Part shown: positions 1-64,000 of the stretch, in pieces
Layout: every line of letters begins with the position of its first letter
How positions within the stretch are numbered: position 1 is the first letter of the stretch
Assembly (NCBI GenBank): GCA_022264855.1
Contig: JABYQU010000008.1
Location: forward strand, 620,001 to 684,000
Origin: Lenzites betulinus
Taxonomy: Eukaryota > Basidiomycota > Agaricomycetes > Polyporales > Polyporaceae
DNA: 64,000 bases
Direction: 5' to 3'
Translations under genes and position numbers: made by a program
The notes under the pieces: model-generated
What the model was told of the DNA's origin: nothing
The model's input: only the letters and a program-made list of their open reading frames with translations
Database searches by the model: none

Positions 1-1556
1 GCCGTAGTCCTTCGCCTCCTGCTCATCGAGCGGCTCGAGTCCAGGGTAGTTGTTGAACAGGTTTGCAACGAACGCAAGGTTCAAACGCGGGTTTCCGGCC
101 ACGAGCGCGGCGGGCGAGAGGTACTTGCGACAGCCGATCGCGTCCGCGTTCTGCAACACCTGCTCGGCGCGCTGCCGTGCATCGCGCGCTTGAAGGGGCG
201 CGAGCGAGCACTTCTCGGGGACCAACTGGTTGAGCAGCACCGTGTAGTTCTCGCCGTCAGATACGTCCCGGCTGAAGTTGTTGACCCTGCCAAACACGTA
301 TATCAGAAGAGAGCATAGCAGGCCCCAAATATCCACTTACTTCCGCTTCCAGTTGGCCTTCTTCAGGTGGTAGTTGAACCATCTGAGGAGAATCTGGTCG
401 GGTGTCAAACGCAGGAGGTCGTCGATAGTCTCGCCCTCCTCGCACAGACGGTACAGCTCCGGATGAAGTTTGATGTCGACCTGAGCCAAAAGACCGCGAC
501 GGATGACCTGCCAGATGAGACCAAGGATGAGATGCTCCCGGCCCTCCGCAAGATCTGTTGGGCCAATGTTGACAACAGAACAACCGATGGCCTTCGCGGA
601 CGTGATGACAATGTTGTTGTTCTCCGTCATCTGGAACGCATTTAGGGGCTTCTTAGCCGTTGGCTTGTTCAGGACACGAGCATCAATGGTGTCGGGGACG
701 GAGTCGTTGATGAGCTTGCACAGAATCAGCCCATCTCGACATTCGTCGAAGAGCTGCATGGTATCTGGGGGAATCGGGAGGCGGTAGCCAACGTCTGGAT
801 CTTCGGCGAGGACCTGCGCCTACATAAGCATGCGCGACACACATCTACTGTGCATGCCACTCACTCCGTTGATGTGGTTAGTGAACTCGGCGCGCTCATC
901 CTCGTTGATTGTGTGGCTAACGTTCGCGTTCGAGCCATGTACGGTGACCTTGCCTTTCTTCGAAGGAAGGAGCGCGTCCTGTGTCTTCTGAGAGCGTAGT
1001 TTCACGTTCAACTGTCATAAAGCCGGGATGTCAGCTCACGTCGCGCGTAAGGATAGTCGAGCAGCGAATCAAGAGATGAGATTGGTTGCCCTTTGAACCA
1101 CTACCGACCGCATAGACTCTCGCCTCCGACCGCTTACCACGGCCCACAACGCCTAAATCATTGTCGATTACGCGTTGGTGAACCAGTTATTTCAATGACA
1201 TCAGGGATTCATCTTCGGTATCGCTGTTGCACTTGCGGATATAACATAGCAAATATCGAAGGGACGAACATACCTCGACCCAATCCTCGAGCTCGACCTT
1301 TCCACTGGAATCCACGCTGACATGCTTCAGAACTTCTCGCGCGTTATCGTAGGATTGTCCGGAAGCCTGAATCGATTGAAGAACAGTTTGTTTGTCTACA
1401 CGACCAGGGGTGTCCGTCGATATCGCGCTGAGCGGAGATTGGTATTATTATTCCGGAACGATAACGCGGGCGGACATACTTGAAGCGGTTGATGAGGTCG
1501 AACATCTCATCCTGAGAGACCTCGGGGAACTTCTTGCGCAGCCTGAATGCGTCCAT
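1..1556 (-). CDS. SAC6: Fimbrin/plastin (actin-bundling protein), N-terminal part, runs off left edge
   Basis: Fimbrin cross-links actin filaments in cortical patches and cables. Predicted exons on the minus strand are 1480-1556, 1274-1427, 865-1011, 341-813 and 1-286 (continuing off the window), and all joins keep one frame. The start ATG at 1556 opens the typical fimbrin N-terminus (MDAFRLRKKFPEVSQDEMFD), followed by the EF-hand-like region. The 341-813 exon encodes the first calponin-homology domain, with LFDECRDGLILCKLINDSVP and, near its end, LLRWFNYHLKKANW. Exon 5 continues with VNNFSRDVSDGENYTVLLNQ. Introns are 52-54 nt except those of 153 and 262 nt before and after exon 3. The acceptor of exon 4 is placed at the second AG (exon starts at 813) because that gives the family sequence NGVLAEDPDVG. 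The third and fourth CH domains lie outside the window. Identification is secure; the intron next to exon 2 is the least certain join. Confidence 0.93.
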
Positions 1557-1949
1557 GGTTGTGCAGAGCGAGCGAAGATGAAAGCAAAAAGAGAGATGAG
1601 TTGTGGTGGGGGCCGCGGCACATGCCCGCTGACGTCTTTGCCGGATTTATCCATTCGCAGGTTCGTAATCGCCCACCACCGCCTCGCTGCTCGCGCTGTT
1701 CAACCGCTGCATTTGCACAGTCGCACAGCCCTCTCTGTCAGACACTACTGCGCAGCGTACACTTGGCTTACTCTCTTTCTGCCTGGCTATATGCTTCGGA
1801 ACTACGCCGCCGTGCGGCGAACTGCGCGCGGAAGCTGCCCAGTGAGTCCTTTAAGTATTGGCCCCGTGCCAAGGAATACATATGTACATCCAAGTAGCAG
1901 GCGCATCTACTGCGCCTGGGCCACACACGAGGTCCCTGACTGAACGCTA
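1557..1949. other. Upstream region of the fimbrin gene
   Basis: About 390 bp between the fimbrin start and the transposon duplication. I see no coding signal in it. It should hold the fimbrin promoter, now cut off from sequence further upstream by the 6.5-kb insertion. Confidence 0.4.
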
Positions 1950-1958
1950 CGTACTCAC
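1950..1958. repeat. Target-site duplication, left copy (9 bp)
   Basis: The sequence CGTACTCAC directly precedes the left inverted repeat, whose first bases are CAGGCTCC. The identical nonamer directly follows the right inverted repeat at 8429-8437. On the minus strand it reads GTGAGTACG, which looks like a fungal 5' splice site. Confidence 0.85.
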
Positions 1959-2273
1959 CAGGCTCCTAAAACCATCCGTCGTTGGTGAGTTCACGTTCCC
2001 GCATCCGAGCGGAGGGGTTTATGTAGATTACTATATACGGCATGTTTTAAAATGAAATATAAGCGCCATTAGTCATATGTTCTGCGGAGGGTTGCCTATT
2101 ATATCAGTAGTAAGGGAAGTGTACTCACCAAGACGGCTGGCCTTTTTGTCCCTCCGGGGATACGCCGAGAACATACGCGAGGTGAGGCGCCCAAGAAATA
2201 CCGCAGAGGCGCTCAGAATTAATCCATTGTCGCTTGCGGTCGCGTATGCGCGTAATAATATTCTGTGCACAGC
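1959..2273 (+). repeat. Left terminal inverted repeat of the transposon
   Basis: It begins CAGGCTCCTAAAACC and matches the reverse complement of 8115-8428. The inner 153 bp (2121-2273) are identical to the other end by eye. The outer part carries scattered mismatches and a 1-bp length difference. The repeat stops about 190 bp before the start codon of the DUF6589-like gene and so probably contains its promoter. Confidence 0.9.
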
Positions 2274-2463
2274 CGTGGGGGTGTTGTTGACAGGTTTGCG
2301 TTGAGGCGGCACACCACGCAGAGCTTTATGTGTGTTATGAGGCCTCGCCCTATCATATGCTTTCAGAATAGAAGATGGAGGCTTCTAATCCATATGGCGT
2401 GCTTCGAATTGCAACCATGCGAGCAACGGTTTCAGCCTCAGAGCACTACTAGTAGTCGGTGCC

Positions 2464-5406
2464 ATGATCATACCCGCCGCTCAACTTAATTCACTATGCC
2501 AGACTCTAAACCTGCGTGATGCCACTGTGGCTGATCTAGTTATGTCTTTACTTGCCGTGGATCCTGCCCCCGTCGCCGCCCATACCTCAGCACTCGGTAA
2601 CCCGGTCGCAATATTGAATGTCCTCGATCAGCATGCATCTACTCAGTTGTGCACACGAACTTGGGCCTGTCACCTTGTCACCGAGCTCTGCCGAAGTGAG
2701 ATCGTGTCTCTAACGAGCCCGGAAGCAGAGCTACAGTTCAAGGCCAAGTCTGCTACCGCCGCACAGCTTGAGGCGTTTGACATGGGAAACCTTGCAAAAC
2801 AAGTCCGCGCCACAGCTCCGACACTATGGTCAATCCTCCGTACCCTCCTTGACGCCGACTCCGAGAAGCACACACAGAGGCGGAAGAAATACAGGGCGAT
2901 ACGGAAGAAAAAACGCGCTGAGCGAGCCCCGAGACAGCCCCCCGACGAAACGAGTGTCACGCAAGCTCAGATGATGGACATCGACGCTCCCCCGGGGGCC
3001 ACCCCTTCCGGATCTATGACTGATCAGACAATAGAGTGTACACCTGACGCCGATGAAGCCTTGTACTGGGGAGAGGACGCAAGGGGAGTGGACACGGACC
3101 CCATAACACAGGCGACCGCGCCGATGGCACCGATGGCGAGCGCTGATGGAGATGATGAAGACGAGGACCTCTACTGGACAGACATGGACTTCCAGGCGTT
3201 GGACATGGAGGAAGATCTGCTGGTGGAAGGGGTAGACGATGAGGACATGGAGCTGATGGAGACAGAACGATGGGATAAGATCCTTACCTTAGTGAGTACT
3301 ACTGGGCTTGCCGCTCTATTGACGGCGGACATTGATCTGATTTGCTGACATGTTGTTCAAGAAGTCGGTTGTCATAGCGAGCATGCTAGCGCAGAGTACC
3401 AATCAGCGATGCAACGCCTTTCAAAGCACCGTCGGAGTATACCTCCATGCTTGCCGGGCATCCGAGTCCGTTGTCGAGCTCTTGTCACGGATCGGAGTGT
3501 CGATCTCCAGATCGGCCATTGACAGCAGTATAATAAGCCTGTCAAACGAGTCACACATCAGCATGGAACGACTGGGGACAACTTTGCGGGCGGGGTATGC
3601 GTATGACAACTTCGATCAGGAGGATAAGCATGTCGTGCCTACCACTGAGAAGCCCGGCGGCAACCTCCTCCACCTCACCTCTGGGACAATCCTACGGCTT
3701 GATCACGATGTAACCTTGGACGATCTGCGATGCTCGAATGCCCTTTGGGAGAAATCGCGAGTCAATCCGGAGAACCGTGGGGAGACGCATGCGCCAGCTA
3801 GTTGGACCGACCTCATGAGCATCTATCCGGACGAGCTTGACAGCTCTAACCTCACTCGCCGCAACCGCTTTGACCGCTGGAAACTCATATATGATCTTGT
3901 GCATCACGGGCCAGCGTACTTCCATCGCTTCAGCACCGATCTTGGAGAGCCTGAGGTAGTCGAGCAGATCCCTATTGTGAAGTCGCAGCAGGTCCCTGTT
4001 GAAGGGATGGACATCAATCAGTCTACAGTACAAGGAAATGCGGACGCACTCGAGGCTTTATTCCGTCAGGGAGGAGTCGGAGATGTCGCGGAAACCCCGG
4101 GTGTCACACCGCTTGGAGACCATGTTGTGCTAGTTCACGGAGATCTGGCAACATGCGAGCGCGTTCAGAGTCTACAGGAGTCCCGCTCGGTCGAGAATAC
4201 ACCATGGCGTCGCCTCCAACATGTCGTCTTTGTCCTTGGCCTGTTTCATCTGAAAATGGCGTGCGCGGACGCAATCTGGAAGATCTTTATCAAACCGAAG
4301 TCAGCACACGAAGATCCGACCAGTCTGATGTCTTACGTGGGAGAGATACGGCCGAAGGAGACGGGAAAGATCGGGAGCAAGCCTGGCTTCCGACGGATGC
4401 ATGAAGTCATCCAGCACGTCGGAATTGCATCACGACTTGATTGCTGGAGGGTGGGAGTGGCCCAGGCGTGCAAAATCGATAGCCTCGAGCGGTGGGCAGC
4501 TACTGAACCGTCCTGGGACGACATCGTTTCGTTAGCAACTCAGCTTGTCCGGACGTTTGTGGACGACACAAGCATTTCCCGGCTCCGCTCTCAGGCACGC
4601 CGTGATCAGCAATGGGAGAACACGCTCTTACGGGAGAAGTACTTCCTGCTGTATGAAGAGTTATCATATGCTATGAACGCCGGTGACATAGGGCGGGTCG
4701 AGGCGTGCTTCATGCCCTGGGTGTTTATCTTCCGCGGCTGCGGCAAGCATAAATATGCGACACAGATGATCTGGTTCTTGCATAACGTGCATCGAGTATA
4801 TCCTCCCGGCCTGAAGTAAGCATTGCTACACCTATTGTATATTATAGAAGACTTATCTGATGAAATCCAGGCGTGCCATTCGCATGAACATCCTCTGTAA
4901 TCCTACGGGAAAGAAGCATCATTTCCGAGCGATTGATTGGTGGGTGGAGCATAATAATCTGTATATCAAAGTGAGTGCTCGTACTAGGCGTTATAACACT
5001 CCTATACCACGACTTACTGACAATCATTGAACCGTAGCGGATCTACGGTGGAGCGTTCTCGAACCGCACCAAGAGACGGATTTTGAAGCAGGCCGCACTC
5101 GTTGAAGTCTACAAGAATATACGCATCAGCTTCGAAGAAATATTCGCATTAGATCACCGCACGTACAAGCACGCTGCTCCGAGGTTGGAGAGGACATTGA
5201 GGAAGCTGTGTGAGTATATGAAAGATGCGAACGCACATGTCATCATGCCGAATCGAAGCTCCTCGCATGTAATACCTGACGCGATGGAGGCGGGGGTTAT
5301 CAAACTTATGGCAATTAGTATGGGTGTAGACAGCCCTGGGGATCCTGATGATGCGGGAGATGGCGATGCGGAGGTAAATAGTAATGAAGGAGACCTAGAT
5401 GTGTGA
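2464..5406 (+). CDS. DUF6589-like protein, candidate DDE transposase of the element
   Basis: Predicted exons are 2464-3291, 3362-4815, 4871-4970 and 5038-5406, joining to a 916-residue protein. Introns are 55-70 nt with good donors; the first has a TGCTGAC branch site. The N-terminal 276 residues hold a basic patch (RRKKYRAIRKKKRAERAPR) and a long acidic stretch rich in D and E, and look disordered. From about residue 350 the protein has features I know from fungal DUF6589 proteins: AYDNFDQ (about 357-363), VHGDLATC (about 535-542), and near the end RAIDWWVEHNNLYIK followed across an intron by RIYGGAFSNRTKRR. Aspartates at about 358 and 537 and glutamate at about 787 make a plausible RNase-H-type D-D-E triad. 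That is my inference; no catalytic role is established from this sequence. It converges on the helicase gene, with 18 bp between the stop codons. Family confidence is high, transposase function moderate. Confidence 0.85.
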
Positions 5407-5424
5407 CGGGATATACTACTAATA

Positions 5425-8142
5425 CTATGCATTATGTCTATAATACTCAAACTGAACCTGGACCTCATGCAGGGGTGGCATCGACGCACTTGCTGCGGAA
5501 TTTGGGGCGACGTTCTCGTTTCGCGCTTCATTTCCTCCTCCAGCGCGGGCAGGACACCCACGATTGGATCCTAAAATCTGATTAGTTTCCGAACGAGTGA
5601 GACGAAGATAAACTTACGTATATGGCCCAGCTGGCCGCATGCGCTACAGGTTGCCTGCTTGCGCTTCCGTGCAGGTGGGTTTTGCTCCGGCTGCTCCGGC
5701 TGCCCGTCCGTGTTTTCGGAGCCTCTGGAAGCAAGGATGTTTACAGGCGGGATAGGTGGGATAGGTATAGGTGGCGGCGGCGGTGGTGGTGGTGGTGGGA
5801 AGTGGTCATGGATGAGGGCGAGGAGGGTGTCACCGTGGAGGTTGAAGAAGCTGGCCTGCCATACAATCTCTCGCCTGAGGTGCTCCAGCGTGGGCAACTT
5901 GCCGGCCTGAGCGCAGTCGATGATCCGTTCGAGGGAGGTGAGAGGGAGGAAGATGTTACCCCCAAAGTTTCGTGCCGCAGCCGCACCAAAGACTTGGGCG
6001 GTGCGCTCGTCCCGCCAACTGAAAAGCGCGTCGCGGAGGGCGGCAGTTGGGCGTGTGGCTTCATAAGGTTTAATCGCCGACTTTTTCATCTTGCGTGAAG
6101 CGCTAGCGGTCGAATCCAAGAGCAGAAAGATAGCCTCGAAGGCCGCTGGTTGGCACAAGTCGCAGCAGACGGTGGAGGGCTTTGGGGAGCAGCGAGCGCA
6201 GCCAACAGCCGTGGATGTGTTGCACTGAATGTGGTCGTACGCTAGGAGGCAATAGGAAGACTATCAGAATAAGGCGTTGACTGTATATGGGAACTGAATA
6301 CGTACTCCGCTTGTCGTTTGAGTAGTAAAGTGTCAGAGGTTTCCGTCGACAACCCAAGCCTCGCCGCTGTGCATTTATTAAATCGTCGAGTGCAGGTTCA
6401 ATCACCTTGCTTCGAGAAGCACGTGGGGCACGCGGGCGGGTGTCTGTATTGGCGCTTTGTCCGTACAGGGAACGACGGTCCTCATCTGACATCATGCCAT
6501 GTGCGTCTCCCGGCTGAGTCTCTTCAACAACCACCACCGCATCCTCTACGGCCCCCCCCTGCACACCATCTACCTGTCCAGCATTGGCAACACTACCTGT
6601 ATCATCCACCTGAGTCTCTCCGTCGACGATCTCGTCCCCCATTGCAACATCGGGATCCTCGTCTCTACCGCTTGCTTCCTCATCGGCCCGCAAGCCTTGC
6701 CCTGCTTGTTCTGACGTGTTGGAAGGATGGATATCGGGGCGATGGGGCCGTTTGGATGGTGAGTTCTGCACTGTTGTACGTTTTCTCTTTCGAGATTGCT
6801 GCTGCTTGCGCTTCTCGGCGCGTGTCGCCTTCAACTCTCGTTCCTCGTCGAAGTAGTCCTTTTCTGCGAGAAGGATCGCGAACGCGAATGCGCCTGCCGC
6901 GCGTGCTGCTCGTCCGAAGCGCTGCCAGAGAGCGTTGGTAGTTGAGGGGACCTTCCACTGCACGATGAGCTGAATGTCCGGAAGGTCGAGGCCCTGTAGT
7001 CATGTTAAATATACACATGCAGAATTAACATAATACTCACCATTCCGAAAGAGTCGGTCACACAGAGACCATAAGTCTCGTTATCCTTGAATAGATCACA
7101 TTCTTCCTCTCGGTACTGCGGTGTCATGATCGAATGGAAATACCGAATCTTCTTGCTGAGGGCAGCAGGTAGACGACTTCTCAGGTATGCCGCCGCTGCC
7201 TCTGACTCCTTTGTGCTCTCAAAGAAGACAAGGAATTTGGGTGGGGGGACATCGCCTTCACGGAACGCCTCCGGGATGAGAAAGTCAAGGTCCTTGAAGG
7301 ACGAGGCTGCATGCTGCATCCGGTGCACGGTAATCCCTATCTCAGGACGGTCATTTGATCTCAGTATATACTCGGTATGTCCCTTCCGCAGGTGCATGGC
7401 GTCCTTAACCTCACGGAGAACAACGACAGGCATGGTCGCAGATGGCATATAGAAAGGGATCGTTCCGGAGATGATGCGGCGGAGGTCTCCGAGGGATTTG
7501 TACTCCTCACGGAAACCTGCCCACTGTGTGATGCAGTGTGCTTCGTCGAATACGATGTAAAGGATCTTCGCTGCGAAAGCTGGCTTCTCCCAAAGTTTTG
7601 CACATAGGCCATCCTCTTGCATGATGATTTCCGGGCCCAGTACGAGAACTTGATAGCGCCCGGCTTCGATGTCCTGTGTGAACATGATCAATCTTTTTAG
7701 TTTAAGGTACCACATTGAATATTCGAGTACTTACGTCGAATGTCCTCTTGTTTGCATTATGAGCATCCACCGCCACCGCACTCACTCCCGCCTCCGCAAG
7801 GATGTCGGTGTTCTGTTTCCCGAGCAGATTCAGTGGTGTGACCACTATGGCAATCTTGTCCTCTCCATCTTCAATAGCCATAAGCAGCGGGATCCAGAAG
7901 GACAACGTCTTGCCGGAACCGGTGGCAGCGACGGCCACAACATCATTCTGTCTCTCTCTGATTGCACGGGCGACGCGAATCTGAAAAAGACAAGGGCGCT
8001 TGCCGAATCTCTTCTCGACAAGCCCGCGTATGCGCTCAGTGGACCATCTAGGAAGAGAAGGCATGCACAAGCTCAGACGTCTGATGGAGATAGAGCTTTG
8101 CGAGATGCGCTCAAGCTGTGCACAGAATATTATTACGCGCAT
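5425..8142 (-). CDS. RecQ-like superfamily II helicase with C-terminal zinc knuckle, carried by the transposon
   Basis: Predicted exons are 7735-8142 (or from ATG 8064), 7041-7673, 6306-6993, 5618-6241 and 5425-5570, all in one frame: 832 residues from 8142 or 806 from 8064. I prefer 8064 because 8142 lies inside the inverted repeat. Numbering from 8064, the helicase motifs are complete: Walker A AATGSGKT (46-53), VVTPLNLL, DEAH (153-156), SAT, LVFFES, and motif VI QRFGRAAR (345-352). A long charged linker follows. After it come a cysteine-rich segment (about 551-580, including CARCSPKPSTVCCDLC), a run of ten prolines, and a CCHC-type knuckle (about 749-764, CSACGQLGHIRSNRGC) split by the last intron. 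Such helicases would unwind DNA during or after excision. Neighbour and inverted-repeat context tie it to the element and argue against a role as a cellular repair RecQ. Function in transposition is inferred. Confidence 0.88.
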
Positions 8143-8428
8143 ACGCGACCGCAAGCGACAATGGATTAATTCTGAGCGCCTCTGCGGTATTTCTTGGGCG
8201 CCTCACCTCGCGTATGTTCTCGGCGTATCCCCGGAGGGACAAAAAGGCCAGCCGTCTTGGTGAGTACTCTTCCACTACTACTGATATAATAGGCAATCCT
8301 CCGCGCAACATATGACTAATGGCGCTTATAATATTTTCTGACATACCATATGCGGTAATCTACATAAACCCCCTCTCCTCGGATGTTGGAACGAGAACTC
8401 ACCAACGACGGATGGTTTTAGGAGCCTG
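8115..8428 (-). repeat. Right terminal inverted repeat of the transposon
   Basis: Reverse complement of 1959-2273, ending GGAGCCTG next to the 9-bp duplication. Its inner 153 bp (8115-8267) are identical to the left copy. An ATG at 8142, in frame with the helicase, lies inside the repeat, so the repeat probably supplies promoter and leader for that gene. Confidence 0.9.
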
Positions 8429-8437
8429 CGTACTCAC
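8429..8437. repeat. Target-site duplication, right copy (9 bp)
   Basis: CGTACTCAC, identical to 1950-1958, directly outside the right inverted repeat. Removing the element and one copy gives the presumed empty site. Confidence 0.85.
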
Positions 8438-11400
8438 ATGCCTCAGAGGACGCGTCGTATATGACTCAACAGAACTGAAGTGGAACGTCGAAGCGTCGCG
8501 CAGCCATAGCAACAAGGCTTGGCGCTGTGCACGTTCAACTCTGCCACTCACTATACGGATGCCCTCTCTGGTTCATAACCGAAAGACACCGATACCCGTT
8601 AGCAGAGCGACATGCGTATACTCAGTCTTCCAGCGGGTGACCAAGGTACGCGTGTTTTCTCACTGGTGCCAAGTCGTACACCCCGCGCAGCGGGTACGAC
8701 TTTGACAGCTGTATCTGGTAAGACTTAGACTTGTACCGGTGGTGGGTTTCTCATGTTATGATTTTTGAGGCGACTGCCAACGCGATATTCTCGGGGGAGC
8801 GCCCCGAGGGCGGATGAGTTATGTCTTATGGGTATGGACGTCTCTGCCCGACACTTGAAACTGCTTGTGAGAGTCTTCTAACACATCGGACAAGTTCTAA
8901 CGTCAGCACTAGGACATAGCCTGTGCCTGTGGTCACGGAGCACAGCGTCCCGTCAATTTTCGCGCTAGCGATAGCAAGCATGCGCATGACCTCTACTTCT
9001 ACGCAGACTCTCGTGAGTCTCATTCACAGTACTACGCGAACACACATACTTGATCTCTCGGGGCTAGCTGAGCCTTTAGCCTCGATGCCTTTAGACGGTC
9101 GTATTCACACTACCAAGATTGGGGGGCGAGCGGTGACGGGACACAAATGCCTCTCTTCGCTCATGCGCTAACCCAATTCTCTTAATTCTAGGCTCTGGGA
9201 TTCCTCGATCTCCTCCCTTGGGGGCGGGGTCTATCAGGGTCTATCGCGGAGAAATGCCCATGTATGGACGTGTCGTCCCGAACGTGGACCCCCCCACTTG
9301 CTAAGTGCGGCGCTGCCTCCGTCCCGCGTACCGGTCTCAGTCTTTCAGTCTATTCCCCGACTGCCCCTTGGACCCCTTTTCGGCCCTGAATCCCTAAAGC
9401 CTAGACTGCGAGGCCCGCGTGGTGCGTCGTGTACCCCCGCGCAACGCCTTCGACGCGTGTCTTTTGCGCCTGTTTGATCTTGTCGACGGCAAATAGGAGA
9501 CCATTCTGACAGCCGAAGCGTGCGCCTTCTACGGACCGGTCCACCTACCCTTCACCGACGCGGGGCTCCCGCGGTTCTACTGCCAACGTTAACTCTGAAA
9601 AGACTTGGAACGGATGTCCTCCGGGCGCTCCGACGGGCAACTTCTCGTGCTTCTCCCTAGTATGCCGCTGCGGGCTCCGCCTCCGAACCGCCTGAACTGG
9701 TGATCACTTGTCTGGCTGGGCGTGCAATGTCTCTCATTGGCCTGTGTTCGCCGTGCACCTGGTGATTCTCTGCAATCAGCTCCTCGCTATCTCGTGCCCG
9801 CAGCTCACATCGTCGCGCATTTTGTCGAATCGCTCCCCATTCGCTCAAGCTAAGTGTGTTTCCTTCTCTGCTGCTCCCTTATCGCTGCGGCATTACGTCT
9901 CGAAGGAGACGCGCGCGAACCACCCAATATGTCTTTCTCCAGCTAGCCATCCCCGGGATTCTCGCCGACCTTCGTCAATGTCCAGCACGCCTTCCAATTC
10001 CAAGGCCGCTTGCCCGCCCGAACACTCCATGGAACTCCATGGAAGTGGACGCAACCCCGGACTCGCACGGGAAGCCCAGCACCGGAACACCCTCACGTGC
10101 GCACACGCGCGCGCACACCCATCGATGCGGACAATTGCAGCAGCACGCACGCACGCACGCAGGAGGGGAAGATAGCCGTGGTTGATCCAGGCCCGTCTCC
10201 CGCCCCGGCTGCCTAATGGCGCCAGCGACGATCCCACTCCGCGCAGGGCATCCGTGACGCGTGCAGCGGACGTAAATGCGCGCCGCGCAAGGCAGGCGCG
10301 GGCCAGCAGCCGGGACCGTCAAGTCAGAGGGCCCGTCCGGGGGCGGTTCGCGCGCGTCCGCAGGTAGAGAAGGAGCTTGTTTGAACTGCAATCACCGATC
10401 ACCTTCTCATACAGATTCTATCAGATGCGTGCGCGCCAGGCCCGGGGCGAGTGACTGTGTGCTGGGTGTGCGCACCAGTGCGGGTTGGGCCCCGATCGAC
10501 GACGTCCGGGTCCCGCGGCGCCGTATGCACTACGGGGCGGTCTAGGCTGTGCGCACGACCGACCCCAATTCCGGATGATGTTGCATTTCGGATGTCGAGG
10601 CGGTCACTGGTCAATGGGGCGTTGCATTGCCCGCGGAGTGCAGTCGCCTCCGTAAGAGAGAGCGAAGCCCTGGCAGGACGTTGTCATAGTAGGTTGTGTA
10701 CGGTCACGTGGTGGTGTCGAGGTAGCAACGACGACGTCGACGCGCTGGATACGCCTCTTGCGCTCGTCCTCACGCCTGCTTGCGCTCTTCCTGGCGTGTC
10801 GAGACTGCGGGGAGACATTGTCACCCCAGGCTGCATTGACTCCGGTCCAGAGGCCGGCCTCTTCTGCTGGAACGGTGGTCAGCAGGCGAGGCAGCCTCCG
10901 ATCGGCTGGAGAGCAGTTTCCCATTAGAATAATTAGTATTTACGCATTGCAGATACCCGCGCGCGTGCATTCGCGCGCGGCTGCGCTTCTTCGTATCTGA
11001 GGTATGTCACTCTGTGGTCCTTCGCGAGTCATGCCACACCGACATTGACCACTCCGCCAGAGCGTCCGCCCATCGATAGGGATAGAGTTCTGTCCCGTGG
11101 CACGGGGCTGACGACGAGGACCCGCGGTGTGCTCACACGGCGCAGGCCACTCAATGCGCCCTCCATTCCGCCCGCACCCCCCGTCGTCTGCGCCTGGGCC
11201 GTCACAAGACCACGCTCCAATCTTGCGCGCGCGATTGCGATTGCGGGCGCGCCTCGGTGCGGCTGGTGGCGCCATCCGGCGTAAATCTATCACTTGATGC
11301 TTCGCGGCAGCGCGGGGCGTCGGTGGACGTGACTGGGGCGGGGAGGGCGCGGCGGGCAGGACGGCGGCCTGTGTGCACAGAGCGTGCTGCAGTGCTTGGT

Positions 11401-11911
11401 GCGCCCCCGCCGCGATCAGCAGCGCGGGCCGATGTGACTGGGACCCGCGTCGGACGAACGCCTCAGCCAATCGCGCTCGTCTGGAAGGCGGGGAAAGGAA
11501 GCGCGGGGAGAACGACGTTCTGAGATTCACTATCGGATGCCATCTCGCCCTGCCGATTTGCACCCCGAATCGACTGCTATCTGGCGAGGGGCGCGGGCGG
11601 GCGCGGTGCGGGCGACATGGACGCGTATTCTGATTGTTGTGCGCGGCGCTCGCGGGGGCTAGGACGGGGGCGGCAGCGACTGCGACGGCTGGGCGGGCTG
11701 GCGCGACGGGGGCGGGCTATCGACATCGATAAAGGCCCGTCTGGGCACTCTCTCGTCCGCTGCACAGATCGAGGAGGATGCCGGATGACGCCAGATCGGA
11801 TCAAGATCCGTCCTCTCTCCTCGTACTAGTATAAGTGCGTAGCCACAATCCTCGAATGCTCTCTACGCCTCCTTGATTATCTCCATAATCATCCGTCCAC
11901 CAGCCGCGACC
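8438..11911. other. Gene-poor GC-rich interval
   Basis: About 3.5 kb with no gene I can support. At 9461-9590 a short plus-strand frame reads like decayed coding sequence, interrupted by stops. At 10143-10161 there is a small GCAC tandem run. The many open frames between 9.7 and 11.8 kb have the arginine/alanine/proline-rich look of GC-rich noise. The last part should contain the promoter of the FKBP gene that starts at 11912. Confidence 0.4.
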
Positions 11912-12560
11912 ATGGTCCGTCCCTCTGCGTCGTGTTCATGCCTCGCGCTCACCTCATCTCATCATAGGGTGTTACTGTACGAGTCATCACCGCCGGAGAC
12001 AAGAAGACCTACCCCCGCAAGGGCGGTGCGTGCCGCCCCATTGCTGCTCCTTGTCCTCGTTCTAATTCGCCCCGTCAACAGACGTAGTCACGATCCACTA
12101 TGTTGGCAGGCTCGAGGACGGCTCGACCTTCGACTCCAGCCTGGATCGGTACGTATTCGCCGCCGCCGCCACTCACAGCCCGTCCGATGGTACTCATGTC
12201 TGCCCCGCAGCGGTGAGCCCTTCCGGACGGAGATCGGTGTGGGCAAGGTGATCAAGGGCTGGGACGAAGGTGCGTCTGCGCTAGCTTGCGTGGTGCTCGA
12301 GCAAAGTCGCTCAATCGCGCCCCATCGCCCCGTCAGGTGTGCCACAGTTGTCCCTCGGCGAGAAGGCAATCTTGACGGCAACGCCGGACTACGTACGTCT
12401 CCTCTCTTCCTCGCCCGGCAGCTTCTGGCGCGCCCCGTTCGACCGATGCATTGAGCTAAATTTGCGCCACTTGCAGGCCTATGGCTCCCGGGGCTTCCCG
12501 CCGGTGATCCCTCCGGATTCAACGCTGCACTTCGAGGTCGAGCTGCTCAAGATCAACTGA
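11912..12560 (+). CDS. FPR1: FKBP12-type peptidyl-prolyl cis-trans isomerase, copy 1
   Basis: This small cytosolic prolyl isomerase is the FK506/rapamycin target in fungi. Predicted exons are 11912-11914, 11968-12025, 12082-12148, 12211-12269, 12337-12392 and 12477-12560, giving 108 residues, the normal FKBP12 size. The start codon alone forms exon 1. Visible family features in order are [64 protein letters not shown] and FEVELLKIN. Ligand-pocket residues usual in the family (Y in HYVG, FD in TFDSS, VIKGW, YAYG, F in HFEVE) are all present. A second copy with the same exon layout faces it at 15193-15836. Identification is secure and exon joins match the protein family exactly. Confidence 0.95.
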
Positions 12561-15192
12561 TCATTGGCGCGCGTCGTATTCCTTGCCGGTGGCGGCGGCC
12601 CCCGCTCGCCCCCACTGCTCCTCCACTCGCTCGCTCGTTTCTTGTTCTGGCTTCAGTTGTTTGTACTCTGCGTTCTGGGCGAGAGGGCCGCCTGTTGTGA
12701 GATTACCACTGTTCCACTGTTCTTTAGCACACGCACGCCTTTCACGACCTGTGTACATATGCCTTGGTGTTCCACCGTGTACTCTTTCTCTCCGCGCACC
12801 CTGTTCTTTCCTCGGCCTCAGGCCCAACGATGTACGGGGCTCTCTCTCGGACGGACATCTCCCGCAATCGAATCGATAGATCGCGCTCCTCTCCATCGAT
12901 GGACAGGTACCGGACGCGGCGGTAAGTTATCTCGCGCCCCGTCCCGCCACCGCAAGCTGTACGCGGACACATGCGCGCATCTCTGCGCATCTGCATTATG
13001 ATTCTGTGACGACCGCGAGTCCATTGTCCCCGTTTCGCCGCGCCGCGCGGGCCCCCTCCCTCGGTGCCCCATTTGAGTTTAGTAACAGCAGCTGCAATTG
13101 TGTGCCCGTGAGAGCCGCCAGTGCCCTTCCTCGCCTTCGCGCGTGATCGCAACTCTCTCCGCCCGGATTGGCTCGTCCCCGCCCGTTCCGTCCCCCCCTG
13201 CCTCTTCCGGCGGACGCAGCCTGCTAGCACATATCCAGACAGACGCCGCGCGCCATGGTACTGTACTTACTCCGGGGACCGACGCCGACTAGCAGCCAAA
13301 TTCCCCTGCGCTAGCCTAAGCCCGCGCACACCCACATCGATGGCGCCGTCGAGGGACGAGGAACGCCCATCACGCGGGGCCATGATCTGCAGCGAAGCCC
13401 GAAGCGGGCTGCCGAGCACGGCGTCGGCGTACAATCGCGGAAACGCACCTGCACACCCGCTGCCCCCGGGCCCACGCGCACGGGTGTGCACCCCGCCGGG
13501 GGCGCATCCGCTAGCCCCAGGGCACCCCAGGGCGGCACCCCTGGCCCTTGGGGCACCGGGGCACCCTGGGGCATCGCGCCCCGTTTCACGGGTAATATGA
13601 ATGGCGGGGCTTCCAGCGGCGCGCGTGTGCGCGGGCTCTGTCAGGCGGACGGGCCCTGCGCGATCGCGGGATTGCGCGGAATGCGTCCGCAGCGTCCCTC
13701 CGGAGGGACGTACGTCACCGCGCCCGTGTCCGGGCTAGTGCTGCTACTGTGTACATGGGTTCTGCAGCAGGTCCTCCGACCGGGCGAGCGCGTCGATACG
13801 TCAATGTGACAACTCTAAAGTATGAAATGCTGCCGGGGGCGCGTCGACGTCTGGCCTGGCCACGCCACAGACCTCGGGCGAGCAGCGCGCCGGGGTGTTT
13901 CGTGTACTCGGGATGTGCAGGGGTCTGTGTACTGTGCCCGTGGTCAACTTCGTGGATGTCCCCGGGTGTTGGCGAACATGACACACCGTCCGTACCCCGC
14001 GCTGCTCGCCGCCTGCTTCCATGCGGGGAATTGCACGCACGCACGCAGATCGTCCTTCGTCATTCCACGTCCGACGTTCCACGGTCAAACGCAGGGCGCG
14101 CGGAGCGCCAAACGCACGACTCTTCCTTTTGCTCTTTTGCAATGTCACTGTGGCGCGAGGAAGAAGTTGAACGCAGGATGACTGAGCACGGTCTTCTGGA
14201 CGCGCGCGCGCGCGCACCCCATGCGCGGAAGACGTGCAGCCGCAGAATTCGAAGGGCCCCGCATCGCTTCTATCTCGTACGTACCTGCGCGCGCGCTTCG
14301 CGCCTTCGCGGTGCAAAGAGAGGATCTGCGGCGGACGCGTCACGCTAGGCGTCCAGAATGCCGTCGCCGTTTCGGGGAGGGGCATGAGAGCGTTGCGCGA
14401 TTGGGCGCGTCTGTTGCCGTTGGCGGTCAGCCTTCAGGCCTCAGGGTGTGGCCAATAGACTAATTGCAATAGATAGGATATCGATGGACGCGCTGCGCGG
14501 TCACGCGTTTGAGCCCATGGAGGAGTGAGGTGAGTGGGGGCGCTCACGAGTGGGAAGAGATGATCGTCCGGAAGCGGGCAGGGTACGTGGTGGTGGTCGC
14601 ATGATGGACGCGCGCGACGGTGAAGGTCAGGACGGGGAAACCGCAAGTGAATGTCGAGGGGACGCTGATACGCGCGGTGCTCGCTGCTCAACATGTGAGC
14701 CCCGCCAAGGATGTCGTATGTCTGTTCTAGCGCGGGGTTGTGAGAACGCGTAGTTGGGAGCCTGAGGGTGCACTATGTAATCTGTTTGAATGTGTGGGGA
14801 GACACGGCGTTTCCGCGCTGGCGTGGATATTTTCTGTAGAGGTGAGCACTGAGAACTGCGCGTGTTCATGATTAAGACTCACTACTCTATGAGTCACTCC
14901 ATTCATCGGTGCCACGTAGGCAGGGCGAAGAACACGACGATGACTGCCCACTGGGTGAATCAACGCGCTTATTCGGGCGCTACAATATAGCGGGGTTCGA
15001 AACCAACCCTAACGCTGGGTTTAGCTGTCAAACGCGCTCACGTGCCGGGCCACACACGCGTTTCGCTGGACATCCGCCAACGAGCCCGCTAAACAAAACG
15101 CGACAGTGATGTTTAAAAATGGATGCATTCAGCTGAGTCATATGCGCAGAGCTACATGCTACTACCGCGCGAGAGCACAGCCTACAAGCAGA
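12561..15192. other. Intergenic interval between the two FKBP genes
   Basis: About 2.6 kb of GC-rich sequence separating the 3' ends of the two FKBP copies. I see a CT-rich 3' flank after copy 1 and a GGGGCACC-type low-complexity patch near 13.5 kb. No supported gene is visible. Open frames of up to about 200 codons on both strands look like composition artefacts. Confidence 0.35.
13514..13582. repeat. GC-rich imperfect repeat patch (CCCAGGGCACC/GGGGCACC units)
   Basis: Several tandem and inverted variants of GGGCACC and GGTGCCC-like units lie within about 70 bp. They can fold into stem-loops. No gene is associated. Confidence 0.5.
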
Positions 15193-15836
15193 TCAGTTGA
15201 TCTTGAGCAGCTCTATCTGGAAGGTGAGCGTTGCGTTGGGCGGGATGGTCGGCGGGACGCCCTTGGATCCGTATGCCTATTAACAGCATAAGAGTGATTC
15301 ATTATACGTGTCAAAATATGCGCGCAGGCAAGGGTGATAGATTGACACGTACGAGGTCCGGTGATACCGTCAAGGTGGCCTTCTCCCCCAGGGACATGAG
15401 GGGTATACCTAATAGGGGACGGTGCGGGGTAAGCAATGTGTGTGAGTCAGTGAGCGGCGGAGTACTGACCTTGATCCCATCCCTTTATAACCTCGCCGAT
15501 ACCGAGATTGAATACGAAGGGCGCGACGCTGTGAAATAAGTGTAAGCACCATGTTGATAAATGTATCGCAAGTAGCGAGAAGACGTCGTACCGCGCATGG
15601 CTGGAGTCGAAGACCTTCCCGTTGGCAAGCGTGCCAGTATAGTGAACGCTGACGGCGTCTTCCAGCGATGCAAACATAAGCGGGGTGTTGTAATCAATAT
15701 ATGCAAAGCTAATTGGACTTACCGCCTTTGCGGGGGAAGTGCTTCTTGTCTCCGGGAGTGAGAACGTGTACGGTGACACCCTAGGAGCAACATTAGCACC
15801 AGGTAGCTGAGAGTATATGTCATAGAGACTGACCAT
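15193..15836 (-). CDS. FKBP12-type peptidyl-prolyl cis-trans isomerase, copy 2
   Basis: Predicted minus-strand exons are 15834-15836, 15723-15780, 15592-15658, 15470-15528, 15353-15408 and 15193-15276. Their lengths (3, 58, 67, 59, 56, 84) equal those of copy 1 exactly, and the product is again 108 residues. Family sequence: [67 protein letters not shown] and FQIELLKIN. Pocket residues are largely kept, but the segment after FDSS ([12 protein letters not shown]) and the loop near AYGSKG differ from copy 1, so partner preference may differ. It is a paralogue from an inverted duplication that kept every intron position. Both copies look intact. Confidence 0.93.
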
Positions 15837-16423
15837 GGTTATAACAGATGTATAAGGAGGTAGCTCGGAAGATGGGTGTAAGGGAAAATTGGACGCTGAG
15901 CGAAAGTGTGTTGGTATGTCTGAGTCGATGTCGGGCGAAGGGGTTTTTATATGCTTGTTTGCCAGTGGTGAGTGACACACAACATATGACTAGGACATCA
16001 AAATGTTTCCGATGTACACAGGATTGCTGGCTGGGCGACTCGCTCGCCAGCACCAGATCATTACAAGACAATCAATGCAGGCCTCACGATTATCGGAGGT
16101 AGGACCGGGACTACACGGTAAAACAAGGTAGGCTAGCCAAACCTCACACGAGGGTGGTCTTCCCCCACAGCCAGTGCATAGGAAAGCGTAGTTGTCTCCG
16201 TAGCCGATGTATAGCCTGCCTTGGCAAGGTCACGAAGTGTGTCAAGGCATAGTTCGTCTTCAAACTCATCATTGCATGCGACTTACTCGTCTTCAATTCG
16301 CGCAGCTACCATGATGTCATTAAAGTTTCAGCACCTAAACGACGTGACTAACTTGTACCTCCAGTGCTACAGAGCCCTACGAGACGTGCTTCAGATGCCC
16401 CACAGCCCTGACAAACGACTACC
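15837..16423. other. Intergenic region between FKBP copy 2 and the GST gene
   Basis: About 590 bp between two divergent start codons (15836 minus, 16424 plus). It should contain both promoters. I see no coding signal or clear TATA box. Confidence 0.35.
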
Positions 16424-17788
16424 ATGGCACACGGACAAGACTCTGGCAAATCATACCACCTCGAATGCACCGGAGAGGCGTTGATCACCTCCCGAGCTCA
16501 TGCGAGCCCAGAACATATCACTCTATTCGCAGGCTGCTTCTGTCCTTTCGTGCAGCGCGTCTGGGTGACCTTGGAGCATCTTGCAATCGACTACAAGGTA
16601 GCCTAGCTGATCTGTGTGCTGCGGTAGCTAGTGCTGACATATCATAACATTCTAGTACTGTAGGTTTTCTATGCTGGACCATTCCGGGGTTGAAGACGGC
16701 CAGTCGTTCATCACAATGATACGGTACAGATGAAGTAGATCCCTATAAGAAGCCGGCGGAGCTCCTGGAGGTGTCGCCCAAGGGCCTCGTGCCCGCAATC
16801 ACACTGAACGACTCGAACCCGCCCAGGGCTCTCAACGAGAGCACGGTAACCATCGACTTTCTCGAAGAGTTGAGTCAGACAGAAGGTGGCCGCTCATAGA
16901 TGTTGTAAGCTGACCCGTTCTTCAGATTAGCCACGAGCAACACCAAACGCTCCTCGCACACCACTGAAAGCCTTTTCCCTCCCCAATTTGACCCTTGTAA
17001 GTCTTCAGCAACTCTTCTAGATTCGAACGCATAACGATGATGCTGCGTCCGGAACATCGCCACACCCAATCTGCTCTCCCACTCCTCATCCTGCCCCATC
17101 TGCTTATCTAGACGCACGTGCCCTCATCCGTCTGCAGGCGGACAATGTGAACCGCTCGCTCATCCCCGCGTTCTATCGATACCTGCAAGCTCAGGACGAA
17201 GGTGAGCATGCCGTTACAACTTGAACCTCCGCGGAACGCTCACCGCTCGCACCCCAATGTAGCCAAACAGGTCGAGGGCGCCAAGGGCTTCGCGGACGCC
17301 CTCGAGGGCCTCGTTGCGCTCTTCGAGCGCGCGCACCGCGAAGGCTACACCAAGCACGGCCTCTGGCACGACGGCGGCTCGCTGAGTTACGCAGACGTCA
17401 TGGCGGCCCCATGTGAGCTTCGTCTCGTCAGCGTGCTGAAGCCTCTGGCGTCCTAGGAACCCTATGTAGTAGACGCAAACGCTCATCTGCCGGTGATTGC
17501 AGGGCTCTTCCGCGCGACGAACGTGTTGAAGCACTACCGCGGGTTCGTCCTTCCGGAGGGGGAGCGGTTCCGCGCCTACGTCGACCGCGTGGTCAACCAC
17601 CCGGCGTTCAAGCGCACTTGCAGCACTGAGCAGCTGTATTTGGACAGCTATGAGAGGTGAGCGGTGTTGCCCATCGTTGCGTGTTAGTTCGAGCTTATAT
17701 CTGATGTGGCGTCCGAAGATATGCGTTCAATCGTCCGAACACGAGCCAGGTGGCCAATGCTATCAACGCAGGCACTGCGCTACCGTGA
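16424..17788 (+). CDS. Omega-like glutathione S-transferase (Cys-type)
   Basis: Predicted exons are 16424-16597, 16656-16659, 16730-16873, 16931-16996, 17112-17201, 17263-17412, 17503-17656 and 17719-17788, giving 283 residues. The N-terminal thioredoxin-like domain carries CFCPFVQR with the cysteine-type active-site motif C40-P41-F42, as in omega-class enzymes that act as thiol transferases and deglutathionylases. It is followed by YYEVDPYKKP and VSPKGLVPAITLNDS, the glutathione-binding region. The helical C-terminal domain includes ALIRLQADNVNRSLIPAFY, then GLWHDGGSLSYADVMAAPWLF. The second exon is only 4 nt (TACT). It is required to restore the frame and the expected DYK-YYEVDP sequence. 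The acceptor of exon 4 (ATTAG, not the earlier TTCAG) is chosen because the earlier one gives a stop. Cytosolic: no signal peptide is visible. Confidence 0.88.
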
Positions 17789-19030
17789 AGCATATGTTTC
17801 CTGAGGAGATAGAGCTACTTAAGCCTGGGGGACTTCAGAGAGCAGAGACATGCATACCAGATGTTAACAATAAGCACTACGTCGTGCCCGATATGTGGTG
17901 TATGAACGGAACGCTGAGCCGTCATCACCTTCGAAGCTCTATCACCGATGATTATTACAAGGTTTATATCAAAGATGTAGCATGTCAATGTGGAGAGCAC
18001 TCATCACCACGGCAATGCGCAGCCAGGACACACTTCTTACAAGTTCGCAGTCCAACTTCTGTCGTTGTCAAATTTGTGTTGCGACGCGCAAGACATCTTC
18101 TCGCGACAAAATGCCGCCGTGTTATGAGTTCTTGACTTGGGCCATTCCCCAAATTCCAGGATGATAGTTTTCCTCCTAGGCCTGAGTTGCTGAGGACGAG
18201 GTCCGGAGCATAGCAGTAATGGCACGGCTTTCGCGAGAATTCGATATTGATGTCTGGCAATCAGCCCGGCGTTGAGTAAAAGACGTGTGGCGGTGTTGCA
18301 CACGACCTCTTGCCACCGCCCCCCACTCGATCTCCTCGAGGCTCCTGATCCTCGACCTTGTTCCTGTGTTTCGAAAAGCTATAGGGCTGGTAGGCGATAC
18401 CTGGGAAATACTGCCAATAGGGTGTGTTTGTGCTGTGTTTGTGCCCTGCAATGGAGCGGTCAGAGCTTGGACTTTCCCATACAGGGACCGGAGCGGCCGA
18501 GTACATCTGTTGCGCCCCCTTCGCAGCGTGGTGATGGCTTTTTACAGGCGGCTTGACTCGACACGACCTTTGCAGTTTTCCCATGCCTTTATCCCCCGAT
18601 AGCCATCGTGACCCTCGGGGAGGGCGTTCGAGGCCGTGCACGCGCCCGATGCGCGGTGCGCGAGACAACATCCGCCACGCAAGGCAACAAGACGCCATCA
18701 GGACGCCCCGGCCGCGACTGGCCCTTGCGCAAGCCTATTTCCGCACGCGAGGCGCCTCCAGGGCTTCATATTCTCGTGATGCCGCTCCGCCCTGCCAACT
18801 GTCTCCTCCTTCTTTCGTGCTCTTCTTCTTTGCTGGCTGCCGCGGGGGACTGCGCTTGGTTGCTGTCTCTTCCGCTCTCTTCGCTTCTGGCTGCTTGAGC
18901 TAGCCTGCCTTTCGCACTCGGGTCGCCCGTCTGCCCAGCTTTCAGTTACCGAAGCGCTGACTAGCCCGAGCCTGTCCCCGCTCGTGTGATTATAAAAGGC
19001 CGCCCGTCGCACAGTGCTCTGCCGTCCAAG
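17789..19030. other. Intergenic region upstream of the bestrophin-like gene
   Basis: About 1.2 kb. I find no supported gene. The distal end carries a TATA box (18991-18997). Confidence 0.35.
18991..18997 (+). promoter_or_regulatory. TATA box of the bestrophin-like gene
   Basis: TATAAAA inside GATTATAAAAGGCC, 34-40 nt before the start codon at 19031. This spacing implies a very short 5' leader. Confidence 0.55.
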
Positions 19031-21378
19031 ATGGTCGCAAGCAACCCTCTGTTCGTGGGCTGGAGCCTGAAGAAATTCAAGGCGACCGTCATTAACGACA
19101 TCTGGCCCGAGGTGTTCTTCTTTTCCGGGGTTGCGACGAGTGAGTCCCAGGCCCGTGTCTCGCTGCACGTTTCACGCTGACGCGCGCTGGTGCTGCGACA
19201 CTCAGTGGTGACCCTGGTGTCTGAGATGACGAGGCACAAGCTGTCGTTCTCGAGCGCGATGCTCACGGTGCTGGGTACGGTGCTCGGTTTGGTCATCTCG
19301 TTCCGGACATCATCGGCATACGAACGGTCAGTCCGCGGTTCTGGCATCTGTCCAGGGAGGCAGCGTTTTGTATCGGGCGCTGACGTGATGCACTTCACAA
19401 ATCTGATAGGTACATGGATGGAAGGAGGCTGTGGACGACCATTGCTATTGCATCCCGCAATCTTGCATTGCTTGTGAGTTCCAGAGGTAGGAATTATGGC
19501 GGCGGGAACTCATGCGACTTGTGCGTGGTAGATTTGGGTGCATACCCCCTTCGATCGGATAGACAAGAAGACGGGTCAGCAAAAGTCACATCTTGAGATT
19601 ACGATCGAGAAGAAGAGTATGGTCAACCTGGTGCAGGCATACTCCGTTGCTGTAAAGGTCAGTACATATGGTCGAGGTCCAGGCTCTAACAGGTACTGAT
19701 CAGAATTTTAGCACTTGCTCCGTGCGGAACCCGGCGTGTACTACGAGGACTTGTACCCTCTCGTGTGTTTCCTGCCGCGATATGCGACGCACCGCTCCGA
19801 GTTGGCTTCAGAGGAGGACATGCTCCCCTTGTGGAAGGCCTCCGCGATGGATGCTGAGAAGCACAAGGCCGCGCACACCTTCACCTCGTCCCGGCCTCTT
19901 TCTCCAGACCGGAGCAAGGACCGTGCCGGCTCTGCGCCCCCCGCCGCTCGCTCCAGCGAAAGCGAGAACGCGGAGAACGCAGAGAAAGAGCTCAGCGGGC
20001 TGTCAGAGGACCAGATCTACCACTCGCTCCGCGGGCGCCTGAGGCGCAAGAAGTCGTTCGACCCCGAGATGGCGCTTCCCGTCGTGTACAGCGAGCACCC
20101 GCTGCTGCCGGCGCGCAACCCGCCCAAGGAGTCCCTGTACGACTACCTCCCGTTCCTGCGCATGTTCAAGATGCTCTTCCGCAAGATGATCCGCCCCTTC
20201 CGCCGCCACGCTCCGCCACCCGAAGCCCTTCCCACCGCAACGGCGACGCGCACCCTGACCGGCAAGAAGATACGCCCGGAGGCGGTTGACTCGAACGTCC
20301 CGCTCGAGGTCACGCTCTTCCTGTCGAGTTACCTGTCCTGGCTCCTGCGCAACGGGCAGCTCCAGCCGGCGATCGCGTCTGCATTCACTACGGGTATCGC
20401 TCAGCTGCAGGATACGGTCACGAACCTGGATCGGATCCGGAACACGCCACTGCCGTTTGCCTACCAGGCGCACCTCCGCATCTCGCTGTGGCTGTATCTC
20501 TTCTTCCTTCCGGTAGGCAAAGCTCCGGAATCCTAGAGAGGGCCCTTCTGATCATATGTGGCCCCGCAGTTCCAAGTCTGGAGCTCGTTCCACTACCTGA
20601 CCATCCCGTAAGCCCCTCACCCGCGTTCCTATCGCACTTCCGGGCTGATGTTTGTCGCAGTGGCACCGCGTTTGCGTCGTTCTTGCTGCTCGGCTTCCTC
20701 GAGATCGGGCAGGAAATGTACGTGCTTCTGCGGCTTCTTCCGCCTGGCCACACACTAAGAACCGCCCCGTCTCATTAGCGAGAACCCGTTCAACTACGAT
20801 ATGAACGATCTCGGTGCGCGCTCCGTGATTGAGTTCCGCAGGCGGCCACACTAACCGCTGCCGCTTCTCCCTTCAGATCTCGACTCATTCTGCCTCTCGA
20901 TCCAGCGCGAGCTGCATGAGATTACCGCTGTGCGTCTTCCCTTCTACCTACCCCTGTCGTCTGTTTCCGCCCGTATGCTGATGCGCCCTCGCTACGCCTG
21001 TAGCACACGTGCCCGGACCCGGAGGAGTACATCTTCACCGCGTGGAACCAGCCGTTCGCGCCGGGCGACCGCCGCACCGCAGAAGAGATGATGAGCGACG
21101 TCAGCCACTCGTACCACGGGCCCGAGACCGGGATGCACAGCATCCGCCGCACGCTGCTCAAGGGCTGGTGGGACGTCGACCAGATTACGAGGGTCCGGTG
21201 AGGACAGCACGAAGTCGCGAGCATGGGTGATATATACGCTATACGCCGCGGCCCGTCGAGCCTTCACGCCGACACTGGTACTATCACTAGTCCTACACGA
21301 AGACTCGCGCGGAGCTGCGCGCAAGGGGCAGGGGGTTGCGGAGACACACGACGACGTCCGTTAATCTCGACGATTTGA
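19031..21378 (+). CDS. Bestrophin/UPF0187-family anion channel
   Basis: Predicted exons are 19031-19139, 19206-19326, 19410-19473, 19532-19657, 19712-20512, 20570-20607, 20661-20717, 20779-20813, 20877-20929, 21004-21197 and 21291-21378, about 561 residues. Family marks: an N-terminal hydrophobic helix (about 22-45), then LGLVISFRTSSAYERYMDGR, equivalent to the bestrophin segment around the conserved SYERWWEGR. Late hydrophobic segments are LWLYLFFLPFQVWSSFHYL and FASFLLLGFLEIGQE, followed by the signature ENPFNYDMNDLDLD. A long charged insert (about residues 185-330, rich in S, E, K) interrupts the membrane domain and is probably cytoplasmic. These proteins form chloride/anion channels in membranes. 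The last exon and C-terminal tail are the least certain part; the rest of the splicing reproduces family sequence. Confidence 0.88.
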
Positions 21379-22169
21379 CGTACATATTTCATGACTGGGG
21401 ATTACGACTGTCAGCTCATCGCTGCATGTATATTTATGGGCTCTTGCTGTCGTGCTTACGCTTGTTTTAATCTTGCATCTTGGGTTTCTATCCTTTGACC
21501 AGCTACTATAAAGTTGTGGTACTGTCTGGTAGGTAGCGGAGGGTGGAATCGCCACACACAACACGCGTTGCGAATGTTGAGGAACCAAGATCAGCGTTTA
21601 TTAGCAATGCTTTTGTCCTACCTTAGGTCAAGTTCTGACCCCCTTGAGTGGCGCATCTCTGGGTGGACGCGTGCGGACCCCGACCCGCGCTCGGGTGGAC
21701 ACTCGCCTTCCTCCGCGTGTCTGATGCTACCTCATTTAGGTGCTGTCCCTTAAGCCCCATTTCATTCTGCTTCGCGGAACTCTGGGCCATGCTCCGCAAG
21801 TCTCCCCGATGTACTGCCGAACAGACTCGACCTACATCTGATCTGTTGCCCCGCAAGGCATCAGCGAAGGAGCCCAGCGCATTATAGATGGTGCCTTGTA
21901 TTTACGCCGTGTTTATGTAACCCCTACCCATGATGTCCAGCTTACGGCTGTTGAAGGGGTGGCGAATGTACACCTCAATTGGTAACGTCACCTTGGAGGA
22001 GCTGAGCGCACGACCAAAGGTCCTTCGCCGCCGGATGCGTGCGGAACCACCTTCCGCGACCGCTCCTGCCTATGCTGGTTAGTATTCAGAGTCATTCTCG
22101 GTAGACAGGGCGGTTGCTTGGGCGGTTTGGTGGGCGTCAAAGGTGGCAAGAGAGAGACGTTCCATCGCT
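21379..22169. other. Intergenic region
   Basis: About 790 bp between the bestrophin stop and the end of the small minus-strand gene. No supported feature is visible. Confidence 0.3.
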
Positions 22170-22936
22170 CTATGGAGCAGACATACCGTTGAAGAACGGT
22201 GGCGGTGGCACGATTCCTTGTCTAGCTCCAATATCGGAGGCCGGAAGCTCGCTTCGCCATCTCTTCCGTTCATTCATGTGGCCAAGGAGCCCATCGAAGA
22301 CGGGTCCACGAGGCCGAGAAGTCCTCTTCGACACAAGCGACGCTGAAGACGTCTGATCTGGTGTGGTATGCGTACGTCAGTAGGCGATGGTGACGAGAAT
22401 GACTTACCGACTCCAGCGAACGCACGCGTAGAGACGCGCAGGACGATAGCAATTAACGCTTCACTGAAATATAGCAGCTATATTTTAGTATATTAGGAAG
22501 CAGTAGTTCTCAGGATGGTGGATTGCTTGGCAGAGACTCAAACCTTGTGGCCAATTTCCGGCCGGAGAAGACCGCAGCGAGGTCCCTAGACGGAAGCAAC
22601 GCTTTCTCTTGCCTGAACGACAAGGATCGCCGCTCAGCAAACATGGTCTCAAAAAGCTAAACCACTCACTGAAGCTTCTCCGCGGCTTGTGAGTGTTGGT
22701 GCCATCCTCGTGATGCAGGTGAGGACAAGATGCTGGCCACTGACGTCGACGTGAGGCAGCAATACGCTCGCTGTTTGCGGGAGAGCAGCAGGTGGCGGCG
22801 TGGCGCCAAATAGCGTGCGGAACGCGTAGATGAAGGCCCCGTGACCGCGTGAGCACGGGCGGCTGTAGCGATGGGCGATAATATCAGGATTTTGGGGATA
22901 AGACGCAGCGCTGGGGCCTAGACCGGGTTGGGACAT
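22170..22936 (-). CDS. Uncharacterised small multi-exon gene
   Basis: I do not recognise this product. A minus-strand ATG at 22936 opens an 89-codon exon (22670-22936) ending at a strong GTGAGTGG donor. Further down, 22408-22463 and 22170-22357 join cleanly (GTAAGT donor, CACCAG acceptor) and read RVSTRAFAGVDQTSSASLVS, then FDGLLGHMNERKRWRSELPA, ending PPPPFFNGMSAP. The connection between the first exon and 22463 needs at least one more short exon that I could not place, so the model is incomplete. It is divergent from the large coiled-coil gene at 23457. No domain is visible. Confidence 0.35.
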
Positions 22937-23456
22937 GATGTCGGATGAGCGAGAGAGAGGAAAGCGTCCGGAGGGCGTGGCGGGAACGAGGAGACTGCCG
23001 ACTTGAGCGAGTTCAGAGACCGGCCGCGCGCCGCTTGATATAAAGATCCGGCTGCATCGTGCGCGGCCGTCCTCCGACGTCCGAGCGCTGCAGCGCGCCC
23101 TTCGTCCCCGCCATCGCCATCTTCCGCTCTACGCGCACTCGACCACCCCCGCCATCTCTTCTTACCATCGCTTTCTTGTATATATCGCGTTCTGGCGTTT
23201 GGGAACACTGGTGCGCTCCGCGTTTCGCTGCTTCCGGACTCGCGTGCACTTACCATGAGGCCGATCGTTCAGGTGCTCTCACATCTCTATGCGGCGAGGC
23301 CTCACCTAGTTTCCCCACTTGCATCCTGCGGATATCCCAACATCCCATCCACAGCAGCCACCCTCCGAGCTCGGTCTCCGTCGGAACCTGGAGCTTTCTA
23401 TCGCAATATCGCCCGTTTACTTCGTACATCGCGCACACCTACCCTCTTGATAGCAT
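22937..23456. promoter_or_regulatory. Divergent promoter region for the small gene and the coiled-coil gene
   Basis: About 520 bp between two divergent starts. It has a TATA-like ATATAAAG near 23040 on the plus strand and a long pyrimidine-rich stretch after it (about 23060-23170), typical of fungal promoters. The plus-strand leader would then be about 390 nt or spliced. Confidence 0.4.
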
Positions 23457-26400
23457 ATGACGACGCTGCTTGCACCCATCGCCGAGCAGAATGTCGGACC
23501 AGCCCCTGTCATTGACGATGATGTTGAACCCGATGCACAGTGGAAGGAGGCCCTCCGGTCGAGGATTGAGCGGGGATTGCAATCCATGGTCGACAAGGTG
23601 AGGCAAGAGCGGGACTCGGGCTTGAGAGGCCTTCGCGAAGGCACGTACGAGTACGAGGCCGTTATGCGGACCTATCACGCCTCCATGGACCACGTCCGCC
23701 GGATTGCCGAGGATCAGTTCTCGCAGGAGCTCAAGATCGCGCGCTTCGAGCGTTCCCTCGAGCAAGGCAAGGAGGTGGAGGGAGAGGAGTTCGCGGCGTT
23801 CCGGAGAGAGCAGCAGGCCATCTGGGATAAGATCAAGAAGGACGGGGCAGAGCGGCCTCCAGGTCGGCAGGGTCCTGCCGTCGTTGAAGGGCCTCCTGGG
23901 CAGAATGGTGAACCTACGTCCGAGCCCGCGAGAGCAAGTGGTGAGCACGACGCTAGGGAAGGGCCGTCTATACCATATCGTGATTCCCACCCAGTTGCCA
24001 GAGCACCAGGCCCTGAATACCGCCCCAGAGATCGCACACAGAGCGGCGGGTCAGACCAAGTAGGCGGCGTTCCAGGCAGCTATGGGAGCAGACCAGCTCG
24101 TTCGCGCGGAAACTCCTCCGTCTTGGCTGCGGACCTCGAGCTCCCATCTCCGGGTCCTTCTCCGTACGACCAGTCGTCGATTGGTCGCCAAGGTCTCAGC
24201 ACATTATCCAGGACGAGACCCCAGGACATTTGGCTCCCAGCGCAGTCCCCCATTATCAAGGAGAACGGCTCCGCGACGTCTCGCACATTCGCTCATGCCG
24301 CGTCTCCGGGCATACCCCCGGTTAGCCCGAATGTGCGCGAGGGCCCCTCCAACGATGGTCCCGGACGGACCGCCTCGCGTGCGGGGAGCATCCGCTTGAA
24401 CGAACGACCTTCTCCCCTCGGCGACTACGACGCGAGCTCGTCTCTTCCTCGGGATCGTTTCGGCATGGGCTCCCTGGAGGACCGGATGTCCTCGCGCAAG
24501 GGCAAGGAGCCGGACCGGTCAGAGCAGATGTCGCCCCAACCCACGACTCCCTACGAGTATTATGCGCCGCGCCGCGCCGACTCGCGTGCGGCGATGCCCA
24601 TCACGCCTGTCCGCCCGTCACTCCCCGCCCAGTCGGATGACACCTACTTCTACCAGGCAAGCCCAGTATCGGCGCGCCCCCGTCCGGACAGCGAGGACAG
24701 GGAGGGCATTCCGGTACGCAAACGCTCCACGCGCCGTAGCATCAACTCAGACCAGAGCTCCCCCGAGAACCCGCGCTACATCCCGCCTAGCTCTGCCGCC
24801 GCGCGCCCTATTCCCAATAAGCGCTCCTTCAACGGCGCCGAGTATGACAATTGGCCGCCGCAGTCGGGCATGTTTTTCGGCCCACAGAGCCCACCAGCCT
24901 CCTACGCCACGTCCAACAGTCGCCCTATCCCCCGCCCTTCAACGAATGACGACAACCCTCGGCGGCACTCCCCGTCCGGGCCATGGCATGGTTCGCAGAG
25001 CCCTCCCGACGCCTTCCCCTTCTCCGGACACGACCTTCCGTTCAGCTCCAGCCCGCGTCCCCGCTACAACACCGGCAGCTCTGTCGGGAGCGCCGGGGGA
25101 GGTGGCGGCGGTGGCGGTGGCGGCCGACGCAACTCGAACGGCTCGCGCTCGGTGCGTTCGCGGTCGTCCCGCCAGGAGTTCTGGGGCCCCGCAGACGTGT
25201 CGCAGCGTCCACTGGCGACGTACGAGGAGCAGTCTGTGGCGTCCGACAGTGAGTCCGAGAAGGACTACGGGATGGACCTTGACAACCTGTGGCGTGTGCG
25301 CGAGCGGCAGGAGCTCGCGTGGACGCTGGCGAAGGAGCAGGAGGCTGCCAAGAAGGCCAAGGAAGCAGAGCGACTGCAGGAGGAGGCACGGCGAAAGGAG
25401 GAGGAGGCGCGCAAGAAGGAAGAGGAAGCGAAGCGGCAGGCGGAGGAAGCACGGCGGAAGGAGGAAGAGGTGCGGCTGCGCGCGTTGGAGATCCAGCAGA
25501 AGGAGGAGGAGCTGCGTCGACGCGAGGCCGAACTCCTTCAGCGCGAGCTTGAGGCGAAGTTCAAGGAGGAACGCCGACTACGCGAAGAGGTGGAGGCGCG
25601 GCTGCAGGAAGAGATCCGCAGGCGGCAGGAAGCGGAGGAAGAAGCGAAGAGGCGCGAGGAGGCAGAGACTAGGAGACGTCAGCGGGAAGAGGCGGAACGA
25701 CGGGAGATGGAGGAGGCGGAGAAGCGGAGACAAGAACGTGAGGAGAGCGAGAGAATCAGGCGAGAGCGTGAGGACGCCGATCGACAAGAGCGAGAGCAGC
25801 GGGAACGTGCACGGAGGGAGAAGGAGGATAGGGAGAGGCGAGAACGAGAGGCCCAGGAGAAACGTGAGCAGGCTGCGCGGGCGAAGCGAGAGCGAGAGGA
25901 GCGTGAAAGGGAGGCGCGGGAAAAGGAGGAACGCGAGAAGGAGAGGCGAGCCAAGGAGGAGCGCGAGCGCCGGGAGAAAGCGCGGGAACAAGAGTTGGAA
26001 CGGAAGGCGAAAGAGCAACAAGAACAAGAGGAGAAGCGCAAACAGCTCGCAGCCGAGCGCGAGGCCGAACTTTTGCAAGCGCAAAGGGCCGCCACCGCAC
26101 GTCTTGAAGCAGAACGCCAGCAGAAGGAGGCGGCATTGGCGGCGGAAGCCGAGGCCCGCGCGCAAGCTCAGGCAGAGGCCCGCGCACTCGCCGACGCCGC
26201 TGCACGTCAACGCGAGGAAGCTGCCACGCGCCGACAGGACGAGTCTGCGCGCCGGCGCTCAACCGAAGTCTCCTCAAGGACCAGCATCGTTGCCAGCCAG
26301 TCTTCGTCAGACGTATCCGATGACCTCGAGGACCCGCAGCTTATTCGACAGCAGCAGATCATCCTTGAGCAAATCCAGGTCGCCCGAGCCAAGGAAGAAG

Positions 26401-27635
26401 CCGCCAAGCGCGCTGAGGATGCTCGCAAGCTTGCTGCCGAGACCCAGAGGCGTACCGAGGAGGAAGCACGACGTCTGGCGGATGAAAGCGCGAGACGGCG
26501 GTCCGCCGAAGAGGAGGCCAGGAAGGCGCTTGAGGAGGAAGGGCATCGGAAGGAGATGGAAGCGCGGAAACGCGCTGAGGAGGAGTATAGGCGCAAGGAG
26601 GAGGAGGCCAAGAAACGCGAGGATGCAATTTTGGCGGACGTCCTTCGACGCTCACAGGAGGAGCACCGACGCCAGGAAGAGCAGCGGAAGAGGCAGAACA
26701 GCGTGGGCAGCTCGTCCGACACTGGCCGTTCTGCGGGATATTCATCAGCAGCATACTCTACGCCTCGTCCAGTTCCTACCCATGGCCCGTCTATCTATAC
26801 TGGACCATCAGCGGGTGATCGCAACAGCACCGCGTCCTCGTCGAGCTATAGCAGCTCCAGCAGCTACTCCGCGGCCTCAGCACGGTCGACGTCCACCGGT
26901 TACACCTCCTCCTCCAGTCGTGCTACCGCCATACCGACTCCTGGTACTGCTCCGATGCCTAGTCCTAGTGCGACTTCCAGCTCGAAGGGCGCATGGAAGA
27001 CATCCTCCTTTTCGCAGCCCGGCACCAGTCCAACCACTCCCAATCGGCCTAGCCCAAGCAGTCCCTATCGCACCGCTTACGGCACCGCCGCCCCACAGTC
27101 ACCCTCTCCCGCTAGTCATGCTCGGCCTGCGACGTCCCACAATGCAGAGGAAGAGTGGGCTCGCCGCCAGGAAGAACAAGCGCGCAAGCAATTCGAGCAG
27201 TTCCAGCGAGACCAGGAGGCGCAACAACGCCGTGTGGAAGCGCGGGCAGTAAAGCAGATGAGCAAGGAGGATGTCATCAAGCTTTTCGATGACCACGAAC
27301 GTCGATGGGCGCGTCTTGCAAATATGGACATCCTCGGTTGGCAGTCGTTCCCTTGGCCGATGCTGAAGCCGCCGAAGGACCCTGAGCAGATCACATATGC
27401 CGAAGTCCAGGCGTACGTCTTGTCGCCTCATCATCCGGGGGAGAAGACGTCGAAAGAGCGGATCAAAGACCACTTACGCAAGTGGCATCCCGACCGCTTC
27501 GAGACAAAGCTGTTACCGAAGGTCCGGGAGGAGGAGCGCGAGACCGTGAAGGAAGGCGCAGGAGCCGTCGCGCGACACCTTAACAAGGTACTTGGCAGCC
27601 TCTCTGCGAGCGCTGAGAACGGCCTGTTTGGATAG
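23457..27635 (+). CDS. Large coiled-coil protein with C-terminal HPD (J-domain-like) segment
   Basis: One uninterrupted frame of 1392 codons starting at ATG 23457, which is remarkable in this intron-rich neighbourhood. Order of regions: a helical N-terminus (about 1-140); a long disordered stretch rich in P, S, R and Y (about 140-600) with a run of nine glycines (about 548-556); a very long highly charged coiled coil of E/R/K/A (about 600-1085, with KEEEARKKEEEAKR-type repeats); a serine-rich segment (about 1085-1220); and a compact C-terminal domain. The last part reads ITYAEVQAYVLSP, RIKDHLRKWHPDRFETKLLP and KEGAGAVARHLNKVLGSL. The HPD tripeptide at about 1344 between two helices resembles a J-domain and the C-terminal part of NFKBIL1-like proteins. 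A cytoskeletal, trafficking or Hsp70-cofactor role is possible but unproven. Confidence 0.85.
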   Translation: MTTLLAPIAEQNVGPAPVIDDDVEPDAQWKEALRSRIERGLQSMVDKVRQERDSGLRGLREGTYEYEAVMRTYHASMDHVRRIAEDQFSQELKIARFERSLEQGKEVEGEEFAAFRREQQAIWDKIKKDGAERPPGRQGPAVVEGPPGQNGEPTSEPARASGEHDAREGPSIPYRDSHPVARAPGPEYRPRDRTQSGGSDQVGGVPGSYGSRPARSRGNSSVLAADLELPSPGPSPYDQSSIGRQGLSTLSRTRPQDIWLPAQSPIIKENGSATSRTFAHAASPGIPPVSPNVREGPSNDGPGRTASRAGSIRLNERPSPLGDYDASSSLPRDRFGMGSLEDRMSSRKGKEPDRSEQMSPQPTTPYEYYAPRRADSRAAMPITPVRPSLPAQSDDTYFYQASPVSARPRPDSEDREGIPVRKRSTRRSINSDQSSPENPRYIPPSSAAARPIPNKRSFNGAEYDNWPPQSGMFFGPQSPPASYATSNSRPIPRPSTNDDNPRRHSPSGPWHGSQSPPDAFPFSGHDLPFSSSPRPRYNTGSSVGSAGGGGGGGGGGRRNSNGSRSVRSRSSRQEFWGPADVSQRPLATYEEQSVASDSESEKDYGMDLDNLWRVRERQELAWTLAKEQEAAKKAKEAERLQEEARRKEEEARKKEEEAKRQAEEARRKEEEVRLRALEIQQKEEELRRREAELLQRELEAKFKEERRLREEVEARLQEEIRRRQEAEEEAKRREEAETRRRQREEAERREMEEAEKRRQEREESERIRREREDADRQEREQRERARREKEDRERREREAQEKREQAARAKREREEREREAREKEEREKERRAKEERERREKAREQELERKAKEQQEQEEKRKQLAAEREAELLQAQRAATARLEAERQQKEAALAAEAEARAQAQAEARALADAAARQREEAATRRQDESARRRSTEVSSRTSIVASQSSSDVSDDLEDPQLIRQQQIILEQIQVARAKEEAAKRAEDARKLAAETQRRTEEEARRLADESARRRSAEEEARKALEEEGHRKEMEARKRAEEEYRRKEEEAKKREDAILADVLRRSQEEHRRQEEQRKRQNSVGSSSDTGRSAGYSSAAYSTPRPVPTHGPSIYTGPSAGDRNSTASSSSYSSSSSYSAASARSTSTGYTSSSSRATAIPTPGTAPMPSPSATSSSKGAWKTSSFSQPGTSPTTPNRPSPSSPYRTAYGTAAPQSPSPASHARPATSHNAEEEWARRQEEQARKQFEQFQRDQEAQQRRVEARAVKQMSKEDVIKLFDDHERRWARLANMDILGWQSFPWPMLKPPKDPEQITYAEVQAYVLSPHHPGEKTSKERIKDHLRKWHPDRFETKLLPKVREEERETVKEGAGAVARHLNKVLGSLSASAENGLFG

Positions 27636-28582
27636 GTGTACGAGTAAGCACCCTATCCTTGACTTAACGTGTCACATACCTGACCCGCACATTTTGCAGT
27701 TGAGAACGAATCAAAGCGAACTGTAGTCCGATACCCCACCTCATGCACTGTAGGATTATCATTCATTCATGACCCGAATATATATCAGCATACTCCAGGG
27801 CGTTTGTACACTCGCGATAGGACGCATAGCAGAAAGGACTGGGCAATCATATTAATCATATGTACAATCTAGAAATGCATGACGCAGCGCATACACCCAC
27901 CTTGAAGACGACCATGTCAGACTTTGACAGGCTATAAGGCCTATGGCAAATCCAAAGGAAAACATGAGCTTGAGAATGTCTGAGCCCGAGGGGGTTTCTA
28001 GACCTACGAGTTCAAGATTTATCGACGGTCGGTATTAACGACTGTGACGGTCACTTGATAGTACTGTAGGAGCGTCATGACAGCGGGAGGTGATCCAACT
28101 TGCGTACCCATACTCATGTAGTTGACGCAGCCAAATATCACAAGGTCCAGCTGGCAACGAGTGGAAGGGCGTGGAGGAAGGACGCAACCAGAGTTTCAAC
28201 TCCCTGAGAGTGAATACCGTATAAGTGCATAAGTATAAGTAGCTGTCCTTGCTATAGGTGGTTTGATCCCGACATTGACTGAGGCGGTGCCGGGGGTCTC
28301 GCTGTGCTCGATGCAGTTTCGAGTTTGCTGCGGCCAGGAAGCTCTCCAAACCCTTCAACTTCTTCAACAACTTGACTGCTTGAATGGTCTCAGAAGCCCA
28401 CCGGTGCGCTGGTCACACTGTGTGGAATAGTATTGAGTTGCGTGCAAGCCTTCAGGCTGCTGGTATGTGTCATGCTGTTCATGACAAGCGTCGAAAGTCT
28501 TCAACGCTCTACCTCGCACCACACCGAGTACAAAACAAAGGAGTCGACCAAATAACCCAAACTACGCTGCGCAGTGTTCTAC
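27636..28582. other. Intergenic region between convergent genes
   Basis: About 950 bp holding the 3' ends of the coiled-coil gene and of the dehydrogenase that faces it. I see no gene in it. Confidence 0.35.
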
Positions 28583-29904
28583 TCACGCCTCTACCAGGTC
28601 CGTCGTAGTGATGATGGGCTTCCACTCCTCGAGATTGGCGAGCGCTGAGGTGAGTGCGCCCTTCACCTCGTGGTAACAGTCGTTGCCAATCTGAATCGTC
28701 CTAGGCAACGTCTTTCCCTTTGCAACGCCCTCGCCCTTGACAAGGTCGACAATCAGCTCACAGAGCTTCACAGGGTCACCGGGTTGCTTCCCGTCCAATG
28801 CTGGCAAATGCAAATTAGCGCACATATAGACGCACATTCGGATAAAGCGTACCAGTAAAGATTTTGTCCAACGCCGTGATGCTTTCACGATAATCTATGG
28901 GGCGGATCTGTTTCAACGCATATGCGAGCGGTAAGAAAGGTGAGCACGCGTACCTTCGATTTTGTTTTCGTAGGGTACGCGGTTTCCTTCGGAGATGAAT
29001 TTCGTGCGAAAGTATCCGGGCTCAACGCAGATGCTCCGCACGCCGAAAGGGGCCGTTTCTGCATCCATGGACTCCGAGAGGCCTACGGGTAAGGACGGTG
29101 AGACTTAGCAACGTCTTTAGCGATTGCAAACTCACCTCGCATCGCATGCTTCACTGCGGCATACATGCCGAGCGCAGCGCCACCACTGATCGACTGAATT
29201 TCAGCTCCTCAGGAATCCGATAGATGACAAGATGCTTACACCCAACCGCACAGAGAGCCGTTCCAGACGATCATGCCCGAACGTTGCTTGCGTAGGTACG
29301 GCAGGAATGCTCGAGCAACGTTCAAGCCACCGAACAAACCAACGCTGGTGATGAACGATATGCGTGAGGAGTATACACATGCCCGGTGAGTAAATGGCAC
29401 ATACTTGAACTGCTGGAAAGTGGCTTCGGGGCTATTTACAGGCGTATAGTGAGCAAATCACACGAAACCGCCCCATGGAAGCAGATAACCCACGTAATCT
29501 CTTCCAAAGCCCCCACTGCAACCCAGGCAGCTAGAGGATATGATGACGATGTTAGCGTACATCTCGAAGCCCATCACGAAGGCCAATCACCTGCGTTGTT
29601 GACAACGATGTCAACGCGACCGTGGATGGCCACCGCTTTATGTGCGATGATCTTGAGCTCATCCAGAGGCGCGGTCACATCCAGTTCAAGCACATCAGCG
29701 CCTTGCGCCTTCAATTCTTCCACCTGGGTCAGCGAACGCCGACGACCGGTCGCGATGACCTTGTCGCCGCGCTTGAGGGCCGCAAGAGCAAGCTCTCGAC
29801 CGATGCCCGAACTGCCCGCAGAGGTTAGTGCCCTCGGATGTCGTACGCGAGAATCGTCCCGCTCACGAGGTGCCCGTAATCAACCACACAAGGGAGGAAG
29901 ACAT
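28583..29904 (-). CDS. Short-chain dehydrogenase/reductase (classical SDR)
   Basis: Predicted minus-strand exons are 29867-29904, 29591-29811, 29494-29530, 29405-29431, 29240-29344, 29136-29185, 28954-29082, 28853-28894 and 28583-28800, giving 288 residues. The Rossmann cofactor motif is WLITGTSSGIG near the N-terminus (split by intron 1). ATGRRR follows the second strand, which suggests NADP(H). VNNA marks strand 4. The catalytic Tyr-Lys pair is in GMYAAVKHAMRG (YxxxK), and VEPGYFRTKF follows. The family serine would lie in NGSLCG. The C-terminal region (KLCELIVDLVKGEGVAKGKT) matches fungal SDRs close to oxidoreductases of unknown substrate. Exons 3 and 4 are tiny (37 and 27 nt); their joins fit the family sequence GALEEIT and QQFNVGLFGGLNV. 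The gene is head to head with the membrane-protein gene at 30590. Confidence 0.88.
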
Positions 29905-30589
29905 GACTATGAGATGGATGGGAGTGGATGAAAGGGTGCGCAACTGTCTCGTCCGTCTGGATGCTTTTCTAGTGGCTCTACAGCTTATCGCGGTTCACGA
30001 TGTTGTGTGTGATGTAGAGGTCATGCGCGTGCCTAGGAGACGTTACGTTGGGAGAAACCATCTCCGCGCGCGTCTTCGGATGTTTTTTAGGGCCGCAGCT
30101 CACCGCGTCGCGGTTACAGAAAAGCGCGGGTCTTACCCGATAATGCCTTGATGTCCGCGGACGATCCCGTTGAATACACTGAATTGCGTCTGGGACCGAC
30201 GCCGAGACTGAGTCCTACTTATCCGTCGGATGAGCTTCTAGGTTGTCAAGGGATGAAGCTGCATCGCATGGCGTACAACGTTCCACGGCAGATCCGCCCT
30301 GAACGGGATCAGGTGCGGGCGGTAACGAGGACGAAGGCGGATCGCGGCTGTTTGCCGCCACAAAGCACGCTAGAGCACCTGAAGGAGCGCACTGCCTGCA
30401 TTCAAGGCCGGGTCAATATAGACATGGATTTTTCCCAGTTATTTTGCTAACTCAAAGTCGGTTTGAGCGCAGTCAGGGTCGCCAGAACTCCAATGCATCT
30501 AAAAGTCCACTTTCGAGGCCGAGGGCAGCCTCTCTCTGCCCATCGCTCGCCCCCTTCACCATTCTTGTACTCTCTTCTGACCGATCACC
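29905..30589. promoter_or_regulatory. Divergent promoter region, SDR and DUF6534-like gene
   Basis: 685 bp between two divergent start codons with no supported coding sequence. A TATA-like CAATATAGAC lies near 30413-30422 on the plus strand. Confidence 0.4.
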
Positions 30590-31971
30590 ATGGGGGCCTT
30601 GGACCAGTCGCTCGGGTGAGTGGCTCTCGATGCTCACATCGTCCTTGCGCCTATTAAACCCATCCCTAGTGCGCTCCTGATCGGGACGTGGTTCAATGCG
30701 ATGTTGTACATGCTGGAAATCACCCAGATGATCAAGTACTACAGGACGTTCCCGAAGGATAGATTCGCGTTCAAGCTCATGGTCGCGTTCTCCTTCCTCG
30801 TGGATACGCTCGGCACCGCGAACAACTGCGCATGTGTTTACCTTGTACGTCACCCGGTGCAGCCTTCTTGATAGCCTCAGTGCTGACGTTGTCCATAGTA
30901 TACTATCACCAACTGGGGGAACGGACAGTTCTTGCTTGTGCAAGGATGGACGATCCCCACTTACCTTGCCCTCTCCGGCCTCTCCGCCTTCATTTGTCAA
31001 CTTTTCCTTTGCTGGAGGTTCTTCAATTTGTGCGCTCATTCTCCTTCGTTCTCTGATGCCTGGTTGGCTCATTAATTTATGTCAGCTCCAAGAACTACTT
31101 CGTCACACCTTTCCTGGTAGCAACCACTTTCGTCGCGTTCATCGGCTCAGACATCAACGCCGACACAGTGGTCAAGTTCCCGAAGTATGAGCAGCGTGAC
31201 CACAATATCAAGACAGTGACCATCTGGCTTGGTACGTTTCGTCTCAGTGCGTTGCCCTCAGTTGCTGATCGTACGCCGCGCATCGTAGTCGCCAGTGCGG
31301 CCGCGGACATCTGTATCGCTGCCGCTCTCGTCTGGACGCTCCGCGGGATCAAGTCCTCCTTCAGCGGAACTAAAAGGTGAATTCCATTCAGCCTAAACTT
31401 CCGGCCGCCGCTCGTTCTCATGCATTATCCTGTCAACAGCTTGGTCAGACGCCTCACATTCTCGGCCATCCAGACGGGCTGTGCGACTTCGCTCCTTGCC
31501 GTCATCTGCCTGATTTTCTACCGCATCAACACCGAAAGCAACATCACCGTCGGCTTCGGCTTCTGCCTCGGGCGAGCGTACACGCTCACCATGCTTTTCA
31601 ACCTCAATACGCGTGTGACCGGTCGCGCCGATACATCGCACACCACAGGTCGGTCTTCTGGCATACACGACCTCGAGCGCGAAGCTGGTACGAACATCGA
31701 CCTCGGCTCGATGAGCGCGGGAGGCATCAGTATGTGTCCTGCTGATGGTGGATCCGACGTTCGTGTGACTGAAATTCCTGCACACTGTTTAGACGTTCAC
31801 CGCACCGCTATCGTGCATATTGACGAGGGTTCGAAGACGTTCTACGCGGGGGTCCGTCACTTTCTTCACATTTTACGTATGGCCGTATGACTGACGCTGC
31901 GGCTCCAGGAGCACCCTAACTCCGATACGCACTCCGATACGGAGACGAAGATCAACCCTGATTTGCGCTAA
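30590..31971 (+). CDS. DUF6534-like seven-transmembrane protein
   Basis: Predicted exons are 30590-30615, 30670-30844, 30899-31029, 31086-31231, 31289-31376, 31440-31729, 31793-31851 and 31909-31971, giving 325 residues. The sequence is mostly hydrophobic helices: LLIGTWFNAMLYMLEITQMI, a helix around FSFLVDTLGTANNCACVYL, one around YLALSGLSAFICQLFLCWRF, FVTPFLVATTFVAFIGSD, a helix around ASAAADICIAAALVWTLRGI, and CATSLLAVICLIFYRINTES. The segment GFGFCLGRAYTLTMLFNLNT closes the core and is typical of this agaricomycete family. A polar tail of about 80 residues follows (SHTTGRSSGIHDLERE and an acidic C-terminus). These proteins are receptor-like but no ligand or signalling role is established. 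Plasma-membrane location is inferred. Confidence 0.88.
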
Positions 31972-32539
31972 GCGTCGCCGAATACACGCTTGCCGTGCGG
32001 TAGAATCAGCCCGATGCTCTATCAAAAATCCTCTCCTTTGCTGTTCTTATCCTTACCTTTCAAGCTGGCGCCCGCGAATGTATGACCGGAACGCTAGCGG
32101 TATATTACTATATTCCTGCTGTAATTTATGCGGCTGGCGCGCATAATTCCTCGATGTTATCGACCGCTGCTCCGCTCGTAATCACAGTGTTTTCGTTCGT
32201 TCCAAACCCTGAACTGGAGAATCTAGAACACGGGGCTTTACGTTGGCTCTGTCTCGGACGTGAATAAAGTGCCATGCATATCAGATCTGGCAGAAACAGT
32301 GGCCCCACTCTGAACGTTAGCTCTCACACTCACGGTGCGCGAGCCACGACTATATGGTGCCGTTCTTCTCAGTAGATCACGGATCGGCTGGTGGGTCCAT
32401 CATGTTGTCCGACTCCGTCGCACAAACCTAATGATTTGCCTCCGCGAAGAAAAGGGAGATCTGTCCAGTATCTGTCCGTACTACGTAGATCGCAGCAGAC
32501 ATCAAAGCGCTAGGCCACGCTCGGAACACATTTAGGTCT
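31972..32539. other. Intergenic region between convergent genes
   Basis: About 570 bp between the DUF6534-like stop and the end of the cyclotransferase gene. No feature is supported. Confidence 0.35.
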
Positions 32540-34326
32540 TCACTTGAGCTTGCGTGGGTCCAGACGGGCTCTATAGTGCCTAAGGTAGATGAGGCGAAGT
32601 TGGACTAGGCAGATGGGCCAGTAACGTGCCGGTATGCACAAGGTGTCGGCCTCGCAGATCTGTCAAACTACCCTGCGACGTACCTTCCGCCGAGCGACCG
32701 GAGAATTTCCATGACATCATGGGCAATGTAGGTTGCATGAACCTGATTTGGTGTGGTTGTTAAAACAGAAAAGAGCGGATGTACTAAGACAGCTGACGGC
32801 CCTAGCTAGGGCCGGAAGTCGTGACATACCGTACAGTTCATCGATATATCATCGACAAGTGAGAACTGAACCTTGGATTATTGTATTGATCCCGGCACGT
32901 ATATCACAGATCACCAGTACTGTTGTTAACGGTATGGTTTGCCTTCCGATCTAACTCACGGCACCTCGTCTAGGGATGGTAACTTTAGCCTACTCCCGTA
33001 AGGGATACACCAGGGAAACACGGACCTCTAGTTCATACAGATGTGAGTCGTGTGACTCTGGAGCAAGTCGGCGGACGGCTTCTACAAGGTTATACAAGTA
33101 TTCCTGAAGGGAAACATAGCGATTCAGCATGCAGTCATGAAAGAGAACATCGCATATAAATCAACCTTGTTAGGGCCAGAGGGACCGACTGAGCGCCATA
33201 TGTGCTCTGCGAGCTGGTCTATGGGCTCGGAGCCAACTGCAAGTAACGAATCAGCAGTCGAATCCCATCATCTGAGCCTGCGAACATACTGAACGACGGA
33301 TTATCGGGTCGCCCGACGTAGCACTGTCAAGCCGTTAGCAAACAGCTAGTTCATACTCAGCGATGTGTCGATGACTGAACATACGTATGCCTATGAGGAA
33401 AATCCATACGTCACGGTCTGTCCGACATAGCCATTCGAGTGATTCACTGACGTTGTCTATCAGCACTCGCTCGTGGCCTTCGACGAGCCCATAAACGTTC
33501 AGCTTCTCGAGAGTGTATCCGTCCTATACCTAATCTCAGCGCAGGTACACTGCATCTCGGTAGGAAAACGCGCCTTCTCTCGATAGTCTGCGATACCGAT
33601 TACATTAGAAACTTCCGCAAGTGGCCGCGCTGGACAAGCTGCCTAGCATACCTAGGTAATCTCGCACTTCGGACTCGTACTCAGGATCGATTGTGTATGC
33701 GACACCTGTCCAGAAGTTGTTCAGCAGGACCTCCCGCAGTGCGAGCCGTCTGAATTACGAACCCCACACAACATCATCATCCGGGAATGGATCCTACGCC
33801 CTTCCGCATCAGCTCATGCCGGGACGGAGGGTGTACTATGAGCATGAACTACGCACCGCGGCAGAGAAATGATCCCAGTCCTCCTTATGCACAAGCGTGA
33901 CCACCCTTCCGGGGTTCTGGAGCCACGCGCGATCAGCGATACGTCTCTTTTCAAACCTTACCCCATCCTATAGATGGAGCATGCACTTACCTCCGGGGTG
34001 CCTCTATGATCGTGCGACTTCTGCGCAAAGCGTCGGACATAGCCCTTCAAATACCCATGAGCTAGAACGGCGCGCCACACACCACGGTGAGTAATCTATC
34101 TTTCAAACCATTCAAACCAACATATCAAGGACCTACTTTCTTCGATGACGTGGGGCGGAGGCTAAATCAATATCGGCAGGATGGTCAGTACATGTACTAC
34201 GGTCAGTGTTGAGACAGCTTCTAAACAAGGACATCAGAGACGTACCTTGAATATGAGAGAGCCGTAGCCAAAGACGATGTACGGTGGTCTAGAGTCTAGC
34301 ACACAGTGCGTCTGCTCCGCGGCCAT
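32540..34326 (-). CDS. GCG1: ChaC-type glutathione-specific gamma-glutamylcyclotransferase
   Basis: The enzyme cleaves glutathione to 5-oxoproline and Cys-Gly in the cytosol. Thirteen small exons are predicted on the minus strand: 34246-34326, 34137-34161, 33991-34061, 33857-33916, 33763-33793, 33652-33705, 33574-33587, 33452-33523, 33290-33323, 33166-33236, 33026-33103, 32684-32742 and 32540-32579 (229 residues). The family features are clear: IVFGYGSLIFK (20-24 is GYGSL), GYVRRFAQKSHDHRGTPE, NPGRVVTLVHKED, VVWGVAYTIDPEYE, then DYREK with catalytic Glu at about 111, DGYTLEKL, YVGRPDNPSF and SVGPSGPNKEYLYNL. The intron at 33524-33573 would be GC-AG, or its donor is mutated. The final two exons are separated by a longer 283-nt intron. 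If they do not belong, reading on past 33026 gives a stop at 32990. Confidence 0.83.
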
Positions 34327-35303
34327 GACTAGTACCTGCAGACGTCGCAAGTCTGTTCCCAGATCTCACGATCGATCTCTGAGCGTCGCGAAGACCTTCA
34401 AAGCTCTATGGGTCAGAGATCACCGTCAACACCACCGTCTAGTAGAAGAACTGTCTGGGCAGAACGAAACGCAAGTACTGGCTGGTCTCAAGGAGTTCTG
34501 TGACCGCACGCGCAAAGTAGGAAGCACGTGACCAAAATGAGCGTAAGAAAGTTAGAAGAACCAAGTTCGTCAGTCTGTTGTGCCATCGACCCCTCCTCTC
34601 GCAATGTGGCGTCATCCGCCTCCCCGATACCGGCGATGTCCAAGATTTATACGGACACAATGAGACCAAGTTCTGGCTAGTATGACTCTATCAAGTACGA
34701 CTGTTGCGGATACTTACCAGTAGGTAGCATCATACTTCGCCGGCAGGCCCCTGGCCGCGACGAGCCGCGACGGTGCACCGCGGCAACGTCCTCGACGGGA
34801 CCCTCAGTCTGGGTCGCGGTACAGTCGCGGTGTCGAATGCGTTTGATTAGTGCAGAGTGTTGCCAGGCGTTGTCATGTCTCATGTGTCAAACCCAGGGGC
34901 TGTGGCACAAGCCGAATCTTGCGTGCATCATACCTTCAGGCCTGATGCACCTCTTCAAGAACGGCATTCAATGGTTGCTCATGGTTGCCGCCTTCGCTTG
35001 TCAATTTTCTCCCCCAAGATCCTAGTGCCAAATCGCTTCTGCGCGCGTATGCCACAGAAGCGTCGACTCAGGGCTGATCATGTGGATACAACGCCGTAGG
35101 GCACCGTGGTGATACCCACGGCGGCCCACGCTAGCACAACGTTGAAGGCCATCTCGTGCCTGACCTCGGAAGGATACCCGCTTACCCTGGAGGAGCCTGA
35201 GGGCACTAGAGCGCACTGAAGTGCACCGATACTCAAGCCAAGTGCCATCGATCTGCTCCTCTCTCGACGGCTCCCCCTCCAGATATCCCGAACGTTGAGC
35301 TGC
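34327..35303. other. Intergenic region between divergent genes
   Basis: About 980 bp between the ChaC start and the reductase start. I see possible but unsupported short frames on the minus strand near 34.5-34.9 kb and no recognisable domain. It should contain both promoters. Confidence 0.3.
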
Positions 35304-36729
35304 ATGTCTACCTCCAGTGAACTTGTTCTCATCTCGGGCTTGAACGGCTTCATCGCGACGGACATCGCCCTCGCATTCCTCCAGGCGGGGTACCGCGTTC
35401 GTGGCACCGTACGATCCCAGGCGAAGGCGGAAACGTGGCTGAAGCTCCCCGCGTTCGCAACGTTCATTTCAAACGGACAGCTTGAGACCGCCATCGTCCC
35501 CGACATCGTCAGACCAGGTGCGTTCGACGATGCGCTGAAGGACGTGGACTACTTCCTGCACACGATCGCCCAGCTTCCCGACTGGCGGCCGGGCGTGAAG
35601 CAGGACATGGAGAAGGACATCTTGCTCCCGAACATCGACGGGACGCTAAATGCACTTAAGTCCTCCACCAAATTCCCCCAGGTGAAAAAGGTCATAATCC
35701 TCGGGTGTGTAGATCGTCTTGTCTGTGTCTGCCATGCTTATCACCATTGGTATTGGGGCGCCTACGAGTCAGGTCTATTGCTGCTGCCGTGGACTTGTCA
35801 GTCCCGAAGCACGTCGAGGTCGTTACCGAGAAATCGTGGAACCCACGCGACTATGAGTAGTGCGTGGCTTCCTCGTTTACTTAGGCCGTGTGGTTGCTGA
35901 GGGTCTATGCAGCGGCAAGAGCGCCCCCCATCCACTGTTCTCGTACGGTAAGCGTTCGGCGAAAGATTATCTGAAGGTGCGGCGTACCTGATGTATTCAA
36001 TGCTCAGGAGCCTCGAAGAAGCTTGCTGAAGAGGCTGCGTGGCGATACGTCGAAGAGACCAAGCCTCACTATGCGCTCATCACTACTTTACCTTGTGGGT
36101 ATAGCCCTCTTCGAATGACTAGAGAGCAACGCTTAAGCGTGCACAGGCTATGTCTTCGGACCCGCTAACGGCCTCGACCCCTTCGGTGTGAACAACGCAT
36201 CGCAGCAGTGTACGTCTTACCTAAGCTGCCCCACTTGGATGGCCAGACTTTGAAAAACGTTCCAGGGCTAGCAGGGACCCTCTTCCGTTCGGACTGGAAC
36301 TTCAAGACTTCGGCTGGCGGACCCGCGTACGTGGATCTCCGGGATGTAGCCCGCGCGCACGTACTTGCTGTCCAGCGTGAAGAGGCGAACGGCAAGCGCC
36401 TCATCCTGGTGCGTCGACTTGAAGACAAAGTTTCACGATGTTGCGAGCTGACTCTTGCGACCCCTCAGGGCAAGACCGAGTCGGAGGTCCGGTTCCCGTC
36501 CGACTTCGTGCCGCTCTTCGCGCGCGAGTTCCCTGAGCGCGCGCACAAGCTGCCTAAAGTCCCGAGCGACCTCGTAAACCACCCCGAGTATGACGTCGAC
36601 CCTTCCGCGACGGAGGCTGCGCTTGGCTTCAAGTTCCGTGGCCCTCGGGAGGTCGTCCTTGAGACGGCCCGGTGGCTCATCGAGAGCGGGGCTGAGAAGG
36701 AATGGGAACCTGTGATGACGCCTTACTGA
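35304..36729 (+). CDS. NAD(P)-dependent extended SDR (dihydroflavonol-reductase/cinnamoyl-CoA-reductase-like)
   Basis: Predicted exons are 35304-35704, 35773-35859, 35913-35947, 36008-36094, 36147-36209, 36266-36408 and 36469-36729, giving 358 residues. The N-terminal Rossmann motif is ISGLNGFIATDIALAFLQAG followed by YRVRGTVRS, the usual NADP-binding signature of this family with the first glycines partly replaced (SGLNGFI). VDYFLHTIAQLP corresponds to the VDGVFH-type segment. The catalytic YxxxK is FSYGASKKLAEEA. YVFGPANGLDPFG, GPAYVDLRDVARAHVLA and a C-terminal HPEYDVDPSATEAALGF-like region follow. The donor/acceptor pair around exon 3 was chosen because the alternative acceptors create TAG. 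Substrate unknown; such fungal enzymes reduce aldehydes or ketones. Confidence 0.85.
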
Positions 36730-37014
36730 AGAGGATGCTACTAGAACGAGCGAACGTCGTTTAGAATGAGTGCTTGCTACTGTAGCCCCGCCACACGTGT
36801 AGACATTCTGCGGGAGATAGATACCGGAAACATTGAAGAGCTCCGCAGTGGGTGAATGCAGATGGGTGATGCCGATTTCCGTCCATGGATGTATGCGATG
36901 AGGACGGACAGTACACAGGTCTGAGGATGACCGGAATCGCCCGGCCAAATGCCGCTCGCTGTCTGTCAAAGCATGTCAGATGCTTCTGCGTACTAACCAG
37001 GGGAGGTATTGAAT

Positions 37015-37583
37015 TCATTCCCCGGTGGCAAGAAAGCCATCCATGCGTTCGCGCAAACCCCCAACACGTTCTAGCGGGCGCATGAACCCGCCCCAAAAGA
37101 ATATACGGCCGCCGTCCTGCGTCGCACCGTCCTCGGGCCGGCGGGGGTCTGGGAGAGGGGCAATGTCGGGCAAAGAGCACGTTCCCAGGAACCCTCCAGA
37201 AGAGAAAAGCGTCCGCGTCGCATGCTGTGTACACTGTTGCGAAGCCTCGAGAAATATACAAGACGACTTCCGGATCTGTCCAAGCCAAGTGAGTACGGTT
37301 GCTTTATTTCACTCATGCTCACCGGATCTTTAGAGGGGAAGTATTCATGGTCGAGCAGCTTCGCTGACGTTTGCAATCGTAGGTGGTGCATGGGCAGTCT
37401 ATGAATGGCAATGCAGTGAGTCATCTTGAGGCCTGGCAAGACCATGGTACGGGTACACCGGGCTGACCAGCCTGCCGCACCAACTCCAGGTGAGCGGTGC
37501 AGACACACCACTTAACACGTCCCGGCAAAACTCCCACCGGAGTCGTTTGCTGCGCCCGAGGGAAAGAAAGGACGGTTAGACAT
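37015..37583 (-). CDS. Uncharacterised 133-residue protein, three exons
   Basis: Predicted minus-strand exons are 37519-37583, 37323-37398 and 37015-37275. Phases fit and the frame closes with TGA. The product starts MSNRPFFPSGAANDSGGSFA. It continues with SAKLLDHEYFPSKDP, CIFLEASQQC, LFSSGGFLGTCSLPDIAPLP and FFWGGFMRPLERVGG. The residue balance looks like a real folded small protein, unlike the overlapping frames. I do not recognise the family. The gene converges on the reductase at 35304-36729, with 285 bp between the ends. Confidence 0.5.
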
Positions 37584-40413
37584 TTTGAATGTCTGCCGCA
37601 GCTCCACCTCTGTGCGCTGTGGGACAGATACTCAGTGACCACTGCCTCTACAGCCTTGAGGCAGACGCACCTCTATCGTGCCCTCTTTGTAAGCACAACC
37701 TCGAATCAGGTCGTCTGTACTCACCTCTACGCCGTCAAGCTTCGGCTATTCAACCCCCGAGGCCTTGATACTCTTGAGGGTACTTCATGGCGCATATAGT
37801 CGGTTACCGTTCTTGACCCGCCCCAGGACCTTCCGCGAATGCCCCGTGTGAACGATACCATCCGCACGGCAAAGCTTCGACATATCCGGAACCCCGCCCC
37901 CAACGTGCTCGAGGATGCCTCCCCGGCATATTGCGCCCTCACGCTACGCCGCTGGAACATAGTGGTTAGTAAGTACCTCCCCGGCCATCATAGCATAGCG
38001 CAGATATGCTTACTCGGTCCCTGTCCAACAGTCTACCTTTCGGCTGCACGCGCGTGCAGTAGCAGCATTCCTAGTATCGGCGCGAAAATCACCCTGGCCT
38101 CCGAAGCCTCGGAGCCTCTGCGTGAGCTTGAAGCCAGTGCGACGCCTCGCATGGATCAGCGAGCACGCCCCCAGCTCCGGCCGTGTGCACGCGAAAGCCT
38201 AACGCAGCATGCCTCAGATCGCAGTTTCGACCCCGGCCGACGCACCTACCGGCGGGCGGGTATAGGGGGATCTCCGCGTGTCCCCCTACACCCGCAGCCT
38301 CCTCCCGCGCCGACACCGACACCGACCAGCGCCGCTTCTAGCTCCGGGCGCACCCGCGCCGGACAACGTTCGTCGTCGAGGGCGCGCAGAGTCCGGTAGG
38401 GCGTAGTAGCCTCGCGCACCCACGCTGCGAAGCCTGTCTGGCCGCGCCGTCCCACGGCGCGTCGACGCTCCCACCTGCGCCTCGCGGCGTGAGAAGCAGA
38501 AGAGGCGAAGGGCGTCGTATGCATGCTGCGGCTGCCTTTGCGCGATAGCATGCCTCCATCTCTGCGCGTTGTCGCGCGCGTGCTGTCCTGAAGAACGGAG
38601 AAGGCGGGCGAATCCTCGAGCTCCGGGCTTCAAGCTCCAGTCTTGAGAACGCGCGCGCGCGGCGCGGCATCGCGCGGTCGTCGAGCCTACTTGCCACCCG
38701 GCCGGTGCTTCAGCGCGAGTCGGGTGCGCCGCTGCCCCGAAGGTCGAGCATGCCAAGCCGCCGTACGCGACCTGCCGTACGCAGCGCGGGCGGATCCCAC
38801 AGCACGACGTACAAACTCCCGGGCGACGATCCGCGCGCTGAATCCTCGTACATCCGTGCCGTGCCACTAGCGAGGGTCTCGTCGTGCGCCGCTTCGGGGA
38901 CCCGAGCAGCCCGTCGCGATCCTCGCGCAATCCTACATTGTCAATGTCAATGTCAGAACGTATCATACGAAGGCCGAAAGCGGGGACACGGTACGCACCG
39001 CGCCCTTCCCGCATCCTTCCTACATCCTGCTTCCCCTCCCGACGACACGGCGCGCCAGCCCTCTCGCGCCTTCGCTCTATAGGACGTGTAAAATGCCCGG
39101 GACCGTGCGCGGAAGAATTCGAAGGAAGGGATCCGAGGGGTGGAGTGTTCTGCCTTCTGCGGGATCAGCACATGGCGGCGACTTCGGGCTCGGGCTCGGA
39201 CGCTGTAAGTAGGCAGGTCGTCGCACGCGCGCGCATGACCGCCTTGCAGGTTCTACGTGGGCCTTGGGTGTGAACGTCGCGAGCCTGACGACGGGGAGAA
39301 GCGCAAGTGCTCACCTGTGGGCCGGGAGCACGGCGCGCGAAGCTGTTGTGTTGCTGCGATCCGTACCGTCGGTCGGGTCGAGGAACTTGCAGACATGAGC
39401 TTGGGTGGGGGACTTGCGCACACGCTTGGAGTCGAGGGGTGTCGAGGAGCTTCTTGCGACTTGCGCACACGCGGACGATGTCTTCATTATCGAGCATCTT
39501 GAACATCTTGACTCTTGAGTACTTGAATATCTTGAACTTGCTTGCTCCGAACGGCCTCGACTTCCAAACCAGGACGCGCGCATCTATAATTAAGCTACAG
39601 TATATACAAGATTGCTACAGTACTTCGAGTGGGCGCGTGCCCTCCATTTATACGCGCCGCGCGGAGGGCGCACACGGCGGGAACAGGGCACACTGCGGGC
39701 GCGGCGCGTGGTATGGTGCAGGCGGGCGGGGTGAGAGCAAACGATGTAGTTGTGGGTGAGAAGCAAGGAGACCGAGGCGGGGGCGAAGCAGTGGAATGCG
39801 GAAAGGGGAACGGGGGAAGGGAAGAGAGAAGGGGCAAGGGGAAGGGAAGGCAGCACGGGCGGGATAAGCAGAGAGCAAGTACAACGGATTGCGAACCGGA
39901 CAGACGATGCGACGAGTGCGAGTGTTCCCAGGGCGAGAGACGAGCGAGCGGGCGGCCGTGAAGAAAGCAGGTGCGAGGATGCGAGAACGGGGAACTGTGT
40001 GTGGGGTGCGGGGGATGAATGCGGGGATGACCAGGGCAGCACGGGAAGGGGGATGCGGGGACGGTGCAGGCATAGCATAGCATGGCACGTATCCGGCGAT
40101 GCGGCGCGGGAGCGGGAGATCCGAAATGAGCGTGGTGAGGACGACGAGTACAGCAATAATGAGTGAGTGTGTGTGTGGTATATCGAACGATGGATGATGA
40201 TGACGATGAGGCCGATGATGATGCAACGAGCGTGAGTGAAGCAATGCAGAGGATGAAAAAAAAAATGCAATGAGTGTGCGTGTGTGGGGGTGCGCCGCAG
40301 CGACTGTGAAGGGCGTGGGCTATGCGAGGGGGCGTCGCGCATCCGATTTAGAATTCGAGCGCGTTCCTGGTCAAGGGGTGGGTGAGGAAGGGGTAGGATT
40401 ATCACAACAGCGC
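37584..40413. other. Gene-poor GC-rich interval
   Basis: About 2.8 kb without a supported gene. It contains an irregular CTTGA-rich run at about 39490-39545, purine-rich sequence near 39.77-39.87 kb, a GATGAT run near 40.2 kb and ten consecutive A at 40256-40265. Long open frames here (up to 271 codons) are composition artefacts in my judgement. Confidence 0.35.
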
Positions 40414-43151
40414 TCAGGAGATGTACGACCAGGCGAGGTTCACCCGGCCGACGTCCCTAATGTACACCTGTGCCTGGACACGGCACACCTGCAGCCCACG
40501 TCAGACCGACGCCCGATAACACGGTCTCGAACATCGCAGGCGACTCACCATGTCCGCAACCTCCCAGTCTTTCCAATAAACATGCAAACTCCCATCTTCC
40601 TTCTTCTCGATCTTGCGCGTCGGCCCGAAGCTCTCGCACCATTTGATTACGTTCTCCACGCGCCGCTGCTGCTCGACCACCCGATTCCGCGCGTCCTCCG
40701 CCACCTGGCTCGCAGAGAGCGAGGACGATGCACGGCCGAGATCGACGTACAGAGGCGAGCCGCTGATGACCAGTTTCTTTCTGCGGCGGCGCTGGCGGTT
40801 CGTCAATGACGCGAAGAACGACTGCGAGCGCGGCGCGGGGAGGAAGAGCGATGGCGACGGCGTGCTCGGCGATGGAAGGGGGAGTGTCGGTTGCGGCGGG
40901 GGCGAGCCGGGCGACGTAGGGCGCGAGGGGATCTGGAGGGTGAGCGTCATGGTGGGCGGGGGCGAGGGGGAGATTGGGGCCCGAGAAGAGGCGACTCGGG
41001 TTCCAAGTGCGGGTTCGCGGCGAAGACGGGCTCCTCGTCGAACATGCACGACGGCGCGCTCGATCCGAACGGATCGAGGTCGGGCAGCGGGGAAGGGAGC
41101 ATGGGCTCGATCGGGGTCGCGAGCGTCGAAGCGGAAGAGGCGTTCGACGAGCTCGACGAGGACACCGAAGGCGCGAGCGTGCGGACGGAGGGGTGGAACG
41201 ACGGCCGGGAGGCAGAGTGCATGGCTTCGCGGGAGCTGGAGCGGCGGATGTCGAGCACGTCTGAGGAGCCGCGGGGGGTGTTGGGCGGTGGGGGCGAGGG
41301 CCTTCCGATAGACCCTGCGCGAGTGCGGCCGGGTATTAAGCTTAGGAGACGGTCTCGCTTGGTGGCCTTGCTAGCCGGCGAAGATGACACATCAGCGGAT
41401 GCTTGCCGAATTCGGGGGCGGGACGCCACGGAGTCTAGAGACCAGCGAGACGCTAGAGTGGCTTCACCATCTGCTTCTTCAGGGCTGTCTAACGCTGAAC
41501 AGGTGATAGCCTCCCCAGGACTGACGAATTCCGCATCAGGCGACCCCGTCGCGTCGCTCATCAGGGAGGGGAGCAGGGAGGATATTGGAGCCAGAGAGGG
41601 TGATGGCATGGTCGCGAGCTCGGCCAGGTTGCGCAACTGTGGGGTCGAATGTGACGTCGTGAGCTGGGGAAGGGTCGGACGGCGCTTTCTTTCTGGACTA
41701 GAGCTAAGCGGGAACGTCCCGCTGAAATCGTCGGCGCTTCTTGGGAGTGCTGCGCTGCTGCTCCGGGTACGTCCCGCGTGCTTAAACGTGGGCGCGAACG
41801 AGGGCTGCTCTTCAGCGACGTAGACGGCGGTTCTCTTTTCCACTTCCGTTTCGCGTTCTTCCAACACCGACATGGTAGACGAGATGGACGGATATGTCGC
41901 GTGTCTTTGCGTACTCGGCCGTGCAGCTGCTGTACTCGGGGCCGAGGCGCGAGGAAACGGGCGAGGCTTCGGGGAGCTGGACAGGCGCGAAGTCAGACGC
42001 GGCGAGGGTGGAGGGGTCCGGTCCCTCTCTGAGAGGAGAGTCCGCGGGGAGCGAGGAGGCGAAGGCGTTGATCCAGAAAATCGCGTCGTTGCTGGAGTCG
42101 GCGGTGGGACCAAAGGCAGACTGGGTCTCGGACGCAATCGCAACGGTGGGACGGGCAACGGCTGGAGAAGTCAGGTGAGTACACCTATCGCATTAACGAA
42201 TCTACACGACAAAGAAGCAGCCTGATGGAGAGTACAGAAAAAATCTGGGACGGGCGCATGCCTTCCCTGCGCGTAACAAGGACGGGTTCGCACGAAATAT
42301 GCGAACGGGGAGAAAGTACGGCATACAGCGCTGGTCGCATCTGCACAGCACCCGAGCCGCGAGCTCGCGACTATCCCCAATCGGGCAAGACCAGAAAACG
42401 GCATCTGCCGTGCGCACGTCGCGGCCGATCGCGAAAAATGTGTTCCCGGACTTTCCCCCGCAACAGCGCGCGGGACGACGCGGCGTCCAAAAGCCAAAAG
42501 TCTGAGCGCATCAGATTATTTCGCAATCTGGCCTCAACAGTCGCGGTCCGTGCACTCTCAAACGTCCCGGCGGCGACGCTATGAGACCATGACGAGCAAC
42601 AGTCACGGATGCCTGAAGCCAAACTGACGTCCGAACTCGCAAACGGACCAACGAAGCAAGACAGATGATCACTTCATGCGCGAATTGGTGCTCACCTTGT
42701 CATAATTGCCCTGGATGGACTGCGTCAGGCTTTGCGAACGCGTCCGTGGCGTTGACGGCGCAGACTGCCGTGCTTTGAAGAACGTGGGGTCGTACACGCA
42801 TGGCAGACACGCTTCTTCATCTTCTTCCTCGACTGTAACCGCAGTCTATCAGCGATGCTCTCGGGAGAAGGGCGAGCAATGACACGTCGCGGACATACCA
42901 TCGAACAGGTCCGGGATGCCAAGCGTGGACTCAGCGGCCTCCTCGAGGGCCCAGCTGTACTCTGTCTGGATCCAGCGGTCGGTGTCGCGGTCGGGGTAGG
43001 CACGCTTCTCCGGGAGCGGTGCGCTGCGGGGCTGCTGCTCGTCTTCGTCGTCGTCGTAAAAACGACTCTCGTAGCCGAGCTGCTGCAAGAGCTCGAGTTT
43101 CGCGTCGAGCTGGGAGGCGGCCACGCTGCGAGTCGCGCGGTTGGTGTGCAT
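40414..43151 (-). CDS. Large disordered protein with conserved C-terminal domain, function unknown
   Basis: Predicted minus-strand exons are 42899-43151, 42696-42832, about 41045-42161, about 40549-40935 and 40414-40488. The N-terminus is acidic and helical (SQLDAKLELLQQLGYESRFY, DDDEDEQQ, DRWIQTEYSWALEEAAES). The middle is a long P/S/R-rich disordered stretch. The C-terminal part has a basic patch RQRRRRKKLVISGSPLYVDL, a helix AEDARNRVVEQQRRVENVIK, then WCESFGPTRKIEKKEDGSLH, YWKDWEVADM and VCRVQAQVYIRDVGRVNLAW, which resembles a small RNA-binding-type or other alpha/beta fold. The frame switch between exons 3 and 4 is certain only to within about 100 bp, and the 534-nt intron between exons 2 and 3 is long for this genome. 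Function not recognised. Confidence 0.65.
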
Positions 43152-46100
43152 GCTGGCGCGAGTGGGGGGAATGAGGTGAGCGGTGCGGTCGCAGACGCGT
43201 GAGGCAGCACACGGTGTGCGCGTGCCCGGCAAGCAAGCGGGGTGATGGCGCGTGGGCTGTTACGTGTGCGCGGTGGGTGCGGGGGCAGGGCCGGCGTCGG
43301 TGTGGGCGGGTGGGAGGGGAGTGAATGGGCGAGGTGTCGGGGCCGGGGGCTGGACGAGGGGGAGGCGGGGGTCGGGAGGATCAGCGGGAAGGGGCATCTG
43401 GCTGGGAGGGTATTTGAAGCGAGAGCCGGAAGAGGAAGCGGGGTCGTTGATGGTCTTCGCTTGGCGCAGGTGTGATGAATATTCCGCGCAGAACGCCGCG
43501 AACGCGCGCCCGTTCGCGTTTTCCCCGTCCGCGCTTTCCCATCACCCGCTTACCTCAGCACCACACCCGTCTCTCCCGCCCCGTCCTCGGCCACCCGCCG
43601 GTTCTCCGGCCGAGTCCGTGCGACCCCCCGGCCCCGGCCGTGGCCAGGCGCAGTCTCTGTCTTTTCCAGACATACACTGCCTGCTCTCCAGAACACCCAC
43701 TCTCCCCCTGCCAGTCGGGGAAGGGCGCGAGGAGTTAAAGAGGATATACGGGCAGCGTCGTGCGCATACCGCCGCCTTCGCATAGCCTCCGTTCCCCTCC
43801 CAGTTCCCCCGCCTTCGCCATGCTCCGGGTCGCGCGCACTCGTCCTCGGGCGCAACTTGAACGCTGCGAATCAGACGCAGCTCGAATGAATGACGCCGCG
43901 CCCCCAGCCTCTCTGGGCAGATGCCGGTTTCCGCGCTGCTGCGCTTCCACCATGAATTGTTCAATGGATTCCAGCTTCTGCCCTACAGACGCCGTCTTGG
44001 AATTACCGCCACAGTAGCACCTCCAGCCCCTCCCCGGCCTCCCCCCGCACGACGTCGCCCATCGATCCGGTAAGGTTCTCTCCTGCCCGGCAGCCCAGCG
44101 CAGCACTACCGTTCCGTCCCCGATCGTGTGCGTGACCCAGATCGTCGCGCTCCTGCTCGCTGTGACCGCCCCCCCGTTTGGCAACACGTGTAGTATGTAC
44201 TCACCGTCCCCGGGTACCGCAGGTCCAAGCCTCTGGCCGAGCGCGACCCGGCCGACAGCACTTGCACGGTGCGCACAGCGGACGGACGGTACGCTGACAG
44301 CATTCGACACGCCACCGCGCCGGTATCACTTTACGTTCCGCCCGTCTGCGCCAGCGGCTGCAGTCGCGGTATTATAGACGCATATGTCAAGGGCCCGTGC
44401 CTTGCAAGGCATGTGCGACATATGATAGTGCTCACTTCCGGCCGGCCATCCCCCTCTGCTGACACCCGCTTCCAGTTCCGAGTCTCAGTCCACACCCCCT
44501 CTTTCTAAAAGCTTCATTTCCGCCCGCTGCCTTGCAATTGATAGTGTGGCCCGCCTTCTGAATCTTCATGATCACGCCCGCTTCTCGTCCTCCCTGCGCG
44601 ATCCTCTACCGCCCCTCTACGATCCCCCGGCTGGCAACCTGAAAGGACGAATACGCCCCTCCGGCCCTCTACCACCGACCCCATCACTGCCAAACCTTCC
44701 CGTCTGAATCCCCGCGCCCAATGGTGGCAACCGCTGCCAATCTCCCCTCAGCTCGGAGTCCCCAGCCACAAACCCCATCGAGGCGCGCCATGTCCGTGTC
44801 TCGCACAGATCCGAGACCGCGCAGGGCCGCCGTGCCAAATGCGCGCGCTGTTCAGACTGAGATTCTTCCCAGTGCCCGCAGGCCGAGGCTGATGGCGGGG
44901 CAGCAGCCCCCGCAAGCGACTGCAGCCGCCATCGCCGGCGCTCACGTGCGGCCAAAGTTGAATGCCCTCCCACTCTCCCACTGCCAGAACTGAACCTTAC
45001 TATCTTCAGCGCAGCGACCGCGCCCGGGAGTCCGCGGTCGCCAGCAGACGTCCCTGCGCGACGCGCGCGGGCCTCGTCAAATAGGCGAACCCATCCCGGC
45101 CGCGGGGGTCGTTCATTGTGCAGAAGCACACCTCGCGCGTTCTGCGCCGCCGCAGACAGACCGTTCCGTGCGTTCCTTTGTTGCGCACGAGCTCGCGCTC
45201 TGATCAGGCTGGAGCGAGTCTGGCAGGCTCCCCGCGTCCCGTGCGTGCATGAGCATGAACAGCTCCCCTCGTCAGAGCTGAGCTTGGCCCTGCCGACGGC
45301 TGCTGTGGTGCTGTTGTGCTGTCCTGTTGTTCTGCTGCTCTGCCCTGCCCTGGAGGCATCGCGCGCGCGAACGCGCATCTTCGCGCATGCGCTCCAGAAC
45401 ACGGGCAGATCAGCAGCCGCGATGTATGTTCGCGCGATCTGTCGATGGCCCGCTGCCGATGTATGGATGCGCTCATGTGAATGTGCATGTTCTCTGCGCC
45501 CGACTCGGCGCGGCGGCGACAGCGAACTTCCAACTTTGAGCAGCCAAAAAAACCCCACATACGCTCTCCGCGGCCTCCAGCACGCAAACGCAAACCCGCA
45601 CTGCGCCTCCGCCTGCCGCCACACGCCCAGCCCGCAGAAGAACTCGAAGGAAGAAGACGACCGGGGGTAGCGCGTCCTGTGGGGCCTCTGTACCGCCGGA
45701 GGACCCACGCCATCATCACTTCTTGCGACCTGAGTCCTGAACACCGCGTCCTGAATCCTGACAGTCGGGGGCGTCTTCGATGTCTGCTCTGTCGCTGCTG
45801 CCAGCCCACATGCAGCCCCGCGCACGAACACCTCTCCCTGGCACGCGCACGCAATTTCGCCCGGCACGGCTGCGTCGCCTCCCAGCAGGGAACCGCCCCC
45901 GCGCGCCCACCCTCCAAGCGCCCCCGCAATCTACCCGCTCTCGTCGCTCCGGCCCAGAAAGGCAGCGCGCGAGCAGCGTGCGGTCTAGCAGGTCGAGCGC
46001 GCCGAATGCGGGAGCCCGCGCGCCCTGTTCGACAGCGCGTCGCGTTCGGCGCGCGGCCGAGTATGTGCGTGCTCCTCCCGCATCGCGGCGCCTCGTGCCG

Positions 46101-49100
46101 GCCGGTGCAGCGTGCCTGCGTCACGCCCCCGCGCACCCGTGCACCCGTGTGTTCGTTCGCGCATTCGCGGTGGCACGCCCCGGCCGGGGGCTGGGTGTGC
46201 GGGCGCGGGATGCAGAAGGGATTGCCGCGCCCGGAGAGGAATGAGAAGGCGGAAGGGCATACTAGGGGCAGGTGTGCTCGATACGACGATAACGCCCTGG
46301 GTGCCTTGCGTTCGAAGTCGCGAGCACGGAGCTAAGCCCGGGACGCCTATTGCGCATCCGGCGACGGTGCGTCCCTCGCGTACGCAGAGGCAGGTGCGCT
46401 GCTGATAGCAGCGTCCCCAGGCTCGCGAGTTAACGTTGGCGCGTCGATGACGAAATTCCTGTGCGTATTCACACCGCGTCGCCACGCATTCTCAGCCTCT
46501 GCCTCAGCCTCGAGAATCTTAGCTCCCCCCGGCGAGGTACGCGAATGCGCCTTCGACCTCCCTGTGCGTATGCACATCGTCATAATCCCGTTGTGCATCC
46601 GCTTCGACGCTTGTGGCCCGAGAGTTCTGCGCGCCTGCTTCGGTGCACTCGCCCCTTGAAGCTTGAGTCGCCGCCCCGCCGAGCCGGGAATCTCCCGCGC
46701 CCCATCCGTTCCATCCGAGCTGCGAGCCCGCTGTCAGCCCTATCGCGAACGCGCCCATGTACGCAGCGGTGATCCAGCCGTCCAGAACCAAGGCCGTAAC
46801 AAAATGAACGTCGTCCATGGGCGGGTTCTCGCTCGAAAGCCCGAGCGCGGTCGGAGCCACAGACGTTGGGCATTTGTAGATGCTGTCACTGCGCTCGCCG
46901 TTGCCCGAGCGCGAGCACTTTTCAATGTTCGGTGTTCCATGGCCATGCCATCGCATCGCATCGATATCTGCGCATCCCAAGTTCGAATTCGCGTTCTGTG
47001 GCCAGGTGCATATGCTACCCAAGCGCGGGCTGGCAGTGCGCACCCACGCGCCGCAGCCCGGCCCGGCGGGGCGGACGCCAGGATCCAGGGCCCTGTCACA
47101 GCCCAAAGTACAGTTCCCTCGCGAGCCTCCTGCGCGTGCTCACCACATCGACGTCCGGCTTCGACTCGCGACTCGCGCCCTGATCAAAGCTTGCAATCAT
47201 CCGTTCTCGCCGTCCGCGCTTCCGCGAGTTCGCCTTCGCCTTCGCGCGACGAGTCGAGCAACAAGTCCCGCGAGCATTGCGATAGCGGTGGGCGGTGAGG
47301 CACCCGACACCTGGGCCCCCGCCGCCCACGTCGATGTCCTCGCCAGGGCCCGATCGTGCGCTGCCGACGCCGATGCTATCCAAGTACCGTAGTACTCTGG
47401 AGCCTGAGCTTCGACTCGCGAGCTTCGCGCGCGGCGGTTCCGACGCGCTGAGCCCGGGGCCCCTGCTCGGCGCGCTTTCTCTCCAGGCCCGAGGGACGCG
47501 CACGGCGGGGACTTCGGGCACGGGTCAGGGCATGCCCATTACCACGACGCCCTCGCGAGCCTCAGCTCTCTGCTCGGGTTGCGTGGCGTGCGTTGAGCCC
47601 AGCTCTCGCTCGCGCGTCGGGTCCTCAGCGCGCGAGCCCCTCCGACGCCCGACGACCGATCTCGCGCTCCTGGCGGCCGAGCAGCACTAGCTCCCGACGG
47701 CTGCGCTGCCCTTCTGCGGCCTGGCTCTGCTCGCGCCCTCTGGTGCGAGGTCGTTCTGCCCCGCCGGACATGCCGCCGCGGGTTCCTACTCGGGTCCTGT
47801 GCCTCGAGAGGCGCGCCGCGTTCCCACAGCTCGTTCTTGGAGCCCGAACCCGAGCTTGGCCGCCGTCTTAATGCACTTCGCACCCGGAGCGCGTGCGGCG
47901 CGGGCTGACGCTTACGCATTCGTATCGCGTAGATGGGCGCAGGAGGCACAACCACAACGCCGAATCCTGTGAGCTGCGCTATCTATTGGGGGCACATTGG
48001 GACCATGGCGAGGGCACTCTTCGGGGCGTTCGACCTGCAGGCGCGGGAGGAAGACCCGTTCAACGTGACAGCTGGCAATGGGCGCATCGGGCGCGTTACC
48101 TCACCCCACTCAGGCTGGTAGGCCGGCTTGCTCCTTTCATCGGGTCTGTACCACGGGTCTGACGGCGAGGTGCATAGATCGCGCGCAGGTCCCGAGACGC
48201 ACGCCGGACGGCGCGATGCGCCCTCGCGCGGATCGAGTGGCGGGCCCTCAAGTCGCACGTCGCCCGTATACGCGACGTCCGAATAACATACGCTCAAGCA
48301 TTATACGTCGCCGGCTACTCAAACATGGACCCTCCCATGTCAGTCTTTCGCGCGACTAGGCGACTCTGGGGTGCGCCGCAGCGTGTCTGCGGGCTACGGA
48401 GCCGGCCATCATGTCGAGGAATCGCTCGAATGCGCCGCCCGGCCACGCAGCAGACAGTGGCTGTCAGCGCGGATAGACAGGCGGTATCCCGGCCGAAAGC
48501 AGTTGATCAAGTCACCGAATACGTACGCTTGTACGCGACGGTGACACGCACCCTCCCCTCAGCTGTCTGCCGCGTGTCATGTCGTGGAGGAGCTGCCCGC
48601 GGCGACAAGCCGGGCGTACCGTCGTCTGTCGGACTAACCTCGTTTGACGGCGCCCCCACTCCGCCGGCGGAGAAAGCGTGCTGGAGAACCATAAAGAGAG
48701 GTGAGTGTGCGGACGTAAGTTGGAGAGCACGGCGCTGATGGGATTGGACATCCGGCGGTAGGGAGTTGCGGCCTCGGACGCTGTACTCGACGCTGAGAAG
48801 GCTCGAGGAGCAGTGCGTTCCAGCTCCCCGACGTTCCGCAGAGCGCGTCTGCGCCTCACAATCCGCTGACGGCAGATATTGCCCGGGAATTGAATCACAG
48901 CCTCTGGGCCCTCTGCGGGCGTAAGCGCTTCAGTTTAACGATCTAACGCCACCGACTCTTGCGGGAGGGTGCGATCGACGTCGTTCACTTCCCTCGGACC
49001 CCCCGTGGACTGACAGCTTCTCCCCCCTCCGCGACATTGAACGAGGTCTTCCCTCGAGGATGGCAGAACACTCGAGTCATCTTCCTCCTCGCTGTCCGGT

Positions 49101-51507
49101 ATCTCCCCCTGTCTTTTGATGTCTAGATTCGAGCACTGACTGGTCTTCTGCATCAGAGGCAGCTTGATACACCTTTGGAGCACGCCCACCCCGATCAACA
49201 TCTGTGGTCTCAGCCATACGATACATGCCATCCTGGACATGTTGACTGAACGCCGTCGCGCACTCCATGACGTCGCCTCGGTGCCGTTTGCATCGGGCAC
49301 AAGCCCACCCCCAAGTCATGCGCATTCCCATTCCCAACAACATTCGCACTCACATTCAAATCTACGCTACGCTAGACTATACATGCATATGCGATCGGGC
49401 CCTCTTCGACATCCCGGTTCTCTCGCCGCCCCGCCCGCATCGAGCGCGTTCCTTCCCCCGATGCGCCCTCCGAACCCCGCACCCACCACCACCAGCCGAG
49501 GACACCGACGCCTTCTCCGCCCCGCAACTTGGCTGGCCAGACACCGAAGCCCCCTCCCGTGCCTTCCCGCCATACACCACCGCACAGCGGACTCCGCGTC
49601 CAGCCACATGCGCCCGCCGCGTACCACAGGGTACCGGGACCAATACCGGAAAACAGAAGCCCTTCACGCAAGCATCGGGCTTCGCGTCGCCCGTCACGGC
49701 ATGCACCTGGGAGGCTGGGCCGCGCCCCCGTATGCCGAGAGCGGTGCGTCATGGGAAGCAAAGGGCCACGCAGCGCTGGGACGGGGGATAGGATCCGAAT
49801 CGGCGGGCGCGCTTCCTGATTCCCGCGTACGTGCACATCGGGGCGCCGGGGCTCGCCGTCGCGTCGGCGTACACGTACGCGCGAGGGCGCGTGGTAGGCG
49901 CATGGTAGGTACGGACTGCGCTGCGGTGCACGGCAACCCTGTCCGTTACCTTCGTGTGCAATCCTGCATGGATACGCTGAGCTCGCTGCGGCGCACCGCG
50001 ACGTTCTCCATAGTAATAGTACGTGCAGCTCGCCCTCCGTCCTCCTCCGGATCGAGAAGCCTTACTCACGTACATTTTCGCAGGGGCACGCCTTACGGCG
50101 GGCCACGTACACCTTTACTTTGCACCAAGAATTCTCGCGACCGCCGCGCCCGCAGGTATACTTTTTCTCGCTCGGCAAGTGCTTACGTCCCTCGGAGGGG
50201 ACGGCGCAAAGGTACGTGGACGGCAGAAGCGATCGCGCACGGACATCTCGCCAACGCGCCTTCCAGCCTGTCCAGCCTGCGAGCTGCTGATCGAACGGCG
50301 AGCCGGTCCTGCGCGCTATATACAGTACGCGTGCGGGCTCGCACGCATCGCACCGCCCGCCTGCTGCCAGGGGGGTATTCGTGGGGAGATGAGCTCGCGT
50401 CGGGGACCTGCATCAGCCACGCCCGTGGCTATCGATGATCATGGACGACAACGACGCGTGCGCAGACTATGCACTTCCGCCCCCGTCGGCGGGGTGAGAA
50501 GTTCCCCGGGCGGAAGCGAGTACTAGTATCCAATATTCACGATTGGGGACAAAAGTGCGGAGGCGGTCCACTTCTCCCGTTCTATCTCCCCGCGATATAT
50601 GAATCGATATGTCGCGCGCGGTTCATCTCGCAATATGGGCGGCGTTGTGCGACGCACATCTCACGCAGGGGAATAGAAGACGCCAGCTGCGATAGTGTAC
50701 ATGAGAGGGCTGTGTCCTGCGGAGGGCACGAGTCGTGATTCTGGTGAGACGGCTTATGGTGAAACTGCTCATGGTCGCCGTGAGTTGCAGAATTTGGAAT
50801 CTGGACGAGGTTCGGGGATGGCGAAAGCGGTAGCGTCAAAGACATGGGTCCGGGCACGAAGGAAGCTGCACTAGTGGCACGGGACACGGCGAAATTTTAC
50901 AGAGGCGCGGTAACGTACTGAACACCCTGGGCCGCGTTCAATTCCCAGTGCCGTGAGCCTAGTAAGCACGGTAACCTTATGGACGGCGACGGCTGACTTG
51001 TCGGGTTATTTCTGAAGCAGGATTATGGAGAACTGGAATGCCGGACTGCACCCTGCGCAACTGCGCTACTGCCTCCAGCATCACCTCATCCTTTCTGACC
51101 GCAGTGTGTCATCACAGCAGCTGAACGTCGCCGATGACTTTCGTAGCTAGCCTATACGACGTGCGAGGAGTCGTGCCTTTGCGAATCACTGCCAGCGTAG
51201 TGAGAGATGGCGCCGTTTGAGGTAAGCCCGTGACGGCGCAAAGGAGACTGTCGGGGGGAATAGAGTCCTACTGAACGTCTCGCATCGGGCACGCGCCCGC
51301 GGTCTAGTCACGTAGGAGTCCGAATGTCTCCCCTCCGGCGGACCTCCTCGCCTCAGGCCTCAGGATCCGGACGGGCAAGTTCTCCCTCAGAAAACATCCC
51401 ATTCGCTGCCGGGAGCCGTTGGTCATATGCATCCCCTCGTCCCCCAAGACCACAAACCGCGCGGAAATTAAGCTGCCTTTCTGCACGTCAGACTGTGGTC
51501 GCGGCGC

Positions 51508-51840
51508 TCATGACGCCCGCGAAGCCGCGGACGCGCGCGGGGGCTCCAAATGTTGCCCGATGGGGAACAAGCGGAACGGGTGATCTTGGAAATCAGAACC
51601 TGCGCTGCTGCGACGCTGCTCAGTGGGACTGTCTCTGGGAATCGAGATATGATTTCGATATGCGTCGTGCTCTGTGTTCTCCGTCGGCCGCGGACTCGGA
51701 CTCTGACTCTGGGCGAGCGTCCGGAGGGGCCTGCGGGATGTGTTCTCAGTGTCGGGGCTGGGCCGTACACGTGTGTTGTAGTTCGGACGAGGTGTATTCG
51801 GGTTTGCGGCTTCCCGTCGTGCCGATAGGTCGGCCTCCAT
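51508..51840 (-). CDS. Possible exon/ORF, uncharacterised
   Basis: From ATG 51840 a 110-codon frame reads MEADLSARREAANPNTPRPN and further on IPRDSPTEQRRSSAGSDFQD, an S/T/N/E-rich disordered composition unlike the arginine/alanine noise around it. A further natural-looking frame (FVVLGDEGMHMTNGS) follows at 51304-51486 on the same strand, so the two may be parts of one spliced gene. No domain is visible and the start is not secure. Confidence 0.25.
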   Translation of the reverse strand: MEADLSARREAANPNTPRPNYNTRVRPSPDTENTSRRPLRTLAQSQSPSPRPTENTEHDAYRNHISIPRDSPTEQRRSSAGSDFQDHPFRLFPIGQHLEPPRASAASRAS

Positions 51841-52680
51841 TGCGCATGTCGAACGGCCGGGCGTAATATGCCGTCCAGCACTGGTTCTAAGTGTTCTGTT
51901 TCTCGCGGTGAGCGGGGAATGTACTGCTTGAGGAACCAAATACGTACCAAACTCAAGTCCATAATCACTTGAACCCAGAATAGTAAATGTGGTATTCGAC
52001 TATAGCTCCTGTCCACTTTGCTTCTTGTGTCACCGCAGGTGAGTACGCACCCATGCTCGTCTTCTGTGATTCGTGCTATAGTTCCGGCTGCTTTGTCATT
52101 TGTGGAACTTCTGGAGCATCCAAGTTCAGTGAGTAGCCGGCGCGGAGTGACATGAATAGCTCGTATTGCCCGGCCGGCATTGTCGCTAGTTGCTCTTAAA
52201 CTGCTAACTAGTCACTAGGATGAACCTCGGGGCTGATTAGTTGACGAATTACATACCCGACTGTGGCTGGAGCACGACGCGGTCACGCCCTTCCATGGCA
52301 TTCTTCTAGACGCGTATACGCTCATACGCGCGACGCGTTCTTCACCGTCGAGGCTTCTTGCAGTTATTCGTATACGGCGCCTCTCAGCATATGCGGGTGC
52401 GCGTCGTCCAAGTCCCCCAACGCCTCTATGTGGGGTTCGCCTAACATGGCGGGCAGGTGATCGCATCGAGTGCAGCGGAAACTGACAGTACTTGACTACT
52501 GCTCGGGTGTTTTGCACCCCAGTTACCTTGAGCGGACAGACGCGGGCAGAAGCACCATGGGCTAGAACGCAGGCCGGTCACATCCAAAGGTCGCTTCGAG
52601 TGCACGCTACACGGATACGATCGATTGATATCTGGAACTCCGATGCATGAGTACTTAGTACTTGGAGAAGCCAGCTAGCA

Positions 52681-52931
52681 CTACTTGGACCTGCTCCGAG
52701 TCTCAGGCCTGCTCTTCATCGTAATCGTAGGATCCAATCCTGATGGCCATAGCGTTGTTACATCTTCTCCATCGTGGTCTACGTGCCCTGGAGAAGCCAA
52801 CCTTCGTGGTACAGGTTGCGGCAAACTGGGCATAGGGTTGTTCGACACGATGTGGCCCGCTGTCGCCACGATTGGCAGTGCTGAGATACTGGCTATACTC
52901 ACTGGGTGTGCAGCGTTACTAGTGCTCATGT
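52681..52931 (-). CDS. Possible small ORF, uncharacterised
   Basis: An 83-codon frame starting MSTSNAAHPVSIASISALPI and ending ITMKSRPETRSRSK. Composition is natural and AT content is higher than in the flanks, but there is no recognisable domain or neighbouring exon. It may be part of a spliced gene or chance. Confidence 0.22.
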
Positions 52932-53406
52932 GAGCGAAGTCTAAGAGTTTATAACAAAGGTGAGTGTAGTCCAAACGTCGGCCTGAAGAACCTTTACCAG
53001 TTCCAGGGCACTAAGTTATACACGCTGCTTGGAGCGGCACGGTGGCTCGTCCGTGGCCGACACGTGTAATCGCGGTCCGATCGGGGCTCCCTAGGGACGC
53101 TGCGGACTTCATCGAGCTCGTCGACTGCCTGAGAGCCCCACCACGAGCCGCTGCGAAGGCGATGGCGCGTGAAGGCAAAACGCTGCTGGTTGGCTGCTGG
53201 AGGCGGTGGGTTGCCGCATCGGGCATGCGTCGCTAGATCGGCATCGGCCGGCAACCATAAGCGGAGGATTTTGAGTCATCGCAGGCTCTCTCTTGTCTTG
53301 CCATCTTCTTCGCATTGTCTATGTTGTCTCCAGAAATCGCTGCGTTCCTCTCTGCTCTACTCGGCGAACGACTCTGCAGGCCACCTTCTCCCACTCACAA
53401 CCCATC

Positions 53407-56231
53407 ATGAGCCCCAAGAGGAAGAACGGCGCGGCCAAACCCCCTGCCCAGCCAAAACCCCCTGCGCCCACAGCGAAGTCTTCTCAGCCTGCACCCCCCG
53501 CCCCTCCCCCGCCCAAGCCTGCGCCGGCCCCGCCTGCGCCCCCCGTAGCCCCCACAGCGCAGCGAGTATCGCCGCCACCGCCACCGAATGCTGGCCCTTC
53601 GCGCTCGGGCGTTACCATACAGACAAACCCCGTCGCCCCACCGCCCAGGGCGCCCGCGCAACCCCCCAAACCCTCAACCCAGCCCGCCAGATCTGCGCTC
53701 GCCCCCCACCTCCGAAATGCGCCCGCGCCACCTCCATTCGCAGCTCACGCTGCCAGGATGGGATCCTCTCAGAAGCATGCATTCACTCGCTCGGACCGGG
53801 TACGCGCTCAATGGATCGAGTTCGAGGCCAGCTGGGTGTCCCCGCACCAGAAAAAGATCGAGCAGGAGCTAAGCGAGCTCTTCAAGGTGGCGGAGCGTAC
53901 CGCCCATGCGAAGGGCAAGCTGCGCGCGGACGGCACTCCGGATGGCATGGACAAGATAGTGAACAGCATGCAGCGCGATTTCGCACTAGCTGCCCGTGCC
54001 GAATGGGATTCGCGGCTCGAGCGTGCCGGTCTACAGGCGGAAGACTGGACCGATATTACTCCACAGGAGATGCTCGAGGTCGAGCAAGTGCTCTCGTACG
54101 ATGAGTCTTACGACGAGCCAGGCGTATATGCGCAGGTGCAACAGCATGGGTCCTACGCGGCGACGGGGAGCTCTGGGAGCACCGCGACGGATACTACTCC
54201 TCCCACCGCAGCTCGGTCTTTGAGCGGTTGGAGCTCACGCGCCCCCCAAAAGACTCACGCGAGTCAGCCACTGCGAAACACGCAGACCGTCGCTGCCCGG
54301 CATGCTGCAATGACGGAAGATGAGCCCACGGTAAGTTCGCGGTCTATCAGCAGACCGTCCAACGTAAACATGTGCTGAATATTTGATAGAAACCCGCACA
54401 TACGTGGGGAACAAAGTCCGCTCCTATCGACGACTATTCTCGTTCCCACTCGAAGCAATCGCCCGCTGCAGTTCCTATCACTCCCGCAGCATCCTCCTCA
54501 TCGCGCGTCTCCCAACCAGCTACGAAACCCGTCGCCGCCGCTATTCCTGTGGCAACGATGACGGATCTCCTTGCGTATGCGGTCCCCGTCGCACTCACAC
54601 AACCACCGCTAGACGCCACCCTCACTGCAAACGCGGAGTACATGAGCATCGTCGATAAGCTCTTTTACAACTCGATCCGCCAGTTCCACGGCAAGGCGGC
54701 CGAAGCGGATGTCGAGCTCGCGCGACAGCTCCGCAAGCCCATGCCCGCGGCAGACCGCGAGTTCACCATCCGCGCGCACATCGTCGCGATGGAGCAGAGC
54801 GCACGCGACATCGTCACCCGTCGAAACCAGCTGCTCGACGAGGAGCGCAAGAAGCGGGGGCTGGGCGACAACGGAGGCCCGAGTGGCGATAGTGCGCCGC
54901 CGCCACCAGCGACAGTGCCTGCGCGCCCCACAGCAGTCCCCGGTGCGTTCCCGGAGGAACGGCCCCGCCCTGCCAGGCGGCCGGAACCGGAACCTGAGCC
55001 GCTGCTGGAGTATATCGGAGAGACGGAGCCTGAACCTGAGCCGGAACGGGAACCCGATGAGGACGTCGACGAAGTCATCGAGATTCCTATCAAGGGGAAA
55101 GGCAAGGGTAAGGCCAAGGGCAAGAAAGCCGCCGTCGAGACAAAGCCTACCACCAATGGCCGCTCGACTCCGACTCCCGCTGCAGCGAAGTCTGCGCCGA
55201 AAGTGGCGCCTGCGGCCCCTGCTCCGAAAGCGACCCCGGCCCCCGAGACGAAGGGCAAGTATGCTGCTGCTGCTGCTCCCCTTGCAGCATGGAACACGGC
55301 AAAGACGGCTGCTCCTGCGCGTGCGGCGTCCCCTGCTCCCATCAACACCAAAGTAGGGCTCGCCGCGCCCGCGAACGGTCGTAACTCGCCCGCCACTGGC
55401 GCACCGTCATCGAGCGGTCTCTCGCCGTGGGAGATGCTCCAAGCCAAGTCCGCTTCAGGCTCGGCCAGTGCTGCAGACCAGAAGGCAGCTGCATCTCAGA
55501 ACGGCATGTGGGCCCCTCCTGTGGCTCGCGGAGGGAGTAACGGCAAGAACCCGTTCGCGCCCACACGCCCGTCCCGCCTCGCCCAGGTCACCAAGGTGCC
55601 CGACACGGACCCCGTCCCAGCCTCGCCGGAGTCTCCAGAGCCGCCTTCCCCTCCCGCAAACGAGCCCTCCGGCCGGGACTACGTCGCATGGTTCGCCGGT
55701 TCCTCATCAGAGGATGACGAGAGCATGTCCGGCGACCCGCTCGACGAAGATGAAGATGAAGACGACGATGACGAGGAGGAAGAGGCCGAGGCTGCTGGCT
55801 CCGCCGGCTTCGGCGGTCTCCTCGCGTCGCTCGCGGGCGCGTCCCCCTGGGCCCTCTTCGGCGAGAACCAGCAGCCGCAGAAAGCGCGCGCCGCATCCCC
55901 CGCACGCGGCCGCGGTGCGACCCCCACTCCCGCCCGCGCCGCACCCGCAGAGCCCGCGTACGCACGCTGGGCCATGCCAGCCGCAGGCCCTTCGGCGGGC
56001 CCGAGCGCCGCGCCGGGCATGTGGAAGAAGCCAGATAGCAGCGACAACGACGAAGCCGGCCTGGACAGCATGCTCGAGATCGCGGCGAGCGCGCTGGGCA
56101 ACGCTGCGATGGGCGGCCAGCGGGCGGGCGGCGTGCACATCGAGGAGGCGATGGCGATGTACGTCACGGCGTCGAAGGCGCGCGATACACTGGCGACGCC
56201 CGTTGGGGGACGCAGTGGACGGAGGCGGTGA
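53407..56231 (+). CDS. Proline-rich and acidic 921-residue protein, function unknown
   Basis: Two exons, 53407-54330 and 54390-56231, separated by a 59-nt intron (GTAAGT...GATAG). The ATG at 53407 gives MSPKRKNGAAKPP. Residues about 10-120 are a P/A/K-rich tract. About 125-240 is a helical charged segment including RVRAQWIEFEASWVSPHQKK. The second exon has a helical block, MTDLLAYAVPVALTQPPLDA to VTRRNQLLDEERKKRG, then PEPEP and GKGKGKAKGK repeats, long A/P/S-rich disorder, SGRDYVAWFAGSSSEDDES and an acidic run of D/E (about residues 760-776). The end is helical (LDSMLEIAASALGN). I see no known domain. The composition suggests a nuclear or scaffold protein, which is only a guess. Confidence 0.8.
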
Positions 56232-57330
56232 ATGCGTCTTGCGCGCGCCGATCTTCAAATCCCAATCAACATCAAAAGACATTTCGTCAAACAAACACAC
56301 AAAAAGATTTGCGAGCCTGTCCCGCGCGGATGGGGCTCGTAGTAGTGGTGTGAGTTCCACGTTTACGACGACGCTGCTGCGCGGCCACGACTTTTCGTCC
56401 TCTCTTCCCTTATATCCTTCCTGTTCATACTCTACTCGTGCTTCTCGTGTTCTCGCTACTTCTCTCCGTGCTCTCCCTCTCTCCTGCGATTTCCCCCTGT
56501 CTCTGTTTTATTGGTCTCCGTGTCCCCGTCTCTCTCTCCTTCCCGAGCCCTGTCTATGCTGGATGTATCGCACGATACCCATAACGTTATGTATTTATAC
56601 GTACGTACGTCGCTCTCCTCTCCCATAGATGTTCTCCCGGTCCTCCACCCGCTGCTGTAGGCATAGCTGACTCCCCCCGCGATGGACGTTCTGTCTTCTA
56701 TCTCCTTCTGCTCGCCGTTCGCTCTCCCGCGCTCCCTTTCACGCTCCTGTTAATTATAATCTCCCGTCTCCTACGCCTCTACGATCGACTGTAGTAACGT
56801 TTGCCATTCATGTACATACTTACGGGTATTTATGAGACTCCGAATCTTATGATCTCTTACTTTTTCCTCTCCGCTTATTCCGTGCTGCGGTGTAAACTCT
56901 CCTGCGATGGGATGCTCGATCGGCTTCTGTACCGGTCTCCTTCATCCTCTCCGCATGTTTCCTCCCGGTGAGCCGGGTGGCAGGGCCAACGCGATCGCGC
57001 AGTGGTAAGCAGTACTAGTGTCGTCTGCGCACATGCACCGCCGGGGCTAATTGCGATGACGTAGCGTCCGGATTCAGCGCGGCATTGCAATCCACCCGGA
57101 AGCCACACGCCGCAGTACTTCAATGCAGTACGTACTGCTGACTAGTGACGCTATCCTAGATCCGCTCTAGCAGTGCACGCGGGGCGGATATAAACACCAC
57201 GCCCCCTGTACGATGCCCGCTCCACACGCACACACATCTCTATCCTCGACCCCCATCTCCCGCCGCTCGCCAAGCCCTTATACCAAGCCCATTTCCCCCT
57301 ACGAACTAGTGCTTCACATTTAACGACAAG
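56232..57330. other. Intergenic region with a long pyrimidine-rich tract
   Basis: About 1.1 kb. From about 56390 to 56790 the plus strand is strongly C/T-rich, with TACGTACGTACG at about 56619-56630. The distal part contains the PMP3 promoter. No gene is supported. Confidence 0.4.
57189..57194 (+). promoter_or_regulatory. TATA box upstream of PMP3
   Basis: TATAAA in GGCGGATATAAACACC, 137 nt before the PMP3 start codon. A pyrimidine/CCC-rich leader follows. Confidence 0.5.
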
Positions 57331-57756
57331 ATGACGAGCAAGGTGTCTTCGACGAGTAATGTTATCCTCTATTTCCTCGCGATGTGAGTAGTTCGTTCGG
57401 CTGCGCACGATGTATGGGCTCTGACGTCATCGCCTGCAGATTCATCCCGCCCGCCGCGGTGTTCTTCAGTGAGTCCTAGCTTCACCATGAATTCATCGAT
57501 ATGAGTTGACAGATAGTTTTAGAGCGAGGTCTTGCTGCTGGTCAGTCGCACATGTGGTAAAACATGGTGTGTCGCACAAAGTGCTCACGATGGCTGGGTT
57601 TGTAGATTTCTGGATCAATATCCTTCTGTGGATCCTCGGATGGATCCCTGGCGTCATTCACGCATGGTTTGTGCATCGCTTTGTATTTCATGTGTGTCTC
57701 GCTGATCGGACTTGTATACCAGGTATATCATCTCGCGCAGCGAGGGTGCTATGTGA
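57331..57756 (+). CDS. PMP3: Plasma membrane proteolipid 3 (UPF0057/PMP3 family)
   Basis: A 64-residue hydrophobic stress-related protein of the plasma membrane that influences membrane potential and salt tolerance in yeast and plants. Five exons: 57331-57383, 57440-57468, 57523-57540, 57606-57666 and 57723-57756. Their joins reproduce the family sequence exactly. Two membrane helices are visible: NVILYFLAIFIPPAAVFF and DFWINILLWILGWIPGVIHA. The conserved KRGLAADFWIN loop lies between them and WYIISRSE follows. The third exon is only 18 nt. It is easy to miss because no single frame exceeds a few dozen codons. Confidence 0.93.
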
Positions 57757-59170
57757 TGAACAGGCCCGGCAATGAACGTTTGAACTCGGATGCTCTATAT
57801 TGTACTGTGTAGTAATGCCTTCGGTTGTATGTTTTCGGACCTTCTATCACACGTTCTTACTAGGGTACCCGTGTATTCGGCTTTCGTTATATTGTACGCT
57901 TGTCCTCGGTCTATCATCCTTCAAATGAAGCTTATGAAGACAACGCCTCTGTCAATAGTGATGGCCAGACGCATTCTCTTGAGTAACGTGCCATAGTTGA
58001 AGGCCCCCATGCCTTCTTTGTCTCGTTTTCGACGAGCCACTGCGTCGTTTAGGAAATCAAATCCCTTGTACTACGTGAATGTAAACCAAAGCGCGGTCTC
58101 CGTCGCGGAAGAGTTGACGTCGAACTCATTTTGGTTTATGAGGTCGCTCGGGACTTCGCCGGGCGACTTGTGTGCATGTTCGGAAAGCGTGCGTAGCACA
58201 CCACTGGTTGGAAAAATTACAAATGGTCGCTAAAACAATCAGCTCGCAGCATCGTGGAACTTTGGCGTCAAGTCAGAGGACAAGAGGCACGAATCCTCAG
58301 CAACTTGCGCCGTTCAATCATTCATGGACAGATTTCTGGCGTCAAAGGCGATAGCTTCTGATCCTAACACAAGCAAACAGTACACAGCCACATACTGAAC
58401 GACTGCCTAACGTTTCACCACAACAAGCGCCTATGTTCCCCGATATGTGAATTTGGCTTGTGGCATATTCACAGTCATGAATCTTCACCATAGGAGTATT
58501 TAATGCTGTAGATACGCGATTTTAGTTAAACGCAGCCTTTATGAGAGAGAATTAGCTGAGATGGAGGCCGCCATACGTCACAAACTTCTCAGAGCCCACA
58601 AAGCCTCACTAGCGCAAGCTTGGCGACGCTAACAACACGCGTCGCTCTGCAGATAGTGTATAGATAGAGTGGTTCACGTGTAAAAGTTAAAAACAGATGG
58701 TCTACCAAACATCGTGCGTGGTTCATATTGGAAAGCACGTGATGCAAGTGGTTAAGCATTTAACGCGTCACTCAGGCCAGCGTGGCTGCATCCGTCAGGT
58801 AGATAGCCGTGATAAAGCATGGATTTCAGTTCTTAGAAGCAGTATACAACAGACAACAAAGAAGAAGGCGTATGAGATAGGGTCGGGGGTAGATATGTAC
58901 AACGATAGCGTGGTGGAGAGTCGGATATAGCGAGGTGAGTGATATGAAAACATGACGTCATTGGATTGGATTGGATCGGTCGTATGAGAGGATATAGATG
59001 GGGTAAGATCGTGAAGGGTATGGTGTAGCCAAAGAGCGCATTGGCAAAGCGACTCTGTCGTCGCAGCTTGGCCTTCGAGGTTGTCGCGCGACGATGCTTC
59101 AACGCGTGTCTAACGCCCAAACCAGTCAACGCGCAATCCACAACATGAGATAGAGACGCGTACCATTCGC
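57757..59170. other. Intergenic region
   Basis: About 1.4 kb, AT-richer than its surroundings, between PMP3 and the next minus-strand gene. Short frames occur but nothing recognisable. Confidence 0.35.
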
Positions 59171-59704
59171 TTATACGTCGTCCTCAAACGTCGACCACGC
59201 CGACGGGAAACTGTATGGGTCCTGCAAGACCTCCGGCCCCGGCATCACGCCGTCGCGGAGATCGATGTAGTCGCTCCGCCCGCCCGTCTCCCCCTCCAGC
59301 TGGTCCAGGGTATACTCGCGCGTGTCCCTGACCTGCTGCCCGTTCATGTCGCCCAGGATGCGTCGGAAGCGCTGCTCGTCATGAGTGTGGGGGTTGATCG
59401 CATGTGCCCGCCTGCGGAGCTCGCGGACGCTGCGAACGGTGTTGGTCGAGCCGGTGCCAGTGGTGCGCCGGGTGCGCCGACGGCGGGGCGCGATGTTCTC
59501 CCTGTTCTCGTTGTCAACGGCCGCGGCTTGGGCTAAGGCTTGTGCCTGGACTTGGGCACCGTTGGCCGGGCCTGCAGCTTGGGCATTCGCGTGGGCGCCG
59601 TTCGCTTGAGCTTGGAGTGGTGCGGCCGCATGGGCGTGCAGGACTCGAGGAGGCGCACCGAAAAGGTACATGGACACGCCGGCGCCGGTAACGTATTCAG
59701 TCAT
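59171..59704 (-). CDS. Alanine/glutamine-rich 177-residue protein, function unknown
   Basis: A single-exon frame from ATG 59704 to the stop at 59171. The N-terminal part is MTEYVTGAGVSMYLFGAPPR followed by an A/Q/N-rich low-complexity stretch (about 25-65). A basic patch RRRRTRRTTG follows at about 74-83. The second half is charged and helix-prone (RSVRELRRRAHAINPHTHDE, RILGDMNGQQVRDTREYTLD), ending in PSAWSTFEDDV. No known domain. The defined start context and balanced second half support a real gene. An extra 5' exon cannot be excluded. Confidence 0.6.
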   Translation of the reverse strand: MTEYVTGAGVSMYLFGAPPRVLHAHAAAPLQAQANGAHANAQAAGPANGAQVQAQALAQAAAVDNENRENIAPRRRRTRRTTGTGSTNTVRSVRELRRRAHAINPHTHDEQRFRRILGDMNGQQVRDTREYTLDQLEGETGGRSDYIDLRDGVMPGPEVLQDPYSFPSAWSTFEDDV

Positions 59705-61661
59705 GGTTGGGTATAAAGAGAGGAGGGGGTGAGGGAAACCTAAGCTCGAGGGTATTCTAGGATGGTCGGCAGAGACAGGCTAGTGGAGGACGAGACGGAG
59801 GGCTGGGCGGCAAACTTATACCCCGGCGTCTGCGCGCTAGATTTGGGACCCCGCGCCGACATAAGCAGGAGTGCGGCGGGTTCAGCCGACCTGAGTTGAT
59901 CGCGAGCGAGCGATTGCCATGTTGGGAGAGTAGACAAAGGTCTCCAGGTTACGCGGGCGGGTGTCCAGGCTCACGGAGCAGGCCATTCCGGATTGCCTGA
60001 CGGTCAAGCGCTATCACATATAGTCAACACGCTTGTCAAGACGCATAGCAAGATTCAGAAGATAGACACGATGAGTGACACACCAGACGCGTTGTCACCC
60101 ACACAATCACCTCACATTCACCTGTTTCTAGACCCTCATGCACATGCTTGAACGCTCGCAAGCTGCTCACTACTTTGACAGAGGTCGCGTGTGCGTCCAA
60201 CCCAGGCCTAGCACAAGGACTCTTTGGCATATCAGATCAAGCGTGCCGCTCTGAGAGCACTGCGAGGGTGGGCAAAGAAATATTTCCCGCAGGGTCACCC
60301 TACGCACGCGCTTCGAATTCTTGCATGGTATGTTGCCACGATTCATGTATACTGGTCCCAGGCGCAGTGGTCACTCACGCCACTCTATGCACAGGGCATT
60401 CGAAATGCACATACTATCAAGGCGGCGTGCAGCCCATTTGGTAGCTGTACAATGACACGGAAGTTATCCCCTGCCACAGGCAACCACATGGAAGTGCAAC
60501 AGAGTGCCAGGTACAGGCAGCAAAGGTGCGGGTTTCAAAAAAAACGGACTAGCCGCGCGACCGTGTTTCCACCGTTGAATGCAATGACACGCATAATCGA
60601 GCCGAGGTAGTATGATCATGCATGCCTTGGACTTCAGAATTGAAGATGACATGGAACATAGCGCAGATATACGCGAATGACTGCGCTATACACAGGGAGG
60701 GTTGACGGGAAAAAAGGTTGCATGTTACTGTGAAACACGTAGCGCCGTGCACCACTTGAACGGAGATTCACGGCGACACACATCTCATTCGGAGGTACAT
60801 CCACGCTTTACGCATGAGGCATTCCTCTTGCGTAAGTCGTGTATGAACTACCTGCTTCTTTTTGTCGGCAAACTTGTGCACGAAATGTTGCCGCATGTTA
60901 TGTCTGCACGCGTTGTCCGGGCGCTGGAATGTTTTTATACACTACTCACCTTCGAGCAGAAAATTGGTATGTTTTGCCAGGGGGATTACAGACTATGGCG
61001 TGTGACCACGCCTATAATATAAACGTTCGCCTGCGGTCCGGTCACCCCCTGTACTTGCGCTGTCGTTGTATTCCTAGAGCCACGTCACCGGCGCGACGCT
61101 CGAGAAAAACGTAGCGTGAGCATCTCTAGGGGATCTTTGGCTGGCGAAAAATTGTGCTGGCGGTGCTCTGAGAGACTACTGGAGGCTCGAAAATTTCTAG
61201 TCACTAGCCCGACGCGAGATATGCCCAGTACGCGAGGAATCGGTAATTGGAGACGGTAGAAGACGTCGATCACCCAGTTTACACAAATGCCGCCACGGCG
61301 CCTGCCGCGGTACACTACTTAGATCGGAATCTGCACTTCGTGAGCTGCCTGTAGTGTAAGTTACGGTCGGGTCGCACAGCTCTAGATCTGCAGGTCCTGA
61401 GTAGAACTCTGGCCAGAATTCTAGCTCGGTCTCTATGTGTATCACATTTTTGTACAATAATATGTGGCGTACTGGCCGCAGCAACCCAAGTATCTCGAGT
61501 TTATCCTGGGTGGCTACCGCACAGTCTTTCGTCGCGACAACGAGAGTATGACCATTAGCATGGATAGCAAGTCGTGTCCTACGAGAGCAAAATGCTAAAC
61601 CGCGAGCAGGCAATTATTCCATTATGATGCTGTACATGTACTCGCTCGACCTTGCTGTGAT
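59705..61661. other. Intergenic region with possible decayed coding pieces
   Basis: About 2 kb. A minus-strand frame at 61197-61613 without an ATG reads LVVATKDCAVATQDKLEILG and IETELEFWPEFYSGPADLEL, natural-looking protein sequence. The adjacent frame 61085-61315 continues with RRGGICVNWVIDVFYRL, as if a frameshift or an unplaced intron lies near 61320. On the plus strand 60224-60430 reads LRGWAKKYFPQGHPTHALRI. I regard these as gene relics at best. Confidence 0.3.
61197..61613 (-). pseudogene. Possible gene relic, unknown family
   Basis: An open frame of 139 codons with natural composition but no ATG at its start, and apparent continuation in another frame below 61315. No domain recognised. 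It ends about 50 bp from the 3' end of the L16 gene, which lies on the same strand. Confidence 0.25.
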
Positions 61662-62448
61662 CTATGCCGAGATAGTCTGCTGCGGGATGGTTTCCGCAGG
61701 AATGTCGGGAGTGATGAGGAGGTTGCCAAGTCTTGGGGGCGCTTTGCGGTCAATAAATTCCATGAGCGTGGGGAGCTTGTCGCATGCAAGACGGAGTGCT
61801 ACGAATGGGAAGTTATCGTCACCAGCCCCTCATACTTGAAGTATATGTGCTCACCCTCCCTGGCTAACTCCTCGCGGATTGGTGCTCCGCCAATTTCGAA
61901 GATGACGCGCCCAGGAGCAACACTACATAGCTGTGAGCTATAGCACTCGCTGCCGGTACGCGTCAAGACTTACCGGGTTGCCCAGAACTCAAAGTTTCCT
62001 TTTCCTTTACCCATACGGGTCTCGTTCCCCTACGAACACATACGTTAAAATCTCCGCTCGTACGCATCGGCTGCGCACATACTTTAATGCAAACAGGGAT
62101 GTCAGGGAATATGCGCATGTACACTTTCGCGCCCTTGATGACTTTGAGTTTCCGCTTCAGTGCATCGTCCGCAGACTTGAGCTGCTTGGCCGTTATCCGC
62201 GCGCCATTGCCCTTCACCCGGATGCCCCACTCGCCGAAGGTGAGTGTCGTGCCCTTGATCGAGCCGCCAGTAGGAACGGGGAGCACGCCCTTGTGTCTCT
62301 TGATGAACTTGACTGACCGCGGGGCAAGCTGGTGCCGTCCACGCGCAAACACCAAAGATGGTGAGCTCAGCGCCGGCGCAAACGGCGACGACCAGGTCGA
62401 GGGCCGGCAGACAGCCAGCAGCGACCGCGCAGATGAGAGGGAGAACAT
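61662..62448 (-). CDS. MRPL16: Mitochondrial large-subunit ribosomal protein L16 (uL16m)
   Basis: Component of the mitochondrial 54S ribosomal subunit near the peptidyl-transferase centre. Predicted minus-strand exons are 62083-62448, 61974-62029, 61855-61922 and 61662-61798, giving 208 residues. The N-terminus (MFSLSSARSLLAVCRPSTWS) is rich in S, R and A without acids, as expected of a mitochondrial presequence. The L16 core follows: LAPRSVKFIKRHKGVLPVPT, FGEWGIRVKGNGARITAKQL, KVYMRIFPDIPVCIKGNETR, MGKGKGNFEFWATRVAPGRV and IFEIGGAPIREELAREALRL. The last 35 residues are an extension beyond the usual domain. It is divergent from the gene at 62575, with only 126 bp between starts. Confidence 0.95.
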
Positions 62449-62574
62449 GGAGAGCGTGGCTTACGTAAGAGTACGCGCTCTGCTTTCGTCGGTGTGGCAG
62501 AGCGCCTAAGCAACTTACGCCCTCCTCCCGACGCCCTCCCCCACGGTAGTCTCTGGGTCTCTTTCCTGCTCGGG
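62449..62574. promoter_or_regulatory. Short divergent promoter shared by MRPL16 and a basic-protein gene
   Basis: 126 bp between the ATG at 62448 (minus) and the chosen ATG at 62575 (plus). It includes a C-rich stretch (about 62520-62552). If the plus gene starts further upstream the region is shorter still. Confidence 0.45.
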
Positions 62575-63193
62575 ATGGTGTACCGTTTGCCTTTGAACCT
62601 CCGACATGTGCTGCTGCAGCGCAGCAGCCCCGCGTCTCGCGACCTCGTCCTGGGCCTCATAAAGGCGAAGCAGCCGCTCACCGTCCAGGAGCTGTACAAC
62701 CTTGCCCTGCAACGCCAGGCCGAAGCGCAATCCACAGATGCTCCTGCGGGTAGCTCTGAGTCACTCATTCCCTCTATGAGGTATGTACTGCATAGCTTAT
62801 GCGGACCGGCCGAAGCTGACCCATGACACCAGGTACCTTAAGAGGGCCGTGCTCCCTGCTCTCGAGCAAATGGGCAAGGTCGAGAAGGTGCACACGAAGC
62901 AAGACCTCACGGAGGAAGAACGTGATGTTCTCAAGGCGAACATGGGCACCAACAGCAAGCGTGCGGCTACGCTTCCCAAACACGTCGAGCTCTGGCGGTG
63001 GCAGGTCAAGGAAGAAAAGCCCGCACGTGTGGTGGAGGAGAAGCCAGTGTTCGGGAAGGAGGTTGGTGTCGATGCGGACTGGTCACACTTGAACAGGCGA
63101 CGCCTACGGGCTCGGGAAGAGAAGGTTAGACGGGACGTGCAGTGGCTGAGGGAACTTGCTCGCGCGAGGCAGGATGAATCTGTCTCCGCATGA
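62575..63193 (+). CDS. Basic 188-residue protein, possibly mitochondrial ribosomal
   Basis: Two exons, 62575-62780 and 62833-63193, joined by a 52-nt intron that keeps frame (SMRYLKRAVLP). The start is set at the first in-frame ATG, giving MVYRLPLNLRHVLLQRSSPA, a basic, acid-free N-terminus compatible with mitochondrial import. Further segments are LGLIKAKQPLTVQELYNLAL, TLPKHVELWRWQVKEEKP, LNRRRLRAREEKVRRDVQ and WLRELARARQDES. It is strongly basic and helical. The divergent pairing with MRPL16 and the composition suggest a mitochondrial ribosomal or related protein, but I cannot assign the family. Confidence 0.7.
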
Positions 63194-63477
63194 CACAGGT
63201 AAGTAAGATGTCCGCTCTCTGTGACGCTCTTGCTCATATTATCATATTCGCAGGTGTTACCAGTAGTTTATTCATTCTCTTAATCACACACCTTGTGCCT
63301 CCCTTTCTTTCGCCAGGACGATCATAAGCACCGAGGTATGAAGCTACCAGAGGCGACTGACGTCTTCCGACTTGAAAGCAGGTAATATTAATAAGGAGCG
63401 TGTATTGATATATATCGTCACAATCCTAGAAAGCGTATGGAGCTACAAGACTGACCCATATGTATACGCACGAGTGC

Positions 63478-63955
63478 TCAGAAAAGCTCCTCCTCTTCCG
63501 GCTTCCAGTTCTTAGCCTGGTCCCAGTAACCCGCGAGCTTCTCTCCAAGAACCTCCTTCGCCGCCGAGTCCGTCGGGCAGCTCTTAGGCTTGAAGTTGCT
63601 GAACGCGCGATCGCGAAGCTGGCCCTCCCAGATCAACCAGCAGTGGTTGTCTTCCAGCGAAACCTGGCCTTCCGTAGCCGATGTTGCGGCCTTGCCCTTG
63701 CCTTTTCCAGCCCCGCCCTCATCCTCTTCGTCTGGTCCTGCGATCTCCACGTCCTCGCCACCGCGCTCGCGGGCGGCCTCCCTCCACGCGATGCGGCGGA
63801 GCATGAGCTTCTTGTACTGCCGAACGAACTTTGCAGCGCCCTCCACGTAGACCATGCTGAACGTAGGGTGGAAGATACAGGTGCCCGTGAGGTTCATCTG
63901 TTCAGCATTCTTCCGCACTTTGAACCGGTGCGCCGGGTCCGAGAGTGTCTTGACC
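63478..63955 (-). CDS. PRP3: U4/U6 snRNP protein PRP3, C-terminal exon, runs off right edge
   Basis: PRP3 is a core protein of the U4/U6.U5 tri-snRNP in spliceosome assembly. The visible last exon encodes about 158 residues after a splice acceptor (TATAG) at 63956. The upstream intron and all earlier exons lie beyond the window. The segment KVRKNAEQMNLTGTCIFHPT, FSMVYVEGAAKFVRQYKKLM and LRRIAWREAARERGGEDVEI is the conserved C-terminal (DUF1115) region. A disordered insert GGAGKGKGKAATSATEG and LEDNHCWLIWEGQLRDRAFS, NFKPKSCPTDSAAKEVLGEK follow. It ends with an acidic EEEELF tail. Confidence 0.92.
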
Positions 63956-64000
63956 CTATACAAAGTGATCAGTTACCACACATGGCATTACGAGGAAAAT

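Follow-up and report, generated by a model that had tools for sequence, protein, structure and literature searches.

The window analysed here is a stretch of 64,000 nucleotides from the basidiomycete Lenzites betulinus. It contains an element of 6470 bp (copy A, positions 1959–8428) bounded by terminal inverted repeats (TIRs), the left one of 315 bp (1959–2273, plus strand) starting with CAGGCTCCTA and the right one of 314 bp (8115–8428, minus strand). The TIRs were found as three ungapped pieces and share 92.7 % identity over 316 aligned columns. A 9 bp target site duplication, CGTACTCAC, abuts the element on the outer side of both TIRs (1950–1958 and 8429–8437). The interior holds two convergent genes whose stop codons are separated by 18 bp (5407–5424). 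An earlier note on this DNA had described the inverted repeats, the 9 bp duplication and two convergent interior genes as one intact two-gene DNA transposon. These features proved correct to the base, and the reading as a single transposon is upheld by the ends, the duplications, the open gene models and a second copy described below.

The plus-strand gene (2464–5406; predicted exons 2464–3291, 3362–4815, 4871–4970 and 5038–5406) encodes a protein of 916 aa, a probable DDE transposase. The minus-strand gene (5425–8064; predicted exons 8064–7735, 7673–7041, 6993–6306, 6241–5618 and 5570–5425) encodes a RecQ-type helicase of 806 aa with a zinc-knuckle-like motif at the C-terminus. The exon borders of both genes are predictions, with introns picked from GT..AG sites and the open frame, without transcripts. 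In a Pfam search, the sole family found in the 916 aa protein was DUF6589 (PF20231, E=2.6e-113), while the helicase includes DEAD (E=5.2e-21) and Helicase_C (E=2.7e-15) domains and a zinc knuckle that scores only below the cut-off (E=0.0039). Because WRN, RecQ and RECQ5 are the closest relatives of the helicase among solved structures, the label RecQ-like is appropriate. Thus, both protein assignments made from the letters of the window were confirmed, the first by the Pfam profile and the second by the helicase domains together with the relatives in the PDB.

At least 433 public proteins match a region of the window DUF6589 protein and, among the matches listed (120 of 433), those named to species come from basidiomycetes. 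Comparison of DUF6589 homologs identified acidic residues that are candidates for a catalytic triad, namely D358 (codon 3605–3607, plus strand), which is invariant, D537 in an HGDL motif (codon 4142–4144, plus strand), also invariant, and either D718 or E723 in the motif GDIGRVE (codons 4685–4702, plus strand), which are invariant and 98 % conserved, respectively. The role in catalysis proposed for these conserved residues is deduced from the predicted fold. When the DUF6589 profile was run against the sequences of solved structures, only matches at the level of chance were obtained. DDE/RNase H recombinases were among the best 25 structure matches to the predicted model of a DUF6589 homolog, though the Foldseek match is weak; hAT (Hermes) ranked first, and the P element, the IS256-type ISCth4 and Transib/RAG1 were also among the best matches. 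Given this resemblance, the DUF6589 protein is most likely the transposase of the element, and the predicted structure supports its assignment to the DDE type.

By DNA, the window's genome includes one further full copy (copy B, C87:612172–618640, minus strand, 6469 bp), which lies 3.3 kb from copy A in inverted orientation. Copy B is one base shorter than copy A, the difference falling in a run of C in the helicase gene, and is otherwise identical. At the shortened run the helicase match falls into two frames and hence, unless this is a sequencing error, the gene is broken there. As the copies are one base and 3.3 kb apart, a recent hop to a nearby site is suggested. The presence of two neighbouring inverted copies on one contig is also what might be seen if a cellular gene pair lay within an unrelated inverted duplication or if the assembly were faulty. 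However, copies A and B differ in their flanks and copy B has its own 9 bp duplication, CCCCTCGAC, which refutes an inverted duplication, and the same ends, with duplications beside them, occur on other contigs. Chance or artefact is rejected on the strength of copy B and of the short derivatives described below, and we regard both forms of this explanation as exceedingly improbable. One 48 bp relic (C48:182837–182884) shares 85 % identity with an inner part of the copy A TIR.

Exon matches to DUF6589 numbered 22 in this genome and were counted as 11 loci, two on C87, three on C66 and one each on C58, C14, C64, C20, C74 and C1. A helicase match lies close by at nine of the 11 (C74 and C1 are the exceptions) and clear TIRs were seen at five. 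The earlier note had taken occurrence of the two genes apart, or outside inverted repeats, as a point against a transposon; on this the outcome is mixed, since the pairing holds at most loci but not at C1 and C74, and clear repeats are found at fewer than half.

The three C66 loci form an array of three tandem units (C66:20161–40965) and represent a second autonomous family. Its TIRs are 327 bp long and 90.7 % identical, the genes are convergent and the ends carry CAGGCTCCTA as in copy A but, apart from this shared end motif, the DNA is mostly unalignable with copy A. The array has a period of 6931–6932 bp, each unit consisting of an element and 689 bp of adjoining DNA. Units 1 and 2 are missing the last 12 bp at the right end, whereas unit 3 is complete, and no 9 bp duplication was seen at the array.

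At C14, C20, C64 and C58, self-comparison and a scan for 9 bp duplications beside 16 bp inverted ends revealed no clear TIRs in the stretches examined, the exceptions being a weak 42 bp inverted repeat at C58 (81 %, E=0.003) and an end motif with one mismatch that has no partner. The loci at C20:27913–32984 and C58:287026–292211 are convergent and homologous to each other (approximately 70 % DNA identity). Those at C14:853–5619 and C64:4050–9012 are also mutually homologous but have the DUF6589 and helicase genes in divergent orientation; both lie within 10 kb of contig ends, and no telomere repeats were found near these ends in the DNA examined. Based on the homology within each pair, C20/C58 and C14/C64 may represent further families with ends that are different or decayed. 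Other repeats in these regions are a perfect tandem array that repeats every 912 bp (C64:10380–12700) and an inverted repeat with 98.7 % identity (C20:24300–24530 and 26906–27136), which runs into the edge of the stretch examined and is therefore 231 bp or longer.

The end motif was then considered by itself. Exact CAGGCTCCTA occurs at 75 sites in the genome versus 128 for the reversed control and, hence, the motif as such is not enriched. In contrast to the approximately 0.4 expected, 16 pairs of facing neighbouring motifs were observed within 10 kb, three of them being copy A, copy B and unit 3 of the C66 array. The remaining 13 (L073–L085) are 314–3371 bp long and do not overlap DUF6589 or helicase matches. 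Exact 9 bp duplications, no two of them alike, flank eleven of these short derivatives; of the other two, one has 8 bp and the second 9 bp with two mismatches. Cross-pairing of left flanks with the right flanks of other elements gave no duplications in 156 combinations. These results strongly indicate that a single transposition machinery underlies both the ends and the 9 bp stagger. The further copies with the same ends and different 9 bp duplications that the earlier note had proposed to look for are, therefore, present in the genome itself, as copy B and the short derivatives. Seven derivatives form a group (CAGGCTCCTAAACCAGCCGTC...) which, as compared for one member, resembles the copy A end over approximately 40 bp, while two other derivatives, L075 and L085, are similar to the C66 family (86 % over approximately 250 bp).

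These insertions also bear on which of the two proteins mobilises the element. Staggered insertions that leave duplications of a fixed 9 bp are carried out by DDE recombinases, which the model of the DUF6589 homolog resembles, and the minus-strand protein includes only helicase domains and the weak zinc knuckle. In an alternative view the element is mobilised by the helicase, which in every case has the better annotation of the two, and DUF6589 has an accessory or regulatory function; the two of 11 DUF6589 loci with no helicase nearby indicate that the genes can occur apart. Nevertheless, we consider this assignment of roles very unlikely.

Six members of the group of seven are near-palindromes of 1455–1535 bp, namely L074 (C15), L076 (C31), L077 and L078 (both C76), L079 (C92) and L081 (C22), with L076 and L079 identical over their whole 1465 bp though at different sites. 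Within each of the six there are no arm differences over 645–672 bp; for L081 the arm had been taken too far, and its 13 differences all lie past position 672. Non-identical copies differ from one another by 2.0–8.5 % in their arms and by 8–23 % in their central loops. The arms of L082, the remaining member of the group, measure just 189 bp with 100 % identity, and this derivative stood outside the arm comparison. Hence, the arms are identical within a copy but different between copies and appear to change together within each copy. As the TIRs of the autonomous elements (copy A and the C66 family) differ by 7–9 % within an element, the assembly is able to hold such differences, and homogenisation need not accompany every insertion. 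The simplest reading is gene conversion between close arms that depends on the distance between them. In Drosophila, the long TIRs of Galileo elements are described as 98–100 % identical within a copy, and recombination and conversion between them have been proposed (PMC3573991). A more speculative idea is that the element moves or is maintained via a folded single-strand or cruciform intermediate that the RecQ-type helicase opens, one repeat serving as template for the other. If true, this would account both for arms that are identical within and different between palindromic copies and for the helicase being the usual partner of the DUF6589 transposase. However, ordinary gene conversion after insertion explains the same arm data with no part for the helicase, and the retention of the same 7 % TIR difference by copies A and B through a recent insertion speaks against an obligatory copying step. 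We therefore hold this idea to be improbable.

The association of the two genes recurs in other fungi. Among the matches listed (at most 120 for each protein), 27 of 104 named DUF6589 proteins are linked to one of 118 helicases by contigs of equal length, a count that is a lower bound on the number of pairs in the full sets and gives no rate for DUF6589 genes without a helicase partner. In nine of these pairs the locus numbers are one or two apart, for example g3/g2 in Trametes cinnabarina, 014705/014706 and 004608/004609 in Cerrena zonata, and 004012/004013 in Tricholoma furcatifolium; QCA50_004425 shares a contig with a helicase, yet the two are not neighbours. Names given to the two protein types in mushroom genomes include 'hypothetical protein' and 'P-loop containing nucleoside triphosphate hydrolase', and the earlier note was right that mobile genes stand behind such annotations. 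Pfam gives no function for the DUF6589 family; if it is an AcademH-type DDE transposase, many 'hypothetical proteins' would become mobile genes, as would many neighbouring 'RecQ helicases', and mushroom gene counts could be cleaned up accordingly.

By analogy with DDE recombinases, the DUF6589 protein would bind both TIRs at the CAGGCTCC-led ends and pair them, cut at the TIR ends and join these to two target strands 9 bp apart. Repair of the gaps at the staggered joints would then generate the 9 bp duplication, gap filling after staggered joining being the established source of such duplications for DDE recombinases. Movement would be by cut-and-paste rather than by copying. The RecQ-type helicase, as a dedicated partner, probably unwinds the DNA of the element ends or of the gaps left by insertion and so aids excision, strand transfer or repair, every helicase step in transposition being inferred. 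The genome is a testable system, as it holds two near-identical autonomous copies, one of them with both gene models open, and short derivatives with like ends.

Overall, it is very probable that the window element is a DNA transposon that has been active recently and most likely belongs to AcademH, with DUF6589 as its DDE transposase and the helicase as partner. AcademH is reportedly a branch of the Academ superfamily that goes back to Kojima in 2020. The nuclease of AcademX is of the XPG type, and no nuclease family turned up for either protein in the Pfam search with a limit of E=1, the nearest being a sub-cut-off match to the helicase part of a Cas3-like protein. As given in PMC10045372, target duplications are 9 or 10 bp in AcademH and 3 or 4 bp in AcademX, a difference that the author links with the helicase versus the nuclease. 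AcademX was rejected on both counts, the duplication length and the nuclease. The autonomous copies A and B each have 9 bp, as do 11 of 13 derivatives exactly, and both the window element and the C66 family include a superfamily 2 helicase within the same pair of TIRs. Assignment to AcademH is, therefore, likely, given the duplication, helicase and host group.

The earlier note had seen the 9 bp duplication as a departure from Academ, which does not hold given the AcademH lengths (PMC10045372), and had raised the possibility of a distinct lineage or an unusual branch. Kinship with the helicase-bearing Academs appears likely, and a separate lineage is not needed in light of these lengths and of the fungal Academs with DEAD/RecQ-type helicase domains, often annotated as host genes, that are described by Muszewska et al. 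2019 (PMC6416283). A lineage apart from Academ, with its own 9 bp duplications and a DUF6589 transposase that would stand for a superfamily not yet described, could point to the lack of any other Pfam match in DUF6589 and to the literature searched, where no mention of DUF6589 by name was found. However, it explains nothing extra, as AcademH already accounts for the length of the duplication, the type of helicase and the host group, and we judge it unlikely. Helicase-bearing fungal Academs, their annotation as host genes and the AcademH duplications of 9 or 10 bp were already in print; what is new beyond the earlier reading is copy B, the C66 family, the short derivatives without genes and the DUF6589 fold result. 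Putative non-autonomous Academ elements are noted for another mushroom in one account (PMC8290104).

The duplication made by Kolobok elements is TTAA, and those of hAT and P elements are 8 bp long. RecQ helicases are not known from hAT, P, IS256-type or Transib/RAG1 elements. KolobokH, as described in PMC9587614, is confined to fungi and combines a RecQ helicase with a DDE transposase, and in these respects resembles the window element. However, the duplications here are 9 bp rather than TTAA, and the helicase is encoded separately, on the opposite strand. The C/DxxH motif placed there between the second D and the last acid is also absent among the conserved histidines of that DUF6589 stretch, which are in G-L-F-H and R-R-M-H. 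With duplication, gene order and histidine motif all speaking against it, KolobokH is a most improbable identity. Hermes, P, ISCth4 and Transib/RAG1 resemble the model of the DUF6589 homolog in structure, with no sequence relation found, and hAT was rejected despite the best structure match because its duplications are usually 8 bp, as stated in PMC12730594, and those here are 9 bp. The foldback elements of Galileo, as described in PMC3573991, share with the derivatives long TIRs that are near-identical within a copy, but belong to the P superfamily and to animals, whereas the derivatives have AcademH-like ends and are from a fungus. The fungal Academs of PMC6416283 are similar in having DEAD/RecQ-type helicase domains inside the element and frequent annotation as host genes, though the text on them does not use the word DUF and its passage gives no duplication length. 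Matched on described traits, the closest likeness, with no difference seen in these traits, is to AcademH, a helicase-bearing transposon with 9 or 10 bp duplications that is present in Basidiomycota as low-copy elements, according to PMC10799480.
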